Below are positions 1-64,000 of a DNA stretch of 64,000 bases, piece by piece. Under the pieces are notes generated by a model. It did not search any database. It saw only the letters and a list, made by a program, of their open reading frames with translations, and had not been told where the DNA came from. The position numbers and the translations under genes are program-made. This DNA comes from Paraglaciecola marina (GTDB taxonomy: Bacteria; Pseudomonadota; Gammaproteobacteria; Enterobacterales; Alteromonadaceae). Where the stretch lies: positions 1-64,000 of the forward strand of contig NZ_SAIS01000012.1 in the NCBI RefSeq assembly GCF_004360155.1, given 5' to 3'. The first letter of the stretch is position 1. Each line of letters opens with the position of its first letter.

Positions 1-173
1 TATAGAGAGAACACATTCCTATGCAACACTTTATTTCATTTAATTTACTGCTTGCTCAAAAACCACGCAAACTGGTTATAAAGCTGTCTATTTCACAGGA
101 ATGTTGTTAGATTAACCTTTCAATAAGAGCGAGTAATTGGAAATTCGTCTTTTCTTAAATATTGGTGTGTTAT

Positions 174-947
174 ATGAAAATTGTAGTAATAAGTATAATT
201 ATTTTAATTAGCTGTATTATTTATCTAAACAAGGTCTCGGCGAGCCCAAGCGTAATAGAAAGTAAATCCACACAAATTACTGAAAACTTCATTCAGAACC
301 AAGTTCAAAAGAACAACTCTATAGGCTTGACAGTAAAATCTATAGTTAATCATTATCCACAACAGTCAGCCTCAATAGTTTCAACTACGCTAGACTTATA
401 TCCTGATAAATATAAAGAGATAATTCACTCTGCAATTTCTGCACAGCCTGCTTTAGCACAAGAAGTTGTTACTATAGCTATAAGCAAGGGGATTACGAGT
501 TGCAGTAGTATTGTAGAAACAGCAATTAATGCTGACCCAAGCTATGTAGACTTTGTTGTAACCGCAGCTGCAAGCACAACACCTGAAGAGTTAAATGAAA
601 TAGTGCGTATTGCAGTAATTACAGAACCAGACTCTGCTGACTACATAGTTCAATCATTAGCTAAAGAGCACCCTAGTAAAATTGTTGAGATATTAAGTAC
701 TGCGATAGGTGCAGTTCCGTTGGTCGGGGAATATGTAGTAGAAGCTTTATTAGCGGCATTTCCAAACAACGCAGAGCAAGTAGTAACAACAGCTGTTCGT
801 GAGTCGGCTGCAAAAAGGGAAAATGTAATAAAGATTATAGAAGCAGCCTACAACTCTGGAATAACTAGCGAAGACTTAGGTAGTTATGCAATCAACGGCG
901 GTGCAACACAAGAAGAAGTGGCTGAAGTACTAAGTATAAAGGATTAA
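174..947 (+). CDS. Exported helical-repeat protein of unknown function
   Basis: I do not recognise this 257-residue protein. The ATG at 174 is preferred over the in-frame TTG at 162 because it puts a Lys and a hydrophobic stretch (residues 3-18) at the N-terminus, as in a signal peptide, with likely cleavage after the ALA/SER-rich VSAS. The mature part is built from degenerate units of about 17-20 residues that alternate a Val/Ile-Val-x-x-Ala helix with an acidic-Pro turn (for example ADPSYVDFVVTAA, TEPDSADYIVQSL, AFPNNAEQVVTTA), suggesting an all-alpha solenoid. No catalytic motif is visible. It has no co-directional neighbour and faces the rplQ terminator. The role may be envelope-related, but that is a guess. 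Confidence 0.6.
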   Translation: MKIVVISIIILISCIIYLNKVSASPSVIESKSTQITENFIQNQVQKNNSIGLTVKSIVNHYPQQSASIVSTTLDLYPDKYKEIIHSAISAQPALAQEVVTIAISKGITSCSSIVETAINADPSYVDFVVTAAASTTPEELNEIVRIAVITEPDSADYIVQSLAKEHPSKIVEILSTAIGAVPLVGEYVVEALLAAFPNNAEQVVTTAVRESAAKRENVIKIIEAAYNSGITSEDLGSYAINGGATQEEVAEVLSIKD

Positions 948-1262
948 AATAGCCGCAACTTGTAAACCAGCATTCGTCCACATCATCATTAGGCTATTTA
1001 GTTGCTTATATACCCTTGCAAATGAAACTTAGGTGTCCAAGGTAAAATTTGACTACACATCACAAACTATTGCTAGCTTTTCTCTACAAATATTTAAGCT
1101 GAGCTTAGGTGAGTTAAACACAGTCTTCACAGATTAAAAATACGTTAAATAACAAAATTTGAGAACTTTTATAGACATTATAAGTCATCACTTTTAGCAA
1201 CATTTCTAGCTGCACACGGCCTAGCAGAAGAATAACTTCCGGTTATCTATAGACATAAAAAA
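948..1262. other. Intergenic stretch with no recognised gene
   Basis: About 315 A+T-rich bases lie between the repeat-protein stop codon and the rplQ terminator. I see no open frame of useful length, no tRNA-like fold and no strong promoter in them. The only clear element nearby is the terminator that follows. Confidence 0.5.
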
Positions 1263-1282
1263 AGCCCGGTATATACCGGGCT
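1257..1282 (-). terminator. Intrinsic terminator of the alpha operon (after rplQ)
   Basis: The 20-base palindrome AGCCCGGTATATACCGGGCT at 1263-1282 reads on the minus strand as a GC-rich hairpin followed by a run of T. It starts about 40 bases past the rplQ stop codon. Confidence 0.85.
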
Positions 1283-1321
1283 CCTATTTCTAGTATGTCG
1301 ACCAATTTCGGGTTATAAACC

Positions 1322-1723
1322 TTACTCTTCAGTTGCTTCTTCAATCTCTTCGATTGCTTCTACTTCTGGGCGGTCAACCAATTCAACGTAGGCCATAGGT
1401 GCTTTATCACCAGTACGGAATCCACACTTTAAAATGCGAATATACCCACCTGGACGCTCTTCATAACGAGGACCAAGTTCATTGAACAATTTACCAACAA
1501 CTTCTTTATCACCAGTACGAGCCATTGCCAAACGGCGATTAGCTACACTGTCTTGCTTAGCAAGAGTGATAAGAGGCTCAAGTACGCGACGTAGTTCTTT
1601 CGCCTTTGGTAAAGTTGTTTTAATCAACTCTTCTTTTACCAAAGAACCAGCCATATTTTTGAACATCGCTTGACGATGACTGCTGTTACGATTTAACTGA
1701 CGACCACTTTTACGATGGCGCAT
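1322..1723 (-). CDS. rplQ: 50S ribosomal protein bL17
   Basis: This is the 133-residue large-subunit protein L17, a structural part of the 50S subunit near the exit tunnel. The N-terminus [17 protein letters not shown] and the internal [11 protein letters not shown] segment are family hallmarks. The C-terminus ends in a Glu-rich tail ([12 protein letters not shown]), longer and more acidic than in short L17 proteins. It is the last gene of the alpha operon (rpsM-rpsK-rpsD-rpoA-rplQ), 42 bases after rpoA, and is followed by a strong terminator. Confidence 0.97.
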
Positions 1724-1765
1724 AGTTTTATCCTTCTTTACAAATCAGTTTAATAAAAAACTAGA

Positions 1766-2755
1766 TTAATCTTTTTCTGCGATTGACTCTGGTGGCCAGT
1801 TTTCTAGGCGCATACCCAGAGAAAGTCCACGAGAAGCAAGTACATCTTTAATCTCTGTAAGAGATTTTTTACCTAAGTTAGGAGTTTTTAACAACTCAAC
1901 TTCGGTACGCTGTACCAGGTCACCAATATATTGTATGGCTTCTGCTTTAAGACAATTAGCTGAACGTACAGTTAGCTCAAGGTCATCAACAGGACGAAGA
2001 AGAATAGGATCAAACTCCGGCTTCTCTTCTTTCTCAACTGGCTCTGAAATATCACGCAGTTCAACAAATGCGTCTAATTGCTCAGCTAGAATTGTAGCTG
2101 AACGACGAATTGCTTCTTCTGGATCAATAGTACCGTTGGTTTCCATATCGATGATTAACTTATCAAGGTCAGTTCTTTGCTCTACTCGAGCAGACTCAAC
2201 ATTGTAAGCTATACGTTCAACAGGACTGTATGAAGCATCTACCAATAAACGACCAATAGGACGATCATCTTCTTCTGAAGAGCGGCGTGTTGATGCTGGA
2301 ACATAACCACGACCCATTTCTACTTTAATACGCATGCTGAGCTCAGCTTCGCCAGTTAAAGTACAAACTACATGATCAGGGTTAACAATTTCCACATCGC
2401 CATCATGCTGGATATCACCAGCTAATACTGGGCCAGCTCCCGACTTCACTAGAGTTAGTGTTGCTTCAGTTTTGCCTTCAAGACGCACGGCTAAACCTTT
2501 AAGGTTAAGCAATATTTCAATAACGTCTTCTTGTACGCCTTCTTTGGTGCTGTATTCATGTAATACACCATCAATTTCAACTTCTGTTACAGCACATCCT
2601 GGCATTGAAGACAATAAGATGCGACGTAACGCGTTACCTAGCGTATGGCCAAATCCTCGTTCTAAAGGTTCAAGTGTGACCTTAGCTCGAGTTGGCGAGA
2701 CGTTATCAATTTCAACTAATCTTGGTTTTAAGAATTCAGTTACAGAACCCGACAT
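1766..2755 (-). CDS. rpoA: RNA polymerase alpha subunit
   Basis: The 329 residues match the usual length of gammaproteobacterial alpha. The N-terminal domain (about 1-235) dimerises and nucleates core RNA polymerase; the segment [20 protein letters not shown] is diagnostic. After a linker rich in Glu and Pro, the C-terminal domain (about 250-329) carries the DNA- and activator-binding helices, with [22 protein letters not shown] and [13 protein letters not shown] recognisable as alpha-CTD sequence. It lies in the alpha operon between rpsD and rplQ, as in Escherichia coli, and is probably translated from the shared transcript under S4 control. Confidence 0.98.
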
Positions 2756-2777
2756 TGTTTCCTCTCTTCTTTAAGCT

Positions 2778-3398
2778 TTACTTAGAGTAAAGTTCGACGA
2801 TCAACTGTTCGTTAATTTCGGCAGACAAATCAGTTCTTTCAGGAACACGTTTAAATGTACCTTCCATTTTCTTGTTGTCTACTTCAATCCAAGTTGGTTT
2901 TTCACGCTGATCTGCTAATTCAAGAGCAGCAACGATACGTGCTTGTTTCTTCGCTTTTTCGCGAACAGACACAACATCATCAGCAGAAACGTTAAAAGAA
3001 GGAACGTTAACAACTTTACCGTTTACCAAAATGGCTTTATGGCTAACAAGCTGACGTGCTTCAGCACGAGTACTTGCAAAACCAATACGATATACAACAT
3101 TGTCTAAACGCTGCTCTAAAAGTTGTAACAAGTTTTCACCTGTATTACCTTTCAAGCGTGCTGCTTCTTTATAGTAGTTACGGAATTGCTTTTCTAATAC
3201 ACCGTACATACGACGTACTTTTTGCTTTTCACGTAATTGAACACCATAGTCTGATAAACGTCCACGACGGGCGCCATGCTGACCAGGTGCATTATCTATT
3301 TTACATTTCGAGTCAATTGCTCGAACGCCACTTTTAAGGAATAAATCTGTTCCTTCGCGGCGGCTAAGTTTGAGTTTGGGACCCAAATATCTTGCCAT
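2778..3398 (-). CDS. rpsD: 30S ribosomal protein uS4
   Basis: This 206-residue small-subunit protein is a primary 16S rRNA binder and assembly initiator. The start [19 protein letters not shown] is typical, and an S4-type RNA-binding domain follows (about residues 96-160, [23 protein letters not shown]). The N-terminal region has only one Cys (SKCKID), so it lacks the four-Cys zinc site found in some bacteria. In E. coli S4 is also the translational repressor of the alpha operon, and the matching leader structure is visible upstream of rpsM in this window. Confidence 0.97.
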
Positions 3399-3422
3399 GA
3401 TCTTTCTCCAACTGTCCGTCGA

Positions 3423-3812
3423 TTAAACGCGACGTTTTTTCGGTGGACGACAACCGTTGTGAGGTATAGGTGTCACATCGGTAATATTAGTGATTTTGTA
3501 ACCAGCAGCGTTTAAAGCGCGGATCGCAGATTCTCGACCTGGACCTGGACCTTTAACAAACACTTCTATGTTTTTCAAACCGTAATCCTGAGCGGCAGTA
3601 CCTGCACGTTCAGCAGCTACCTGAGCAGCAAATGGTGTAGATTTACGTGAACCACGGAAACCTGAACCACCTGACGTAGCCCAAGACAAGGCATTACCTT
3701 GACGGTCTGTAATAGTCACTATGGTGTTGTTGAAAGAGGCGTGGATATGAGCCATACCATCTGCAACTTGACGTTTTGCGCGTTTACGCGCTTTGGTTGG
3801 TGCTTTAGCCAT
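3423..3812 (-). CDS. rpsK: 30S ribosomal protein uS11
   Basis: The 129-residue S11 protein sits on the platform of the 30S subunit near the mRNA exit. It shows the family core [20 protein letters not shown] and ends in the conserved basic [13 protein letters not shown] tail. It lies between rpsM and rpsD in the alpha operon, 11 bases after the rpsM stop codon. Confidence 0.97.
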
Positions 3813-3823
3813 AATATCCTCGC

Positions 3824-4180
3824 TTATCGTTTAATTGCTTTGCGAGGACCCTTACGGGTGCGCGCATTAGTTTTAGTGCGCTGACCACGTAGAGGAAGAC
3901 TACGACGGTGGCGTATACCACGGAAGCAACCTAAGTCCATCAAACGTTTAATACTCATTGATACTTCACGGCGAAGATCACCTTCAACTGTGAACTTAGC
4001 TACTTCGTCACGTAACTTATCAATCTGTTCTTCATCAAGATCTTTGATCTTTGTTGTCTCTGCAACACCAGCTGCTGCACAAATGCTTTTAGCACGTGTG
4101 GAGCCGACACCGTAGATTGCAGATAATGCAATCACAGCATGCTTGTGCTCAGGGATGTTAATGCCAGCGATACGGGCCAT
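3824..4180 (-). CDS. rpsM: 30S ribosomal protein uS13
   Basis: This 118-residue protein of the 30S head contacts the 50S subunit and the P-site tRNA. Recognisable parts are [14 protein letters not shown], the helix-turn region [13 protein letters not shown] and the basic C-terminus [25 protein letters not shown]. It is the first gene of the alpha operon. Its ribosome-binding site lies inside a leader that matches the known S4-binding pseudoknot, so its translation is probably repressed by free S4. Confidence 0.97.
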
Positions 4181-4265
4181 TAACAGTACTCCTCTAAATT
4201 TATAGTTATTAGCCTAAAAAGCCCGATAGGATACTTACCCAATAACTAAATTGCAATTAAGGATT
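4175..4265 (-). promoter_or_regulatory. Alpha-operon leader, S4-binding pseudoknot type
   Basis: Read on the minus strand, the leader before rpsM contains GTATCCTATCGGGCTTTTT followed by an A+T-rich stretch, GGAGTACTG and the rpsM start. This is very close in sequence and order to the E. coli alpha-operon leader (GUAUCCUGAAAACGGGCUUUU, then the start region), where S4 traps a pseudoknot over the ribosome-binding site. The match is from memory of that leader; the fold was not computed. The 125-base gap between rpmJ and rpsM fits such an element. Confidence 0.75.
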
Positions 4266-4305
4266 GAGGCGCTAGTGTATCTAGACGACCCCCAATCCCA
4301 GTTGA

Positions 4306-4422
4306 TTAACCTTGCCTTTGCTTATGCTTAGGGTCAGAACTGCAAATCACACGCACAACACCGTTGCGCTTAATGACTTTACAGTTACGGCAAATCCGCT
4401 TGACGGATGCACGAACTTTCAT
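4306..4422 (-). CDS. rpmJ: 50S ribosomal protein bL36
   Basis: This small 38-residue gene lies between secY and the alpha-operon leader. The translation starts [19 protein letters not shown] and ends DPKHKQRQG, as in the zinc-binding (C+) form of L36. The Cys-x2-Cys pair, a later Cys and the His of PKHKQ form the zinc ribbon. L36 is a late-assembling 50S protein. It is the last gene of the spc operon, 24 bases after secY. Confidence 0.96.
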
Positions 4423-4446
4423 TTCATCACTCCGTAAATCGCTATC

Positions 4447-5766
4447 TTAACGGCCGTAGCCCTTAAGATTAGCTTTTTTAAGAACAGACTCATATTGATG
4501 TGACATCAAATGTGTCTGTACCTGCGCCATGAAATCCATGACAACCACTACCATAATTAGTAATGATGTACCGCCAAAGTAGAACGGAACGTTCCAGGCG
4601 ATCAACATGAACTCAGGCACTAAACATATAAAGGTTATGTAAAGCGCACCAGCCAATGTAAGACGGGTCATCACTTTATCAACATATTTAGATGTTTGTT
4701 CACCAGGACGAATACCAGGGATAAATGCCCCTGACTTTTTCAAGTTATCCGCTGTTTCACGAGGGTTAAACACCAACGCAGTATAGAAGAAACAGAAAAA
4801 GATAATCGCCGCGGCGTAAAACATCACATACAAAGGTTGCCCAGGAGACAACATTAATGCCACATCTTGTAACCAAGATAATGACTCATTCTGACCAAAC
4901 CAGTTAGCAACTGTGCCTGGAAACAAAATTATACTTGACGCAAAAATTGGCGGTATAACACCAGCCATATTCACTTTTAAAGGTAAATGCGTACTCTGTG
5001 CGGCAAAAACCTTACGTCCTTGCTGACGTTTTGCATAATTAACAACTATCCGTCGTTGACCACGCTCTACAAATACAACAAAGTAAGTGACAGCGATAAT
5101 AATCACACCCACTAATAACAAGAATAATAAGTTTATTTCACCTTGCCTAGCTTGTTCAGCAACATTACCTAATGCTGATGGCAAACCAGAAACAATACCG
5201 GCGAAAATCAGAATAGAGATACCGTTACCAATACCTCTCTCTGTAATTTGTTCACCTAGCCACATAAGGAACATAGTCCCAGTGACCAGACTCACTACTG
5301 CTGTAAAGTAAAAACCGAAACCGGGATTAATTACCAAACCTTGCATAAGGTTAGGTAAATTAGTCGCAATACCAATCGCTTGGAAAGTCGCTAGCACTAA
5401 AGTGAAATATCTAGTGTATTGACTAATTTTGCGTTTTCCAGCTTCGCCTTCTTTCTTCAGCTCCATCATTGGTGGATGCATATGTGATAACAACTGCACA
5501 ATAATAGATGCTGTAATGTATGGCATGATGCCTAGGGCTAGAACTGATGCACGTTCAAGAGCGCCACCGGAGAACATGTTAAACATTTCAACGATAGTAC
5601 CTTTCTGTTGGTCGAATAATTCAGCCAACACCGCCGCATCAATACCAGGAATAGGTACAAAAGAACCCAACCTAAATACTATGATCGCACCAAGTACGAA
5701 CAACAATCTTGATTTAAGCTCGCTCAAGCCGCCTTTAGCGCTTGAGTCCTGTCCTGGTTTAGCCAT
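4447..5766 (-). CDS. secY: Protein translocase channel subunit SecY
   Basis: SecY is the channel of the SecYEG inner-membrane translocase. The 439 residues match the family length, with about ten hydrophobic segments. Landmarks are the [21 protein letters not shown] start and first membrane helix, the plug/filter region with [23 protein letters not shown], and the cytosolic loops [13 protein letters not shown] and [22 protein letters not shown], which contact ribosome and SecA. It lies between rplO and rpmJ in the spc operon and follows rplO by five bases, so the two are probably translationally coupled. Confidence 0.98.
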
Positions 5767-5771
5767 CTAGT

Positions 5772-6206
5772 TTATTCCTCTACTTTACCGCCAGCCGCTT
5801 GAATCGCTTCAAGTGCGCCTTTAGATACCTTTAAACCACTAACCGTTACGGCACGTGAGATGTCGCCACTTTTCATTACTTTAACAAACAACATTTCTTT
5901 TTTGATAAGACCTGCTGCTTTCAAAGTTTCAAGTGATACAACTTCGCCCTCAACTTTGGCTATTTCACTTAACGTAACTTGGTCAGAAACCATAGATTTA
6001 CGAGAAGTAAAACCAAATTTAGGAAGACGACGTTGGATAGGCATTTGACCACCTTCAAAACCAGGTTTTACAGAACCGCCAGAGCGAGACTTTTGACCTT
6101 TGTGACCACGGCCACCAGTTTTTCCAAGACCAGAGCCCATACCACGACCCACACGTTTACCAGCTTTTTTCGCTCCAGGTGCAGGAGCAAGAGTATTCAA
6201 ATGCAT
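5772..6206 (-). CDS. rplO: 50S ribosomal protein uL15
   Basis: This 144-residue 50S assembly protein begins [22 protein letters not shown], with the long basic Gly-rich extension ([16 protein letters not shown]) that threads into 23S rRNA. The globular C-terminal half carries the [17 protein letters not shown] family core. It lies between rpmD and secY in the spc operon; spacing to rpmD is three bases. Confidence 0.97.
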
Positions 6207-6209
6207 CTT

Positions 6210-6392
6210 TTACTCCTCCACTACTTCAACCATGTAAAATACACGGTTGATCATGCCACGGACAGAAGGGGTATCTTCTAATTCACGAACATGACCGATG
6301 CGACGAAGACCTAAACCTGTAAGCGTAGCTTTATGTTTAGGTAGACGACCGATAGAGCTTTTTGTTTGCTTTACTTTTATCATCTTAGCCAT
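6210..6392 (-). CDS. rpmD: 50S ribosomal protein uL30
   Basis: This is the 60-residue L30 protein. The ATG at 6392 (protein start [15 protein letters not shown]) is chosen over the in-frame TTG at 6398, which would directly abut the rpsE stop codon; the ATG gives the family N-terminus. The [14 protein letters not shown] segment is diagnostic. It lies between rpsE and rplO in the usual spc order. Confidence 0.94.
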
Positions 6393-6398
6393 GTTCAA

Positions 6399-6902
6399 TT
6401 ACCCCAAAATTTCTGATACAGACAATCCACGCTTAGCGGCAACTGACTCAGGCGAATTCATTTCTGTCAACGCATTGATAGTTGCACGCACAACGTTAAT
6501 TGGATTGGTAGATCCGTAACATTTTGAAAGTACGTTTTGTACACCAGACACTTCTAATACTGCACGCATCGCACCACCGGCAATAATACCAGTACCTTCA
6601 GATGCAGGCTGCATGTAAACTTTAGAGCCTGAGTGACGACCTTTAATCGGATGCTGTAGCGTATTGCCATTTAGATCAACAGTCACAATATTGCGACGTG
6701 CTTTTTCCATTGCTTTTTGGATTGCAGCAGGCACTTCACGTGCTTTACCGTAACCAAAACCAACACGACCATTACCGTCTCCAACTACTGTCAAAGCAGT
6801 AAAGCTAAAGATACGACCACCTTTAACTACTTTAGAAACACGGTTAACAGCGATTAATTTTTCCAACAAGTCACCTTGTTGTTGAGCTTCTACTTTAGCC
6901 AT
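6399..6902 (-). CDS. rpsE: 30S ribosomal protein uS5
   Basis: This 167-residue protein of the 30S subunit contributes to decoding accuracy and mRNA unwinding at the entry tunnel. The double-stranded-RNA-binding-like N-terminal domain contains [19 protein letters not shown] and [16 protein letters not shown]; the C-terminal domain contains [19 protein letters not shown]. Ser/Gly-rich positions linked to spectinomycin response in E. coli lie near the VSKVVKGGR loop and look unaltered. It is in spc order between rplR and rpmD. Confidence 0.97.
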
Positions 6903-6911
6903 AATTAACTC

Positions 6912-7265
6912 CTAGAACTGAAGACCAGCTTCGCGAGCTGCATCAGCTAATGCCTTAACTCGACCGTGATATTTGAATCCACTACGGTCAAAAGCAACAG
7001 ATTTGATGCCTTTTTCTATAGCGCGTTCAGCGATGGTCTTGCCAATAGCCGCAGCTGCAGCTGAATTACCAGTGCCTTTAAGGCTACTAGCGATCTCAGT
7101 TTCAACTGTTGATGCCGACGCCAATACTTCAGAACCACTTGGAGCGATTAACTGAGCGTATATGTGACGAGGGGTACGGTTAACAACCAAGCGATGCGCT
7201 GCCAATTCACTAATTTTTTTGCGTGCACGAGTAGCGCGACGCAAACGAGCTGATTTTTTATCCAT
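6912..7265 (-). CDS. rplR: 50S ribosomal protein uL18
   Basis: The 117-residue L18 binds 5S rRNA with L5 and L25. The basic N-terminus [18 protein letters not shown] and the [28 protein letters not shown]-terminal block are diagnostic, the latter seen at about residues 93-117. It lies between rplF and rpsE, with 9-11 base gaps on either side. Confidence 0.97.
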
Positions 7266-7276
7266 CGTACTGACTC

Positions 7277-7810
7277 CTACTTCTTCTTAGCTTCTTTACG
7301 ACGCACAACTTCATCAGCGTAACGAACACCTTTACCTTTATAAGGCTCTGGCGGACGGTATGCGCGGATGTTAGCTGCAACCTGACCTATCAACTGCTTA
7401 TCAACGCCTTTAACGATGATTTCAGTTTGACTAGGAGTTTCAACAGAAATACCTTCAGGCATTTCATATGCTACAGGGTGAGAGAAACCCAAAGTTAAAT
7501 TTAATTTTTTACCTTGTGCTTGAGCTCGGTAACCAACACCATTTAACAATAATTTTTTCTCAAAACCTTCGGCTACACCTACAATCATGTTGTTCAACAA
7601 TGAGCGAGCGGTACCAGCTTGAGCCCAACCATTAACTGCACCTTCACGAGGAGCAACTTTAAGTTGTGCATCTTCTTGTACTACTTCAACCGCATCGTTA
7701 AATACACGAGTTAGCGAGCCGTTTTTACCTTTAACTGTAATCTCTTGACCAGCAATAGAAATTTCTACGCCAGATAAGACATCTACAGGAGCTTTTGCTA
7801 TACGTGACAT
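7277..7810 (-). CDS. rplF: 50S ribosomal protein uL6
   Basis: This 177-residue 50S protein sits near the factor-binding site and has two similar beta-alpha domains. The start [19 protein letters not shown] and the C-terminal signature [18 protein letters not shown], preceded by [11 protein letters not shown], are typical. It lies between rpsH and rplR in the spc operon. Confidence 0.97.
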
Positions 7811-7820
7811 TTTATTCCCC

Positions 7821-8213
7821 TTACGCTACGTAGCCGATGATCTCACCACCCATGCCCGCTTTACGCGCTGCACGGTCAGTCATCACACCTTTAGAGGTAG
7901 ACACGATAGCCACACCTAAACCACCCATTACTTTTGGCAACTCATCTTTTTTCTTATAGATGCGAAGACCAGGGCGACTTACGCGCTCAATGCTCTCGAT
8001 TACTTTTTTGCCTTCGAAGTACTTTAACGTTACTTCTAATACCGGCTTAACGTCACCAGAAACAGCGAAGTCTGTTACGTAACCTTCTTCTTTTAGAACG
8101 CCTGCTATAGCAACACGAACTTTAGAAGAGGGCATAGATACAGAAACCTTGCTAGCCATCTGGCCGTTACGTACGCGGGTAAACATGTCCGCGATAGGAT
8201 CTTGCATACTCAT
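7821..8213 (-). CDS. rpsH: 30S ribosomal protein uS8
   Basis: The 130-residue S8 binds the central domain of 16S rRNA. It opens [18 protein letters not shown] and ends with the conserved [20 protein letters not shown] block. In E. coli free S8 represses translation of the spc operon by binding the mRNA near rplE. I could not confirm an equivalent mRNA site here by eye. It lies between rpsN and rplF. Confidence 0.97.
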
Positions 8214-8225
8214 ATCAGCTACTCC

Positions 8226-8531
8226 TTACCAACTGGCTTTTTTCAAGCCAGGCACTTCACCGCGCATCGCTGCTTCACGCAACTTGATACGACTCATGCC
8301 AAACTTGCGTAGGAAACCATGTGGACGACCTGTAATGTTGCAGCGGTTACGCTTACGACTTACAGATGAATCACGTGGCAGTTGTTGCAGCTTAAGAACA
8401 GCGTCCCAACGGTCTTCGTCAGAAGAGTTGACATCGCTGATAGTTGCTTTAAGAGCAGCGCGTTTTACCGCGTACTTAGCAGCTAGTTTGGCACGTTTTA
8501 CTTCGCGCGCTTTCATTGATTCTTTTGCCAT
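8226..8531 (-). CDS. rpsN: 30S ribosomal protein uS14 (zinc-independent form)
   Basis: This 101-residue S14 is the long form without a zinc ribbon. Only one Cys is present ([12 protein letters not shown]), instead of the four found in the short zinc-binding form. The C-terminal [19 protein letters not shown] and VPGLKKASW are conserved. It lies between rplE and rpsH in the spc operon. Confidence 0.97.
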
Positions 8532-8542
8532 AACCCTACACC

Positions 8543-9082
8543 TTACTTTTTGAACGGGAAGTTAAACGCGCTTAATAAAGCGTGTGCTTCCGCATCGTTT
8601 TGAGCGCTAGTAGTGATAGTAATATCCATACCGCGGATTTTATCAACCTTATCGAAATCAATTTCAGGGAAGATAATTTGCTCACGAACGCCCATGCTAT
8701 AGTTACCACGACCATCGAATGACTTAGGATTTAAGCCACGGAAATCGCGGATACGTGGAATTGCAATTGAAACTAAACGTTCAAAGAATTCCCACATACG
8801 TTCACCACGTAGGGTTACTTTACAGCCAATCGGATAACCTTCACGGATTTTAAAACCCGCAACAGATTTACGAGCAACAGTTACAACAGGCTTTTGACCA
8901 GCAATTGCTTGCATGTCAGCCGTGGCATTTTCCAATACCTTCTTGTCTGCTACCGCTTCACCTAAACCCATGTTTAGAGTGATTTTTTCAATCCGAGGGA
9001 CTTGCATGACGCTTTGATAGTTGAACTGCTTAGCAAGTTCCGCTACCACTGAGTCTTTATAGAAATCATGCAGTTTCGCCAT
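8543..9082 (-). CDS. rplE: 50S ribosomal protein uL5
   Basis: This 179-residue protein binds 5S rRNA and contacts P-site tRNA. The ATG at 9082 ([13 protein letters not shown]) is chosen over a TTG four codons upstream because a GGAG motif sits at the right distance before it and the protein then has the family N-terminus. Conserved blocks are [35 protein letters not shown] and [16 protein letters not shown]. It lies between rplX and rpsN. Confidence 0.96.
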
Positions 9083-9098
9083 CGTACTCTCCAATTAA

Positions 9099-9413
9099 TT
9101 AAATTAGTTCACCGTCTGATTTGAAGAAACGAACTTTCTTCTCATCTTCAAGACGGAAACCCACACGATCTGCTTTACCCGTTTTCGAGTTGTAGATCGC
9201 TACATTTGATACGTGAATTGATGCTTCTTTCTCAACAATACCACCTGCTTCACCCAATTGAGGGTTAGGCTTCTGATGCTTCTTGATTAGATTTACACCT
9301 TCAACGATTAGACGGTTAGCCGCAGGAATAACTTTAAGCACTTTGCCTTGTTTTCCTTTGTCTTTACCAGCTAAAACGATGATTTCATCATCACGACGAA
9401 TTTTATTAGCCAT
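9099..9413 (-). CDS. rplX: 50S ribosomal protein uL24
   Basis: The 104-residue L24 is an early 50S assembly protein with a KOW motif at the N-terminus ([21 protein letters not shown], residues 8-28). The [14 protein letters not shown] and [13 protein letters not shown] segments complete the family pattern. It lies between rplN and rplE in the spc operon. Confidence 0.97.
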
Positions 9414-9424
9414 ATCGTGACTCC

Positions 9425-9790
9425 TTATAGTACCTCAGGGGCTAATGAGACAATTTTCATGTTATTAACACGAAGTTCTCTAGTAACCGGGCCAAAGATA
9501 CGCGTACCAATAGGTTGCTTGTTTGCATTTAGCAAAACAGCCGCGTTGTTATCAAAACGGATAGATGAACCGTCTGGACGACGAACGCCTTTCCTAGTAC
9601 GCACCACCACTGCATTTAGTACATCACCTTTTTTTACTTTACCGCGAGGAATTGCTTCTTTCACAGTAACTTTAATGATGTCACCAATATGTGCATAACG
9701 GCGATGCGAGCCACCAAGAACCTTAATACACTGAACCCTGCGAGCGCCGCTATTATCAGCAACATCCAGGTTAGTTTGCATTTGGATCAT
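9425..9790 (-). CDS. rplN: 50S ribosomal protein uL14
   Basis: This 121-residue protein is near the usual 122-123. It forms an intersubunit bridge. Landmarks are [37 protein letters not shown] and the C-terminus [10 protein letters not shown] followed by SLAPEVL. It is the first gene of the spc operon here. In E. coli and most relatives rpsQ and the rest of the S10 operon lie just upstream; in this window a lipoprotein gene does. A promoter-like -10 site and a structured leader lie in the 290 bases before it. Confidence 0.97.
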
Positions 9791-9815
9791 GTTAGTGCTC
9801 CGCTGTTAAAATTAA

Positions 9816-9866
9816 GACTCTTCAGAGTCGTTTATCTGTAAAAAAGCAGCTATTCGTTGCTTTTTT
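9816..9866 (-). promoter_or_regulatory. Two hairpins in the rplN leader, one terminator-like
   Basis: The arms AAAAAAGCA (9840-9848) and TGCTTTTTT (9858-9866) pair perfectly over nine bases. Read on the minus strand the hairpin ends in a T run, like a weak intrinsic terminator. Nearer rplN, GACTCTTCAGAGTC (9816-9829) forms a second small hairpin. Both lie between the presumed start point and the rplN start codon. They could be an attenuator, a protein-binding leader or a relic of the S10 operon end. Confidence 0.55.
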
Positions 9867-9886
9867 ATACATACCCCAGTTAAAAG

Positions 9887-9900
9887 GGCGCGAAATACTA
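9887..9900 (-). promoter_or_regulatory. Promoter core of the spc operon, upstream of rplN
   Basis: On the minus strand a -10-like TAGTAT (9895-9900) is followed by a GC-rich discriminator TTCGCGCCC, the arrangement typical of stringently controlled ribosomal promoters. A very similar -10/discriminator is present before rplM in this window. No convincing -35 was found. Transcription would begin near 9886, giving a leader of about 95 bases. Confidence 0.6.
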
Positions 9901-10040
9901 ACAGAAAAGTATAGGTAGGGATAGTGTAATTTCAAAATAATCCAATAAAACCACTATTATCAATCTTAAGACTTTGTTTTAAGACGTTTATGCTCTGAAG
10001 GCTACTTTATATTAGGGCAGTGACAATTGTGCATTCATAA

Positions 10041-10064
10041 AAAAGGCCTCTTAAGAGGCCTTTT
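10041..10064 (-). terminator. Terminator after the lipoprotein gene
   Basis: AAAAGGCCTC and GAGGCCTTTT pair over ten bases around a TTAA loop and are flanked by A and T runs on both sides. The hairpin ends 15 bases past the stop codon of the minus-strand lipoprotein gene. Confidence 0.85.
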
Positions 10065-10079
10065 TATACTATTCAAATA

Positions 10080-11450
10080 CTAATAAAGAACAGATATTTC
10101 AAACCCTGTCGCTGAATCATCTGTTTTCTCAACAGTTATGATGTAATTAACCTCTTCATTAATTCCCAACAGTTCAGTTCTATCGAGTAAAACTTGAGTG
10201 TCGTTACTATCATCAAATACTGCTATCAACTCATAAAAGTCACTCGGAAGAGTAATACTTCTGCTTTCTTCATAATCTAAACCAGCGACTAAATACTCCG
10301 CGCTTTCAATAGTTTCATCTTTACGAACAAAGTAAAAATCAATATCAAAATAATCTGGTGCTAAATTAACAATCTGAATTTGATGATCAAACACTTGAGG
10401 CAAGCTACTTTCTTGAAATGAAACAGCAGTTAAAGCCGCATCAGCATCTCTATACAAAACAACGGCCTTACTTTCTCCTTGGTTCAATGTAATCAAACGA
10501 TTATTGAACACTGTAGACTCGTCACCTTCCAGGCTTGCAGATAAACGATAATCACCAAACTCAATTTCAGTAAAGTCACTTAACTCATTAGCACTTAGAC
10601 TTAATTCTTGTTCAGTATTATCGTCGTTTCCAGCTAGAGTTAAGTTAATTGAGCTACTATCATCTAGACTATTATAGATTCTATATTGAGCTGTCGCATC
10701 ATCATCAGCGTAATTCCCTACTGAAGAAGAATTAATAATAAGATCTACAACAACATTATCTTGAATCGCCCCAGTGGTTGTTCTTAAGGCCAGTACGTAT
10801 TCAGTGTCGAAAGAAAAGCTAATAGTTGCACTCTCATAGAAAGGTTCTGTTGAACCAGATTCTGTCAGATAAATAATGTATTCACCTTCGTCGAAGTCAT
10901 CACTATCGCTGTCGCCATCCCAATACTCAAATTCATCAAGCTGTTGATAGTTAACAGAACCTAAGAAATTAGCCGCACTAAAGGGTTCACCAGCTTCGCT
11001 CATGTAGAGGTCATAACTTGTTCCATCAGCAATAACAGATGTTGCCAATATTCTGAAGTGATCTTCTAAGTCTTCACGAGTATATGTGTACTCCATGAAC
11101 GAAGGTGTTTCATAATCACCACTTAGAATAATTAATGACTTATCACCATTTTTAAGGTTGACCGTCATTTCTTCTAATGTGACTTCTTGATCATCTGCAT
11201 CAATACGGTAAAACTCTAACTCCAGTTCACCTTTTTCAAATGTGATCAAACTACTTGCGTCACCATAAGTAGCAGAACCCAAAAGGTTGCCATCGACCTC
11301 GGCCATCAATGTTGTAGCGCTATTTGCTGAACCGTTATAAAACTGAATATAAGAGTCACTAAAAGTGTTATCTCCATTGCCACCTGATCCGCCACATGCT
11401 GAAAGTAGCAAAAGTGACAAAATAGCAGAAGATAAAAAAGCATTTTTCAT
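10080..11450 (-). CDS. Acidic lipoprotein with repeated DUF4397-like domains
   Basis: This 456-residue lipoprotein has a lipobox LLSAC with the acylated Cys at residue 19, followed by a Gly/Ser/Asp linker. The rest is acidic and beta-rich. At least three related units start with an aromatic-Ile/Val-x-N motif (YIQFYNGSANSATTLMAEVDG, QYRIYNSLDDSSSINLTLAG, QIQIVNLAPDYFDIDFYFV) and run through a G-x-Y/F-E-L turn to a D-x-x-x-x-x-VLY strand. This is the layout of DUF4397-type secreted beta domains; family assignment is by eye. A cell-surface or periplasmic location is likely, but the function is unknown. It is monocistronic, with its own terminator. Confidence 0.7.
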   Translation of the reverse strand: MKNAFLSSAILSLLLLSACGGSGGNGDNTFSDSYIQFYNGSANSATTLMAEVDGNLLGSATYGDASSLITFEKGELELEFYRIDADDQEVTLEEMTVNLKNGDKSLIILSGDYETPSFMEYTYTREDLEDHFRILATSVIADGTSYDLYMSEAGEPFSAANFLGSVNYQQLDEFEYWDGDSDSDDFDEGEYIIYLTESGSTEPFYESATISFSFDTEYVLALRTTTGAIQDNVVVDLIINSSSVGNYADDDATAQYRIYNSLDDSSSINLTLAGNDDNTEQELSLSANELSDFTEIEFGDYRLSASLEGDESTVFNNRLITLNQGESKAVVLYRDADAALTAVSFQESSLPQVFDHQIQIVNLAPDYFDIDFYFVRKDETIESAEYLVAGLDYEESRSITLPSDFYELIAVFDDSNDTQVLLDRTELLGINEEVNYIITVEKTDDSATGFEISVLY

Positions 11451-11614
11451 AAAAAGTTATCCATAGTTAATACATGTGTACAGCAATAGGATGTAGAACA
11501 AGTAAATAAAGTTCCACATTATTTGCACATTCTTCATAAGGCACCGTCAATTGGCGCCTCTGGGGCATTAAAATAATACTGGGTCGGGAGTTTACATAGA
11601 TTTTGTAAACTTTG

Positions 11615-13252
11615 CTATTGCTTCGCTATTTTACCTTTAAAATCACCACTTATTAGATCTTCGTATTTACTTTCTAAAGCATGACGTTTTATTTTGAGGG
11701 TAGGAGTTAACAGGTCATTTTCTACTGTCCATTCATCTTTCAGTATAATTAACCTATCAAGTATTGCATGGCTTTCCAGTGAAGAGTTAACCTCATCAAG
11801 GGTCACTAACAAGCTTTGCTCTACTTCTTCAAATGGCTTTTTCAAAGCATCTTCCGACAAAACGACAAGTCCAATTGGTTGTTTTAAGTGTGAGCCAGTA
11901 ACACAAACCTGCTCAATAATAGAGTTAGCCATTAATTTAGACTCAATAGGGACAGGCGCAATGTATTTACCTTTAGATGTTTTAAATATTTCTTTTAAAC
12001 GACCAGTTATCTTGATGAAGCCCTCATTATCAATTGAACCTTTATCACCGGTTTTTAAATATCCATCTTTAGTTAACACTTCTGCGGTTTTCTCAGGCTC
12101 TAGATAATACTCCTTCATATTGCAAGGTCCTTTAACCTGAATTTCTCCATCTTCGGCTATCCTGATATCAACTCCTTCATAAGCCTTCCCAATACAACCA
12201 ATTTTGTCGGCCCTGAATGGCACACAACAGGTGCCATAAGCACTATTTTCTGTCATACCCCAGCCTTCTGAAATATTTACACCTATAGTCCGAAACCATT
12301 CTAATGTAGAAGCAGGTATAGGCGCTGAGCCACTCGCACATAAGCGAGTCTCACTTAGCCCTAGTTTTTGCTGTATTTTTTTCTTAACAACATTTCTTAC
12401 GATGGGAATGCTCAACAGAAAATTAAGTTTCTTTTGAGGCATGTTTGCAAGCACGCCCATTTGAAAGCGCGTCCATAAACGAGGCACTGAAATAAACAAA
12501 GTGGGTTGTGTGGCACAGATGTCTCGGGAAAATGTATCAAGAGATTCTATAAAACTCACTCTTTTCCCAGAGTAGAAACTTGCAATTTCGATTAAAACTC
12601 TTTCAGTGATATGTGCTAAAGGTAGATAACTCATTACCCTATCTTTAGAGTTAACTCCTAACTCGTTTAATGATGCATGAGCAGCCCAACATATGGAGCG
12701 GTAATTATGGACCACGCCTTTTGGATTACCTGTGCTGCCTGACGTATAAATAATTGTCATAATAGAATCTAAATCAGGAATAGGGTTTTCAGTACATGGC
12801 GCAATCTCTAATAATTCATGCCACTGTTTATCTGCTGGAATATCAGGATATGGAAAAGCTAGCTTTACAATATCGTTTCCTATAGCAGCTACTTGATTCT
12901 CCGTATCATCAAGTTTACCGACAAATATAACAGGGCATTTTGCGTGTTCAAGCACATAGCGGATCGTCTTCTCACCCGCTGTAGAATAGATAGGCACTGA
13001 AACATGACCTGCCATCATTATAGCTAAATCGGTAATAAACCATTCGGCACAGTTTTTTGATAGAAGTCCAATATGGCTACTCTTTGGTAGCTCCATTGCA
13101 ATTAAATTACTGGCGATTTTACGAACTTGCTTGCCCACTTCCTTCCAAGTGAACTCTTTAACTTCTCCTAGAACTGGTTGCTTCAAATACACCGTACTTG
13201 GCTCTGTTGATTCCCAGTGGTAAAGCATCTCTAATGGCGTTTTCAGTGTCAT
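11615..13252 (-). CDS. Long-chain fatty acid--CoA ligase (AMP-binding)
   Basis: This member of the adenylate-forming superfamily probably activates long-chain fatty acids to acyl-CoA through an acyl-AMP. The P-loop-like motif YTSGSTGNPKG lies at about residue 169, the A5-type segment GWGMTENSAYG and the YLKTGDKG motif follow, and KIKRHALESKYEDLI ends the C-terminal domain. The start at 13252 (MTLKTPLEMLYHW) is preferred to upstream in-frame codons, giving 545 residues and the family N-terminus. The ITGRLKEIFKTSKGKYIAP block matches the long-chain (FACS) subgroup. It is probably membrane-associated. No operon partner is evident. Confidence 0.88.
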   Translation of the reverse strand: MTLKTPLEMLYHWESTEPSTVYLKQPVLGEVKEFTWKEVGKQVRKIASNLIAMELPKSSHIGLLSKNCAEWFITDLAIMMAGHVSVPIYSTAGEKTIRYVLEHAKCPVIFVGKLDDTENQVAAIGNDIVKLAFPYPDIPADKQWHELLEIAPCTENPIPDLDSIMTIIYTSGSTGNPKGVVHNYRSICWAAHASLNELGVNSKDRVMSYLPLAHITERVLIEIASFYSGKRVSFIESLDTFSRDICATQPTLFISVPRLWTRFQMGVLANMPQKKLNFLLSIPIVRNVVKKKIQQKLGLSETRLCASGSAPIPASTLEWFRTIGVNISEGWGMTENSAYGTCCVPFRADKIGCIGKAYEGVDIRIAEDGEIQVKGPCNMKEYYLEPEKTAEVLTKDGYLKTGDKGSIDNEGFIKITGRLKEIFKTSKGKYIAPVPIESKLMANSIIEQVCVTGSHLKQPIGLVVLSEDALKKPFEEVEQSLLVTLDEVNSSLESHAILDRLIILKDEWTVENDLLTPTLKIKRHALESKYEDLISGDFKGKIAKQ

Positions 13253-13339
13253 AATTTTTCCAATATATAAAGGTGGGATTTTACAAATCAGATACCCCAT
13301 CACAAACAATTACAATATTTTAACATTAATATTGATTTA

Positions 13340-13612
13340 ATGAATAGATATTTACATTTTTTTAAAGTTTCATTGATAATAATGATAGATCTTAATTACG
13401 CCAAGGCTTTAGTCATTATGTACAGAGGGAGAAAAAGAAGGCGAAACTATAATGCACTTTGCAGACTTGGAACTTTTCGAGTAACGAGAGAAATAAAACG
13501 CATTTTAAAATCTCGAAGTGGAATAACTCACTCCGAGAGGAAGTTATTGGTGGTAAACCAACACAGTTACTTGTCAATGCCCCCAAATAAACACAAACAG
13601 GATAATATTTAG
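13340..13612 (+). CDS. Possible small basic protein, unverified
   Basis: This 90-codon frame occupies most of the otherwise empty 320-base gap between the acyl-CoA ligase and rlmB and runs against both. Residues 28-70 are strongly basic (YRGRKRRRNYN, REIKRILKSRS). An alternative start is the ATG at 13418, preceded by no good ribosome-binding site. I recognise no family. It may be a real orphan gene or chance; I see nothing else in this gap. Confidence 0.2.
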   Translation: MNRYLHFFKVSLIIMIDLNYAKALVIMYRGRKRRRNYNALCRLGTFRVTREIKRILKSRSGITHSERKLLVVNQHSYLSMPPNKHKQDNI

Positions 13613-13630
13613 TTAATTAAGGTATAGAGG

Positions 13631-14368
13631 CTAACCTCTTTGCCTAACTATTTCATATAAACATACGCCCGTTGCTACTGATACATTCAAGCTAGAGACA
13701 GACCCCGCCATCGGCAACTTAATCAGCTCATCACAATGTTCACGGGTTAAACGGCGCATACCCTTTCCCTCAGCCCCCATTACTAATGCCATTGGTCCAA
13801 CAAGCTTACATTCATAGATATTATTTTCTGCTTCACCCGCAGTGCCAATAATCCACACACCGGCATCTTGAAGGTCTCTTAGGGTACGAGCTAAATTAGT
13901 CACTTGTATCAAAGGAATAACATCGGCTGCGCCACAAGCTACTTTACGGACAACTGGGGTTAGGGCTGCGGATTTATCTTTGGGCACAACAACAGCATCT
14001 ACGCCTGCGGCATCAGCGGTACGCAAACAAGCTCCTAAATTATGAGGGTCGGTAACTCCATCCAAAATCAATAAAAAAGGCGTGGTAGAAGACTCAACAA
14101 TAGCAGCTAAGTCATTCTCGTTATATTGCTTTGCGGGTTTAACTTTTGCTAAAACCCCCTGATGTTGCCCCCCTTCAGCTTTGTCATCTAAGGTTTTTCT
14201 TTGGCAAAACTGCACTGAAGCACCAAACTTTCTTGCTTGACTCACAATGGCATGGATACTCTTATCATCACGCCCTTTCAACACAAATAGTTCAATTAAG
14301 CGTTCAGGCTCTCGTTGAATAACGGATTCAAGGGCATGAATGCCGTATAACCACTCTTGTTGAGCCAT
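13631..14368 (-). CDS. rlmB: 23S rRNA Gm2251 2'-O-methyltransferase RlmB
   Basis: This 245-residue SPOUT enzyme methylates the ribose of G2251 in the 23S rRNA P loop using S-adenosylmethionine. A substrate-binding N-terminal domain ([22 protein letters not shown]) is followed by the SpoU catalytic domain, with the knot motifs [34 protein letters not shown] and [22 protein letters not shown]. Its start codon overlaps the rnr stop codon by one base (TAATG), so the two are translationally coupled, as in enteric bacteria. Confidence 0.96.
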
Positions 14369-16785
14369 TATTTATTCCTCTTTCTGGATGAGGTAGCGGG
14401 TTTGTTACGAGAACCCTTTGTTTTACTAGAACTCGTTCTTGGTTTGCGACCACTGGGTTTTTTCGCTGGCTTTTTCTGATTAGATGCCTTTGCTTGCTCT
14501 TTTTGCTTGGGTGATATTTTACCTACATCTGCCGCAGCTTTATCTCCAGCATTTTTCTTGCGACGAGAAGCTTTACGGGTTGCAGATCGTTTAATAGCTT
14601 TGCCGTGAGCGCCATCAAGCAAAAAGTCTATTTTTCGTTCATCTAGGTTTACCGAAGCCACTTTTACTTCAACTGGGTCACCTAATCGATAGGTCACGCC
14701 AGAGGCTTCCCCAACCAAATATTGCTTAACTTCATCAAACCGGAAGTAATCATTATCCAAAGAAGTGATATGCACTAAACCATCAATATGAAACTCTGTT
14801 AATCGCACAAAAAAACCAAAGTTGGTGACAGATGCAATAACCCCTTCAAACACATCCCCTACATGGTCAAGCATAAACTCACATTTTAACCAATCGGCTA
14901 CATCTCGAGTTGCATCGTCAGCGCGGCGCTCTGTCATTGAGCATTGCTCCCCCAAAGCTTCTACTTCATCAGCAGAATAGGTTTTTCCACCAGTCTTACT
15001 TTTGCGCTGATTTTGCTTATCTACGATCCCCTTTAATGCCCTATGAACGACTAAATCAGGATAACGGCGAATTGGCGAGGTAAAATGCGCGTAGGCTTCT
15101 AAAGCCAACCCAAAATGACCAATATTTTCATGGTCATATACGGCTTGCTTCATTGAACGTAACAACATGGTTTGAATCAACTCTTGATCAGGACGATCTT
15201 GAATTTTTTCTATTACATCAGTGAAATCTTGGGGTGATATTTCAGAACCAATTTTATGGGGGATACCCACTTCCGCTAAATAAGATAAAAATGCACCAAG
15301 ACGATCTGAGTCTGGTTCATCGTGGATCCTATATAAGGCCTCAGCGTTATTTGTGTCTAGAGTTTCTGCAGCAGAGACATTGGCCAAAATCATACATTCT
15401 TCAATTAACTTATGAGCATCATTGCGAGTAACAGGAACGATATTGTCTATTTTCCGTTGCGCATTAAAAACAAACTTACTTTCTTGAGTTTCAAACTCAA
15501 TAGCTCCACGCTTATTACGGCTCCGCTTAAGAACACGATACATATCGTGCAAATTTTTAAGATGCGTCACTTGCTCAGCGTAACGTTTATGTAACTCAGG
15601 ATCACCCTGTAAAATATCCCAAACCTTGGTATAAGTAAGCCTTGCGTGGGAATTCATCACCGCTTCATAAAACTTATGTTTTACTAGCTCACCAGCAGCG
15701 CTGATAGTCATCTCGCAAACCATACACAAACGGTCTACTTGAGGGTTTAGTGAACACAAACCATTCGATAAAACTTCTGGTAGCATGGGGATAACTTGTT
15801 CTGGAAAATAGACTGAGTTACCACGGTTTTGGGCTTCACTATCTAATGCTGTACCTGGACGCACATAGTAACTGACATCAGCAATGGCAACCCATAACTT
15901 CCAGCCCCCCTCATCAAGGGGCTCACAATAAACAGCATCATCAAAATCTCGTGCGTCTTCACCATCTATAGTAACAAGGGGAAGTTGTCTTAAATCAATT
16001 CGCCCTTCTTTCGCTTCTTCGGGAACTTGATCCGTTAACCCTTTAATTTGCCGTTCAACACCTTTTGGCCAATCATGCGGTATATCAAAGGTACGCAGCG
16101 CCATGTCTATTTCCATGCCAGGCGCCATATGTTCACCCAAGACTTCTACGATTTTACCAATAGCATTATCTCTACGACGTGGTCTTTGGACAATTTCAAC
16201 CACTACAATATGGCCTTGACGGGCACCATTACTTTGTTCTTTGGGGATCATGATTTCATGATTAATACGACTATCATCAGGAATGACCACGCCAACATTA
16301 TTTTCAAAAAAATAACGCCCTACTATTGGCTCCGCCCGTGGCTCAATAATTTTAGCAATACGAGCCTCTCGTCTCCCCCTATTGTCGGTACCACTTTCTT
16401 TAGCTAGTACAATATCGCCATGTAGTACCGCAGTCATCTGAGCATTATGAATAAAGAGATCTTTTTCGCCATCTTCACGTTTTAAAAAACCAAAACCATC
16501 TCTATGCCCAATGACACGACCTTTAATAAGTTCTTCAATCTTTAACTTGGCGTACTTTTTATCTCGGGTAAATTCAACCTGCCCTTCTCGTTCCATTGCC
16601 CGTAAACGACGCTGAATACCTATTCGAGAATCTTCGTCTTTTGCATTAAGCAATTGACAAAATTCAAGAAAAGACAGCGGGCCCTTGGCTTTATCTAAAA
16701 GTTCGAGTAAGTACTCTCGGCTGGCCACAGGGTTTTCATATTTTTCTTTTTCCCGTTGATAATGGGGATCGTCTGATTGAGACAA
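14368..16785 (-). CDS. rnr: Ribonuclease R
   Basis: This 805-residue 3'-5' exoribonuclease degrades structured RNA and takes part in rRNA quality control and cold response. In order: an N-terminal winged-helix region, cold-shock domains ([19 protein letters not shown]), the RNB catalytic domain ([17 protein letters not shown] with the metal-binding Asp cluster, about residues 270-290), an S1 domain ([20 protein letters not shown]) and a long Lys/Ser-rich tail typical of RNase R. The start is TTG at 16785: it yields [19 protein letters not shown], which aligns with the E. coli start MSQDPFQEREAEKYANP, and no suitable ATG exists nearby. Confidence 0.96.
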
Positions 16786-16930
16786 ATGGAAGGTCCGTTG
16801 ATTTATAGTATAAGTAGCTATTATAGCGAGTTAGGCAATTTAAAAACCAGTGCTTTCAAATTTAAAATATAGAAGTGTGATTTCCCATAGCTTCAAACAT
16901 AGTTAATTGCAGTGAATTAACTATGTATAT

Positions 16931-17560
16931 TTAAGAATTTAATGGTCTTTTAGCTTTACGTACCGCTTTCGGGTGCATTAATTTTTCTAACCCAGAAATA
17001 CAGTGAGCTATTTTGGAGTGGGTAGGCTTATCTGAAGTAATGGCATTATATAACCAATGATAGGCATCTTCGTAATCATAAGGACTACCATACCCATCAA
17101 TGAACAGTTCAGCTAACTGTATCTGCGCCTTTAAGTTGCCTAAAGCAGACGCTTCTCTCAAATAAACAACTGCTCGCTCTTTATCTTGCTGTACTAACTT
17201 ACCCTGAGTATAATATCTGCCGAGTTGTTCTAAACCTGATGCAAGACCCTGTTCAGCTGCCTGATGCATAAACATTATGCCGCGCTCGGCATCTTCTTCC
17301 ACACATACTCCCCACGCCAGCATGTCTCCCCATAAAAATTGATAGGCTGGTATTTTTAAGACTTCTGCACGGGCTTGAATATCTTGAACTAATTGGCAAT
17401 CATCGAGCACAACACGACTGAGGTGCTCATTTTTATTAATCAGTTGCAAAAGCTCTTCTTGGGAATAAAGCTGCACTGCTTTAATATTTTCAGCAGCGGC
17501 TGCGTTACCGATAAATAAAAACATCGTTAAAGTGGAGCATAAGGACTTGATTAGGTTCAT
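16931..17560 (-). CDS. motX: Sodium-type flagellar protein MotX
   Basis: MotX is a periplasmic protein needed with MotY for the Na+-driven polar flagellar motor; together they form the T ring that anchors PomAB stators. The 209-residue product has a signal peptide (about 1-22) and Sel1-like helical repeats (RGIMFMHQAAEQGLASGLEQLG, KERAVVYLREASALGNLKAQIQLAE). Segments LLQLINKNEHL, DDCQLV, AYQFLWGDMLAWGVCV and YGSPYDYEDAYHWLYN agree closely with Vibrio MotX as I remember it. It lies alone, 145 bases downstream of rnr, away from any flagellar cluster in this window. Confidence 0.9.
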   Translation of the reverse strand: MNLIKSLCSTLTMFLFIGNAAAAENIKAVQLYSQEELLQLINKNEHLSRVVLDDCQLVQDIQARAEVLKIPAYQFLWGDMLAWGVCVEEDAERGIMFMHQAAEQGLASGLEQLGRYYTQGKLVQQDKERAVVYLREASALGNLKAQIQLAELFIDGYGSPYDYEDAYHWLYNAITSDKPTHSKIAHCISGLEKLMHPKAVRKAKRPLNS

Positions 17561-17661
17561 AAATAATATTCTATGTTTGAGCTAATGCTTGTTTATCGGC
17601 AACCCTGACTAATTTCTAAACTATATACTTAGGTAATTCTTTAAATAACGAAAACCTTAGA

Positions 17662-17898
17662 TCACTCCGTGGTCATGGCAAGCCCTAAAACTTGCGCATG
17701 TTCAAATAAGTCATGTCCTAAGTCAGTAAGGTAACCTCCATCAGGTTGTGTCACTATGCCTTTTTCAAATAGTCTTTGAGCCGCAGAAACAACCTCTGGT
17801 TTAGCATCGTGATGAATCTTGATACCTTGCATTAGACTTTTATTAGGAAACTTGAGTAATAAAGTTAACTCGGAAGCCATATCAGGTGTAAATGTCAT
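17662..17898 (-). CDS. Small conserved protein, TIGR02647 type
   Basis: This 78-residue protein resembles a small gammaproteobacterial family (TIGR02647), sometimes labelled DNA-binding without experiment. The MTFTPDMASEL start, the middle block KIHHDAKPEVVSAAQRLFEKG and the VTQPDGGYLTDLGHDLFEHAQ end agree with the family pattern. The predicted fold is short helices with a winged-helix-like beta turn. No partner gene is evident. Family recall is from memory, so function is left open. Confidence 0.7.
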   Translation of the reverse strand: MTFTPDMASELTLLLKFPNKSLMQGIKIHHDAKPEVVSAAQRLFEKGIVTQPDGGYLTDLGHDLFEHAQVLGLAMTTE

Positions 17899-18076
17899 AG
17901 TTTTTCCTCTAATAATAAAAAGATGGATAGCTCAGTTGAATTACAAACTATCCAGGTACTAGATGATCAGGTGACATTCATGCGATGAGGTATCTGTTTT
18001 TAATTACCTTAGAGCACCATATCATCTGCTACCAAGTTAACATCAATTTAAAGGAACGGTCCACTTTTAAAGATAA

Positions 18077-18541
18077 CTATACCGCTCCATTAAAATGTAA
18101 CTGACGCCAACTTTCATATACAAATACTGATACAGCGTTAGATAAATTCATACTGCGACTTTCTGGTAACATGGGGATGCGCACTCTTTGCTCAGGTGGT
18201 AAAGACTGGATAACATCGTCAGGCAAGCCTCTAGTTTCAGGGCCGAATAGTAAAGCATCACCCGCTTGATATTTAACCTCAGCAAAAAAAGCGGTACCTT
18301 TTGTCGTACAAGCAAAAACTCTTTCCGGTGCACGTGTTTCAATATATGCCTCTAGGCTTGGATATTTCTTTACTTGAGCAAACTCATGGTAGTCCAACCC
18401 AGCCCGGCGCACTCTTTTATCATCCCATTCAAAACCTAGTGGCTCAATTAGATGTAATGCGAACCCAGTATTGGCACATAATCTAATAATATTTCCTGTA
18501 TTGGGCGGGATTTCAGGTTGGTATAAAACAATATCAAGCAT
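18077..18541 (-). CDS. trmL: tRNA (cytidine/uridine-34 2'-O)-methyltransferase TrmL
   Basis: This 154-residue single-domain SPOUT methyltransferase modifies the wobble ribose of certain leucine tRNAs. The start [22 protein letters not shown], the middle [11 protein letters not shown] and the C-terminal [23 protein letters not shown] form the knotted SAM site. Length fits the TrmL subfamily, which lacks the extra domains of other SpoU enzymes. It stands alone between a small gene and the hydrolase. Confidence 0.95.
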
Positions 18542-18607
18542 AAATAATCATTTTTTGGAGTAAGATAAATGATGTTATCAAAAACGACAGTATTTATCTG
18601 AATACAA

Positions 18608-19585
18608 TTATTTATAAAAATCTAAAATAGCATTCATGGCCCGATCTCTGAAGATATCCTGCTCTTCCATTAGCTCATGTTTTGCTTTCTCAATAATCAT
18701 AAATTTGCAATTTGCTAATTTATTTGCAACACGGGCCTGACGTTTATTATCAACCACTGTATCTCCACCAGCTTGAATAACTAGTGATGGTATCGGAAAG
18801 TCCGAAGCTTCATTTTCAATATCATCCATTGCTGCTATTGCAGCTTTTAGCCAACTACCAGTCACGCCACCAAGTTGAATTTCTGGTTGGTCGCGGTATT
18901 CATTTCTAAAAATCTGATAACGAATTTGACTATGGGTCAGCTCATTCCTATCAAAAGGCTTACTCTCATAATTTTTTTGGCCCCAAAAAAATGCCGGCTC
19001 TGAACAAAAAGCTTTATGTAGGTTTAATAACTTTCGCGACAACCATCTAGGTAGTACAGGCAAGATTCCAAACATAGGAGCAGAAAAAGCCACTTTTTCA
19101 AATAAATTGGGGTAACGCATTATTGTCATGGCACCTATAGCCCCCCCCATTGAGTGGCATAGTAAATTAGGTTGATATTCACTATGCTGAGTCACGACTT
19201 TATTAATGAATGTTTTAAAGTCAGCAACATAATCAGAGAAGTCAGTCACATACCCCAAATGCGTATTGCCTAACATACGTCCAGACAATCCTTGCCCTCT
19301 ATGGTCATGAATAAAAACAGAATACCCAGCTTGATATAAGTCAAAAACAACTTCCTTGTATTTAAGCATTGATTCAATACGCCCAGTCGAAATGACAATT
19401 GAACCTATTGGTTTTGAATGTTTCACAAATGAATAGGCAATTTTTACACCTGCAACTCCTTGAAAACTCCCGAAACTCATTTGACTATCCCAAAAAGGGA
19501 CGATTACTTTTTTATAAGAATTTTCTAATTCGTGTTCTTTACTGAATACATTCATATTTAAACTTTTTGTTTGAGCCCCTAACAT
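18608..19585 (-). CDS. Alpha/beta hydrolase, lysophospholipase (PldB-like)
   Basis: This 325-residue serine hydrolase resembles lysophospholipase L2/monoacylglycerol lipases. The nucleophile elbow is CHSMGG, the acid is probably in the IQAGGDTVVDN loop, and the base is the His of KAKHELMEE near the C-terminus. HDHRGQGLSGR forms the oxyanion region. The start at 19585 is uncertain; an ATG ten codons in (19555) gives MNVFSKEHELE. The gene follows the sensor kinase by 22 bases, so it may be the last gene of the cpxRA-like operon, linking envelope stress to lipid turnover. That link is inference. Confidence 0.82.
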   Translation of the reverse strand: MLGAQTKSLNMNVFSKEHELENSYKKVIVPFWDSQMSFGSFQGVAGVKIAYSFVKHSKPIGSIVISTGRIESMLKYKEVVFDLYQAGYSVFIHDHRGQGLSGRMLGNTHLGYVTDFSDYVADFKTFINKVVTQHSEYQPNLLCHSMGGAIGAMTIMRYPNLFEKVAFSAPMFGILPVLPRWLSRKLLNLHKAFCSEPAFFWGQKNYESKPFDRNELTHSQIRYQIFRNEYRDQPEIQLGGVTGSWLKAAIAAMDDIENEASDFPIPSLVIQAGGDTVVDNKRQARVANKLANCKFMIIEKAKHELMEEQDIFRDRAMNAILDFYK

Positions 19586-19607
19586 CCCCCCACTTTTGGA
19601 AGTAGCG

Positions 19608-21008
19608 TTAGGCTATTGGGATAGACATAGTGACCGCTAACCCCCCTTCTGGGCGATTAGCCGCTTTTATAGACCCTTTATGCTTAGCTATGGCTTGACA
19701 TGCGATAGCCAACCCCAAGCCTACACCACCACTATCTCTGTCACGAGCTGTAGATTCACGATAGAAAGCATCAAATATCTTAGTGAGCTGAGCGTCAGGG
19801 ATACCATTACCATCATCTAAAATAGTCCATTCTACTACATTATCATTTACTGATACCTTTACTTCTACAAGGCGATTTGCATAGTGAATAGCATTTCGTA
19901 ACACATTCTCTACAGCACTGCTTAACAATTGGGGCTCGCCTTCAAAGGTAAGTGAACAGTCGCACTGATAGTTAACTGTTTTACCTTTCTGCTCAGCTTC
20001 AAATTGAGCATCAGTAATGATTGGGGACATAAGTCCTTGCATATTGATTGTTTGTAAGTTTTGTATAGGTTGCTGATTGTCTAATTTGGACAAGCTCAAA
20101 ACTTGACTGATCATGCTTTCAATCTGTGCAGCTTCTTTCTCTATTCTTTCCAATGCCAATTCCATATCTGCAGATAGCTCTGACTCACTCTGCTGTTGAG
20201 CAATCCCTATGGATAATTGTAAACGTGTGAGTGGAGATCTTAATTCATGGGAAATATCCGCCAACAATCGCTTTTGGCCAATAAGTAAACGCTCGACTTG
20301 CTCCGACATATAATTAAAATCTCGGCCAAGCTGTCCTATTTCATCAAGTCGCTCACCTACACTTTCAACCCGAGCAGTAAGATCTCCTCGAGCCATTTTT
20401 TTAGAGGCGTTTTGCAACTGAATAATGGGCTTTAAAATTGAATTTACGAATAAGTAACATAATCCGCCACTAAGAAGAATTAATAGGCAAACAAACAGAC
20501 CTGGATACTGATGGCGAATAACCCTTAGATTGCCACCTGGTCTAGGAGTTACCAAAAACAATTGATATTCTTTTCCTGCAACCTCAATAGTACTTGCTCC
20601 CCTATAGGCTAAACCGTCAACCCAAATTGCCAAAGACCTATGTCGTGGCTCAAAAAGCTCAATGGCATCTATAGAGGACTGTTTATGCTTTGGGCTATCG
20701 TAAATTACAGTTTTATCGGCTCTATTGAATAACACCAAGCCAACTCTGGAGCGTTTACTAGCCTGATGTAACATAGACTCTAATGAATCTACCTCATTTA
20801 ACCTATCAGCTTGTTTTTGTAGTCTGCGGGTGACAATTGCTAATTCTTTTTGCTGCTCTGGATTTAAGGGGTGGTATTTAACTTCAGAATCAAGTTGCTT
20901 AACTAACCATATAGAACTTACAAAGACCAAAAATATAGCCAACCAAAACCATAAGAACATCTTAAAAAACAAACTGTTTGCTGGGTTTACCCGCTTCAAA
21001 AAACTCAT
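19608..21008 (-). CDS. cpxA: Envelope-stress sensor histidine kinase, CpxA-like
   Basis: This 466-residue inner-membrane kinase has two membrane helices (about 15-36 and 169-188) enclosing a periplasmic domain, then a HAMP linker (LKPIIQLQNASKKMARGDLT), the phosphoacceptor His254 in DISHELRSPLTRL, an N box (ENVLRNAIHYANR) and G boxes (DDGNGIPDAQL, GGVGLGLAIA). The KHKGSIKAANRPEGG tail is usual. Its ATG overlaps the response-regulator stop (ATGA). The CpxA assignment rests on order, on similarity of the kinase core and on the divergent Spy-like gene; the periplasmic sensor part is more variable. Confidence 0.85.
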   Translation of the reverse strand: MSFLKRVNPANSLFFKMFLWFWLAIFLVFVSSIWLVKQLDSEVKYHPLNPEQQKELAIVTRRLQKQADRLNEVDSLESMLHQASKRSRVGLVLFNRADKTVIYDSPKHKQSSIDAIELFEPRHRSLAIWVDGLAYRGASTIEVAGKEYQLFLVTPRPGGNLRVIRHQYPGLFVCLLILLSGGLCYLFVNSILKPIIQLQNASKKMARGDLTARVESVGERLDEIGQLGRDFNYMSEQVERLLIGQKRLLADISHELRSPLTRLQLSIGIAQQQSESELSADMELALERIEKEAAQIESMISQVLSLSKLDNQQPIQNLQTINMQGLMSPIITDAQFEAEQKGKTVNYQCDCSLTFEGEPQLLSSAVENVLRNAIHYANRLVEVKVSVNDNVVEWTILDDGNGIPDAQLTKIFDAFYRESTARDRDSGGVGLGLAIACQAIAKHKGSIKAANRPEGGLAVTMSIPIA

Positions 21009-21700
21009 GCTTCTACCAAATATAAATAACCTGCACCACGATGGGTCTTAATTTTTTCTGAGGAGTTAAACTCTGCTAATTTTTTCCGTAAATTACTGAC
21101 ATGCATATCTATACTGCGGTCAAATGGCGCCAACTTACGCCCTAGGACCTTCTCGCTGATTTCTTCTTTGCTTACTAAATTTCCATGATTAAGCATCAAT
21201 AAATGCAAAATAGAATATTCAGTACCGGTAAGCTCCAACAAGTTACCATTGCAAAACACTTGTTGTGATGCTGGGGATAGCTCTACATCATCCAATTTAA
21301 GATTTTGTTGCACACTGGTCGCTGGGAGCAAGGACATACGGCGAACTAAAGCCTTAATACGCGCAGACAGCTCTCTATGATTAAATGGCTTGGCTAGATA
21401 ATCATCAGCCCCCATTTCTAACCCTAATATTTTGTCTAAATCATCACCTTTAGCAGTCAGCATAAGAATAGGGGTTAAATGAGTCACCCTAAGTTTTTTT
21501 AACACCTCAAAGCCATCAAGCTTAGGCAACATAACATCCAATAAAATCAGGTCATAATGTTTACCAGATGTTGCTTGCGCTATACCAGCCTCACCGTCAT
21601 GGGCAATATCTAGCTCATACCCCTGAGGTGCAAGGTACTGAGATAAAAGCTCGGTAAGCTCAGTGTCATCATCAATTAGTAAAAGTTGTTTATTACTCAT
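21005..21700 (-). CDS. cpxR: Envelope-stress response regulator, CpxR-like
   Basis: This 231-residue OmpR-family regulator has a receiver domain with acidic pocket D10-D12, phosphoacceptor Asp55 (LILLDVMLP) and the conserved Lys in LAKPFNHREL. The winged-helix DNA-binding domain follows (LTGTEYSILHLLMLNHGNLVS, then RSIDMHVSNLRKKL and RGAGYLYL). It lies head-to-head with the Spy/CpxP-like gene; a box matching the CpxR consensus is in the shared region. Phosphorylation by the overlapping kinase gene product is expected. Confidence 0.9.
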   Translation of the reverse strand: MSNKQLLLIDDDTELTELLSQYLAPQGYELDIAHDGEAGIAQATSGKHYDLILLDVMLPKLDGFEVLKKLRVTHLTPILMLTAKGDDLDKILGLEMGADDYLAKPFNHRELSARIKALVRRMSLLPATSVQQNLKLDDVELSPASQQVFCNGNLLELTGTEYSILHLLMLNHGNLVSKEEISEKVLGRKLAPFDRSIDMHVSNLRKKLAEFNSSEKIKTHRGAGYLYLVEA

Positions 21701-21789
21701 ATACTGCCTTCAAATTTATAAACCTAGGTAATGCCTTCCATTACAGAGGTACCTATGATAGCGCAGCCTTATAGGAACCATACCCTCTA

Positions 21790-21805
21790 TTTACAAAAGC
21801 TTTAC
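21790..21805. promoter_or_regulatory. CpxR-type box between cpxR and the Spy-like gene
   Basis: TTTAC AAAAGC TTTAC is the reverse complement of GTAAA-N6-GTAAA, within the accepted spacing (4-8) of the E. coli CpxR box. It lies 80 bases before the Spy-like start and 90 bases before cpxR. A second, looser TTTGC repeat pair lies just downstream (about 21812-21826). Confidence 0.65.
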
Positions 21806-21884
21806 ACTCTCTTTGCGTTTCTTTGCATTGCAATAGCTACAATAACCTCACTGAAATTAATCAGCCGCAAAAAAGGATATACCT

Positions 21885-22697
21885 ATGTTAAAGCTTAAAA
21901 CTTTATTAACCCCAATAGCTCTTTCTCTTGCATTGGTAGTAGCCGTTCCAGCCATAGCAAAAAAAGATCGTGATCATAACCGTGATGGTATGCGCCAAAT
22001 ATTGTCGCAACTTTCTCTAACAGATGTTCAAAAGCAAGATATTAAAGAAATCATGAAGCAAAGCCGTCAAGATGGTCGCGTATTTAAAGAAGATAGCTCA
22101 ACCTTCAGGTCTGATATCCAAACATTAGTACAATCCAATGAATGGGATCAGACTGCCATTGAAACAGCCTTAGCGCAAAGTCAATCAGTACTAACTGATA
22201 AAATGTTGCAACGAGCCACTCAAAAAAATCTAGTGTGGAATACTCTGACAGCAGAGCAACAAACTAAATTTACAAGTCTGGTTGCTGAGAAAAAAGCAAA
22301 CCTTGAATCCAAAGACTCAAACAAAAAAGGTAAACATAGACGTAAAGGCGGAATGTTTAAAAAGCTTGGGTTAAGCGATGAGCAAAAAGCTGAAATTAAA
22401 ACAATTCGTGAACAAGCAAAAGAAGCAGATACTGATGTCAAAGCCAAACTCAGAGAGTTTAAAGAAGCTGAGCGCGCTTTAATTGCTAGCAGCGATTTTA
22501 GCTCTGAAGCTTGGCTAGCCCTAAGCGCTAAATATCAATCTGAATTTGTTGCCATGTCGGTTTCAAAAGCTCAAGTTCGTCATGATATGTGGAATATACT
22601 AACTGCAGAGCAGCAACAAAAAGTCACAGAGAAAATGGAAAAAATGCAAGACCGTGAAAAGCGTGGCAAAAGACATAAAAAGCAACAAACTGTTTAA
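21885..22697 (+). CDS. Duplicated Spy/CpxP-type periplasmic protein
   Basis: This 270-residue exported protein (signal peptide to about residue 25, VPAIAKKD) has two tandem Spy/CpxP-like units. Each has the paired LTxxQ-type motifs: LSLTDVQKQDI and LTAEQQTKF in the first, LGLSDEQKAEI and LTAEQQQKV in the second. A basic linker (KKGKHRRKGGMFKK) joins them. Ordinary Spy and CpxP have a single unit of about 160 residues that dimerises as a cradle. The product is rich in charged helices and is probably an ATP-independent chaperone or Cpx feedback inhibitor. It is divergent from cpxRA and followed by a terminator. Confidence 0.82.
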   Translation: MLKLKTLLTPIALSLALVVAVPAIAKKDRDHNRDGMRQILSQLSLTDVQKQDIKEIMKQSRQDGRVFKEDSSTFRSDIQTLVQSNEWDQTAIETALAQSQSVLTDKMLQRATQKNLVWNTLTAEQQTKFTSLVAEKKANLESKDSNKKGKHRRKGGMFKKLGLSDEQKAEIKTIREQAKEADTDVKAKLREFKEAERALIASSDFSSEAWLALSAKYQSEFVAMSVSKAQVRHDMWNILTAEQQQKVTEKMEKMQDREKRGKRHKKQQTV

Positions 22698-22750
22698 ATA
22701 TTTCTCGTAACTTAAACGTTATAAATACAGAGTGTAAATAGACTGTAAAT

Positions 22751-22773
22751 AAAGCGCCAATTGGCGCTTTTTC
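22751..22773 (+). terminator. Terminator after the Spy-like gene
   Basis: AAAGCGCC and GGCGCTTT pair around an AATT loop and are followed by further T residues, 54 bases after the stop codon. Confidence 0.8.
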
Positions 22774-22873
22774 CATGCAATTCTTAATGTCAGTACATTT
22801 CATTCAACCGGCTTTTGTTTTATGCTCCAAGGATATTAATTTCAGATATATCTCTTACTGGGCACCCAACCAA

Positions 22874-24721
22874 ATGATTAAAAAAACACTGAGCATTATC
22901 ATTTTGCTTCTGATAACTTCATGTGAACAACCAGCACCAGAAAATGCTGAAGTAGCACAAGTAAAAATGACAGAAAGTGAAAGACTTAATCAATGGTTTG
23001 ACGAAAAATACCAAGAAAGCATTCTTAGGTCACCTATCACTTTGACTAGGCTAGGAAGAAAGGAAAGATATGATGAGTTTGATGATTTTAGCGAAGCAGC
23101 AGAAGACATACAGCTAGAGTGGCAAGCTCAAACCGTTACTGATCTTAAAAACAACTTTAATTATAATGCCCTAACCGAAGACGCTAAAATTTCATATGAC
23201 ATTTGGATTTATCAATATGAAGCAGCTAAAGCGTTAATACCATTTCGCCGCAACAAATATGTGTTTACACAAATGATGGGCAACCATACCAGCCTTCCTA
23301 ACTTTCTAATTAATTTCCACAGAGTAGAAGACCCAACCGATATGTATGCCTATATAAAACGTATCGGTGGCCTATCGACTGCTATTGAGCAATTATTAGA
23401 GCGCGCCAAATTGCACGCTAGTGAAGGGGTTCGCCCACCATACTTTGCCTATGAAGGTGTAATTGAGCAATCTAGTAACTTGTTAATAGGTCAACCTTTT
23501 GAAACTTCAAAAGTTGATTCCCCGATACTCAAAGATGCCCTTAATAAAATAAAAGGCTTAGTTGAAAACAATAAAATATCAGTGGAACAAGCCGAATCAT
23601 TAGAAACAGATGTAGTAACTGCCCTAAAAACACAATTCCAACCAGTGTATGAAAATCTGATTACTTGGTTTGAAGAAGATATGAGCTATGTATCTAAAGA
23701 AGCCACAGGTGCAGGGACACTCCCTAACGGAAAAGCGTTTTACAATGCCATGTTATTAAGCTCAACCACTACAGATCTTAAAGCAGATGAAATCCATAAG
23801 ATTGGTTTAAATGAAGTCGATAGAATATTAGGTTTGATGGAAGAAATAAAACACACGGTTGAATTTGAAGGTAGCCTTCAAGAATTTTTTAGCTACATCA
23901 AAAGTGACGTCAACAATCAACAGTTTTACTACCCAAATACTGATGAAGGTCGTCAAGGTTACTTAGACGACTCCACAGCTTACCTTGACTACATCCATAG
24001 TAAACTTCCCGAGTACTTTGGTTTGTTACCGAAAGCAGATTTAGTAGTGAAAAGAGTTGAAGCTTTTAGAGAGCAAGATGGGGCACCACAACATTACAAC
24101 CCAGGTACACCCGATGGTTCACGTGATGGTGTATATTATGCTCACCTCTCAGACATGACAGCTATGCCCAAGAACGAAATGGAGGCCATTGCTTATCACG
24201 AAGGGAATCCTGGCCATCATATGCAAATTTCTATAGCACAAGAACTAGAGGGGGTACCAGAATTTCGTACCCAAGCTTTTTTTATTGCCTATATTGAAGG
24301 GTGGGCCTTGTACTCTGAATTATTAGCCAAAGAAATGGGCGCTTACAACTCACCTTATACTGACTTTGGACGCTTAGTAACTGAAATGTGGCGAGCTATT
24401 CGCTTAGTGGTTGATACTGGTATTCACTCTAAGGGCTGGACAGAACAACAAGCTATTGATTACTTTAAACAAAACTCCCCAATATCAGAGGCCGCGATTT
24501 CAGCGGAAGTAAGACGCTATTTTGCTTGGCCAAGCCAAGCTACAGGTTATAAAGTAGGCATGTTAAAAATTATCGAGCTGAGAGAAAAAGCAGAGCTAGC
24601 TTTAGGTGAGCAATTTGATATAAAAGAATTTCACGATACAGTTTTAGGTGAAGGCTCAGTACCTTTGAGCGTTCTAGAACGCATGGTAGACAACTGGATA
24701 GCAACAGTGAAAGTAAAATAA
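22874..24721 (+). CDS. DUF885 family lipoprotein, probable metallopeptidase
   Basis: The ATG at 22874 starts a lipoprotein signal (MIKKTLSIIILLLITSC, Cys17), giving 615 residues; the in-frame ATG at 22775 would add 33 residues before the signal and is rejected. The DUF885 signature AYHEGNPGHHMQ is present at about residue 450, with the EGWALYSELLAKEMG helix after it; by analogy to zinc peptidases these His and Glu residues are the likely metal and catalytic ligands. The family is widespread in marine bacteria and mostly uncharacterised. The gene is probably transcribed alone; the next gene begins 74 bases later. Confidence 0.85.
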   Translation: MIKKTLSIIILLLITSCEQPAPENAEVAQVKMTESERLNQWFDEKYQESILRSPITLTRLGRKERYDEFDDFSEAAEDIQLEWQAQTVTDLKNNFNYNALTEDAKISYDIWIYQYEAAKALIPFRRNKYVFTQMMGNHTSLPNFLINFHRVEDPTDMYAYIKRIGGLSTAIEQLLERAKLHASEGVRPPYFAYEGVIEQSSNLLIGQPFETSKVDSPILKDALNKIKGLVENNKISVEQAESLETDVVTALKTQFQPVYENLITWFEEDMSYVSKEATGAGTLPNGKAFYNAMLLSSTTTDLKADEIHKIGLNEVDRILGLMEEIKHTVEFEGSLQEFFSYIKSDVNNQQFYYPNTDEGRQGYLDDSTAYLDYIHSKLPEYFGLLPKADLVVKRVEAFREQDGAPQHYNPGTPDGSRDGVYYAHLSDMTAMPKNEMEAIAYHEGNPGHHMQISIAQELEGVPEFRTQAFFIAYIEGWALYSELLAKEMGAYNSPYTDFGRLVTEMWRAIRLVVDTGIHSKGWTEQQAIDYFKQNSPISEAAISAEVRRYFAWPSQATGYKVGMLKIIELREKAELALGEQFDIKEFHDTVLGEGSVPLSVLERMVDNWIATVKVK

Positions 24722-24795
24722 GCACCGCGAAGAATGTATAGGTAGTAAACCTAAAAATTATATCGGCTTAATAATAAGGGCCATCAGGAGACTTT

Positions 24796-27700
24796 ATGGA
24801 AGACATTCAACTGCGAATCAAACTTGATAAATATTACGATCAAGTAAAGTCCGTGATACTCGATAAACAACATCCTATTTCTGGATTACTCCCCGCCAGT
24901 ACGGCCGTTACTGTCCATGGCAATTACCAAGATGCGTGGGTTCGTGACAACGTTTACAGTATTTTAGCCGTTTGGGGATTAGCTCTTGCTTATCGTAACC
25001 TAGATAACGATAACGGTAGGGGCTTTGAGTTACAGCAACGTACAGTAAAACTTATGCGAGCTTTATTGCGCTCTATGATGGCCCAATCATCTAAAATAGA
25101 AAAATTTAAGAAAACACGAGCACCTATTGATTCTCTGCACGCTAAGTATGACACTGCGACCGGAGAGCCAGTAGTAGGAGATGGCGAATGGGGCCATTTG
25201 CAAATTGATGCAACTTCTGTGTTTTTACTGACCATGACACAAATGATCGCATCTGGCCTAGATGTAATTTGGACAGAAGAAGAAGTTAACTTCATACAAA
25301 ACTTAGTTTATTACATTGAGCGTGCTTATCGCACACCAGATTTTGGTATTTGGGAACGAGGAGCTAAAACCAATAGCGGCAACGTAGAACTCAATGCAAG
25401 TTCTCTTGGTATGGCAAAAGCTGCCTTAGAATCACTATCAGGTTTCAATTTATTTGGCACTAAGGGCTCACAATCAAGTGTTATTCACGTAGTGCCAGAT
25501 AACATTGCACAATCTAATATTACCTTAACAGCAATGTTACCTAGAGAGTCCAATACCAAAGAAACCGATGCAGCTTTACTAAGCATTATCGGTTATCCAG
25601 CATTTGCAGTTAAAGACAAAATACTATCTAAAAAAGTTCGCAACGATATTATTAATAAGCTTGAAGGTAATTATGGGCTGAAGCGGTTTTTGCGGGATGG
25701 TCACCAAACTGCAATTGAAGACGAAGGGCGACTACATTACGAAGAACAAGAATTAAAACAGTTTGAGCATATAGAGTCTGAATGGCCATTGTTTTATACC
25801 TATCTTTACTTAGACGCTATTTTCCGTGATGACAAAGAGCAAATAGCTCATTACCGAGAAAGGCTCAACACAGTTTTAGTTGAACAAGATGGTCAGCAGT
25901 TATTACCGGAACTTTATTTTGTTCCAGAAGACCATATTGAACAAGAGCGAGAAAATCCAGGCTCTCAGCTTAGAGAGCCAAACGACAACGTGCCTTTAGT
26001 CTGGGCGCAAAGTCTATACCTGTTAGGTTCAATGCTAGAAGATGATTTATTGCGCCCAGGCGATTTAGACCCACTAGGTAGACGACACTTGAAAACACCA
26101 AAGAAGCCAGTAGTGCAGATAGTGTTTTTAGCTGAAGATCGTGTTTTGCAGGAAGAATTAGAAACCTTTGGTGTCAGTACGCAAACGCTAGAAGAAATTT
26201 CACCAGTAAAAGTTTACCTCCCAGAAGATATCACCAAAGTACACGGGCAAATTGGATTATGCCCTTCTCTTGGCTTAACAGGGCGTAGTGCTAGGGGATT
26301 AAAAAGCCTAACCACCAGCCGAGTTTACATGATGGGTAAACAACAAGCAGTGTGTCTAACCCCTTCATTTTTGCAACAAGAATACTTTTTAAGTTACGAC
26401 ATAGACTTTTTAGTGGGTCACTTTAAATCAGAGTTAAGCTATTTGCATAGAAACTGGACAGAATTGGGCCGTCCCACTGTCACTGTATTATTGACCCATA
26501 ACTTGTTAGAGACAGACCGTACGGCGTTTTACGCATTAGTAAAACAAATTGATAGTGGTATGGTTGATGGTATACCTGTGCGTCACGAGCATATGGCACA
26601 ATTACTCAACACTGCAAAGGTAGAGCATGTGGAACATTTACATGATCTAAATTTACCTAAAGAGCCTTTAGCTGAGCTTCTTCATAAGCCTTGCATGCTG
26701 CCTTTAGATGGTAAGCATCATACACTTGCACCTAATGAGGAATTGCAAATAGCGTTGGACAACGATGTCTCATCGCTTGTGGACCAGTTATCCCATGCCA
26801 ATAATCTGTTTCTCCAAATTGCACTATTAACCCAATTAATCTCAATACAATCCCTAGAGTCTTGTATTGAGTTAGATGGTCAAAACCGTAAATTGTATGA
26901 TCTAATTGAAGAAGTTCACGCCCATGCTGGTCGTTTAAGACTGTGGTCAGTACTACGTCAAGCAGCTGGATTACAAGGAAAAATTATAGGTGACATTGAC
27001 TTAGCAGTAGGTGATTTATTAGTCGCTCAAAAGTTCATACAGGTTGGGCGCTCATATCATGACGATTCACTTATCACTCGCCCATTGAGCGATGATGAAT
27101 TATTACAACGTATTAGGCGATATTGCCGAGAAGATGTTCGCGATCAAATTTTAACCCAAGAAGTTTTACTCTACCTTGGATTGTTGATTAAAGCTCGCCC
27201 AGAGTTATTCAGTGAGTTATTAACTATTCGTGCTAGCCAGTTAATTATTTTACTTACCAGTCAAATTGTACGAACGGAAAAAAGCACTGCAGACCAAGCT
27301 TATGAAGTATTAATGGGGCTGTCACCTTGTGATATTCAATCACGATTAGAAGCCGTTTTAGAAGACTTCCAAACCTTGGCAGATTTACCACAACAAATGG
27401 AAGCATTACACGCACAGGGTAATACTCAAACCCTAAACTGGCAGCAAAATCTTGGTTTAGACAAGTTAGCAATCCCTGAAGAAGGCTGGCTAGCGTGGCG
27501 ACAACATCAAGGTATTATTGATAGACGCTCTAATCAATTTTTAGCAAAAATATGGAAGATATTGCACCATACCAGCGGTTTAGTCATAGGTAATAAGCTA
27601 GATAAGCGTAATCGGCTCAGTAGTAGTTTAGTGTTAAGTGATATGACTGAAGGCGAACAAGCATTTGCTTTACTAATAGAGCATATGTTTAACAATATTC

Positions 27701-28002
27701 AGGCTGCTGAATATCGACAACTCACCATAGAAACCTTAGAAGCTTTGGCTAGCTTTTTTGAACAAAATCCAAGTTTGAAGATAGACGAAGCAATAGTAAT
27801 TGATGTCACTATTGGTCATGCTGTAAATTTAGCACATATTGATGAATACCCAGACCATCAAGCGAATTACGATGAACATAAAATACAGGCTTGGGAGCAG
27901 TTTTATGCGCAATCACCAGCCCATAGTACAAGTTTCATTATTTCAGCTCTGAATCACTTACTTACCGTTCGTTCGAATGAAGAGCCCACTGTAAGTGCTT
28001 AG
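24796..28002 (+). CDS. GH15/phosphorylase-kinase alpha-beta-like protein
   Basis: This 1068-residue cytosolic protein resembles the alpha/beta subunits of eukaryotic phosphorylase kinase, whose N-terminal half is a glucoamylase (GH15)-like (alpha/alpha)6 barrel. Supporting blocks are LPASTAVTVHGNYQDAWVRD, VVGDGEWGHLQIDATSVFLL, FGIWERGAKTNSGNVELNAS and RDGHQTAIEDEGRLHYEEQE. The last 400 residues (from about GDIDLAVGDLLVAQK) match the C-terminal helical part rather than a glucoamylase. No secretion signal is present, so a starch-degrading exoenzyme is unlikely; glucan binding or regulation of glycogen metabolism is possible. It has no evident glycogen gene nearby; mgsA is convergent. Confidence 0.75.
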   Translation: MEDIQLRIKLDKYYDQVKSVILDKQHPISGLLPASTAVTVHGNYQDAWVRDNVYSILAVWGLALAYRNLDNDNGRGFELQQRTVKLMRALLRSMMAQSSKIEKFKKTRAPIDSLHAKYDTATGEPVVGDGEWGHLQIDATSVFLLTMTQMIASGLDVIWTEEEVNFIQNLVYYIERAYRTPDFGIWERGAKTNSGNVELNASSLGMAKAALESLSGFNLFGTKGSQSSVIHVVPDNIAQSNITLTAMLPRESNTKETDAALLSIIGYPAFAVKDKILSKKVRNDIINKLEGNYGLKRFLRDGHQTAIEDEGRLHYEEQELKQFEHIESEWPLFYTYLYLDAIFRDDKEQIAHYRERLNTVLVEQDGQQLLPELYFVPEDHIEQERENPGSQLREPNDNVPLVWAQSLYLLGSMLEDDLLRPGDLDPLGRRHLKTPKKPVVQIVFLAEDRVLQEELETFGVSTQTLEEISPVKVYLPEDITKVHGQIGLCPSLGLTGRSARGLKSLTTSRVYMMGKQQAVCLTPSFLQQEYFLSYDIDFLVGHFKSELSYLHRNWTELGRPTVTVLLTHNLLETDRTAFYALVKQIDSGMVDGIPVRHEHMAQLLNTAKVEHVEHLHDLNLPKEPLAELLHKPCMLPLDGKHHTLAPNEELQIALDNDVSSLVDQLSHANNLFLQIALLTQLISIQSLESCIELDGQNRKLYDLIEEVHAHAGRLRLWSVLRQAAGLQGKIIGDIDLAVGDLLVAQKFIQVGRSYHDDSLITRPLSDDELLQRIRRYCREDVRDQILTQEVLLYLGLLIKARPELFSELLTIRASQLIILLTSQIVRTEKSTADQAYEVLMGLSPCDIQSRLEAVLEDFQTLADLPQQMEALHAQGNTQTLNWQQNLGLDKLAIPEEGWLAWRQHQGIIDRRSNQFLAKIWKILHHTSGLVIGNKLDKRNRLSSSLVLSDMTEGEQAFALLIEHMFNNIQAAEYRQLTIETLEALASFFEQNPSLKIDEAIVIDVTIGHAVNLAHIDEYPDHQANYDEHKIQAWEQFYAQSPAHSTSFIISALNHLLTVRSNEEPTVSA

Positions 28003-28011
28003 AAGTCAACT

Positions 28012-28045
28012 AAAACAAATCTGACTTTTAAGTCAGATTTGTTTT
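28012..28045. terminator. Bidirectional terminator between GH15-like gene and mgsA
   Basis: A perfect 16-base stem (28012-28027 with 28030-28045) with a two-base loop has an A run on one side and a T run on the other. It sits between convergent genes and can serve both. Confidence 0.85.
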
Positions 28046-28091
28046 TGCAATACTCCCATTTGAGAAATATATATTTGTCTCATGCACTAGT

Positions 28092-28502
28092 CTATAAATC
28101 AGGAATATCTCTGTGATAGCTAGCGCCTTCAATAAAGAAAGGAGACGTAATTAACATATCAGCTGTCGCCATATTACAGGCAACGGGTAAATTCCAAACA
28201 GAACATAGTCGCAACAAAGCTTTTACGTCAGGATCATGTGGAGCAGGATTAAGAGGATCCCAGAAAAAGATTAAACAATCTAATTTTTTCTCCGCGATTA
28301 ATGCACCAATTTGCTGATCACCGCCCAACGGACCACTTTTAAAGCAATGTACATCTAGAGCTAACTCTTTTTGCAATATGCCCCCTGTCGTGCCGGTGGC
28401 AACCAATTTATGTTTACTTAATTCATTTTTATGAGCCAATGACCATTTAACCAAATCTGGTTTTTTGTGATCGTGGGCAACCAAAGCAATGGTTTTCTGC
28501 AT
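28092..28502 (-). CDS. mgsA: Methylglyoxal synthase
   Basis: This 136-residue cytosolic enzyme converts dihydroxyacetone phosphate to methylglyoxal and phosphate, relieving sugar-phosphate stress. The start [14 protein letters not shown], the phosphate-binding ATGTTGGIL and [12 protein letters not shown] loops and the [20 protein letters not shown] block, with catalytic Asp and His, are diagnostic. Its product drains triose phosphate away from lower glycolysis. It is apparently monocistronic. Confidence 0.96.
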
Positions 28503-28569
28503 GGATAACTTAACCTTATGTTTACAATTTAAAACAGAGTAACAAGATAAAAGTGTTAAACCTACTATT

Positions 28570-29715
28570 TTAGAAACACACTTTGCTGATCATTTGCTGC
28601 AATATGTTTACAGTAGGATTTACATAATCTAATGACATAAATTCATCGGGCTGATGGGCTTGTTCAATACTGCCAGGCCCTAGCACTATAGTGTCGCACC
28701 CTAATTGGTCAATAAACGGTGCTTCTGTGGCATAGTTAGCACTTTGAAATTTTTTACCCGTTAATTGTTCCGCTATCGCCAAAATATTTTGCTCATCCCG
28801 ACAGGAAAAAGCGGGCGCAGTAGGATACATCAATTCTAAGTTCAAACGATTTGGATATTTAGCGAATACTGGAGCCAGAGCTTCATCTATTAGCGCCAGA
28901 GCGTGCTCATCAGACAATTCAGGTACAGCCCTCATATCAAAATTGAGCTTACAATGGCCACAAATACGATTTTCGCCATCGCCGCCATGGATATGCCCTA
29001 AGTTCATAGTCACATGGGGAACTGAAAACGCATCATCATGAAATTTAGTGCGAAGCTTGGTTTGTAAATCCATTAATTGCCCAATTGCTTGGTACATTAT
29101 TTCAATCGCATTTACACCTTTATCAGGGTCACTAGAGTGGCCAGCTTTACCTGTAATATTCAGGCTTTGGGCGATATGGCCTTTGTGCTTATATATTGGA
29201 ACCAACTCAGTGGGCTCACCAATAATAGCCATATCAGGCTTTATTAGTTGCTGTTGTGCAAAGAATCTAGCCCCAGCCATAGAGGTTTCTTCATCCGCTG
29301 TCGCCAAAATATATAATGGTTTTTTGAGTTTATGCAGAGGGACTGTTTTTATCGCTTCTAAAATAAAGGCAAAAAAACCTTTCATATCACAGGTCCCTAA
29401 GCCGAAAATTTTGTTATCTTTTTGCTTTAATACAAAAGGATCAGATCGCCACTGGTGCTCATCAAAAGGCACAGTATCTGAATGCCCAGATAACAACAAG
29501 CCACCTTCACCCGAGCCAATTTTAGCTAACATATTATACTTATTGCGGCTATCAGGCACTTTTTGAATAGTTATATGAAACCCTGCAGCCTCAAACCAGC
29601 CTGATAACAACTCAATTAATTGCTTATTCGACTGATCAGCACCGTGCTCGAAAGCACTGATAGAAGGGGTCGCTATGATAGATTTATAATGTTCTATAAA
29701 AGATAAATTTGGCAT
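28570..29715 (-). CDS. argE: Acetylornithine deacetylase
   Basis: This 381-residue M20 metallopeptidase-family enzyme releases ornithine and acetate from N-acetylornithine in the linear arginine pathway. The metal ligands are visible in [11 protein letters not shown] (His and Asp), [24 protein letters not shown] (general base Glu) and [10 protein letters not shown]; the lid domain follows ([19 protein letters not shown]). It is divergent from argCBFGH-argA, and two ARG boxes lie directly before its start codon, so ArgR control is likely. Both argE and a separate argA are present, so this genome probably does not rely on ArgJ recycling. Confidence 0.95.
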
Positions 29716-29724
29716 AACCGACCC

Positions 29725-29763
29725 ATTATATATTTATTCACTTTATTTGCATAACTATACAAA
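29725..29763. promoter_or_regulatory. Pair of ArgR (ARG box) operators before argE
   Basis: ATTATATATTTATTCACT (29725-29742) and TTTGCATAACTATACAAA (29746-29763) each match most of the ARG-box consensus wnTGAATwwwwATTCAnw and are separated by three bases, the spacing of paired boxes in E. coli. They begin 10 bases before the argE start, where ArgR with arginine would block its promoter. The argC start is nearly 300 bases away. Confidence 0.75.
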
Positions 29764-29857
29764 ACATGACATCCTACAGTGATTGTAAAAAGGTATTAGC
29801 TGGTGATTAAACGTCACTCTAATCTGTACTTTAACTTATTTTGGTTACTTAACGAAT

Positions 29858-29923
29858 ATGCACATGATTATTTCTAGCTCCACTTCCCTGCCTAGCTTCG
29901 CCAATATTTTGTTTCGACGATAG
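29858..29923 (+). CDS. Candidate argC leader peptide ending in Arg-Arg
   Basis: A 21-codon frame starts at ATG 29858 (or the second ATG at 29864), and its last two sense codons are CGA CGA, followed by TAG. The ribosome-binding site is weak. It ends 22 bases before a terminator-like hairpin in the argC leader, the arrangement seen in amino-acid attenuators. Only two regulatory codons are present, fewer than in hisL or leuL, so this is a candidate only. Confidence 0.35.
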   Translation: MHMIISSSTSLPSFANILFRR

Positions 29924-29944
29924 TTGAAATTGTGGCGTGTAGCC

Positions 29945-29991
29945 CACTCTTTGCCTTAAAATAGCTTTTTTGGCAAAGAGTGCTTTTTCTT
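29945..29991 (+). terminator. Terminator-like hairpin in the argC leader
   Basis: CACTCTTTGCC (29945-29955) pairs perfectly with GGCAAAGAGTG (29972-29982) and is followed by CTTTTTCTT. The loop itself contains AAAA/TTTT. It lies between divergent argE and argC, about 58 bases before argC, where no upstream gene needs termination. It therefore probably controls read-through into argC. Confidence 0.7.
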
Positions 29992-30048
29992 CCCCCTTTA
30001 TTTTAAGTAAGCACACAACTCACTATTGAGTTTATAGAGAATTTTTTC

Positions 30049-31065
30049 ATGATCAAAACATGTATTATTGGAGCCAGTGGATACACTGGCGCTGAGCTAG
30101 CAGCTATTGTCAATCAGCATCCTAATTTTGAACTATCCGAATTGTTTGTTTCAAGTAACAGCGCAGATGCCGGCAAATCACTTGGGGATATTCACCCAAA
30201 GTTTTTTGATAAAATCAACCTAAGCCTACAACCTATTGATGAAAGCAAATTATCGGATCTAGCAGCTGAATTCGATTTGATATTTTTAGCCACTCCCCAT
30301 GAAGCCAGTCATAAATGGATGGCAGAATTAACGGGTAAAAAAGCTGTAATCATGGATCTATCTGGCGCATTCAGAATTAAAGATAAACAAGTTTTCGCAG
30401 ATTACTATGGATTCGAGCATACAGCAGCAGACTTACTAACCCAGGCAGTTTACGGCCTAGCCGACTGGCACCAAGATCAAATAAGTATCGCAAATTTAGT
30501 CGCTGTGCCAGGTTGTTACCCCACAGCTTCTTTAACCGCACTTAAACCATTACAGCAACAGCAGCTGATTGACCCAGCACATTTACCCATAATTAATGCT
30601 ACATCGGGTGTATCTGGTGCCGGCCGTAAAGCATCATTAACGAGCAGTTTCACCGAAGTCAGCCTGCAAGCTTATGGTGTACTTGGCCATAGACATCAAC
30701 CTGAAATTGCTGATTATCTGGGTGCTCCTGTTATTTTCACACCTCACTTGGGCAATTTTAAGCGAGGAATATTGGCAACTATATGTGTGAAAACACCAGC
30801 GGGAACTACCCAGACTCAAATAGATGCAGCTTACCAAACGGCTTATAGAAATAGCTCAATTGTGCGGCTTAGAAATAGCTGGCCAAAAATCGATGATGTC
30901 ACCCACACCCCATATTGTGACTTATTCTGGAAATTAGACGAAAAGACCGGCTACCTAATAGTGAGCAGTGCAATAGACAACCTATTAAAAGGTGCTGCAT
31001 CTCAAGCTATGCAATGTGCCAATTTACGTTTTGGCTTTGAATCTCACATTGGATTGGTAAATTAA
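30049..31065 (+). CDS. argC: N-acetyl-gamma-glutamyl-phosphate reductase
   Basis: This 338-residue NADPH-dependent enzyme forms N-acetylglutamate semialdehyde, the third step of arginine synthesis. The Rossmann motif GASGYTGAELAAIV is at residues 8-21; the catalytic Cys lies in AVPGCYPTASL, and the conserved GVSGAGRKAS and RHQPEI segments follow. First gene of the arg operon, with argB two bases downstream. Its leader has a terminator-like hairpin and a possible leader peptide. Confidence 0.97.
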   Translation: MIKTCIIGASGYTGAELAAIVNQHPNFELSELFVSSNSADAGKSLGDIHPKFFDKINLSLQPIDESKLSDLAAEFDLIFLATPHEASHKWMAELTGKKAVIMDLSGAFRIKDKQVFADYYGFEHTAADLLTQAVYGLADWHQDQISIANLVAVPGCYPTASLTALKPLQQQQLIDPAHLPIINATSGVSGAGRKASLTSSFTEVSLQAYGVLGHRHQPEIADYLGAPVIFTPHLGNFKRGILATICVKTPAGTTQTQIDAAYQTAYRNSSIVRLRNSWPKIDDVTHTPYCDLFWKLDEKTGYLIVSSAIDNLLKGAASQAMQCANLRFGFESHIGLVN

Positions 31066-31067
31066 CT

Positions 31068-31862
31068 ATGACAACAAAACAAAGCTTAGTGATTAAAGTG
31101 GGAGGGGCATTTATGCAAGCCCCTGAAGTAGCCATTCAGTTACTTAATACGATAGCCAAACTGCAAGATCAATATCAAGTGGTGCTTGTACATGGCGGCG
31201 GCACTATGGTTGAGGAGCTATTACTTGCTCTCAATCTACCCAGTCAGAAAATAGATGGCTTACGAGTCACTCCCAAAGAGCATATGCCCTTCATTACAGG
31301 CGCTCTGGCTGGTACTGCTAATAAACAACTTTGCGGATTAGCCATCAGAGCAGGCATAATCCCTGTAGGTTTAAGCTTAGCTGATGGCAACATGTGTACT
31401 ACAACAGTATTACGAGAAGACTTGGGCTCTGTGGGCTCTGTAGTGGCAGCTGAAAATACATTACTTGATGCGTTAGCCACAACTGATATGTTGCCCATCA
31501 TTAGTTCGATTGGAGCAGACTCATCTGGTAATTTACTTAATGTAAATGCAGACCAAGCAGCCACTGTTGTAGCACAACTACTAAACGCTCAGTTAATACT
31601 GCTATCTGATGTACCTGGAGTGCTAGACGCAGACAAAACGCTAATTGAACAATTAGATACAGAGATCATTGAGCAGCTAATTGCACAAAATGTTATTCGT
31701 GATGGCATGATTGTTAAAGTACAAGCGGCGCTGACCGCTGCAACCAGTTTAGGCCGTAGCGTTACCATTGCGAGCTGGAAAAACTCAGAAAAACTGCTTG
31801 GACTGTTGCAACAACAAGCAATTGGAAGCAAAATCACGCCCTCAATAATTACAGCACATTAA
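31068..31862 (+). CDS. argB: Acetylglutamate kinase
   Basis: This 264-residue amino-acid kinase phosphorylates N-acetylglutamate with ATP. The N-terminal VIKVGGAFMQ and LVHGGGTMVEE bind phosphates, and the substrate region includes LNVNADQAATVVAQ and LLSDVPGVLDAD. Its short length matches the E. coli-type enzyme, which lacks the N-terminal helix of the hexameric arginine-inhibited form; feedback control may rest on ArgA instead. It lies two bases after argC. Confidence 0.96.
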   Translation: MTTKQSLVIKVGGAFMQAPEVAIQLLNTIAKLQDQYQVVLVHGGGTMVEELLLALNLPSQKIDGLRVTPKEHMPFITGALAGTANKQLCGLAIRAGIIPVGLSLADGNMCTTTVLREDLGSVGSVVAAENTLLDALATTDMLPIISSIGADSSGNLLNVNADQAATVVAQLLNAQLILLSDVPGVLDADKTLIEQLDTEIIEQLIAQNVIRDGMIVKVQAALTAATSLGRSVTIASWKNSEKLLGLLQQQAIGSKITPSIITAH

Positions 31863-31889
31863 ATACGTAGAAATAGACAAGGTATGATC

Positions 31890-32819
31890 ATGAAAAAAGA
31901 TCTTCTCTCATTTAAAGATTGGAGCGCAGAGCAACTAACCGAGTTGCTTACATTAGCGAAAACCATAAAAAGTAACCCTAAGGCATATCGTACTGCATTA
32001 GACGGATTGTCTGTAGTGGCTTTATTTGAGAAACCTTCACTGCGAACACGAGTAAGCTTTGATATTGGCATCAATAAACTAGGTGGACATTTAGTTTACT
32101 TAGACAGCCAATCAAATAAATTAGCAGGCCGTGAAGATGTGAAAGACATGGGAGCTAATTTAGCTTGCTGGGCAGACGCCATAGTTGCTCGAGTATTTGC
32201 TCATAGCACATTAGAAGAACTAGCCGAATCAGCAAAAGTACCAGTTATTAATGCTTTATGCGACATGTACCATCCTTGTCAGGCTGTCGCTGACTACCTA
32301 ACGATTAGTGAGCATTACGAAGACATTAGCAAAGTAAAACTTGCTTATATAGGTGATGGTAACAACGTTACTCATTCACTTATGCTTGTTGGCGTAGCCC
32401 TAGGTTGTGAAGTAATCGTGATCACACCTAAAGGGTATGAGGTCGACTCTGACATTATCGCCCTAACAGAAAAGCGCGCAGCTGAGTTTGGTGGTAAATT
32501 AACTCTTAGCACAAACATTGATGCAGCCATTGGCGCTCAAGTATTGTATACCGACACTTGGTTATCTATGGGTGATGACACCCCTCTTGCAGATATAAAG
32601 GATACCTTTGCTGGCTATGAACTAAATGAAGCCTTGATGGAAAAAACAGGTGCTGATTATGTTTTACATTGTCAACCGGCGCACCGGGACTTAGAAATTA
32701 GCGGCAGCTTAATTGACGGTAAGCAGTCTCTCTTATTTCAACAGGCAGAAAACCGTATGCATGGTCAAAATGCAATTTTAGTTGAACTATTAGCTAAAGG
32801 TTTCGAACCAAAAATTTAA
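31890..32819 (+). CDS. argF: Ornithine carbamoyltransferase
   Basis: This 309-residue enzyme joins carbamoyl phosphate and ornithine to citrulline. The ATG at 31890 is preferred to the one two codons upstream because AAGG lies at proper spacing. The carbamoyl-phosphate loop reads EKPSLRTRVSF, with Leu where most enzymes have Thr (STRTR), and the catalytic segment reads HCQPAHRDLEI where HCLPxH is usual. The ornithine-binding DTWLSMGDD loop and the NALCDMYHPCQAVADY block are typical. The variant loops may be lineage features; an acetylornithine-type substrate seems unlikely given the SMG loop. It lies 27 bases after argB. Confidence 0.93.
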   Translation: MKKDLLSFKDWSAEQLTELLTLAKTIKSNPKAYRTALDGLSVVALFEKPSLRTRVSFDIGINKLGGHLVYLDSQSNKLAGREDVKDMGANLACWADAIVARVFAHSTLEELAESAKVPVINALCDMYHPCQAVADYLTISEHYEDISKVKLAYIGDGNNVTHSLMLVGVALGCEVIVITPKGYEVDSDIIALTEKRAAEFGGKLTLSTNIDAAIGAQVLYTDTWLSMGDDTPLADIKDTFAGYELNEALMEKTGADYVLHCQPAHRDLEISGSLIDGKQSLLFQQAENRMHGQNAILVELLAKGFEPKI

Positions 32820-32953
32820 ACTAGCCTCTATCGGTAGTAAGTAATAAATAAAGATAACCTTGGATCAACTAGATTGACCCAATTCATTAAAACAAATTAA
32901 ACGCAGCTTAGCTGCTAGCTCAAAAGCTATAGCTGATAATTACAGGATACATC

Positions 32954-34201
32954 ATGGCAATTGCAAAAAATAAACCAATCAAAAAAGTAGTACTAGCCTA
33001 TTCAGGCGGATTAGATACATCAGCAATCATTCCTTGGTTAAAGGAAAATTATGACTGTGAAGTTATTGCCTTTGCAGCTGATGTTGGTCAAGGCGAAGAA
33101 GAGCTTATCGGCTTGCACGAAAAAGCTATCGCAACAGGTGCTAGTGAATGCTATATAGTTGATCTAAAAGAAGAGTTTGTATCTGATTATATCTATCCAA
33201 CCATTACAACTGGTGCAGTTTACGAAGGTGAGTACCTATTAGGTACGTCTATGGCCCGCCCAATTATTGCTAAAGCTCAGGTAGAAATTGCCCGTAAAGT
33301 TGGCGCTGATGCATTATGTCATGGTTGTACAGGTAAAGGTAATGACCAAGTACGTTTTGAAGGTACCTTTGCAGCACTTGCTCCAGAGTTAACAGTTATC
33401 GCTCCTTGGCGTGAATGGAACATGGTATCTCGTGAAGATTTACTAGATTACCTAGCAGAGCGTAACATTCCTTGCTCAGCATCACTCACCAAAATCTATA
33501 GCCGCGACGCAAACGCTTGGCATATATCTCACGAAGGGGGCGAACTAGAAGATCCTTGGTGTGAGCCAACTAAAGGGATCTGGACTATGACAGTTGATCC
33601 AGAAGATGCGCCAGATGAAGCAGTACGTGTTCACCTTACTTTCGACCATGGTAAATTGACAAAAGTTAATGACGAAGAATTAACTCCTTACGGTGTGTTA
33701 ATGAAACTGAACGAAATCGCCGCTGCACATGGTGTAGGTCGTATTGATATCGTTGAAAACCGATTAGTGGGTATGAAGTCTCGCGGTTGTTATGAAACCC
33801 CAGGCGGCACAGTCATGATGGCGGCGTACAAAGCGCTAGAGTGTTTAGTACTAGACAAATCATCACTTAAATACCGTGAGCAGATTGGCTTAGAATATTC
33901 ACACGTAATGTATGACGGCCGTTGGTTTACAGCCCTAAACGATGCATTGTTAGCAGGCGCAGCAAGCTTTGCTCAAAAAGTAACCGGCGAAATAGTTGTT
34001 AAACTGTATAAAGGCCAAGCAACAGTTGTTCAAAGAAAATCACCTAACAGCTTGTATTCAGAAGACTTCGCCACATTTGGTGCTGACGATGTTTACGACC
34101 AAAGCCATGCCGAAGGGTTTATCCGCTTATTCAGCTTGTCTAGTCGTATAGATGCGATGAATAAAAAAGGTATCGCTTTCAAAAACACAGGTATCGAATA
34201 A
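32954..34201 (+). CDS. argG: Argininosuccinate synthase
   Basis: This 415-residue ligase couples citrulline and aspartate with ATP hydrolysis to AMP. The N-terminal PP-loop is [17 protein letters not shown], and [13 protein letters not shown] and the [14 protein letters not shown] segment line the substrate sites. The ribosome-binding site AGGA precedes the ATG. There are 134 bases between argF and argG with a small GCAGC/GCTGC hairpin but no terminator. The stop codon overlaps the argH start by one base. Confidence 0.97.
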
Positions 34202-35574
34202 TGAGTTTGTGGGGCGGACGTTTTCAAGATGGCAGTAGTGCTATGTTTAGAAGGGTTAATGACTCATTACCCTTTGATCGCGCGTTAGCAAGCCAAGATA
34301 TTAGGGGGTCAATCGCTTGGTCAAAAGCCATCTGCAAAGCAGGTGTATTAACCCAAGACGAGCAACAACAACTCGAAAGTGCCTTACAAGCTTTGTTAGT
34401 TAAAGCAGAAGATGGCACTCTAGATTTTGATGCTAGCAGTGAAGAAGATATTCACAGCTTTGTTGAAGCTACCTTAATTGAACAGCTTGGCGATATTGCC
34501 CGTAAATTACATACTGGCCGTAGCCGAAATGACCAAGTAGCCACAGACTTTAAATTGTGGACACGTGAACACGTTGACCTACTCATAGCTGATTTAGAGC
34601 ACGTTAAAGCGTCTTTGGTTGGCACTGCTAGTAATAATAAAACGGTTATTTTGCCAGGCTATACTCACTTGCAACGTGCGCAGCCAGTACGCTACCCCCA
34701 CTGGTGCTTAGCTTACGTAGAAATGTTTAAGCGAGATATTAGCCGTTTAGTTGATTTGAAAGCCCGTATGAATCAATCTCCATTGGGTTGCGGTGCTTTG
34801 GCTGGAACTACCTACCCAATTGATCGCCAAGAGATTGCAAACGAGCTGGGGTTTGATAGCCCATGTTTGAATAGTTTAGACGCAGTATCAGACCGTGACT
34901 TTGTGCTAGAGTTACTTTTTGCAGCAAGTACCAGCATGATGCATATGTCTCGCATGGCTGAAGATTTAATATTCTTCAACTCAGGTGAAGCTGGCTTTAT
35001 TACCTTAGGTGATGAAGTAACATCTGGCTCTTCTTTAATGCCTCAAAAGAAAAACCCTGATGCCTTAGAGCTGATGCGTGGTAAATGCGGCCGAGTTTTT
35101 GGCAGCTTACAAGGCATGCTAGTCACTATGAAAGGTCTACCTTTGGCATACAATAAAGATATGCAAGAAGACAAAGAAGGCCTATTAGATGCTGTCACTC
35201 AATGGCATATTTGCTTATGCATTGCCTGTGAGGTTATCGATAGCATTAAATTAGATTCTGAGCGTTGTGCTAAGGCAGCCCGTGAAGGGTATGCAAACGC
35301 AACTGAGCTTGCAGACTACCTTGTAGCAAAAGGAATTCCATTTAGAACTGCCCACGATATTTCTGGTCAAGTTGTACTGGCAGCCCTAGAGCAGAAAAAA
35401 GCCATTGAAGAGCTTAGTCTTGAAGAGCTTAAGAAGTACTCTGATTTAATTGAAGATGATGTCTACGAAATTCTACAATTAGAATATTTAGTAGACAAAC
35501 GTAGTATCTTAGGTGGAACAGGCATAAAGCCTGTCTCTGCAGCCTTAGATGCTGAATTAGCCAAAAGTAGCTAA
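34201..35574 (+). CDS. argH: Argininosuccinate lyase
   Basis: This 457-residue homotetrameric lyase splits argininosuccinate into arginine and fumarate. Signature blocks are [45 protein letters not shown] and the catalytic [16 protein letters not shown]. Its length is that of the stand-alone enzyme: some Vibrionales and Alteromonadales carry a fused argH(A) with a C-terminal acetyltransferase, whereas here argA is a separate gene 10 bases downstream. Its ATG overlaps the argG stop codon (TAATG), implying coupled translation. Confidence 0.97.
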
Positions 35575-35584
35575 GGACTCAATA

Positions 35585-36895
35585 GTGGTTGTATCTCATA
35601 TCGATAGCGTAAAAATCATTCGCAACTCAGCGCCATACATCAATGCTCATAGGGGTAAAACCTTTGTGCTGATGTTTGGTGGTGAGGCCATCGAAGAGGA
35701 AAACTTTGCCAATATTATTCACGATATCGCGCTATTAAATAGCCTAGGTGTAAGACTAGTATTAGTGCATGGTGCACGACCACAAATTGATGAACGCGCG
35801 TTACTCAGAGGTTTAACCCCTCGTTTTCATCAAGACGTGCGTATTACTAACAAACAAACCCTAGAATGCGTAAAAGACGCGGCAGGATCGGTAAGATCTC
35901 AGGTCGAAGCTTTACTTACTATGGGGTTAGCCAACTCCCCAATGCATGGCTCACAAATAAGAGTGTGCTCTGGAAACTTAGTAGTCGCTATGCCAATAGG
36001 CGTGCAAGATGGTGTGGACTACGAGAATACCGGCCTAGTGCGCCGTATTGATGTAGACGGTATAAACGATCACCTTAATGACGGCTCTATTGTTTTGTTA
36101 CCTCCCATGGGCTATTCGGCGACAGGTGAAGTATTTAACCTTTCACACAAAGATGTTGCCACCAATGCTGCAATTGCGTTGAATGCTGACAAGCTAATCT
36201 TATTTAGAGAACAAGATGGCTTGATATCTGAAGATGGAAGACTACTTAGAAGCATAGAATTAGATCAAATCAATGAAATGCTCACCCAGCCTTTTTACGC
36301 ACCTGAAAAGCAGTTATTTCGAGCCATAATCTCAAGCCTAGAAGCGGGTATTAGCCGCTGTCACTGTGTGAGTTACCGCCAAGATGGTGCTCTATTACAA
36401 GAACTGTTTACTCGAGACGGCGCGGGCTCATTAATATCGCAACGTTCTTACGAACAGTTAAGGCACGCAAATGTTGAGGATGTGGCTGGTATTTTAACGC
36501 TAATTAAACCTTTAGAAGAAAAAGGTATTTTAGTCACGCGCTCAAGAGAAAGATTAGAGCAAGAAATAGAGCAATTTATGTTGCTTGAAAGAGATGGTAT
36601 GACCATAGCTTGCGCTGCACTTTACCCCTATACAGAAGATGAAATGGGAGAGTTAGCGTGTGTCGCTACGCACCCAGATTACAGAGGAGGAAATCGTGGC
36701 GAGCGATTACTCGAAGCCATCAAGAAGCATGCACAGCAGCAAGGGCTCAGTACCATATTTGTATTAACCACTGTCACTGCACATTGGTTTCAAGAGCAAG
36801 GCTTTAAGCAAGCTAGCCTTGATGACCTTCCCGCTAAAAAGAAACAACTTTACAACTTTCAACGTAATTCAAAGGTGTTTAAACTAGATATCTAG
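35585..36895 (+). CDS. argA: N-acetylglutamate synthase
   Basis: This 436-residue enzyme acetylates glutamate with acetyl-CoA, the first committed step, and in its family is feedback-inhibited by arginine. An amino-acid-kinase-like N-terminal domain (GKTFVLMFGGEAI, LVLVHGARPQID, residues 20-290) carries the arginine site, and a GNAT domain (ELACVATHPDYRGGNRGERLLEAI, about residues 358-381) is catalytic. The start codon is GTG at 35585, ten bases after argH. It is likely the last gene of the arg operon, since a lipoprotein gene begins 24 bases later. Confidence 0.95.
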   Translation: MVVSHIDSVKIIRNSAPYINAHRGKTFVLMFGGEAIEEENFANIIHDIALLNSLGVRLVLVHGARPQIDERALLRGLTPRFHQDVRITNKQTLECVKDAAGSVRSQVEALLTMGLANSPMHGSQIRVCSGNLVVAMPIGVQDGVDYENTGLVRRIDVDGINDHLNDGSIVLLPPMGYSATGEVFNLSHKDVATNAAIALNADKLILFREQDGLISEDGRLLRSIELDQINEMLTQPFYAPEKQLFRAIISSLEAGISRCHCVSYRQDGALLQELFTRDGAGSLISQRSYEQLRHANVEDVAGILTLIKPLEEKGILVTRSRERLEQEIEQFMLLERDGMTIACAALYPYTEDEMGELACVATHPDYRGGNRGERLLEAIKKHAQQQGLSTIFVLTTVTAHWFQEQGFKQASLDDLPAKKKQLYNFQRNSKVFKLDI

Positions 36896-36919
36896 TTAAT
36901 TAAACCATAGACCTGTTAC

Positions 36920-37582
36920 ATGAAGCCTTACTTGTCGTTAAGTACACCTATTTGTATTGTAATTTTCATCACCTTATTGTTTTCAAGTTGTGACTTGTTT
37001 ACTGATAAAGCCATCAAACAAGTGGATCAATTTATTGCAGAACAAGACATTGATAAAACCTCTAAAACGTGGAAAACAAACTTATCTCAACCACCAGAGT
37101 TAACCTTTACAGCAGATAAGACTTACCTTTGGAAATTAACCACTAGCCATGGTGATATCACAGTAACATTCAAACCAGACGTCGCTCCTTTGCACGTTTC
37201 TAGTACCATTTATCTTACAAAATTAGGGTTTTATGACGGTTTGTTATTTCATCGAATTATTCCTGGCTTTATGGCACAAGGAGGAGACCCTTTAGGTACT
37301 GGGAGAGGAAATCCTGGTTATAAGTATGCAGGTGAATTTAGTGATGAAGTAACCCATGCAGCAGCTGGTCAATTAAGTATGGCAAACGCAGGGCCCAACA
37401 CCGATGGTAGTCAGTTTTTCCTAACCTTTGCGGCTACTCCTTGGCTAGATGGAAAACACACTATTTTTGGTGAAGTCACTGAAGGTATGGATGTATTAAA
37501 AGAGATAGAAAAGCTAGGTTCTAGAAGTGGCCGTCCTAGTGAAGAAGTATCTATTATTAAGGTAACCATAGAAGTTCAGTAA
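36920..37582 (+). CDS. Cyclophilin-type peptidyl-prolyl isomerase, lipoprotein
   Basis: This 220-residue lipoprotein has a lipobox LFSSC (Cys24) and a cyclophilin domain from about residue 70, with the catalytic FHRIIPGFMAQGGDPLGTGRGNPGY, SQFFLTFAATPWLDGKHTIFGEV and NTDGSQFF signatures. Cyclophilins catalyse cis-trans isomerisation of Xaa-Pro bonds; an envelope location is implied. It follows argA by 24 bases and may be read through from the arg operon, but no functional link is apparent. Confidence 0.92.
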   Translation: MKPYLSLSTPICIVIFITLLFSSCDLFTDKAIKQVDQFIAEQDIDKTSKTWKTNLSQPPELTFTADKTYLWKLTTSHGDITVTFKPDVAPLHVSSTIYLTKLGFYDGLLFHRIIPGFMAQGGDPLGTGRGNPGYKYAGEFSDEVTHAAAGQLSMANAGPNTDGSQFFLTFAATPWLDGKHTIFGEVTEGMDVLKEIEKLGSRSGRPSEEVSIIKVTIEVQ

Positions 37583-37904
37583 CCAAGTTGAATACCATAG
37601 GCGTACTAAGCCCGCCCATAAACACTGGGGCATTTAGTACGTCTTTGGCTTGAAACTAAGTTTCTTTAAAACTTATCACCCCATCCAGCCGCCGTCACCC
37701 ACCGAAATTATGACGTTTCCATAACTTGCAGCATAAGTAATGTGTAGTTACTCTAGATGGCTAAATGCTTAGGCTATAGAAATACAGTACAAACACTGCC
37801 AGAAGGATTCTGCCTAAATGCTTTTTGATCTTTGTTGCAGACTGTAGGCTTATACCAATTGCTCTTCTCTACACAATACAGTCTTAACAGTCATAGGCTT
37901 TAAA
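37583..37904. other. Intergenic stretch with inverted repeats
   Basis: The gap between the cyclophilin gene and the MATE gene has no open frame of note. CGTACTAA (37602-37609) pairs with TTAGTACG (37634-37641), with inner GCCC/GGGG pairing, a possible terminator of the cyclophilin gene lacking a clear T run. CAGAAGGATTCTG (37800-37812) is a smaller palindrome. The 90 bases before the MATE start hold no clear promoter. Confidence 0.5.
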
Positions 37905-39236
37905 TTGAACGCATCTACTACAACTTTAAGACATAGCTTTGCGATTGCGTGGCCGCTGGCGTTTAACGCATTGTTAGTTCAATCCATGTTGATGATTGAC
38001 ACGTTTTTAGTGGCCCCGTTAGGTGAACTACCTGTTGCAGCCATGGGAATCGCTACCACAATTATAGCGTTTGTTTTAGGTATTGAAATTGCCATTGGTA
38101 ATGGCATTCAGTTATTAGTGGGCAGAGCTTTTGGCTCTAAAAGCCAAGCAGAACTCGCCGTCGCCTATTGGTCTGGCCTAGCACTTAATACACTCACCTC
38201 TTTGATATTCTTGTTATTATTAAGCGTATTTAGTAACGACTTAATTAAACTTATTACAAACAACATTGCTCTAATAGAACAAGTCGAAGCCTATATTTCT
38301 ATTACAAAATACATTGTTTTACTGACCGCTTATACTCAGGTCTGTACCGCCTATTGTAATGGTACAGGAAAAACTAAAGTGCCATTAAAAGGCTTTGTGA
38401 TTGAGTTACCCATCAATGCCCTACTTAGCTACCTACTAATATATGGTGGTCTAGGATATGAAGGGTTAGGTTTAGAAGGGGCCGCATGGGGAAGCCTTAT
38501 TGCAATACTGTTTCGATCTCTATTTCTTTACCTCACTTTAAAGTTTGACAATGAAATAGTGTTGACTTTCCCCAAACAACGAAGCTTTTGGAAAGAGATT
38601 CAGCCACAATTTGCAGAGATATGTCCAATCGCAGCTAATTTTTTCGTGCTATCTATTGGGGCCACAGTATATCAATTACTTTTCGCGCAACTTAATTTGT
38701 ATTCATTTGTAGCCATTACATTAATTTTCCCATGGCTTCGGGCTGCAACCCAATTTCCCAACTCTTGGGCCCAAGCTTCAGCCATAAGTATCAGTCAGGC
38801 ATTAGGGAAAAACGATACTGCAATGTTAAAAGAGTTTATTCCGAAAAGTACCAGAATTGGGGTGCAAGTATCTGTGATAGTGGCTGCATTGTTATTAATG
38901 CTAAGTTACTTTATGCATTGGGTGTATCCAGACTTAGATGCTGAAACTCACCTAGCCTTAATACTCATTACTCCTTTATATATAGCAATTCCTATTTTAC
39001 GGGCCTACAACACAGTCTCAGGTAACATCCTCAGAGCTTTAGGTGACAGCGAGCTGGTATTAAAAATTCACATCATTACCCAATGGTGCCTAGCACTACC
39101 TCTTTGCGCACTGTTAATCCTTTATTTTGAGCTCTCTGTTTTCTGGGCATTTGCGATACTTCCCATAGAAGAACTGCTAAAAATGCTACCTTTTTATCAC
39201 TATATACAAAATCACTTAAAAAGACTTCAGACATAA
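37905..39236 (+). CDS. MATE family efflux transporter
   Basis: This 443-residue inner-membrane protein has about twelve hydrophobic segments in two homologous halves, as in multidrug and toxin extrusion antiporters driven by Na+ or H+. The N-terminal AIAWPLAFNALLVQSMLMIDTFLVAPLGE and the PVAAMGIATTIIAFVLGIEIAIGNG block are typical. The start is TTG at 37905; the next in-frame Met (residue 28) would cut the first helix. The substrate is unknown. It is convergent with eda and shares a terminator. Confidence 0.85.
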   Translation: MNASTTTLRHSFAIAWPLAFNALLVQSMLMIDTFLVAPLGELPVAAMGIATTIIAFVLGIEIAIGNGIQLLVGRAFGSKSQAELAVAYWSGLALNTLTSLIFLLLLSVFSNDLIKLITNNIALIEQVEAYISITKYIVLLTAYTQVCTAYCNGTGKTKVPLKGFVIELPINALLSYLLIYGGLGYEGLGLEGAAWGSLIAILFRSLFLYLTLKFDNEIVLTFPKQRSFWKEIQPQFAEICPIAANFFVLSIGATVYQLLFAQLNLYSFVAITLIFPWLRAATQFPNSWAQASAISISQALGKNDTAMLKEFIPKSTRIGVQVSVIVAALLLMLSYFMHWVYPDLDAETHLALILITPLYIAIPILRAYNTVSGNILRALGDSELVLKIHIITQWCLALPLCALLILYFELSVFWAFAILPIEELLKMLPFYHYIQNHLKRLQT

Positions 39237-39237
39237 A

Positions 39238-39267
39238 AAAATCCGCTGGTTTTCACTAGCGGATTTT
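39238..39267. terminator. Bidirectional terminator between MATE gene and eda
   Basis: AAAATCCGCT pairs with AGCGGATTTT around a ten-base loop, with A and T runs on either side, between convergent genes. Confidence 0.85.
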
Positions 39268-39302
39268 CAACTTTGCTTTATTGGCCGTTGAATAAACTAA
39301 GC

Positions 39303-39944
39303 TTATCTAACGCCAGCAATTGCTTCTTTTGCTAACTGAGTGATTTTATCCCACTCGCCATTTTCCATCGCGTCTTCTGGTGCTAACCAAGAGCCACCAC
39401 AGCATGCTACATTCGATAAAGCTAAGTAGTCATTGTAATTACTTGGACTAATACCACCTGTTGGACAGAATGTGATTTCTGGGCAAGGTCCGCCAATCGC
39501 TTTAAGGGCTTTTACACCACCAGAAGCTTCGGCAGGGAAGAATTTAAGATGGGTATAACCAAGGTCTTTAGCCGTCATCAATTCTGAGATTGAAGAGATA
39601 CCAGGAATAAGTGCGATGCTGCCTTCATTACCCGCTTTCAACAAATCTGTAGTAAGACCTGGGCTTATAGCAAACTTAGCACCGGCATCAATAACCTGCT
39701 GTAGTTGCTCACGATTAGTTACCGTACCTGCACCGATTACAGCTTCTGGAACTTCTTTAGCTATTCTAGCAATAACTTCCAATGCGGCTTCTGTTCTTAA
39801 GGTTACTTCTAAAACCTTTATACCACCTGCAATTAAAGCTTTCGCTAAAGGAACCGCATGCTCAACATTTTTAATAACTAAAACCGGCACCACTGGCCCC
39901 TGGCTGAATATTTCTTCTGATGTCATTTTCCAATTTTTTGTCAT
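39303..39944 (-). CDS. eda: 2-keto-3-deoxy-6-phosphogluconate aldolase
   Basis: This 213-residue class I aldolase splits KDPG into pyruvate and glyceraldehyde 3-phosphate. Signature pieces are [16 protein letters not shown] (catalytic Glu), [11 protein letters not shown] and the Schiff-base Lys in [12 protein letters not shown], followed by [17 protein letters not shown]. It ends the Entner-Doudoroff operon zwf-pgl-edd-glk-eda and begins six bases after glk. Confidence 0.97.
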
Positions 39945-39950
39945 TGAATT

Positions 39951-40898
39951 TTAACCTTTAAAATTTTGATTTAGATAGGCCATAGCTCCAATCAAACCAT
40001 GATCGGGCTCGGTAATAATGAAAGTGGGAATACCAACAACATAGTCTTTAAATCGACCTTTTGCTTCGAAACGCGCACGAAACTCACTTTCTTGAATAAA
40101 TTTGGTGAAACGGGGGGCAATGCCACCACCAATATACACGCCACCACGTGTTCCCATATTAAGGGCAAGGTTTCCTGCAAAACTACCCAAAATTTTGCAG
40201 AATTGTTTCAAAGTAGCCACACATAGAGCACAACTACCATTGAGAGCTTTTTCAGTAATATCTGCGGCATCCGTTAACTCAGCTTCAGAATGTTCGTATT
40301 CGGAAAGAGCCTGATATATCTGTACTAATCCACGGCCAGATAACACCTCTTCAGCAGAAGCATGACCTAGCTTTTTAGTTAAAAAACGTAAAATGGCTAT
40401 ATCAAGCTCATCTACTGCGGCAAAGTCTACGTGTCCACCTTCGCCATCTAGCGCTAACCAGCCATCTGCTGAAGGAGCTAAATGTTTGACACCTAAACCT
40501 GTACCAGGGCCAAACACTGCAATATTTTCGTTCTCTTTAATTGAGCCAGCTCCAACTTGGAATTTTTGTTGGTCGCTTAACACTGGTACTGCATGGGCTA
40601 CAGCTGTAAAGTCGTTAATCACACCTAACCAGTTAAGGTTCAACTCTTGCTGCAAATCAGCTATAGAAAAATCCCAATGGTTATTCGTCATTGATATCTT
40701 GTCGCCTGTAACAGGGCAAGCAACACCAAGACAGCCAGCACTAAATGTAACGTTAGAATATTCAGTAAAATAGGCCTTTATAGCACCAGTGATGGTAGCA
40801 AAATCAGCACACAAATATTTTTTTATGTTACTAATACTAGCTCCATCTACTTGGGCGATACGTATATTGGTACCGCCAACATCAGCAACAAACTTCAT
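39951..40898 (-). CDS. glk: Glucokinase
   Basis: This 315-residue ATP-dependent sugar kinase phosphorylates glucose to glucose 6-phosphate. The ATG at 40898 (MKFVADVGGTNIRIAQ) lies two bases after the edd stop with an AGGA site, and gives the family N-terminus; an upstream in-frame codon is rejected. The ATP-binding DVGGTN loop, the GVACPVTGDKI and NDFTAVAHAVP segments, and GPGTGLGVKHL are visible. Its place in the Entner-Doudoroff operon suggests the sugar enters by a non-PTS route. Confidence 0.93.
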   Translation of the reverse strand: MKFVADVGGTNIRIAQVDGASISNIKKYLCADFATITGAIKAYFTEYSNVTFSAGCLGVACPVTGDKISMTNNHWDFSIADLQQELNLNWLGVINDFTAVAHAVPVLSDQQKFQVGAGSIKENENIAVFGPGTGLGVKHLAPSADGWLALDGEGGHVDFAAVDELDIAILRFLTKKLGHASAEEVLSGRGLVQIYQALSEYEHSEAELTDAADITEKALNGSCALCVATLKQFCKILGSFAGNLALNMGTRGGVYIGGGIAPRFTKFIQESEFRARFEAKGRFKDYVVGIPTFIITEPDHGLIGAMAYLNQNFKG

Positions 40899-40900
40899 AC

Positions 40901-42721
40901 TTAATCCTGACCTAAAAACAGTGAACAAGCGCCCTGCTCCGCACCTGTTAAGGTAGTACGTACAGCCGCAAACATTTCTCTACCCATGCCAATTTGGTGA
41001 TTTGCAACATCTGTTACTTTAGCTTCGCGACTTGCTAATTCCTCATCACTAACTAACACAGACATAACGCCCGTTGCCGTATCTAATTCGATCATATCGC
41101 CAGTATTTACTTTAGCTAATAAGCCTCCCTTCAACGCTTCAGGAGTCACATGGATAGCAGCAGGAACTTTACCTGATGCACCAGACATACGACCATCGGT
41201 CACCAAGGCAACTTTGTAACCTCTATCCTGCAATACGGCAAGAGGTGGCGTCAAACTATGAAGCTCAGGCATACCAATAGCAGATGGGCCTTGGAATCTC
41301 ACAACAACGACACAGTCTTTATTTAATTCATCAGCTTTAAACGCAGCGTGGAGTTCAAACTGGTCTTCAAACACCACAGCTGGGGCTTTGATATTACAAT
41401 GAGGGTCACGCAAAGCTGATGTTTTCATTACAGCACGACCTAAGTTACCGGATAAAACCGATAAACCACCGTCAACTTTAAAAGGCTTGTCTGCTGACGC
41501 CACTACCTCTTTGTCAAATGACTCTCTAGGTCCGTCTTGCCAAATCAACTCACCATCTTTTATCACTGGCTCTTGAGTATATTGCTCAAGGCCATCACCA
41601 CATATGGTTTTAACATCGTTGTGTAACAGCCCTGCATTTAGAAGCTCTCTGAACAATAAAGCCATGCCACCAGCAGCAGTAAAGTGATTAATATCTGCAG
41701 AGCCATTTGGATATATTCTAGTTAATAAAGGAACCACTCTTGATATGTCAGCGAAATCATCCCAATTGATAATGTAGCCTGCTGATCTAGCCACAGCCAC
41801 TAAATGCATGGTGTGGTTAGTTGAACCACCTGTAGCTAATAATGCGACAAGACCATTCACTATAGCTTTAGCATCAACAATATGACCCATTGGACGGTAA
41901 TTATCGCCAAGATCTGTGATACGAGTGATCTGTTTAGCTGCAGCATCCGTTAAGGCATCTCTCAAAGGAGTACCAGGATTAACAAAAGAAGACCCAGGAA
42001 GGTGTAGCCCCATGGTTTCTACGACCAGTTGATTACTATTAGCCGTACCATAGAAAGTACAGGTTCCTGCAGAGTGGTAAGACTTAGACTCTGCATCTAA
42101 CAACTCTTCTCTAGTCGCTTTACCTTCAGCATAAGCTTGACGAACACGGGCTTTTTCTTTATTTGGAATACCAGACGGCATGGGGCCAGCAGGTACAAAA
42201 ATACTTGGTAAATGTCCGAAGCTCAGGGCTCCCATCAGTAACCCAGGTACAATTTTGTCACAGATACCCAACAGCAAGTTGCCATCAAACATGTTATGAG
42301 ATAACGAGATAGCCGTTGCTTGAGCAATAATATCTCGGCTCATTAAACTAAGATCCATACCTGGCGTACCCTGAGTCACGCCATCACACATAGCAGGCAC
42401 ACCGCCAGCGAATTGAGCGACACTGCCCACTTCACTTACTGCTTTTTTAAGCAGTGCCGGATAATCTTCATAGGGTTGATGAGCCGATAACATGTCATTG
42501 TATGAAGATACAATAGCGATATTAGCTTTGGTCATACTACGTAAGTCAGCTTTATCTTCTGTACCGCAAGCGGCAAAGCCATGGGCTAAGTTACCACATG
42601 ATAACACACCACGATGAGGCCCTTCTAAACGAGCGGCTTCTATTTTATCTAAATACGCTTTGCGAGTATTTTTACTTCGTTCGATAATTCGTGCAGTGAC
42701 TTCCTGAATGGCAGTGTTCAC
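40901..42721 (-). CDS. edd: Phosphogluconate dehydratase
   Basis: This 606-residue [4Fe-4S] enzyme of the IlvD/Edd family dehydrates 6-phosphogluconate to KDPG. The GTG at 42721 gives [20 protein letters not shown], close to E. coli MNPQLLRVTNRIIERSRETR, and has GGAG at the right distance; the TTG four codons earlier is rejected. Cluster-binding Cys lie in [20 protein letters not shown] and [11 protein letters not shown], with [16 protein letters not shown] further along. It lies 43 bases after pgl and is tightly followed by glk. Confidence 0.95.
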
Positions 42722-42764
42722 AGTTTTCTCCAAAAAATTTTAAATTAATTGTTTTCCTATCTGG

Positions 42765-43457
42765 CTATGGAGCCCACAACAACTCTACATCAGCATTATT
42801 CAATACTGCACGAATCGGCATTTCCATTTCGTTGTCACCAGATAAAGCAAGGTCTAATACTTCTTTTTTACTATCACCTGTTAAATGTAGAAAAATTTGC
42901 TGACTATTTAATAAGGCAGGCAAGGTCAATGACATTCTCTGATTTGGAGCAGTAGTAGGTTGTACAGCTATATAAGACTGACCAGATTCAAGGTCTAACC
43001 CTTCAGATATTTGCTCTGAACAAGGAAATAAAGACGCAGTATGTCCATCTTCACCCATGCCTAGAATCACTACATCAAAAGGAGTATGTATATCTTGCAA
43101 ATTACTCGCACACTGTTGAACCGCTTCGTTAGCATTAGCATGGTGAGTTTTTAATGGGAAAAAATTAGCGTTAACTGCATTATTTATCAGAAGTTTCTCA
43201 CGTAACATTTTTTCATTTGACGCATCATTACCATTATCAACCCAGCGTTCATCAGCTAAGCTAATATCTACTAAATCCCAAGCTAAGCTGACTTTAGATA
43301 GCGCTTCGAATAAAGCAGCAGGAGTTCTGCCACCTGAAACAATTAAGCTAGCTCGTCCGTTTTCTTCAATTCCATCTCTTAATAATTTAGATATCTTGCG
43401 TGTGAATGCTAAGTTTAGCTGTTCTGGAGTTCTAAATTTTGATCGCGTTAACGCCAT
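42765..43457 (-). CDS. pgl: 6-phosphogluconolactonase (DevB type)
   Basis: This 230-residue enzyme hydrolyses 6-phosphogluconolactone to 6-phosphogluconate. It belongs to the glucosamine-6-phosphate isomerase/SOL family: SLIVSGGRTPAALFEALS is the phosphate loop, SLADERWV is the family motif, and DVVILGMGEDGHTASLFP contains the catalytic acid pair. Its ATG overlaps the zwf stop codon by one base. Confidence 0.95.
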   Translation of the reverse strand: MALTRSKFRTPEQLNLAFTRKISKLLRDGIEENGRASLIVSGGRTPAALFEALSKVSLAWDLVDISLADERWVDNGNDASNEKMLREKLLINNAVNANFFPLKTHHANANEAVQQCASNLQDIHTPFDVVILGMGEDGHTASLFPCSEQISEGLDLESGQSYIAVQPTTAPNQRMSLTLPALLNSQQIFLHLTGDSKKEVLDLALSGDNEMEMPIRAVLNNADVELLWAP

Positions 43458-44947
43458 TATTTTTTCCCTATTTTACTTTCATACCAAGCTCTGTCTTCTC
43501 TCGCCAATAATGCAATAGAAGAAACGGGCCCCCAAGTTCCCGCTTGATACGGTTCTGGGGATTCGTTACTAGAATTCCATGCAGCGAGTATTCCATCAAC
43601 CCAAGTCCAAGCGGCTTCAACTTCATCTCTACGTACAAACAATGACTGATTACCTAGCATTACTTCCAACAGTAATTTTTCATAGGCGTCTGCTATACGT
43701 TCGTCTTTGAAAGTGTCAGAAAAACTCAAGTTCAATTTAGATTTTTGTAAGTTCATTGCACCTGAACTAGTCAATCCTGGCACCTTATTCATAACCGTAA
43801 CTTCAACGCCTTCATCTGGTTGTAGACGAATAGTTAATTTATTTGGGGGTAGCTGAGTGAAGCTATCCTTAAACAAGTTATGGGGCTGGCGCTTGAAGAA
43901 GATATTAACTTCACTAGTTTTGTTTGGTAATCGTTTACCTGTTCTCAAATAGAAAGGAACACCTGCCCAACGCCAGTTGTCTATTTCTACTTTCAACGCG
44001 ATAAACGTTTCAGTGGTACTTTGCTGGTTAGCATCAGGCTCATCTAAATACCCGGGGACTTCTTTACCCTTTATAAATCCTTCAACATATTGGCCACGAA
44101 CAGTGTTCTGACGTACGTTTGATGCATCAATAGGCCGCAGCGCTTTAAGCACTTTTAGTTTTTCGTTACGTATATTTGTTGCGTCTAGTGTAGCCGGAGG
44201 CTCCATCGCAATCAGCGTTAAAATTTGTAACAAGTGGTTTTGCACCATATCACGCATTTGACCTGCATCGTCAAAATAGCCCCAACGACCTTCTATGCCA
44301 ACAGACTCAGCAACGCTAATTTGCACGTGATCAATACAGTTATGATCCCAGTTGGTTGCAAATATTGAATTCGCAAAACGCAACGCAACTAAGTTCAATA
44401 CCGTTTCTTTACCTAAATAATGATCTATGCGATAGATTTGTCTTTCTTCAAAAAACTCTGCAACTTGATCATTAATTACTTTTGAAGATTCTAAATCGTG
44501 TCCAAGTGGCTTTTCTAGCACCACACGCATACTTTTATCGATAATTTTAGCCGCTTTTAAGCCACGGCAAATGTCACCAAAAATTGAAGGCGGAGTAGCA
44601 AAGTAACAAACCATAGTTCGTTTTGCATCAACATGCTCTTTAAACACTTTGTAGCTGTCCGCATTCTTCATGTCGACACAAACATAATCTAATTTTTCTT
44701 TGAATCTATCCCAAGTTTCTGGACAAAGGTCTTCTTTAGTAAAATTTTCGATATTTTCTTTTACTAAAGTTACGTATTCTTCAATACTGATATCTTGACG
44801 TGCTACCCCAATTACTTTGGTTTCAGCATGCATCAAATCAGCTTTTTCGAGTTGATATAGGGAGGGTAAAAGTTTGCGTCTGGCCAAGTCACCTTTGGTA
44901 CCAAACAAAACAAAGTCACAAGGTTCGAATGAATTTTCCAAAACCAT
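43457..44947 (-). CDS. zwf: Glucose-6-phosphate 1-dehydrogenase
   Basis: This 496-residue NADP-dependent enzyme oxidises glucose 6-phosphate, the entry to both the pentose-phosphate and Entner-Doudoroff paths. The N-terminal Rossmann loop is FGTKGDLARRKLLPSL, and the substrate-binding and catalytic signature is RIDHYLGKETVLNLVALRF at about residue 174. The first gene of the operon, it faces hexR across 282 bases that contain two palindromes of HexR type, so repression by HexR and relief by KDPG are expected. Confidence 0.97.
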   Translation of the reverse strand: MVLENSFEPCDFVLFGTKGDLARRKLLPSLYQLEKADLMHAETKVIGVARQDISIEEYVTLVKENIENFTKEDLCPETWDRFKEKLDYVCVDMKNADSYKVFKEHVDAKRTMVCYFATPPSIFGDICRGLKAAKIIDKSMRVVLEKPLGHDLESSKVINDQVAEFFEERQIYRIDHYLGKETVLNLVALRFANSIFATNWDHNCIDHVQISVAESVGIEGRWGYFDDAGQMRDMVQNHLLQILTLIAMEPPATLDATNIRNEKLKVLKALRPIDASNVRQNTVRGQYVEGFIKGKEVPGYLDEPDANQQSTTETFIALKVEIDNWRWAGVPFYLRTGKRLPNKTSEVNIFFKRQPHNLFKDSFTQLPPNKLTIRLQPDEGVEVTVMNKVPGLTSSGAMNLQKSKLNLSFSDTFKDERIADAYEKLLLEVMLGNQSLFVRRDEVEAAWTWVDGILAAWNSSNESPEPYQAGTWGPVSSIALLAREDRAWYESKIGKK

Positions 44948-45047
44948 TTTTTTTGCCTACTTAAATATTTAGAGAAAATGTTGCTGAAAATGATCCTCGT
45001 ACTACAAAATGGATCAACGATCATATGATATAAAATTTAACATCATA

Positions 45048-45062
45048 TGTAGTAAATTTACA
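45048..45062. promoter_or_regulatory. HexR-like box 1 between zwf and hexR
   Basis: TGTAGTAAATTTACA is a 15-base near-palindrome that agrees with the HexR consensus (TGTAATTAAATTACA, as I recall it) at 12 of 15 positions. It lies 101 bases before the zwf start codon. Confidence 0.65.
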
Positions 45063-45134
45063 ACTTATCATGGTCAATTCATCATAAATATGACCCATTT
45101 GGTCTATTAATTTTATAAAAACTGTAAATAATCA

Positions 45135-45149
45135 TGTTAAAAAATTACA
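45135..45149. promoter_or_regulatory. HexR-like box 2 between zwf and hexR
   Basis: TGTTAAAAAATTACA agrees with the HexR consensus at 13 of 15 positions. It lies 81 bases before hexR and could serve hexR autoregulation. Confidence 0.55.
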
Positions 45150-45210
45150 ACTACAGTATCCATAAGGATAATTACAATGGTAATCTTACCAATAAGGTGA
45201 AGCCATTATA

Positions 45211-45261
45211 ATGAAGTTTTCTGCTAAATATGAACATTCTAGAAAAAATAACTCAACATAA
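45211..45261 (+). CDS. Possible short upstream frame overlapping the hexR start
   Basis: A 16-codon frame starts at ATG 45211 behind AAGGTGA (45194-45200) and ends at 45261, overlapping the hexR start out of frame. hexR itself has no good ribosome-binding site within 12 bases of its ATG. The small frame might couple or limit hexR translation. It may also be chance. Confidence 0.3.
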   Translation: MKFSAKYEHSRKNNST

Positions 45262-46084
45262 TTCTTTGTTTAGTAAATCAGAGCGCAAAGTTGCGGAGAT
45301 TATCCTCGCAAATCCTCAGACTGCAATACATAGCAGCATAGCTACGTTAGCTAAAATGTCAGGCGTCAGCGAACCTACAGTTAACCGGTTTTGCCGTAGG
45401 CTAGACACCAAAGGTTATCCTGACTTTAAACTCCATCTAGCCCAAAGCCTTGCCAATGGGACACCATATGTAAATAGACATGTGGAAGAGAATGATGGGC
45501 CTGACGAGTACACCAAGAAAATTTTCGAGTCGACAATGGCTTCACTAGAAGTCGCTCGTCAATCAGTAGATATTAATACAATAAATCGAGCAGTAGACCT
45601 GCTAACTCAAGCACAAAAAATCTCTTTTTTCGGTTTAGGTGCCTCTGCATCAGTAGCTCACGACGCATTAAATAAATTTTTTAGATTCAACGTTCCTGTT
45701 GTTTATTTTGAAGATATTTTAATGCAGCGCATGAGTTGTATGAATTGTGGTGAGGAAGATGTAGTGGTTTTAATTTCACACACCGGACGTACAAAGAGCT
45801 TAGTTGAGATTGCGCAAATTGCCCGAGGAAACGATGCAACGGTTATGGGTATAACTTCAAAAGGCAGCCCTTTAGCGAAAGAATGCAATATAGTGCTATC
45901 TCTTGAGGTACCTGAAGACACTGACATGTATATGCCTATGGCATCTCGGATAGCACAATTGATATTAATCGATATTTTGGCCACTGGCTTTACCCTTAGA
46001 AGGGGTAATAAATTTAGAGAAAACCTAAAACGAGTCAAAGATACATTGAGAGGGTCTAGGTTTGATAAAAGAGGCGCTCCTTAA
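45230..46084 (+). CDS. hexR: HexR, RpiR-family regulator of central carbon metabolism
   Basis: This 284-residue regulator has an N-terminal RpiR helix-turn-helix domain (SKSERKVAEIILANP, SIATLAKMSGVSEPTVNRFCRRL) and a C-terminal SIS sugar-phosphate-binding domain (ISFFGLGASASVAHDALNKF, VVVLISHTGRTKSLVEIA). In proteobacteria HexR is a KDPG-responsive repressor of glucose catabolism genes. It is divergent from zwf-pgl-edd-glk-eda and upstream of pykA. The start at 45230 gives the standard MNILEKI. Two HexR-like palindromes lie upstream, one more lies before pykA. Confidence 0.93.
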   Translation: MNILEKITQHNSLFSKSERKVAEIILANPQTAIHSSIATLAKMSGVSEPTVNRFCRRLDTKGYPDFKLHLAQSLANGTPYVNRHVEENDGPDEYTKKIFESTMASLEVARQSVDINTINRAVDLLTQAQKISFFGLGASASVAHDALNKFFRFNVPVVYFEDILMQRMSCMNCGEEDVVVLISHTGRTKSLVEIAQIARGNDATVMGITSKGSPLAKECNIVLSLEVPEDTDMYMPMASRIAQLILIDILATGFTLRRGNKFRENLKRVKDTLRGSRFDKRGAP

Positions 46085-46170
46085 TCTTAAGCAATGACAT
46101 ATAAAAAGAATTTTAGTGCTCTTTTTTTTCGGAATCATTTCACTTTAAGGCTGTTTTGCACTACCATTTT

Positions 46171-46185
46171 CGTAATAAAATTACA
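46171..46185. promoter_or_regulatory. HexR-like box upstream of pykA
   Basis: CGTAATAAAATTACA contains the perfect inverted repeat GTAAT-AAA-ATTAC and agrees with the HexR consensus at 13 of 15 positions. It lies about 170 bases before pykA, in the only gap between hexR and pykA. Confidence 0.65.
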
Positions 46186-46354
46186 GATTTGTTAATTTAT
46201 GACAAATTAAAGCCCAAGTGCTTATAGCCGTCATAAATAATTAAAAGAGTATTGCTAAAATCTAGCTATGCTAATAAACGTAAAATTTATTTTTCTAACA
46301 TCTATCATTTAAAGGTAGATTATTAATGCGCGACAACTATAGAGCAATATAATC

Positions 46355-47788
46355 ATGTTAAGACGAACAAAAATACTGGCGACTTTAGGTCCATCTACGG
46401 ATACCGTTGAACAAATTGAGGGAATTCTTAAAGCTGGCGCCAATGTGGTAAGGATGAATTTTTCTCACGGTACTGCACAAGACCATATAGATCGCGCTGA
46501 AAAAGTTCGTATTGCAGCGAAAAAGCTCGGTAAATATGTTGCTATATTGGGTGATTTACAAGGCCCTAAAATTCGCGTAGCAAAATTTGCTGAAGGCTCC
46601 ATCATTTTAAAAATTGGTGATCATTTTATTCTTGATGCTGATTTAGACCGTGATGCTGGAAACCAAGAGTCTGTAGGTATTGATTACAAAGCCTTGCCTC
46701 AAGATGTTTCGGCTGGCGATGTATTATTATTGGATGACGGTCGTATTCAATTAAAAGTAGACAGTGTAGAAGGAAACAAGGTTCACACCAAAGTAACAGT
46801 TGCAGGTAAGCTTTCAAACAATAAAGGAATTAACCGTCAAGGTGGTGGGCTATCTGCTGAAGCACTTACCGAAAAAGATAAAGAAGATATAGTTACAGCA
46901 GCGAAAATTGGCGTTGATTATTTAGCCGTTTCTTTTCCCCGTTCAGGTGATGACTTACGTTATGCACGTCAGCTAGCAGAAAAAGCAGGCTGCAGTGCTA
47001 TGATTTGTTCTAAAGTTGAGCGAGCTGAAACCGTTGCTTCTGATGAAGCTATCGATGACATTATCTCTGCATCGGACGCTGTAATGGTTGCGCGAGGTGA
47101 TTTAGGAGTAGAAATAGGTGATGCTGAGCTAGTAGGCGTACAGAAGAAGCTTATTTCTCGTTCAAGACAGCTTAATAAAGTAGTTATCACAGCGACCCAA
47201 ATGATGGAGTCTATGATAACTAGCCCGATGCCAACACGTGCTGAAGTAATGGATGTGGCAAATGCTGTTTTAGACGGAACAGATGCTGTTATGTTATCGG
47301 CCGAAACTGCAGCTGGAGAATTCCCAGTTGAAACGGTAGAGGCGATGGCTCGTGTTTGTATGGGAGCTGAAACCCATCCAAGCGTAACGGCTTCAAAACA
47401 TAGAATGAATGAAGAGTTTACAAGCGTAAGTGAAACCGTTGCTTTTAGTGCTATGTACTCTGCAAACCACTTAAAAGATATAAAAGCGATTGTTGCGTTG
47501 ACAGAGAGTGGCAGCACTCCTCTACTTATGTCACGTATTACAACCTCATTGCCAATTTATGCATTGTCTATGAATATTAATTCATTAAACAAAATGGCAT
47601 TATATAGAGGTGTTAAACCTGTTTTCTTTGACGATAGTAATAGTGAATCAGGTCACCTAAAACGTGATGTTGTTGCTGTTTTAATAGAAAAAGGTTTATT
47701 AAATACAGGTGATCGTTTTGTATTCACCTATTGTGACGGACAGGCAGAAACTATAAGTACAAATACTAGTAAAATTTGGACTGCTTAA
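46355..47788 (+). CDS. pykA: Pyruvate kinase (PykA type)
   Basis: This 477-residue enzyme makes pyruvate and ATP from phosphoenolpyruvate and ADP. The start [16 protein letters not shown], the metal/substrate region [13 protein letters not shown], the active-site stretch [21 protein letters not shown] and GDLGVEIG, and [32 protein letters not shown] all match. The length and RRTKI start fit the PykA (AMP/sugar-phosphate responsive) group. It is downstream of hexR with a HexR-like palindrome in between, and is followed by an intrinsic terminator. Confidence 0.96.
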
Positions 47789-47823
47789 ATTTCAATTAGT
47801 TAATTTACAGTTAATTTAAAAAC

Positions 47824-47844
47824 GGGCTCGGTTGAGCCCTTTTT
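47824..47844 (+). terminator. Terminator after pykA
   Basis: GGGCTC pairs with GAGCCC around a four-base loop and is followed by five T residues, 36 bases past the stop codon. Confidence 0.85.
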
Positions 47845-48008
47845 GTTGCCTAATTTTAAATCGAAAATACACCTCTTACATACAGCTCAATTGAGAAGAC
47901 GACTCAGAATTATCATCGCCAGAAATAGATCTTCATTACATAAATAAAGTAAACTTATACAACTTGGATATTACACTCAAACTACTAATGTAATAGATAG
48001 GGTGTGTA

Positions 48009-49184
48009 ATGAGTACTAATAAAGAATTTGATATCATAATTTATGGCGCAACAGGGTTTACTGGTCGCTTAGTCGCTGAATATTTAGTGAAACAATACTC
48101 TGGAGATAGCTCATTAAAGTGGGCGATGGCTGGACGAAGTGCAGCTAAACTAACCCAAGTTAGAGACGAGATAAACGCCCCCAAAAACACGCCTCTTGTT
48201 ATTGCTGATGCACAAGATTCAAGCTCAATTCAAGCAATGCTGAATCGCACTAAATTAATCCTCACAACCGTTGGCCCATATCAGGTTTACGGTTCAGATC
48301 TTGTAGCAATGTGTGCTAAATCTGGTGTCGACTACGTTGACTTATGCGGAGAGCCTGTATGGATGAGCGAAATGATCCCCGCCCATGAAAAAACAGCCCA
48401 ATTAAGTGGCGCTCGCATTGTATTTTCTTGCGGATTTGATTCCATCCCCTCTGATATGGGTGTTTATCATCTACAAAACCTAGCCAAGCAACAGTTTGGT
48501 AAGGTTATGCCTAAAATAAGATGTAGAGTCAGAAAGATGAAAGGTACTTTCTCAGGAGGAACCGCAGCTAGCTTTAAAGAAACTCTAATAGCTGCCAAAA
48601 AAGACCCAGTTAAAATGAAAGCTTTGCTCAATCCATTTTCACTCACACCTGATTATACAGGGGCTGAACAACCCTTTGGTAATAAACCATTCTACGAAGA
48701 AGACTTGGGGAGCTGGGTCACTCCTTTTGTTATGGCGGTAATTAACACCCGTAACGTACAACGCTCTAACTTTCTTTTAAATAACGCCTACGGTGAAGAT
48801 TTTGTTTACGACGAAATGTTTATGACCGGTCCAGGTGAAAAAGGAGAAGCGATAGCTAATGCCATGGCAGATGATAAAAGTATGAGCGGTGACGACGGCC
48901 CTAAACCAGGAGAAGGCCCCAGCAAAGAAGAACGTGAATCTGGATTTTATGATTTACTATATATAGGTTCTGATGCACAAGGAAATGAAATTAAGCTATC
49001 AGTTAAGGGCGATAGAGACCCAGGGTACGGCTCAACATCGAAAATGATAGCCGAAACTGCAATATGCCTGGTAAAAGATGCCTCAAATACCAAAGGAGGT
49101 ATTTGGACCACGGCACCTGCTATGGGTGACAAACTAATTCAACGCTTACAACAAAAAGCAGGTCTAACCTTTACTCAAGAATAA
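48009..49184 (+). CDS. Saccharopine dehydrogenase-like NAD(P) reductase
   Basis: This 391-residue protein has an N-terminal Rossmann fold with YGATGFTGRLVAEYLV (residues 13-28) and the TVGPYQVYGSDLVAMCAKSGVDYVDLCGE segment typical of saccharopine-dehydrogenase-like or trans-acting enoyl reductases. The GTFSGGTAASFKETL block follows. Eukaryotic SCCPDH and mycobacterial trans-enoyl reductases share this layout. The natural substrate is unknown; a lipid is possible. It is monocistronic. Confidence 0.82.
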   Translation: MSTNKEFDIIIYGATGFTGRLVAEYLVKQYSGDSSLKWAMAGRSAAKLTQVRDEINAPKNTPLVIADAQDSSSIQAMLNRTKLILTTVGPYQVYGSDLVAMCAKSGVDYVDLCGEPVWMSEMIPAHEKTAQLSGARIVFSCGFDSIPSDMGVYHLQNLAKQQFGKVMPKIRCRVRKMKGTFSGGTAASFKETLIAAKKDPVKMKALLNPFSLTPDYTGAEQPFGNKPFYEEDLGSWVTPFVMAVINTRNVQRSNFLLNNAYGEDFVYDEMFMTGPGEKGEAIANAMADDKSMSGDDGPKPGEGPSKEERESGFYDLLYIGSDAQGNEIKLSVKGDRDPGYGSTSKMIAETAICLVKDASNTKGGIWTTAPAMGDKLIQRLQQKAGLTFTQE

Positions 49185-49207
49185 GCAGGTTCAAAACATT
49201 TAGTTCG

Positions 49208-49239
49208 TAGGGTTTGATCTGGAATACGATCAAGCCCTA
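49208..49239. terminator. Hairpin between convergent genes
   Basis: TAGGGTTTGATC pairs with GATCAAGCCCTA over twelve positions with one G.T pair. The following T run is short, so it is a weaker terminator candidate serving the reductase gene and perhaps the convergent oxygenase gene. Confidence 0.5.
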
Positions 49240-49273
49240 TTAACCCAAGTTACTGCAATTTGCCTTAATATAG

Positions 49274-49906
49274 TTATCTATACCAACCCGCAATACTAAA
49301 CCTGTCAATCTGGCTTTCTAAGACTTCATGGGGAAATACGTCACTTAAAAATAAAACACATTGATTAAACAAAGGCGCTAATTTCAATAAGGAATTAACT
49401 TGTTTTTGATCAGCATATAAGCATAACTCACCCCCATCTCCCGTTTGCCAATCTGGCGTTAAGTAAAAAACAGAGCTTAATCTACGATTTTTTTGAGTTG
49501 ATGATTGCTGTGATTTAAATGCATCTAAATGACGTAAGTAAAAATCCCCTTTTTGATAACGTGAGTAATGACATTCAAATTCAGACAACCCCATAAATAA
49601 TCTTTCATTCACCCCCTGTTTGAGTTGCTCCATCACAGAGATATATGTCATTTGAGGGGCCGTTTGTTGTGTTAACCACAAAGTGCTATCTGTTCTGATC
49701 TTACTATTTAACTTGTTGTCTTTATTTCTTCCAATACCGGCCGCCTTAAACTCTGTCCTAGATAATACTTCAACATCAGTTAAAAGCGATGACGCCAAAT
49801 CAATTGGCAAAAAATTATCTAGTAATACATAGCCTTGCGATGCAATAGTGTCAGCAATTAGATCTAAGACTTGGTCAGTCAAGAATATATTATTTAGATT
49901 ACTCAT
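49274..49906 (-). CDS. 2OG-Fe(II) oxygenase superfamily protein
   Basis: This 210-residue protein has the prolyl-4-hydroxylase-like double-stranded beta-helix: YQKGDFYLRHLDAF gives the His-x-Asp iron pair, RRLSSVFYLTPDWQTGDGGEL the central strands, and FPHEVLES supplies the distal His, with DRFSIAGWYR the oxoglutarate-binding Arg. It is like PHD-type and SM-20 oxygenases that hydroxylate proteins. The substrate is not predictable. It is transcribed on the minus strand, separately from the exonuclease gene 110 bases away. Confidence 0.85.
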   Translation of the reverse strand: MSNLNNIFLTDQVLDLIADTIASQGYVLLDNFLPIDLASSLLTDVEVLSRTEFKAAGIGRNKDNKLNSKIRTDSTLWLTQQTAPQMTYISVMEQLKQGVNERLFMGLSEFECHYSRYQKGDFYLRHLDAFKSQQSSTQKNRRLSSVFYLTPDWQTGDGGELCLYADQKQVNSLLKLAPLFNQCVLFLSDVFPHEVLESQIDRFSIAGWYR

Positions 49907-50016
49907 TCTGATTCTTCAAAAAAATTTGGATAAGTATATCTAAATTATCTAGCGAGAGTACTGGATAGTCTAAGGAAGTGAGGAATATAAGCGCTATCTA
50001 AAATTAGATAAATCTA

Positions 50017-50547
50017 TTAAGAGCTCAGCTGCAGGTTACTGTTAGTTGTACATATTTGTTGGGTTGTGACAAATGTATTTTGGATAAGAGCCGCATCGCT
50101 ACTTGCTCGGTGCCGTTGTTCTTGCATCTCTCTAAACAAGTTATCTTTAGTTACATGCCACAAAGACATTTGTTGTTCATTTAAAATCATCTCTAAAGAG
50201 CTTACTTGAAATTGCATTAACACCCCCGCAGCATGGAATAACTTAATAAGCCAAGTATCATCAACAACCCAACCATCTGAGTAAACCACTTGCCCTTGAA
50301 GAAATTGATTCAGTTGATGACATACAGACTCAACAGACTCACCTTTCTCTTCTAAAAGTTGCCGACTAATACCATGCAGAGACTCTGCTTTGTCATCCCA
50401 ATGGGTCCAATCACCTTGAGGTTTGATAAGACAACAAAAACGTTCGCCGGCATCGTTAATCACCCCCACTTCAATAGGATAACTTGCAGCCCCAAAGCCA
50501 CTTGCTTCAATATCAATAATTGTTGGAACCAAAATTTTTTCTCTCAC
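50017..50547 (-). CDS. DnaQ-like 3'-5' exonuclease
   Basis: This 176-residue protein has the DEDDh fold: Asp and Glu in IIDIEASGFG (Exo I), ESLHGISRQLL and VVYSDGWVVDDTWLIKLF (Exo II), and HRASSDAALIQ (Exo III, with the catalytic His and Asp). Such enzymes trim DNA or RNA ends. The start is GTG at 50547, without a clear ribosome-binding site; a TTG five codons later is an alternative. The C-terminal tail after residue 160 is unremarkable. The exact substrate is unknown. Confidence 0.75.
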   Translation of the reverse strand: MREKILVPTIIDIEASGFGAASYPIEVGVINDAGERFCCLIKPQGDWTHWDDKAESLHGISRQLLEEKGESVESVCHQLNQFLQGQVVYSDGWVVDDTWLIKLFHAAGVLMQFQVSSLEMILNEQQMSLWHVTKDNLFREMQEQRHRASSDAALIQNTFVTTQQICTTNSNLQLSS

Positions 50548-50645
50548 AACTTTACTAACAGGCTTATTAATACGGATAATTTAACACTCCAAAATTAAAG
50601 TTGCATATCGCAAATATACAACTTAACTGAATGATTAATATGCAC

Positions 50646-51620
50646 TTACTCAATAAGAGCGTTGGAGTAATGTAATTTACGAGCATTATCTAAAATAATG
50701 CCGTCATACCCTGGTGTCCTATTTAATAAATCCATTCCTTTTTGGACACCTAACACAAAAACAGCGGTAGATAGTCCATCATTTAAGGTACTACTAGGGC
50801 CAATAATCGAAACACTTTGCACCTCAAATGCAGACTTGCCCGTTTTCGGTGACAAAATATGATGGTAACGCTTACCATCTTCTTCAAAGTATCGTTCATA
50901 ATCCCCAGAAGTCGATAAAGCAATATCAGCCAAAGGCAGCACAACAGCTTGTTTGTTTTTATTTCTAGGGTCTCTAATTCCTACCATCCAAGGTTTATCT
51001 AAACGATTTCCAAGTAATCGAGTATCACCACCAGCTGTGACCAATGCATATTTAATACCCATTTGTTGTAAAATATGGATTGAATTATCAACTGCATGGC
51101 CTTTAGCTATACCCCCTAGATCAATTTTTACATTCTTATGGGCAAAGAAAATGCTGTGAGTGGCTTCGCTTAATTTGATATGTCTGAAATCAATCGCGGG
51201 TAAAAGTTCATCAATATTCTCTTGCTCGGGTTTTTGATTTTCACGATAATCATAAAGAAAACCAACACTCGCAAAGGTAATATCAAATGCACCTTGGGTT
51301 TCTTGAGATAGCTCTATCGCTAAACTAATCAAGTCATATAACTCTTCAGATACAACGACTGGACCAAGGGACGCTTCAGCATTTAACTTACTCAACTCAC
51401 TTGAAGGCTTGTAAGGACTCATTAGACTATCTATGCGCCGCATTTCATCCATGACGGCTTCTGTGGCAGCTTCCCCCATGGCAGCGGAGTCACTCCATAA
51501 TTCAACATGAATATTGGTGCCCATGATCCCCTGTGTACTTTCAAACCACTGACCAAAACTACTAGCTGAATAAAAAGCAAATATAAAAAGTAGACAAGAC
51601 AAACCAAACAGTTTTTTCAT
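50646..51620 (-). CDS. apbE: FAD:protein FMN transferase (ApbE)
   Basis: This 324-residue exported enzyme attaches FMN to threonines of target flavoproteins such as NqrB/NqrC or RnfG. It has an N-terminal signal (about 1-24) without a lipobox. GIMGTNIHVELW, DSLMSPYKPSSELSKLN, KIDLGGIAKGHAVD, YALVTAGGDTRLLG and HHILSPKTG make up the flavin and metal sites, the last including conserved His and Pro. It follows rsmI by two bases on the minus strand, so the two share a transcript. A Na+-NQR, common in marine bacteria, is a plausible client. Confidence 0.93.
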   Translation of the reverse strand: MKKLFGLSCLLFIFAFYSASSFGQWFESTQGIMGTNIHVELWSDSAAMGEAATEAVMDEMRRIDSLMSPYKPSSELSKLNAEASLGPVVVSEELYDLISLAIELSQETQGAFDITFASVGFLYDYRENQKPEQENIDELLPAIDFRHIKLSEATHSIFFAHKNVKIDLGGIAKGHAVDNSIHILQQMGIKYALVTAGGDTRLLGNRLDKPWMVGIRDPRNKNKQAVVLPLADIALSTSGDYERYFEEDGKRYHHILSPKTGKSAFEVQSVSIIGPSSTLNDGLSTAVFVLGVQKGMDLLNRTPGYDGIILDNARKLHYSNALIE

Positions 51621-51622
51621 AA

Positions 51623-52456
51623 TTATAAATCTAATCCTAGTTGATAAAGCTGATTCTTCTTTAACCCAAATTGTTCAGCTGTGATAGCTGAGGCTTTTTT
51701 TAAAGGAAGTTCATTCATTAAAAGCTTTAATAGATTAATGGCTTCAGCAGGCACTTCTGTTTGATTAGGCTTTTCACCTGCAACCATTAAAACAAATTCA
51801 CCTCTTTGGTGGTTAACATCAGCTTCCAGCCAATTCAAGCAAGCTTGTGCGGTTCCAGAATAAAATGTTTCAAAGGTTTTGGTTAACTCTTTTGCCAATA
51901 CCATCTCACGCTCAGAACCAAGCTCAGTTATTATCTGTTTAACCGTGTCCACCACTCTCCTGGGAGACTCATAAAAAACAGTTGTCATTGTTTCAACTAA
52001 TAACTTTTGCAAGGCTTGTTGTTTGGCCATAGCTTTAACTGGTAAGAAACCTTCAAACTTAAATTTATCTGTCGCTAAGCCGGCTGCACATAATGCTGTT
52101 ATTGCGGCACAAGGACCAGGTAAAGGGACCACTTTAATACCCGCAATTCTACATTGGTTAACAAATCCATAACCAGGGTCACTAATTAAGGGGGTACCTG
52201 CATCAGAAATCAAAGCGATATCTTCCCCCTGACTTAACTTTTCTATGAGCTGCTTAGATCGCTGCGCTTCGTTATGATCATGTAGTGAAATTAATCGTGT
52301 AGCAATTGTGTAATGCTGCAATAGCTTCTGACTATGCCTTGTATCTTCAGCGGCAACTAAATCGACTTCCCCTAGTATGCGCAATGCCCTATGGGTAATG
52401 TCTTCAAGATTGCCAATTGGCGTGGCCACAATAAATAAGGTGCCTGATTCAATCAA
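51623..52456 (-). CDS. rsmI: 16S rRNA Cm1402 2'-O-methyltransferase RsmI
   Basis: This 277-residue tetrapyrrole-methylase-family enzyme modifies C1402 of 16S rRNA. GTLFIVATPIGNLEDITHRAL, LVAAEDTRHSQKLL, LISDAGTPLISDPGYGFV and the MTTVFYESPRRVVDTV block are diagnostic. It is divergent from lpoA, as in E. coli (yraL/yraM), and upstream of apbE here. Confidence 0.96.
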   Translation of the reverse strand: MIESGTLFIVATPIGNLEDITHRALRILGEVDLVAAEDTRHSQKLLQHYTIATRLISLHDHNEAQRSKQLIEKLSQGEDIALISDAGTPLISDPGYGFVNQCRIAGIKVVPLPGPCAAITALCAAGLATDKFKFEGFLPVKAMAKQQALQKLLVETMTTVFYESPRRVVDTVKQIITELGSEREMVLAKELTKTFETFYSGTAQACLNWLEADVNHQRGEFVLMVAGEKPNQTEVPAEAINLLKLLMNELPLKKASAITAEQFGLKKNQLYQLGLDL

Positions 52457-52548
52457 AGATAATTCTCCACGGTAAAGTTCTCGTTGTTGCTAGATATTTA
52501 TTCCCGATACTATAAACTATTCGACACTTTCTTTTACGAGTATCAGCG

Positions 52549-54441
52549 ATGAGTTTTCGAAGTTTTGGAGTATATAGCGTCGCGGTTTTCATATTATTTT
52601 CCTGTTCTAATACAGTAGAAAGAAAACCGCAAGTAGCAGAAAAAGCGCCTTCAGAAACACCAGTTGTAATAGTTAAAGACGGTGAATATTATCTGCAAGA
52701 AGCGAAAAAAAGCTACGTTAATACTCAGGACTCATACCAAGGTAATCTGCTGCTTCTATCGGCAGCAGAAGCTTTTCAAACAGAGGGCCGCTGCGATAAA
52801 AGCATTAAAATGCTGCAAGTTGTACGAAAAGAACTAAATGACGAACAATTGAGACGCCATAGTAATCTAATTATAGCAGAATGTTATTTTACACTTGATG
52901 ACACCACTCATAAAAATGCTGATACATTACTATCAAATTTACCAAGCAACACCATATTTAGTGCTAGGATTAATGCTCTAGAATCTGAGTTCTATGTGAG
53001 AAAAAAGCAATGGCTCAAAGGAGCAAGCTCACTACTAAGAACTGCTGTCCCAGAAAATGAAAAAAGCCAAAAAATTTGGTCGTTTTTAAAAAACCTCAGT
53101 TTACGTGAATTAGAACAAGCTAGTTTACAGCATTCAAATTTACAGCCTTGGTTGCAACTGGCTATTATAAATAAGCGATTTGCTTTAAACCCAGCGGAAT
53201 ACAAACAACAACTTCTAAACTGGCAAAGCAGAAACCTAACCGAAACAATTGCAATTAATCTTCCCGAAGAAGTAATAAAAATGTTGCAACTAGAGCACAT
53301 TAGCCCGTCAAAAATAGCGGTTTTAATCCCTTTAAGTGGTCGCTTAGCTAGTCAAGGAATAGCCATCAAAAAAGGGATACTTGCCTCTTATTATGAAGAT
53401 TTAAAAAATGCTCAAATCAACGAAAATGAAATATTTAAAGAATTACATTTTTTCGATTCAGCGCTAAAAACACCAGAAGAATTAAATACTTCAGTGGCAA
53501 ATTTTGATGTAATCATTGGTCCATTAATAAAAGAAAAATTAGCTGCACTTAAAGACATTTTGCCCGCAGACAAAATCATGCTCGGACTAAATAGACCTGA
53601 ATCGACAAGTACTAACCCAACGAGTAATTCAATAACGGATTCATTAGAAACTGAACTACCAAAACCTGTAGAACAGTACTTCTTTTCTTTAGCCCCAGAA
53701 GATGAAGCACAGCAACTTGCTAGGCATATATTTAAACACCAGTTAGTTCATCCTGTGATATTTGCTGCTGAAGGATCCTCTACACAGCGAATGGCTCAAG
53801 CTTTCATCGACGAGTGGAAGAAACAAACAAACACTAGCCCAGAACTGACTAGCTTTACAACAAATAAAGACATGCGTATGAAAGTTTCAAGTGTGTTAGA
53901 TGTGGCACAAAGTAAGGCTCGAATAAAACAAATAGAGTACTTATCAAATAAAGAAGTATTTGGCGTAGAAAGGAACAGAAGAGACATAGACGCAATAATA
54001 CTATTCGCCAGTCCAGAACAAACAGAACTCTTAAACCCAATAATAGAGGCAAGTTTAAGTCCATTTGCTAGAAAGTCACTATCAGTATTCGCCTCATCTC
54101 GCAGTTACAGTATTGATATAAACCAAAACAGCCTTAGAGACTTACGCAACTTAACCTTTACTGATATGCCTTGGATGTTACCAGATCATGATTGGAAAGC
54201 GCTATCAGCTGAAGTAAATGCATTATGGCCTCAAGAAAAAGACAGCTTGTTAAGACTATTTGCTATGGGTGTAGATGCCTACAATTTGATCCCTCAATTA
54301 CGTACATTAAGGCTACTTTCTAATGTAAATAGTCATGGTTTAACAGGAGATATTAATATTGACTCCCAGGGTATCATTCATAGAAATTTACCCTTGGCAC
54401 AGGTTAAGCAAGATAAGGTAAGTCTAATTGGGATGGATTAA
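52549..54441 (+). CDS. lpoA: Penicillin-binding protein activator LpoA
   Basis: LpoA is an outer-membrane lipoprotein that activates PBP1A for peptidoglycan synthesis. The signal ends in LFSC (Cys19). An N-terminal TPR-like helical domain (residues 40-240) is followed by a periplasmic-binding-protein-like domain starting KIAVLIPLSGRLASQGIAIKKGILASYY and running through VIIGPLIKEKLAALK to DIDAIILFASPEQTELLNP. At 630 residues it is shorter than the E. coli protein (about 678). It is the first gene of lpoA-yraN-diaA-dolP and overlaps yraN by 14 bases. Confidence 0.94.
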   Translation: MSFRSFGVYSVAVFILFSCSNTVERKPQVAEKAPSETPVVIVKDGEYYLQEAKKSYVNTQDSYQGNLLLLSAAEAFQTEGRCDKSIKMLQVVRKELNDEQLRRHSNLIIAECYFTLDDTTHKNADTLLSNLPSNTIFSARINALESEFYVRKKQWLKGASSLLRTAVPENEKSQKIWSFLKNLSLRELEQASLQHSNLQPWLQLAIINKRFALNPAEYKQQLLNWQSRNLTETIAINLPEEVIKMLQLEHISPSKIAVLIPLSGRLASQGIAIKKGILASYYEDLKNAQINENEIFKELHFFDSALKTPEELNTSVANFDVIIGPLIKEKLAALKDILPADKIMLGLNRPESTSTNPTSNSITDSLETELPKPVEQYFFSLAPEDEAQQLARHIFKHQLVHPVIFAAEGSSTQRMAQAFIDEWKKQTNTSPELTSFTTNKDMRMKVSSVLDVAQSKARIKQIEYLSNKEVFGVERNRRDIDAIILFASPEQTELLNPIIEASLSPFARKSLSVFASSRSYSIDINQNSLRDLRNLTFTDMPWMLPDHDWKALSAEVNALWPQEKDSLLRLFAMGVDAYNLIPQLRTLRLLSNVNSHGLTGDINIDSQGIIHRNLPLAQVKQDKVSLIGMD

Positions 54442-54802
54442 GCAAGCCATATCACCGTTAATTGGCAAAGAGGCCGAAGGGCTAGCAAGAACCTTCTTAG
54501 AGAAACAAGGTCTTAAATTCATTGAGCATAATTATCGCTGCCGCACAGGGGAGATAGATCTCATAATGCAAGATGGAGAACAACTAGTATTTGTTGAAGT
54601 TAAATATCGAACCCGTAGTCAATTTGGTTCTGCAATGGAGTACTTTCACCCTGCTAAACGTCGAAAATTTGTTTCGGCACTAATGTACTATATGCAAGAA
54701 AACCATTTAAACCCAAGTATTGCGCCCCATAGAATTGACCTAGTAGCAATAGACAACAATAAAGCTAACCAAGATGATATTAATTGGTTAAAGAACATTT
54801 AA
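54428..54802 (+). CDS. yraN: YraN, UPF0102 endonuclease-like protein
   Basis: This 124-residue protein has a restriction-endonuclease-like core: GKEAEGLARTFLEKQG, NYRCRTGEIDLIMQDGEQLVFVEVKYR, with acidic and Glu-x-Lys catalytic-type residues. The start is TTG at 54428 inside the end of lpoA; no ATG fits the reading frame before the conserved core. Function is not established in the family. It lies between lpoA and diaA as in E. coli. Confidence 0.88.
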   Translation: MGWIKQAISPLIGKEAEGLARTFLEKQGLKFIEHNYRCRTGEIDLIMQDGEQLVFVEVKYRTRSQFGSAMEYFHPAKRRKFVSALMYYMQENHLNPSIAPHRIDLVAIDNNKANQDDINWLKNI

Positions 54803-54846
54803 CTTAAGTATAAATATCTAGTTTAAAAATTATCAACAGGAGAGTT

Positions 54847-55428
54847 ATGCTAGAAGAAATAAAGGCAAGTTTTACTGAAAGTATTCAAACGAAAATTGCC
54901 TCCATAGAAGTGCTACCAGAACATATAGCCAACGGGGCTTATATGGTAGTCAATGCCCTTATTAACGATAACAAAGTATTGTGTTGTGGTAATGGTGGCT
55001 CATCTGTAAGTGCACAGCATTTCTGTTCGTTACTACTGAATAAATTTGAAAGAGATAGACCAAGCTTACCTGCGATCCCCTTAACATCTGATGGAGCAAT
55101 TTTATCTTCTATTGCTAACGATTATGAATTTGATGAGGTGTACTCAAAACAAGTCAGAGCATTGGGGCAAAAGGGAGATATCCTAGTTGTTATTTCTACG
55201 AGTGGTAACTCTCAGAATGTCATAAAAGCAATGGAAGCAGCGCTAAGTAGAGATATGACCATAATTGCTTTAACTGGCAAAGATGGTGGACAGATGGCGG
55301 GCTTGTTGGGGCAAAATGATGTAGAAATACGAGTACCATCAAATCGAGTGGCTAGGATACAAGAAGTTCATTACCTAGTTGTACATAGTTTATGTGAGAG
55401 CATAGATAATGCTCTATTTCCAGAATAG
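54847..55428 (+). CDS. diaA: DnaA initiator-associating protein DiaA
   Basis: This 193-residue SIS-domain protein forms tetramers that bind several DnaA molecules at ori[54 protein letters not shown] and [16 protein letters not shown] are shared with GmhA; the gene order yraN-diaA-dolP and the acidic C-terminus favour DiaA over the heptose isomerase GmhA. It begins 44 bases after yraN with a GGAG site. Confidence 0.9.
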
Positions 55429-55446
55429 TCGTCAGGATGAAGAGCA

Positions 55447-56025
55447 ATGATTAAGAATAAAACAAGCCGACTTACTATTGTAATTTTACTTAGCTTAGTA
55501 ATGCAAAGCTGTGCTGGACTTATAATTGGTGCTGGCGTAGGTATGGTGTCAGTAGCCCATGATAGACGAACCTTAGGCACACAGGTTGACGATAGAACAC
55601 TAACTGGAAGAGTGTCTACAGCGCTAGCAGATGACCCAGAAATAAAAGAACAAACAGGGATTGTGGTCCAAGTATTCAATGGCAGTGTTTTGTTAGTTGG
55701 GCAAGCCCCAACGAATACCTTAATACAAAAAGCAGAGCAACTTGTAAGCCCCATAAAAAATATTAATAAAATACATAATCAAATCAGGCTTGGTACGCCT
55801 ATATCTGCGAGTACAATTGCAAACGATACTTGGCTGGCATCTAAAGTAAAAACCAAACTTTTGGCTGATAAACGTATAGATGGGTTACATGTTGAAATCG
55901 AAGTCGAAAACGGCGAAGTATTTCTAATGGGACTGGCAACACAAGAAGAAGCAGAAATTGCCACTGATATCACAAGAAATGTTTCAGGTGTAAAACAAGT
56001 CGTTAAGGTGTTTGAATATCTATAA
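55447..56025 (+). CDS. dolP: Outer-membrane lipoprotein DolP (two BON domains)
   Basis: This 192-residue lipoprotein (lipobox VMQSC, Cys22) has two BON domains, about residues 45-110 (RVSTALADDPEIKEQTGIVVQVFNGSVLLVGQAP) and 120-190 (KVKTKLLADKRIDGLHVEIEVENGEVFLMG). In E. coli DolP (YraP) supports outer-membrane integrity and BAM activity. It is the last gene of the lpoA operon and converges on sspB over a long hairpin. Confidence 0.94.
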   Translation: MIKNKTSRLTIVILLSLVMQSCAGLIIGAGVGMVSVAHDRRTLGTQVDDRTLTGRVSTALADDPEIKEQTGIVVQVFNGSVLLVGQAPTNTLIQKAEQLVSPIKNINKIHNQIRLGTPISASTIANDTWLASKVKTKLLADKRIDGLHVEIEVENGEVFLMGLATQEEAEIATDITRNVSGVKQVVKVFEYL

Positions 56026-56032
56026 ATACCTG

Positions 56033-56085
56033 AATAAACAGACATAAAAAAAGCGCCACTGGCGCTTTTTTTATGTCTGTTTATT
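56033..56085. terminator. Bidirectional terminator overlapping the sspB stop codon
   Basis: A perfect stem of 25 bases per arm (56033-56057 with 56061-56085) closes on a three-base loop; the core is GCGCC/GGCGC flanked by seven A and seven T. The right arm includes the sspB stop codon (56081-56083). The convergent dolP gene ends eight bases before the left arm. Confidence 0.85.
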
Positions 56086-56488
56086 TTACTACGGTTAAGG
56101 TTGGCTTGCCTTTTTTAGGTTGAGATGGAGTCTCCTGTACATCAAGCTCCTCGACATCCTTCGTATCAGCGCTATCTTCAACTGTAAAAACAGTACCCGC
56201 TCCATTTTCTTTAGCATAAATAGCTAGTACAGCTGGACATGGTATAACTAGATTACGTGGTACCCCGCCAAAACGGGCCTCAAAGCTAACCTCTTGCAAT
56301 CCTAAATGTAACTTTCCTGTTGAAGCAGGCGACACGTTTAACACAATTTGCCCATCTTGCACAAACTCTTGCGGAACTTGTGCGCCTGGGTAATGAGCAT
56401 CGACTACTATGTAAGGAGTGAGATTATTATCAACAATCCATTCATAGAAGGCTCGTAACAAATAAGGTTGATTAGCAGTCATAAACAA
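56081..56488 (-). CDS. sspB: ClpXP protease specificity-enhancing factor SspB
   Basis: This 135-residue adaptor binds ssrA-tagged peptides and tethers them to ClpX. The folded domain begins ANQPYLLRAFYEWIVDNNLTPYIVV and contains QIVLNVSPASTGKLHL and FEARFGGVPRNLVIP; the flexible acidic tail ends with a short basic ClpX-binding sequence (TLTVVK). It lies nine bases after sspA and its stop is inside a terminator hairpin. Confidence 0.95.
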   Translation of the reverse strand: MFMTANQPYLLRAFYEWIVDNNLTPYIVVDAHYPGAQVPQEFVQDGQIVLNVSPASTGKLHLGLQEVSFEARFGGVPRNLVIPCPAVLAIYAKENGAGTVFTVEDSADTKDVEELDVQETPSQPKKGKPTLTVVK

Positions 56489-56497
56489 GTCGCCCCT

Positions 56498-57130
56498 TTA
56501 AAGAGGTTTATGGATTTCACGTTCTTGATCGGTTAATGATGCTTTAAAAGAAGCTCTGTCAAAAATTCGATTCATATAAGCTCGAACATCTTTACTACCA
56601 GCACCATTAAGCTCAATACCTAAAGCAGGTAAACGCCACAATAACGGAGCTAAATAACAATCAACCAAGCTAAACTCTTCACTCATAAAGAATGGTGTTT
56701 CTGCGAACAAAGGTGCAAGAGCTAACAGCGCTTCACGAAGCTCATTACGGGCAGTGTCTACATCACCCTTGTTAGCGAGTATCTGTTCAACCAATACATA
56801 CCAGTCATTTTGGATACGGTGCATAGTCAAGCGGCTTTGGCCTCTTGATACTGGGTATACAGGCATTAATGGAGGATGAGGGAAACGCTCATCTAAATAC
56901 TCCATAATGATATGAGAGTTATATAAAACCAACTCACGATCAACCAAGGTAGGCACTGTGCCATAAGGGTTAAGATCAAGTAGATCTTCTGGCAAATTAG
57001 TTGGGTCAGTATATGAAATCTCTACGCCAACGCCTTTCTCTGCTAAAACAATTCGAGCTTGGTGACTATATATATCTAGCGTATCTGAAAATAACGTCAT
57101 AATTGAACGTTTATTAGTGGCAACTGCCAT
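56498..57130 (-). CDS. sspA: Stringent starvation protein SspA
   Basis: This 210-residue protein has a glutathione S-transferase fold: thioredoxin-like N-terminal domain (RSIMTLFSDTLDIYSHQARIVLAEKGV, NPYGTVPTLVDRELVLYNSHIIMEYLDERFPHP) and an all-helical C-terminal domain. SspA is an RNA-polymerase-associated factor for stationary-phase and acid responses rather than an active transferase. It precedes sspB. A terminator separates it from petC. Confidence 0.95.
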   Translation of the reverse strand: MAVATNKRSIMTLFSDTLDIYSHQARIVLAEKGVGVEISYTDPTNLPEDLLDLNPYGTVPTLVDRELVLYNSHIIMEYLDERFPHPPLMPVYPVSRGQSRLTMHRIQNDWYVLVEQILANKGDVDTARNELREALLALAPLFAETPFFMSEEFSLVDCYLAPLLWRLPALGIELNGAGSKDVRAYMNRIFDRASFKASLTDQEREIHKPL

Positions 57131-57207
57131 TTAACTCTCTCCTAAATGCGAATGCATCGCTGCATATCTATTACTATTCGGTTATTTAATCAAAACTAAC
57201 AGAAAAG

Positions 57208-57240
57208 AAAGGGGCCACTATCGGATAATAGCGCCCCTTT
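57208..57240 (-). terminator. Terminator after petC
   Basis: AAAGGGGC pairs with GCCCCTTT, with inner CTAT/ATAG pairing. Read on the minus strand it follows petC by about 50 bases and ends in a T-rich run. Confidence 0.75.
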
Positions 57241-57290
57241 TTCAAAATTTTGCGGATTATACACTAATTGTACTCATAAGATGTGAGGAA

Positions 57291-58025
57291 TTAATGTACA
57301 TCTCTCCAATATTCTTTCTTCAGTAAGTAAATTAATACAAAGAGAACTAATAAGAATATTATTACCCAACGACCAATACTTTCTGATTCAAGACGTGAAG
57401 GTTCACCTATGTACACAAGGTAGTTAACTAAGTCTAACACTGCCGCATCATACTCAGGCGCGCTAAGCTCACCACTACCATCTGTTTTTATTCCCGCATG
57501 ACGCTCAATCATTTCACCATCCACTAAAGCTTCTTCTGTAGCCATACGAGGTACGCCTTGAAGTTCTTGTAATACATGGGGCATTCCCACTTCTGGGAAA
57601 ACTAAGTTATTAACCCCAAATGGTCGGCTTTCATCAACATAAAATGTGCGTAAATAGGTATAGATCCAATCAGCACCACGTACTCGAGCAACCAAAGTTA
57701 AATCCGGAGGCGGAGCCCCAAACCATTTAGCTCCTGACTCAGAAGGCATAGCGTTTTTGATATGTTCCCCCGGCTTTTCACCAGTAAATTGCAGGTACTC
57801 TTGACCTAAATCCATTGGGATACCTAGGTCTTCAAAAGTGCGTTGATATCTTTGATACTGGGTTTGGTGACAACCTAAGCAGTAATTCATAAACAATTTA
57901 GCGCCGTTTTGTAACGATGCTTTATCCGTTAGGTCATATTCTGCTTTATCTAAATGAGCACCACCGCCAGCAGCCAAAACTCCAAACGACATCAATAGAG
58001 ACAATACAAAAGCTATCTTCTTCAT
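57291..58025 (-). CDS. petC: Cytochrome c1 of the bc1 complex
   Basis: This 244-residue exported haem protein passes electrons from the Rieske protein to cytochrome c. A signal peptide (residues 1-19) precedes the haem motif CLGCH at residues 49-53; a Met ligand is expected further on. A single C-terminal membrane helix (RWVIIFLLVLFVLIYLLKKEYW) anchors it. Its ATG overlaps the petB stop codon by four bases. Confidence 0.95.
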   Translation of the reverse strand: MKKIAFVLSLLMSFGVLAAGGGAHLDKAEYDLTDKASLQNGAKLFMNYCLGCHQTQYQRYQRTFEDLGIPMDLGQEYLQFTGEKPGEHIKNAMPSESGAKWFGAPPPDLTLVARVRGADWIYTYLRTFYVDESRPFGVNNLVFPEVGMPHVLQELQGVPRMATEEALVDGEMIERHAGIKTDGSGELSAPEYDAAVLDLVNYLVYIGEPSRLESESIGRWVIIFLLVLFVLIYLLKKEYWRDVH

Positions 58026-59290
58026 TCTGTGATCCTCTCTGGTACTGGTTTGGTGCGTTCATTTTTGCTGTAAATAAATAACAAAGCAAAGAAACCAAAA
58101 TACATAATAGTTGCTACTTGAGACGCAACGATTTTCCAGTTTTCTTGAGGTGTACCACCTAAGTATCCAAGGAAAATGAAAACAATAGCAAAGACAATTA
58201 GGTTCCATCTATGTAGGCCACAACGGTAGCGCCATGATTTAACCTTACCTCTATCTATCCAAGGTAATAAAGCCAACATAACAATCGCAGCAAACATACA
58301 GATTACACCACCCAATTTATGGGGTACGGCTTTCAATATTGCGTAGAAAGGCGTGAAATACCATACAGGGAATATATGCTCTGGTGTTTTAAGAGGGTTA
58401 GCAATCTCAAAGTTAGGATGTTCTAAGAAGTAGCCACCCATCTCTGGGTTGAAAAACATCACATAACAGAAGAGTATTAAGAATACACTAAAGCCAACTA
58501 AGTCTTTCAATACTATGTGTGGGAAGAAAGGCACTATGTCATCAACAATATCGTACTTACTTGTATAGTATTCGTGAATTTTAAACTTAGTTTTTTCATC
58601 TTCAGATAACGAACCTTTCTTACGTTTTACATCAGTTCCATCAGGGTTATTTGAACCTACTTCATGCAATGCAACTATGTGTAAGAACACCAAGATAACA
58701 ATGACTAAAGGTAATGCAATAACATGTAATGCAAAGAACCTGTTCAGTGTCGCCCCGGAGATAACATAATCACCCTGGATCCAAATCACTAAATCAGGAC
58801 CAATAACAGGAATAGCACTAAATAAAGATACGATTACTTGAGCACCCCAGTAAGACATTTGTCCCCATGGAAGTACATAGCCCATAAATGCTTCAGCCAT
58901 TAATGCCAAGTAAATAAACATTCCGAACAACCACAGTAATTCACGTGGTTTTTGATATGAACCGTAAATCATACCTCTGAACATATGCAAGTAAACAACG
59001 ATAAAGAATGCTGAAGCGCCAGTACTATGCATGTAACGTAGTATGTAGCCGTATTCAACATCTCGCATTATATATTCAACAGATGCAAATGCTTCCTCAG
59101 CCGTTGGCGTAAAACTCATGGTTAACCAAACACCGGTAACAATTTGGTTTACTAATACTATGGTGGCCAAAAAACCGAACATATACCAAAAGTTCATATT
59201 TCTAGGAGCTGGATATTGGATGGCGTGCATATTCGCTACGCGCATTATGGGGAGACGATACTCAACCCAATCCATTAGATTTTTCCACAT
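58022..59290 (-). CDS. petB: Cytochrome b of the bc1 complex
   Basis: This 422-residue membrane protein carries two b haems and the quinol sites. It has the split-type features YWYMFGFLATI-like first helix, ARDVEYGYILRYMHSTGAS-type haem pocket, GYVLPWGQMSYWGAQVI around the Qo site, and the PEWY-equivalent PVWY in EHIFPVWYFTPFYAIL. Eight or nine hydrophobic helices are present. It lies between petA (one base) and petC (overlap). Confidence 0.96.
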   Translation of the reverse strand: MWKNLMDWVEYRLPIMRVANMHAIQYPAPRNMNFWYMFGFLATIVLVNQIVTGVWLTMSFTPTAEEAFASVEYIMRDVEYGYILRYMHSTGASAFFIVVYLHMFRGMIYGSYQKPRELLWLFGMFIYLALMAEAFMGYVLPWGQMSYWGAQVIVSLFSAIPVIGPDLVIWIQGDYVISGATLNRFFALHVIALPLVIVILVFLHIVALHEVGSNNPDGTDVKRKKGSLSEDEKTKFKIHEYYTSKYDIVDDIVPFFPHIVLKDLVGFSVFLILFCYVMFFNPEMGGYFLEHPNFEIANPLKTPEHIFPVWYFTPFYAILKAVPHKLGGVICMFAAIVMLALLPWIDRGKVKSWRYRCGLHRWNLIVFAIVFIFLGYLGGTPQENWKIVASQVATIMYFGFFALLFIYSKNERTKPVPERITE

Positions 59291-59291
59291 A

Positions 59292-59924
59292 TTATGCTGC
59301 TCCCTCTTCAGAACCGATCAACAGGGTATTGTCATCAATGAACATGTAAGGAGGAACAACCAAGTTCAAACCAGCAGGTACGTTTTGGAAAACCCTACCA
59401 GCCATATCAAACTTAGAGCCATGGCAAGGACAGAAAAACCCTTCTTGCACGCCTTCAACGTACTCTGCAAATGCCCCATCTTTTAAATGCTGCGGAGAGC
59501 AACCTAAATGTGTACAAATACCCACTAACACTAAGTATTCTTCTTTTAATGAACGATATGGATTTTTAGCAAACTCTGGCTGTTGCTCTTGTTCTGAATT
59601 AGGATCTTTTAACTTATCGTCATGAGCAGCCAAAGACGCTAATAACTCAGGTGTTCTGCGAGCAATCCAAACTGGCTTACTTCTCCAAATAACCCGAATC
59701 AGCTGTCCGGGTTCAATTTTACTGATATCGGCTTCTACATCAGCCCCAGCAGCTCTCGCTTTTACACTAGGGTTCCAGGATCCTATAAAGGGCACTGCTA
59801 CACCGACTACACCGACACCACCTACAACAGAAGTTGCAACAGTCAAAAAACGACGTCTATTACTACTATCAGGCTGGTTTTCGGTTTCAGACGAATCATG
59901 CGCATCTAAAGATACATTGCTCAT
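59292..59924 (-). CDS. petA: Ubiquinol-cytochrome c reductase Rieske iron-sulfur subunit
   Basis: This 210-residue protein begins with a twin-arginine-type segment (SSNRRRFLTVATSVVGG) and membrane anchor, then the Rieske domain with CTHLGCSPQHL and CPCHGSKFDMAGRVFQNVPAGLNL, whose two Cys and two His bind the [2Fe-2S] cluster. It is the first gene of petABC. The complex oxidises ubiquinol and pumps protons in aerobic respiration. Confidence 0.97.
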   Translation of the reverse strand: MSNVSLDAHDSSETENQPDSSNRRRFLTVATSVVGGVGVVGVAVPFIGSWNPSVKARAAGADVEADISKIEPGQLIRVIWRSKPVWIARRTPELLASLAAHDDKLKDPNSEQEQQPEFAKNPYRSLKEEYLVLVGICTHLGCSPQHLKDGAFAEYVEGVQEGFFCPCHGSKFDMAGRVFQNVPAGLNLVVPPYMFIDDNTLLIGSEEGAA

Positions 59925-60120
59925 CCACTAATCTCCGAGGGTTGGATTGACAAATATTAACCTATCAGCGGTGTCAAAATACACAGAAGTGACAGGAAAT
60001 ATAAAGGTTTCGTTATTAACAGAAAATGATAAAAGAAAAACCACATAAAAGACAAGGAAATCGTCAATAAAATGAAGAAATACTGACACTTAATACCTTT
60101 GGGTAAAAAGCAGGCAATAA

Positions 60121-60144
60121 AAAACCCGACAAAAGCCGGGTTTT
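60121..60144 (-). terminator. Terminator after rpsI
   Basis: AAAACCCG pairs with CGGGTTTT and a T run follows on the minus strand, 35 bases past the rpsI stop codon. petABC therefore probably has its own promoter within 59945-60115. Confidence 0.8.
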
Positions 60145-60178
60145 TGGTATTTCTTTTGAAAAGAAATTCGTCTGACAA

Positions 60179-60571
60179 TTAACGTTTTGAGAATTGTGGA
60201 CGCTTACGTGCTTTATGTAGACCAACTTTCTTACGTTCAACTTTACGTGCATCACGAGTAACAAAGCCCGCTTTACGTAACGCTGGACGAAGAGTTTCGT
60301 CAAATTCCATCAAAGCACGTGTAATGCCGTGACGAATTGCACCAGCTTGACCACTAATACCACCACCGGCAACGGTAACGTATAGGTCAAATTTTTCAGT
60401 CATTTCAACTAATTCTAGCGGTTGACGCACGATCATACGCGCAGTCTCACGACCAAAGAACTCGTCAAGAGGACGTTTATTTACAACAATGTTGCCACTA
60501 CCTGCACGAAGAAAAACACGAGCGGTAGAACTTTTGCGTCGGCCTGTGCCGTAATATTGATTATCTGCCAT
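60179..60571 (-). CDS. rpsI: 30S ribosomal protein uS9
   Basis: This 130-residue protein contacts the P-site tRNA through its basic C-terminal tail ([16 protein letters not shown]). [19 protein letters not shown] and [15 protein letters not shown] are typical. It lies 12 bases after rplM on a shared transcript. Confidence 0.97.
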
Positions 60572-60583
60572 CTGTAATGCTCC

Positions 60584-61012
60584 TTAAAGGTCTAAGACTT
60601 GAGGCTGTTGAGCAGCATGCTTATGCTCAGGACCAGCGTAGACTTTCATTTTGCGGAACATATCGCGTCCAAGTGGACCTTTAGGCAACATACCTTTAAC
60701 CGCTTTTTCAATGATCATCTCTGGTTTGTGGGCTTGCAACTTCTCGAAAGTAGTATCTTTAAGGCCACCTGGATATCCAGTATGAGAATAGTAAATTTTG
60801 CCTTTGGCTTTATTACCAGTAACAGTTACTTTCTCAGCGTTGATCACAACTATGTAGTCACCAGTATCCACATGTGGAGTGTACTCTGGCTTATGCTTTC
60901 CGCGTAAACGGCTAGCAATCTCAGTCGCTATACGACCAAGAGTTTTGTCTGCGGCGTCAACCACATACCATTCACGTTTTACCGTTTCTGGCTTTGCAAC
61001 AAAAGTTTTCAT
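60584..61012 (-). CDS. rplM: 50S ribosomal protein uL13
   Basis: This 142-residue early-assembly 50S protein begins [20 protein letters not shown] at the ATG at 61012; an in-frame upstream codon giving 15 more residues is rejected by comparison with the E. coli protein. [40 protein letters not shown] and [11 protein letters not shown] are diagnostic. In E. coli L13 represses its own operon with rpsI. A promoter and a structured leader are visible upstream here. Confidence 0.96.
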
Positions 61013-61135
61013 TTTAAAATTACCCGAAATATATAAATAATCGTTACTTGGCTTCATGCTCGATATTTTACTACCGACTGCTACACAAAACCGCTAAAAA
61101 TCAATACTTTGACCCCTTCGAGTCGTATGATTTAT

Positions 61136-61179
61136 CCGCTTTCCCAAAGCGGGGGCAACTGGGCAGGGCGCGAATTATA
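61136..61179 (-). promoter_or_regulatory. rplM promoter -10 region and leader hairpin
   Basis: On the minus strand a perfect TATAAT (61174-61179) is followed by the GC-rich discriminator TCGCGCCC, the pattern of stringently controlled ribosomal promoters. Some 20 bases into the transcript CCGCTTT and AAAGCGG pair around three bases (61136-61152). The leader is about 155 bases long. No convincing -35 was found. Confidence 0.65.
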
Positions 61180-61411
61180 CAGAAGTTACCTTAAAACGCG
61201 AGTATAAAATTTAAGCTTTTTACTAAATTAGTTATTTTGCTTTTTTATTTCTAACCTTTGCTCCATGTAAAAAGCTACTTTTCACTTGAATAAAGCCATT
61301 TACACTCTTAGTTTTTAACTAATACGCCAACTTGAACCTACAAGTGCTTCTCTATACTTTGTGATAGTCACCCTTTTTAATTCCTATGCCCTAAACTCAT
61401 ATACAACCTTT
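61180..61411. other. Intergenic stretch upstream of rplM and bufA
   Basis: This A+T-rich region separates divergent rplM and bufA promoters. I see no open frame longer than a few dozen codons and no clear conserved element between 61180 and 61411. The regulatory repeats near bufA begin at 61412. Confidence 0.5.
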
Positions 61412-61497
61412 ATCTCTAAGTCACATTAGAGATATTTTGCAACGCCACTGAGATTTTTTGAAATTTAACCGAAAGTATAATGGTCTCTAAGTTACAT
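61412..61497 (+). promoter_or_regulatory. Inverted and direct repeats upstream of bufA
   Basis: ATCTCTAA and TTAGAGAT (61412-61419 and 61426-61433) form a perfect inverted repeat around six bases. Its left part, TCTCTAAGTCACAT (61413-61426), recurs as TCTCTAAGTTACAT at 61484-61497, 71 bases later and 65 bases before bufA. This spacing and position suggest binding sites for a regulator or an alternative sigma factor of the bufferin operon. No known consensus is matched with confidence. Confidence 0.5.
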
Positions 61498-61561
61498 AAT
61501 GGACTACATTAACTAAATATTAGCCCATTTCTTTTAACTATATTTACTTAGGATTACATTT

Positions 61562-61915
61562 ATGAAAAACACCAATACCATTAAGTCAGCGTTATTATTA
61601 GGTTGTACTATTGCCGCTTCACAAATAGCCACAGCAAAACCAAATGATCAGTTAACCCTAGCTGAAGCTACACCTGAAAAAATAAAAGTAGCCGTACAAG
61701 AATGGAAAGAAGGTAACAGATTACGTGGCCGTAAAGATAAGTGTTATGGCATTGCATTAGCGGGTGAAAACGACTGTAAAGCAGGAGCAGGCACAAGTTG
61801 TGAAGGTACCTCTACCGTAGATTTTCAAAAAAATGCTTGGACCTACTCACCTAAAGGTTCTTGTGAATTTATCGTTACACCACACGGTGCCGCCTCTAAA
61901 AAGCCCATCGCTTAA
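61562..61915 (+). CDS. bufA: Bufferin-type copper RiPP precursor (DUF2282)
   Basis: This 117-residue precursor has a signal peptide (about residues 1-25, ending IATA) and a DUF2282 core with four Cys at 61, 72, 80 and 101 ([44 protein letters not shown]). In described bufferins the MNIO enzyme converts some core Cys to thiooxazole rings, giving a periplasmic copper buffer; the pairing of individual Cys here is inferred. An AGGA site precedes the ATG. bufB starts 17 bases after its stop codon. The C-terminal tail is about 15 residues past the last Cys. Confidence 0.85.
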
Positions 61916-61932
61916 ATTTATACTGATTTCCA

Positions 61933-62784
61933 ATGCAAGAACTAACTAAATTGCCCGCTACTGCGGGCATTTCTTTAAAGCCAGAATATTTCGACTCTAT
62001 TAACCATTGCTTAGAAAAAAATATGTGGTTTGAGGTACATGCCGAAAACTACCTTATTCAAGGCGGTCCAAGGTTAGAAAGGCTTCAGGATATTGCACGG
62101 GATTTCCCATTAAGTATTCATGGAGTAGGAGCCTCCTTAGGAGGGCCAGAACCGATTAATACAGCACATATAAAACGGCTCACTAACTTACTTAACTTGG
62201 TGCCTACTGCAGCATTCTCTGAACATATTGCTTGGTCTGGAACAGAAGGCAATTATTTGGCTAATCTCATGCCGACCCCAGTGACAACAGAATCCTTAAA
62301 TAATACCGCACATAACATTCAGCAGTTGCAAGAAGCACTTCAAAGACCAATATTAATAGAAAACCCAGCCAACTACCTAAACTTCAAAGGCGACATGTCT
62401 GAGCCTGAATTCATGATGTCTCTAGTCCGAAAAACTGGCTGTGGAATTTTACTCGATGTTAATAACCTTTTCATCAGCGCTAATAACACAGGTATTGACC
62501 CTCAAAGTTATATTGAAAACTTAGACCCAGCATCATTAGGTGAAATACACATTGCAGGCCATTCCACGGATCCCATTGAAAAAGACTTATTAATTGACTC
62601 CCATGACAATGACATATCCAAAGGAGTATGGGACTTATTAGACAAGGCTCTGTCACATATAGGTCCCTGTCCTGTACTTATAGAAAGAGACGCTAATTTG
62701 CCAACCTTCGATGTGCTGCTAAAAGAAAGAAACATGGCACAAAATCGAATTAACGCCCACAAAGAAGTAACCTTACATGAGTGA
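61933..62784 (+). CDS. bufB: MNIO-family (DUF692) precursor-modifying enzyme
   Basis: This 283-residue TIM-barrel enzyme belongs to the multinuclear non-haem iron oxidases (DUF692). The metal-site His, Asp and Glu residues are visible in FEVHAENYL, LSIHGVGASLGG, FSEHIAW, LIENPANYL, LLDVNNLFISANN, EIHIAGHS and LLIDSHDNDIS. With a DUF2063 partner it would oxidise Cys in BufA to thiooxazole. It overlaps bufC by eight bases. Confidence 0.9.
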   Translation: MQELTKLPATAGISLKPEYFDSINHCLEKNMWFEVHAENYLIQGGPRLERLQDIARDFPLSIHGVGASLGGPEPINTAHIKRLTNLLNLVPTAAFSEHIAWSGTEGNYLANLMPTPVTTESLNNTAHNIQQLQEALQRPILIENPANYLNFKGDMSEPEFMMSLVRKTGCGILLDVNNLFISANNTGIDPQSYIENLDPASLGEIHIAGHSTDPIEKDLLIDSHDNDISKGVWDLLDKALSHIGPCPVLIERDANLPTFDVLLKERNMAQNRINAHKEVTLHE

Positions 62785-63517
62785 GTTTCATACCGCACTT
62801 ATAGAATATGTAAAAACTGGAAGCTTAGAAGATATAATGCCACATATATCTGACCTTGAAAGCAAACGTCGCTTAGCCGTTTATCGCAATACCTTCATAA
62901 GCGGCTGCATTGATGGACTCACTAGAAAATACCCTAGTTGTGAGAAGCTATTAGGTGTAAACTTTTTTAAAACACTTGCCCGTGAATTTTCTATTACTAA
63001 TCCGCCTTCTAACCCTGTACTCAATGAATTTGGAGAGATCTTTCCAGAATATATTCGAGATGCACTTCACCAAACGCACCCGGATTTGAGCTATGTCTGG
63101 GATGTATGCCAATTAGACAGAGCTTGGCATCGTGCTTATTTTGCTGCCGAAAAAACGCCCCTCGATGAAGCAGCAATCGAAGCACTCGTAGTTGATATAG
63201 AAAATAAATCTTTGTCGCTGCATCCAAGTGTACAATTAGTAAAACTTGAGTGGGCAGTAACAAGCTTATGGTCACAACTTAGAGATAGTGACCTAAGTGA
63301 AGAAATATCAATCGAAGTCAACCCCAAAACCATTATGGTGTGGCGCGATTCTGAGACTATTTTACACAGAACTTTACTAGCATCGGAAGCGTTATTTATC
63401 AGTAGCATTTATGAAGGTAGAACCTTGGGAGAGTCAGCCGAAATAGCCATGCAAAGTGACGACTTAGATATCAGTAATACCTTTAGCCAACTTCTACTTA
63501 ATAACTTAATAACTTAA
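62777..63517 (+). CDS. bufC: DUF2063 partner protein of the MNIO enzyme
   Basis: This 246-residue protein has the DUF2063 N-terminal domain (ESKRRLAVYRNTFISGCIDGLTRKYP, residues 28-55, and LAREFSITNPPSNPVLNEFGE), which in this family recognises the precursor leader for the DUF692 enzyme. The C-terminal half is less conserved. Its start overlaps bufB, so the two are co-translated. Its last codons lie within an 8-base tandem repeat, so the exact C-terminus depends on repeat number. Confidence 0.88.
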   Translation: MSEFHTALIEYVKTGSLEDIMPHISDLESKRRLAVYRNTFISGCIDGLTRKYPSCEKLLGVNFFKTLAREFSITNPPSNPVLNEFGEIFPEYIRDALHQTHPDLSYVWDVCQLDRAWHRAYFAAEKTPLDEAAIEALVVDIENKSLSLHPSVQLVKLEWAVTSLWSQLRDSDLSEEISIEVNPKTIMVWRDSETILHRTLLASEALFISSIYEGRTLGESAEIAMQSDDLDISNTFSQLLLNNLIT

Positions 63518-63540
63518 TAACTTAATAACTTAATAACTTA
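63496..63540. repeat. 8-base tandem repeat spanning the bufC stop codon
   Basis: Five complete ATAACTTA units (63501-63540) follow a partial unit (ACTTA, 63496-63500). The bufC stop codon is at 63515-63517 within the array, and the array ends 12 bases before the DoxX start. An 8-base unit is not a multiple of three. Confidence 0.9.
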
Positions 63541-63552
63541 AAAGGCACGCAC

Positions 63553-64000
63553 ATGATTAGTTTATACAAGAGCTTAACCGCAAAGCTCAACTTGTACTTA
63601 ACAGACATTACCCTTCTTACAGCTAGACTATTAGCAGCTAATGTTTTTTTTTCATCGGGAATGACCAAGTGGAACGGCTTTCTGAGCTTTAACCCTGAAA
63701 AATACGATCTGTTTCTATATGAGTTTTTCTGCCCAGATCCAATCCGTGAAGGGGCTCTATTATTGTGTGACGCAGAAACTCTAGATTATGTTGAAGGGTC
63801 TTCTATCATCACCTTTATCGAATCCTTAGCGGTTGGCGCGGGAGTAGCAGAGATAGTGTTCCCTATTATGCTAGCGCTAGGTATATTCACCCGCTTAGGT
63901 GCGGCAGGTTTAATTGGAATGACCTTATTTATCCAACTTGCAGTATTCCCAACTTGGGATCATTGGTGGAACCCCGCTGTTTGGTGGTTTGTAACACTAT
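63553..64000 (+). CDS. DoxX family membrane protein (partial, runs off window)
   Basis: The reading frame starts at ATG 63553 and is still open at the window end (149 codons seen). It translates to a DoxX-like membrane protein: LLTARLLAANVFFSSGMTKWNGF at the first helix, then IVFPIMLALGIFTRLGAAGLIGMTLFIQL, and PTWDHWWNPAVWWFV. DoxX genes commonly complete bufABC operons; their role there is unknown. The insert between helices (residues 45-85) contains two Cys (FFCPDP, LLLCDAE). Confidence 0.85.
   Translation, partial: MISLYKSLTAKLNLYLTDITLLTARLLAANVFFSSGMTKWNGFLSFNPEKYDLFLYEFFCPDPIREGALLLCDAETLDYVEGSSIITFIESLAVGAGVAEIVFPIMLALGIFTRLGAAGLIGMTLFIQLAVFPTWDHWWNPAVWWFVTL

Follow-up and report, generated by a model that had tools for sequence, protein, structure and literature searches.

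A type-1 bufferin operon at the end of the window

The window, the whole 64,000-nucleotide stretch of Paraglaciecola marina DNA analysed here, ends in four co-directional genes that, judged from their sequences, almost certainly form a type-1 bufferin (Buf1) operon. We hold with considerable confidence the overall explanation that this is a Buf1 operon, probably gained horizontally, operating by the steps set out below. The product of the cassette is most likely a bufferin: a small protein that is exported and has its Cys residues altered to hold copper; by analogy with its family it would serve in copper buffering. Systems of this kind are already known; this one departs from the bufferins studied so far in its membrane helper, DoxX, and in its apparent on-switch.

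A sequence-only reading of this DNA had proposed four adjacent co-directional genes in a bufA-bufB-bufC-doxX bufferin layout. The ORF listing bears out the adjacency and common direction, with open frames on the forward strand at 61562-61915, 61933-62784, 62777-63517 and 63553 to beyond 64000, and the layout is confirmed by the domain matches and by recurring gene order. The Pfam matches, each above its curated cut-off, were DUF2282 (E = 4.3e-21), MbnB_TglH_ChrH (4.9e-88), DUF2063 (1.5e-18) and DoxX (1.3e-11). The search against DUF2282, DUF692 and DUF2063 models that the same reading had suggested thus returned all three above cut-off, so the likeness of the 117-residue protein to DUF2282 stands. 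When the window's four proteins were used as queries, 15 of 21 loci, the window's own included, showed the same four-gene order, which is not attributable to chance. All four frames are intact and conserved, with 63-85% identity to their counterparts in genome G162. A doxX gene, here recognised by a PF07681 match above cut-off, is a core gene of many Buf1 clusters. The operon nevertheless departs from the standard Buf1 layout, because its DoxX is a two-Cys insertion variant and because NrsF was not found in the genome: PF06532 gave no match in any of 9 genomes, the window's among them, while a Caulobacter control was positive. Visual inspection of the neighbouring ORFs showed neither a linked sigma factor nor NrsF; these genes are found in part of the Buf1 clusters and are not obligatory.

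Buf1 of Caulobacter vibrioides (CC3254-CC3257) has the same gene order, the same four domain families, four core Cys residues and a Sec signal peptide, and NrsF is the partner of its sigmaF switch. As described in PMC3511200, its precursor has 93 residues as against 117 here, where the stretch between signal peptide and first Cys is longer, and its DoxX has 150 residues as against 172 here, where the two-Cys insertion is present. The copper-induced Gig system of Cupriavidus metallidurans (gigPABT-rpoQ-rsqA) likewise pairs a small exported protein with MNIO-like, DUF2063 and DoxX-like partners, according to PMC10304878, but carries a divergent ECF sigma gene and a putative anti-sigma gene beside the operon, whereas the candidate pair here lies on another contig. 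The oxazolin/fontiphorin systems (HvfABC, FonABC; captophorins) share the MNIO enzyme, the DUF2063/RRE partner and, as reported in PMC13097082, thiooxazole chemistry; their precursors carry EGKCG repeats, which are absent from the 117-residue precursor here. The pearlin maturase TglHI shares the partner-protein fold with BufC (8hci, 8hi7) at a sequence identity of only 10-12% and, unlike Buf1, has as its substrate a C-terminal Cys appended to a scaffold peptide (PMC12452194).

The BufA precursor

BufA (61562..61915, forward strand) scores 75.1 bits against PF10048 (DUF2282; cut-off 22.4) and comprises a signal peptide of approximately residues 1-25, an extension (26-58) and a core with Cys61, Cys72, Cys80 and Cys101, all four invariant in 11 of 11 aligned precursors. 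The signal peptide reads as Sec-type, with a basic start, a hydrophobic stretch and an ATA-K site, and in the same alignment the AxA cleavage motif is conserved, Ala25 being invariant and Ala23 nearly so. A fifth Cys, Cys15, lies inside the signal peptide; a lipobox at this residue was ruled out, since its position varies among relatives. The sequence-only reading had named all four core Cys residues as modification candidates. Their positions hold, as do Cys72 and Cys80 as candidates, but Cys61 and Cys101 do not, because in Buf1, as described in PMC12452194, thiooxazoles form on the two central Cys residues only and the outer pair forms a disulphide. Modification would thus be expected at Cys72 and Cys80 alone, with Cys61-Cys101 as the disulphide. 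The calculated monoisotopic mass of mature peptide 26-117 is 9863.94 Da unmodified and would be 9853.86 Da with two thiooxazoles, each costing 4 Da, and one disulphide; the modified form would be expected to absorb near 305 nm (PMC13097082). A sequence search of the PDB with BufA gave only two weak, unrelated matches.

For a wider comparison, 101 loci were reduced to 88 distinct rows by dropping 13 repeats; the core could not be scored in one of the 88, L058, which lies at a contig edge. The spacing between the second and third core Cys is x7 in 82 of the 87 scorable rows and x8 in five (L063-L065, L068 and L069), counts that are uninformative on Buf1 at large because the loci were found with an x7 pattern. 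The x7 spacing without His was rejected as a clade-specific trait, as L167-L179 (10 of 13 with short precursors) also have x7.

The maturase BufB and its partner BufC

BufB (61933..62784, forward strand; 283 residues), the MNIO maturase, matches PF05114 at 4.9e-88 and the NCBI model NF050167 (MNIO_BufB) at 325.3 bits, above the cut-off of 310; against the HvfB model it reaches 218 bits, under the cut-off of 360. It aligns to structure 3bww (E = 4.6e-41), and ten residues, H63, H98, E143, N144, D175, N178, H206, D222, H224 and E251, are invariant in 18 of 18 sequences. We take these to include the iron ligands. A contig search with BufB as the only query found nothing. The start of bufB holds a 7-bp hairpin, TGCCCGC-N4-GCGGGCA (61952..61969, forward strand), found in a scan for terminator-like structures that gave three in the region as against 3.4 expected; it is kept, with paired changes, in five of the six operons of the window's BufB subclade.

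BufC (62777..63517, forward strand; 246 residues) is a DUF2063 and RRE partner protein (PME type 1), matching PF09836 at 1.5e-18. Its AlphaFold2 model (mean pLDDT 92.8) matches TglI (8hci, 8hi7) and NGO1945 (3dee) with E-values of 5.7e-6 to 1.3e-4 over 226-273 columns, matches that sequence-only PDB searches with BufC did not return. A tandem repeat of the unit ACTTAATA in 5.8 perfect copies (63496..63541, forward strand) runs over the bufC stop codon and part of the bufC-doxX gap.

A two-Cys variant of DoxX

The first 149 of the 172 codons of doxX lie in the window (63553..64000, forward strand); the gene is complete in the genome, its stop ending at contig position 64071. The protein scores 45.4 bits against PF07681 (cut-off 23.6) and carries an insertion with two Cys residues, C-x11-C, predicted to be periplasmic. 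Two-Cys DoxX goes with a long precursor in 59 of 59 rows, a count that is not independent evidence, because a BufB tree of 45 loci shows the DoxX trait changing once and precursor length three times, with a single independent pair. Among the other rows, 16 carry a doxX that lacks the insertion (10 with short and six with long precursors) and 13 have no doxX found; 'long' rests on automatic start-codon choice, so that the Alphaproteobacterial rows L165, L166, L172, L174 and L176 may be misfiled.

The four-helix membrane fold may recall that of vitamin-K carboxylase and, weakly, VKOR. The best structural rows for DoxX (VIA) were NACHO (Z = 12.3) and vitamin-K carboxylase (Z = 8.8), with Z = 4.4 for VKOR, values that helical bundles can reach by chance. 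Foldseek found nothing at E <= 0.001, and a DoxX profile search in the PDB was likewise without a match. For DoxX in bufferin operons, the part of PMC12452194 consulted suggests only protection from other stresses; PMC10304878 suggests quinone-linked copper oxidation and has already proposed a quinone-linked redox role for GigT, the DoxX protein of Gig. We tentatively suggest, at a fairly low probability, that two-Cys DoxX performs a redox job for the bufferin or its copper. A narrower version is more doubtful still: a dedicated quinone-linked thiol oxidase or reductase, whose C-x11-C loop might close or open Cys61-Cys101 or recycle thiooxazole copper, with electrons passing to the quinone pool and the circuit under a PRK12517/DUF3379 ECF switch. 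The conserved, predicted periplasmic Cys pair makes the role of DoxX a two-residue test.

A promoter-like element upstream of bufA

Upstream of bufA lies a promoter-like element of the ECF-sigma type, TTGAAAT-N17-GGTCT (61458..61486, forward strand), recognised by conservation and by a genome-wide pattern match. Of the 88 rows, 15 have it ahead of bufA with no more than one mismatch, and in each of these 0 of 60 single-base shuffles was as good; the other 73, including Idiomarina, Alkalimonas, Oceanospirillales and Alphaproteobacteria, lack it at that threshold. In genome-wide searches, a pattern built from bufA alone matched bufA in 11 of 12 genomes and the position directly before one and the same ECF sigma gene in three of 12, with 72 matches in total as against 32 for a reversed control. 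A relaxed pattern, shaped after the sigma upstream regions had been seen and run on orthologues that are not independent, gave 52 matches as against 39 for its reversed control.

This candidate sigma gene, of the PRK12517 family (C1:373810-374292), is unlinked to bufA, lying with a partner gene on another contig. The exact bufA-type element precedes it only in G322, G312 and G076, with one mismatch in G090. The window's genome and four others show two mismatches, with 7-12 of 200 shuffles as good; five show three (44-78 of 200 shuffles as good, no better than chance); and in G009 the best site is not at this stretch. In most of these genomes the stretch lies in a frame that runs open into the sigma gene, and 17 positions of the PRK12517 model come ahead of the Colwellia start, so the stretch may be coding. 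At four scorable box codons (CGA AAG, TCG GTC), the Paraglaciecola/Aliiglaciecola sigma genes keep a single codon each throughout the 9 genomes compared, whereas only 8 of 99 other invariant-residue codons after the anchor do so, which speaks for selection on the DNA, in a test devised after the fact. Sigma-70-like sites around the operon are not in excess (seven found, 10.3 expected). The partner, a DUF3379 protein, is likely an anti-sigma factor, to judge from its location after the sigma gene and a single membrane span identified by eye. A literature search on the names PRK12517 and DUF3379 found no paper. Through the common element, marine bufferin operons of genomes that lack NrsF gain a concrete candidate regulator, and DUF3379 a predicted role.

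In relatives, the exact element also precedes other genes, for MsrA, thioredoxin-like and HAD proteins. A palindrome near 61412, ATCTCTAA-N6-TTAGAGAT, was dropped, since aligning the upstream region with that of the nearest operons did not show it; the 14 bases TCTCTAAGTNACAT stand as a direct repeat at both ends of that stretch.

Proposed mechanism and alternatives

We propose that an ECF sigma factor of the PRK12517 family, encoded elsewhere and likely opposed by DUF3379, would start transcription at 61458-61486. The RRE domain of BufC would hold the precursor and hand it to BufB, which in the cytoplasm would oxidise Cys72 and Cys80 to 5-thiooxazoles. After export by Sec and cleavage behind Ala25, the Cys61-Cys101 disulphide would form and the mature product would bind surplus periplasmic copper, while inner-membrane two-Cys DoxX, its Cys loop in the periplasm, would serve the product or its copper in a redox capacity. 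The gene content, order and families, the BufC fold, the Cys conservation, the conserved element, the insertion site and the non-monophyly come from the present analysis; the thiooxazoles, the disulphide, Sec export and copper sequestration are here adopted from the family literature.

That the PRK12517-family sigma factor drives the bufA element is, on balance, somewhat favoured, and an ECF-driven buf operon has a precedent in Caulobacter (PMC3511200). There is nonetheless a serious chance, if short of even, that the element of the same operon responds to a different sigma factor, for instance RpoE, or that the operon follows a different copper sensor, the likeness at the sigma gene being general ECF likeness or partly coding. 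The frequent matches of the reversed controls fit such a reading, as do the 73 rows without the element and a match at the sigma gene that most genomes show only weakly and that may be coding. The GGTCT half resembles the -10 region of several ECF promoters, a further point in its favour. Against it stand the exact element before the sigma gene in three genomes, the fixed box codons and the lack of excess sigma-70-like sites.

It is improbable that the product acts mainly against another stress, such as periplasmic thiol or oxidant damage or another metal, with copper secondary. The MsrA, thioredoxin-like and HAD genes would suit this, but they belong to relatives and not to the window's genome; the DoxX Cys pair would also suit it, as would the response of Caulobacter sigmaF to chromium and cadmium (PMC3511200), but the characterised Buf1 and thiooxazole products described in PMC12452194 and PMC13097082 are tied to copper. 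That the operon is intact but its precursor unmodified in this host, or the system decaying, is very improbable: the ACTTAATA array crosses the bufC stop and DUF2282 is patchy in the genus, but the four conserved frames are open and BufB lies above its equivalog cut-off.

Insertion site and probable horizontal gain

The operon lies in a stretch between rplM and an M23-peptidase gene (approximately 61220..64000 in the window) that is absent in eight congeners. Blastn comparison of the two flanks with the corresponding junctions in these eight places the breaks at about 61219-61231 on the left and about 64125, beyond the window, on the right, for a total of about 2.9 kb with the operon. DUF2282 was found in five of 22 genomes of the genus. 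The operon was probably gained horizontally, since rplM adjoins the M23-peptidase gene in eight of 21 congeners and the Paraglaciecola bufB genes do not form one clade in the BufB tree (45 loci). No short repeats fitting both breaks were found at the cassette ends; one 14-base pair (93%) occurs near the breaks, at positions 818 and 3672 of L002, and may be due to chance.

Gene content and family assignment

Four adjacent genes lie on the forward strand at the right edge of the window, bufA (61562-61915), bufB (61933-62784), bufC (62777-63517) and doxX (from 63553, past the window edge). A sequence-only reading had described them as a co-directional set encoding DUF2282, MNIO, DUF2063 and DoxX proteins, and this was borne out. 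The domain search it called for recovered DUF2282, MbnB_TglH_ChrH and DUF2063 for the three products that are complete in the window and DoxX for the fourth, each over its curated Pfam cut-off. In the genome doxX is complete, encoding 172 residues, with its stop codon ending at contig position 64071. The bufB product belongs to the NCBIfam equivalog MNIO_BufB (325.3 bits against a cut-off of 310), and the HvfB, ApyH, MbnB and ChrH models all fall under their own cut-offs. For the bufC product and DoxX the sole NCBIfam matches are to the HvfC and HvfX models, below cut-off, and no NCBIfam model was matched by the precursor. The window's genome contains one DUF2282 match and one MNIO match. Membership of the type-1 bufferin (Buf1) family and the gene order are thereby established; thiooxazole chemistry, Sec export and copper sequestration would carry over to this operon by analogy with passages of the family literature (PMC12452194, PMC13097082, PMC12538549, PMC3511200, PMC10304878).

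The BufA precursor

In an alignment of 11 precursors (the window's and ten with 53-85% identity to it) the four core cysteines, Cys61, Cys72, Cys80 and Cys101, are invariant in all 11. Just ahead of the expected cleavage point residue 25 is an invariant Ala and residue 23 a nearly invariant Ala. All four cysteines had been put forward as modification sites. Their presence stands, but the expected sites are two, the central ones, because in Buf1 the central cysteines are modified while the first and last pair as a disulphide, according to the relevant passages of PMC12452194. Cys15 was rejected as a lipobox residue; it lies in the signal peptide and is replaced in relatives. Colwellia sp. C2M11 carries a pair of long Buf1 precursor genes separated by about 7 kb (loci L121 and L129). 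Each has a promoter-like element of its own, of the kind described below, and no MNIO gene was found beside the second (L129) within the stretch examined.

BufB and BufC

Among solved structures, the MNIO 3bww aligns with BufB at 4.6e-41; TglH and MbnB align less strongly. Several His, Asp, Glu and Asn residues, which we take to be metal-binding, are identical in 18 of 18 aligned sequences. Searches of the PDB gave no match with the BufC sequence and chance matches only with its profile. An AlphaFold2 model of BufC built from 34 sequences (mean pLDDT 92.8) resembles TglI (8hci, 8hi7) and NGO1945 (3dee) with E values of 5.7e-6 to 1.3e-4, and lasso-peptide RRE proteins at an E value of 2.4 only. 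By these matches to TglI and NGO1945, BufC thus has the two-domain fold given for type-1 MNIO partners in passages of PMC12452194.

Within the first codons of bufB is a 7-bp hairpin, TGCCCGC-N4-GCGGGCA (61952-61969), that is kept in five of the six operons of the window's subclade (L002, L050, L051, L053 and L054; absent in L057) with paired synonymous changes, one pair being C-G, G-C or A-T. By protecting or terminating the bufA transcript, it could keep the precursor in excess of the enzyme. A perfect ACTTAATA array of 5.8 copies (63496-63541) spans the 3' end of bufC and runs into the bufC-doxX gap, where a change in copy number would alter both the BufC end and the doxX spacing. Four other loci (L122, L137, L141 and L161) have, some 2 kb upstream of their bufferin operon, another and more divergent MNIO gene, with a BufC-like match following it in three. 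Thirteen other Paraglaciecola genomes (congeners) without a DUF2282 match (G018, G008, G007 and ten more) have an MNIO gene whose product shares about 31% identity with BufB and may belong to an HvfB-type (EGKCG) system.

A two-cysteine variant of DoxX

Compared with the 150-residue DoxX of Caulobacter CC3257 (length from a passage of PMC3511200), the window's DoxX carries an insertion, ...YDLFxYEFFCPDPxRxGALxLC..., with two cysteines spaced C-x11-C; the references defining it are CC3257 and two further same-family Buf1 operons with a DoxX of 145 residues (L063, L064). A doxX gene was found at 75 of 88 distinct loci. The insertion is present at 59 of the 75, all with long precursors, and the 16 without it comprise ten with short precursors and six with long. 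The trait changes once on a tree of BufB from 45 loci, so the two-cysteine DoxX represents one lineage and no repeated co-evolution. Both cysteines are invariant in 39 of 39 aligned DoxX sequences, members having been picked for the motif.

A model of the orthologue at locus L101 (mean pLDDT 94.4) shows four long helices of membrane type and places the cysteines in a confidently modelled loop between helices 1 and 2. Both ends of DoxX are net positive and the cysteine loop is negative (mean 3.4 basic vs 7.9 acidic residues), charge counts that would place this loop in the periplasm. Foldseek found no significant solved relative of the model; a VIA ranking gave NACHO (Z 12.3), vitamin-K carboxylase (Z 8.8) and VKOR (Z 4.4), likenesses that are suggestive at most. 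Any functional role for the two-cysteine DoxX is offered here as a proposal; a quinone-linked role has already been proposed for the DoxX-like GigT in a passage of PMC10304878. The DoxX passages of PMC12452194, PMC10304878 and PMC13097082 make no mention of a two-cysteine form, and within the literature searched we found no earlier description of this variant or of the regulatory variation reported below.

Insertion site and origin

The operon is flanked in the window's genome by rplM and an M23-peptidase gene. Eight of 21 congeners have these two genes next to each other; the remaining 13 are uninformative either way, as their rplM falls beyond the compared stretch. Homology to the eight ends at about 61219-61231 and restarts at about 64125, so that those eight lack some 2.9 kb, which here comprises the promoter element and the four genes. 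One congener (G004) has bufA at a different place and an rplM/M23 junction without the operon. DUF2282 occurs in five of 22 genomes of the genus, and the window's BufB is nearest to that of an Aliiglaciecola (G162, 77%), with congeners at 47-53%. The simplest account is horizontal gain; ancestral copies lost many times would also fit the BufB tree, which is unrooted, though less simply. No integrase was seen by eye among the ORFs, and no repeats fitting both cassette breaks were found. A single clade of the four Paraglaciecola BufB sequences was rejected (p-AU 9.9e-53).

A conserved element upstream of bufA

The Caulobacter operon is driven by sigmaF, which is held by NrsF, according to a passage of PMC3511200. 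No sigma or anti-sigma gene was recognised by eye among the ORFs neighbouring the present operon. NrsF was found in none of nine genomes with this operon or near relatives, the window's genome included (the Caulobacter control was positive), and in five of a wider set of 41, which leaves out locus L160, four of them above cut-off.

A conserved promoter-like element, TTGAAAT-N17-GGTCT, precedes bufA (61458-61486, forward strand). It occurs with no more than one mismatch upstream of bufA in 15 of the 88 loci and is absent in 73; in all 15, none of 60 single-base shuffles was as good. These loci are from Paraglaciecola (4), Aliiglaciecola (2), Alteromonas, an Alteromonadaceae bin, Colwellia and relatives, Pseudocolwellia, Pseudoalteromonas and Alishewanella, the last a doubtful site that leaves only about 5 bases to the start codon. 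Across 12 whole genomes the pattern TGAAAT-N17-GGTCT, taken from bufA, gave 72 matches against 32 for the reversed control, with bufA among them in 11 of the 12. We hold the bufA element to be real.

A candidate sigma factor

The same pattern directly precedes an ECF sigma gene in three of the 12 genomes (G312, G322, G076). This gene, unlinked to the operon (G000:C1:373810-374292 in the window's genome), matches NCBIfam PRK12517 (284 bits vs a cut-off of 197), as one gene per genome in all 15 searched, three of these without a DUF2282 match. In one genome the next gene downstream was scanned and encodes a DUF3379 protein (1.2e-81), and similar proteins follow the sigma gene in the others; we found no paper on DUF3379, PRK12517 or PF11859.

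Other genomes match less well ahead of the sigma gene, with one mismatch in G090, two in the window's genome, G221, G203, G162 and G108 (7-12 of 200 shuffles as good) and three in five genomes (44-78 of 200, chance level by that score). In G009 the best element-like site is not before the sigma gene but elsewhere. Since in the weaker-match genomes the reading frame of the sigma gene is open through this stretch, and the PRK12517 model extends 17 positions ahead of the Colwellia start, the stretch may be coding. Counting against its being merely coding, all four codons of the boxes (CGA AAG and TCG GTC) are fixed as one codon in nine of nine Paraglaciecola and Aliiglaciecola genomes, compared with 8 of the 99 codons beyond the anchor that encode an invariant residue, in a test devised after the fact and with two more near-start codons, AAA and CAA, likewise fixed. 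A relaxed pattern, GAAA-N18-GGTCTYT, shaped on the bufA and sigma regions, gave 52 matches (8 in the window's genome) against 39 for the reversed control in eight genomes whose orthologues are not independent, and included bufA and the sigma gene together in six. On balance we lean slightly towards this sigma factor as the driver of the bufA element. With the inner ATG as its start, the sigma gene would begin so soon after the element that its message would have almost no leader; with a start further up, the element lies inside the gene.

A wider regulon is a lead only, since by the reversed control about half of the element matches would arise by chance. The window's genome has one exact element before a metallo-beta-lactamase-fold gene and three more that lie within genes or have no clear downstream gene. 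Exact elements precede MsrA and HAD hydrolase genes in Colwellia (G322) and the genes of two thioredoxin-like proteins in Alteromonas (G108).
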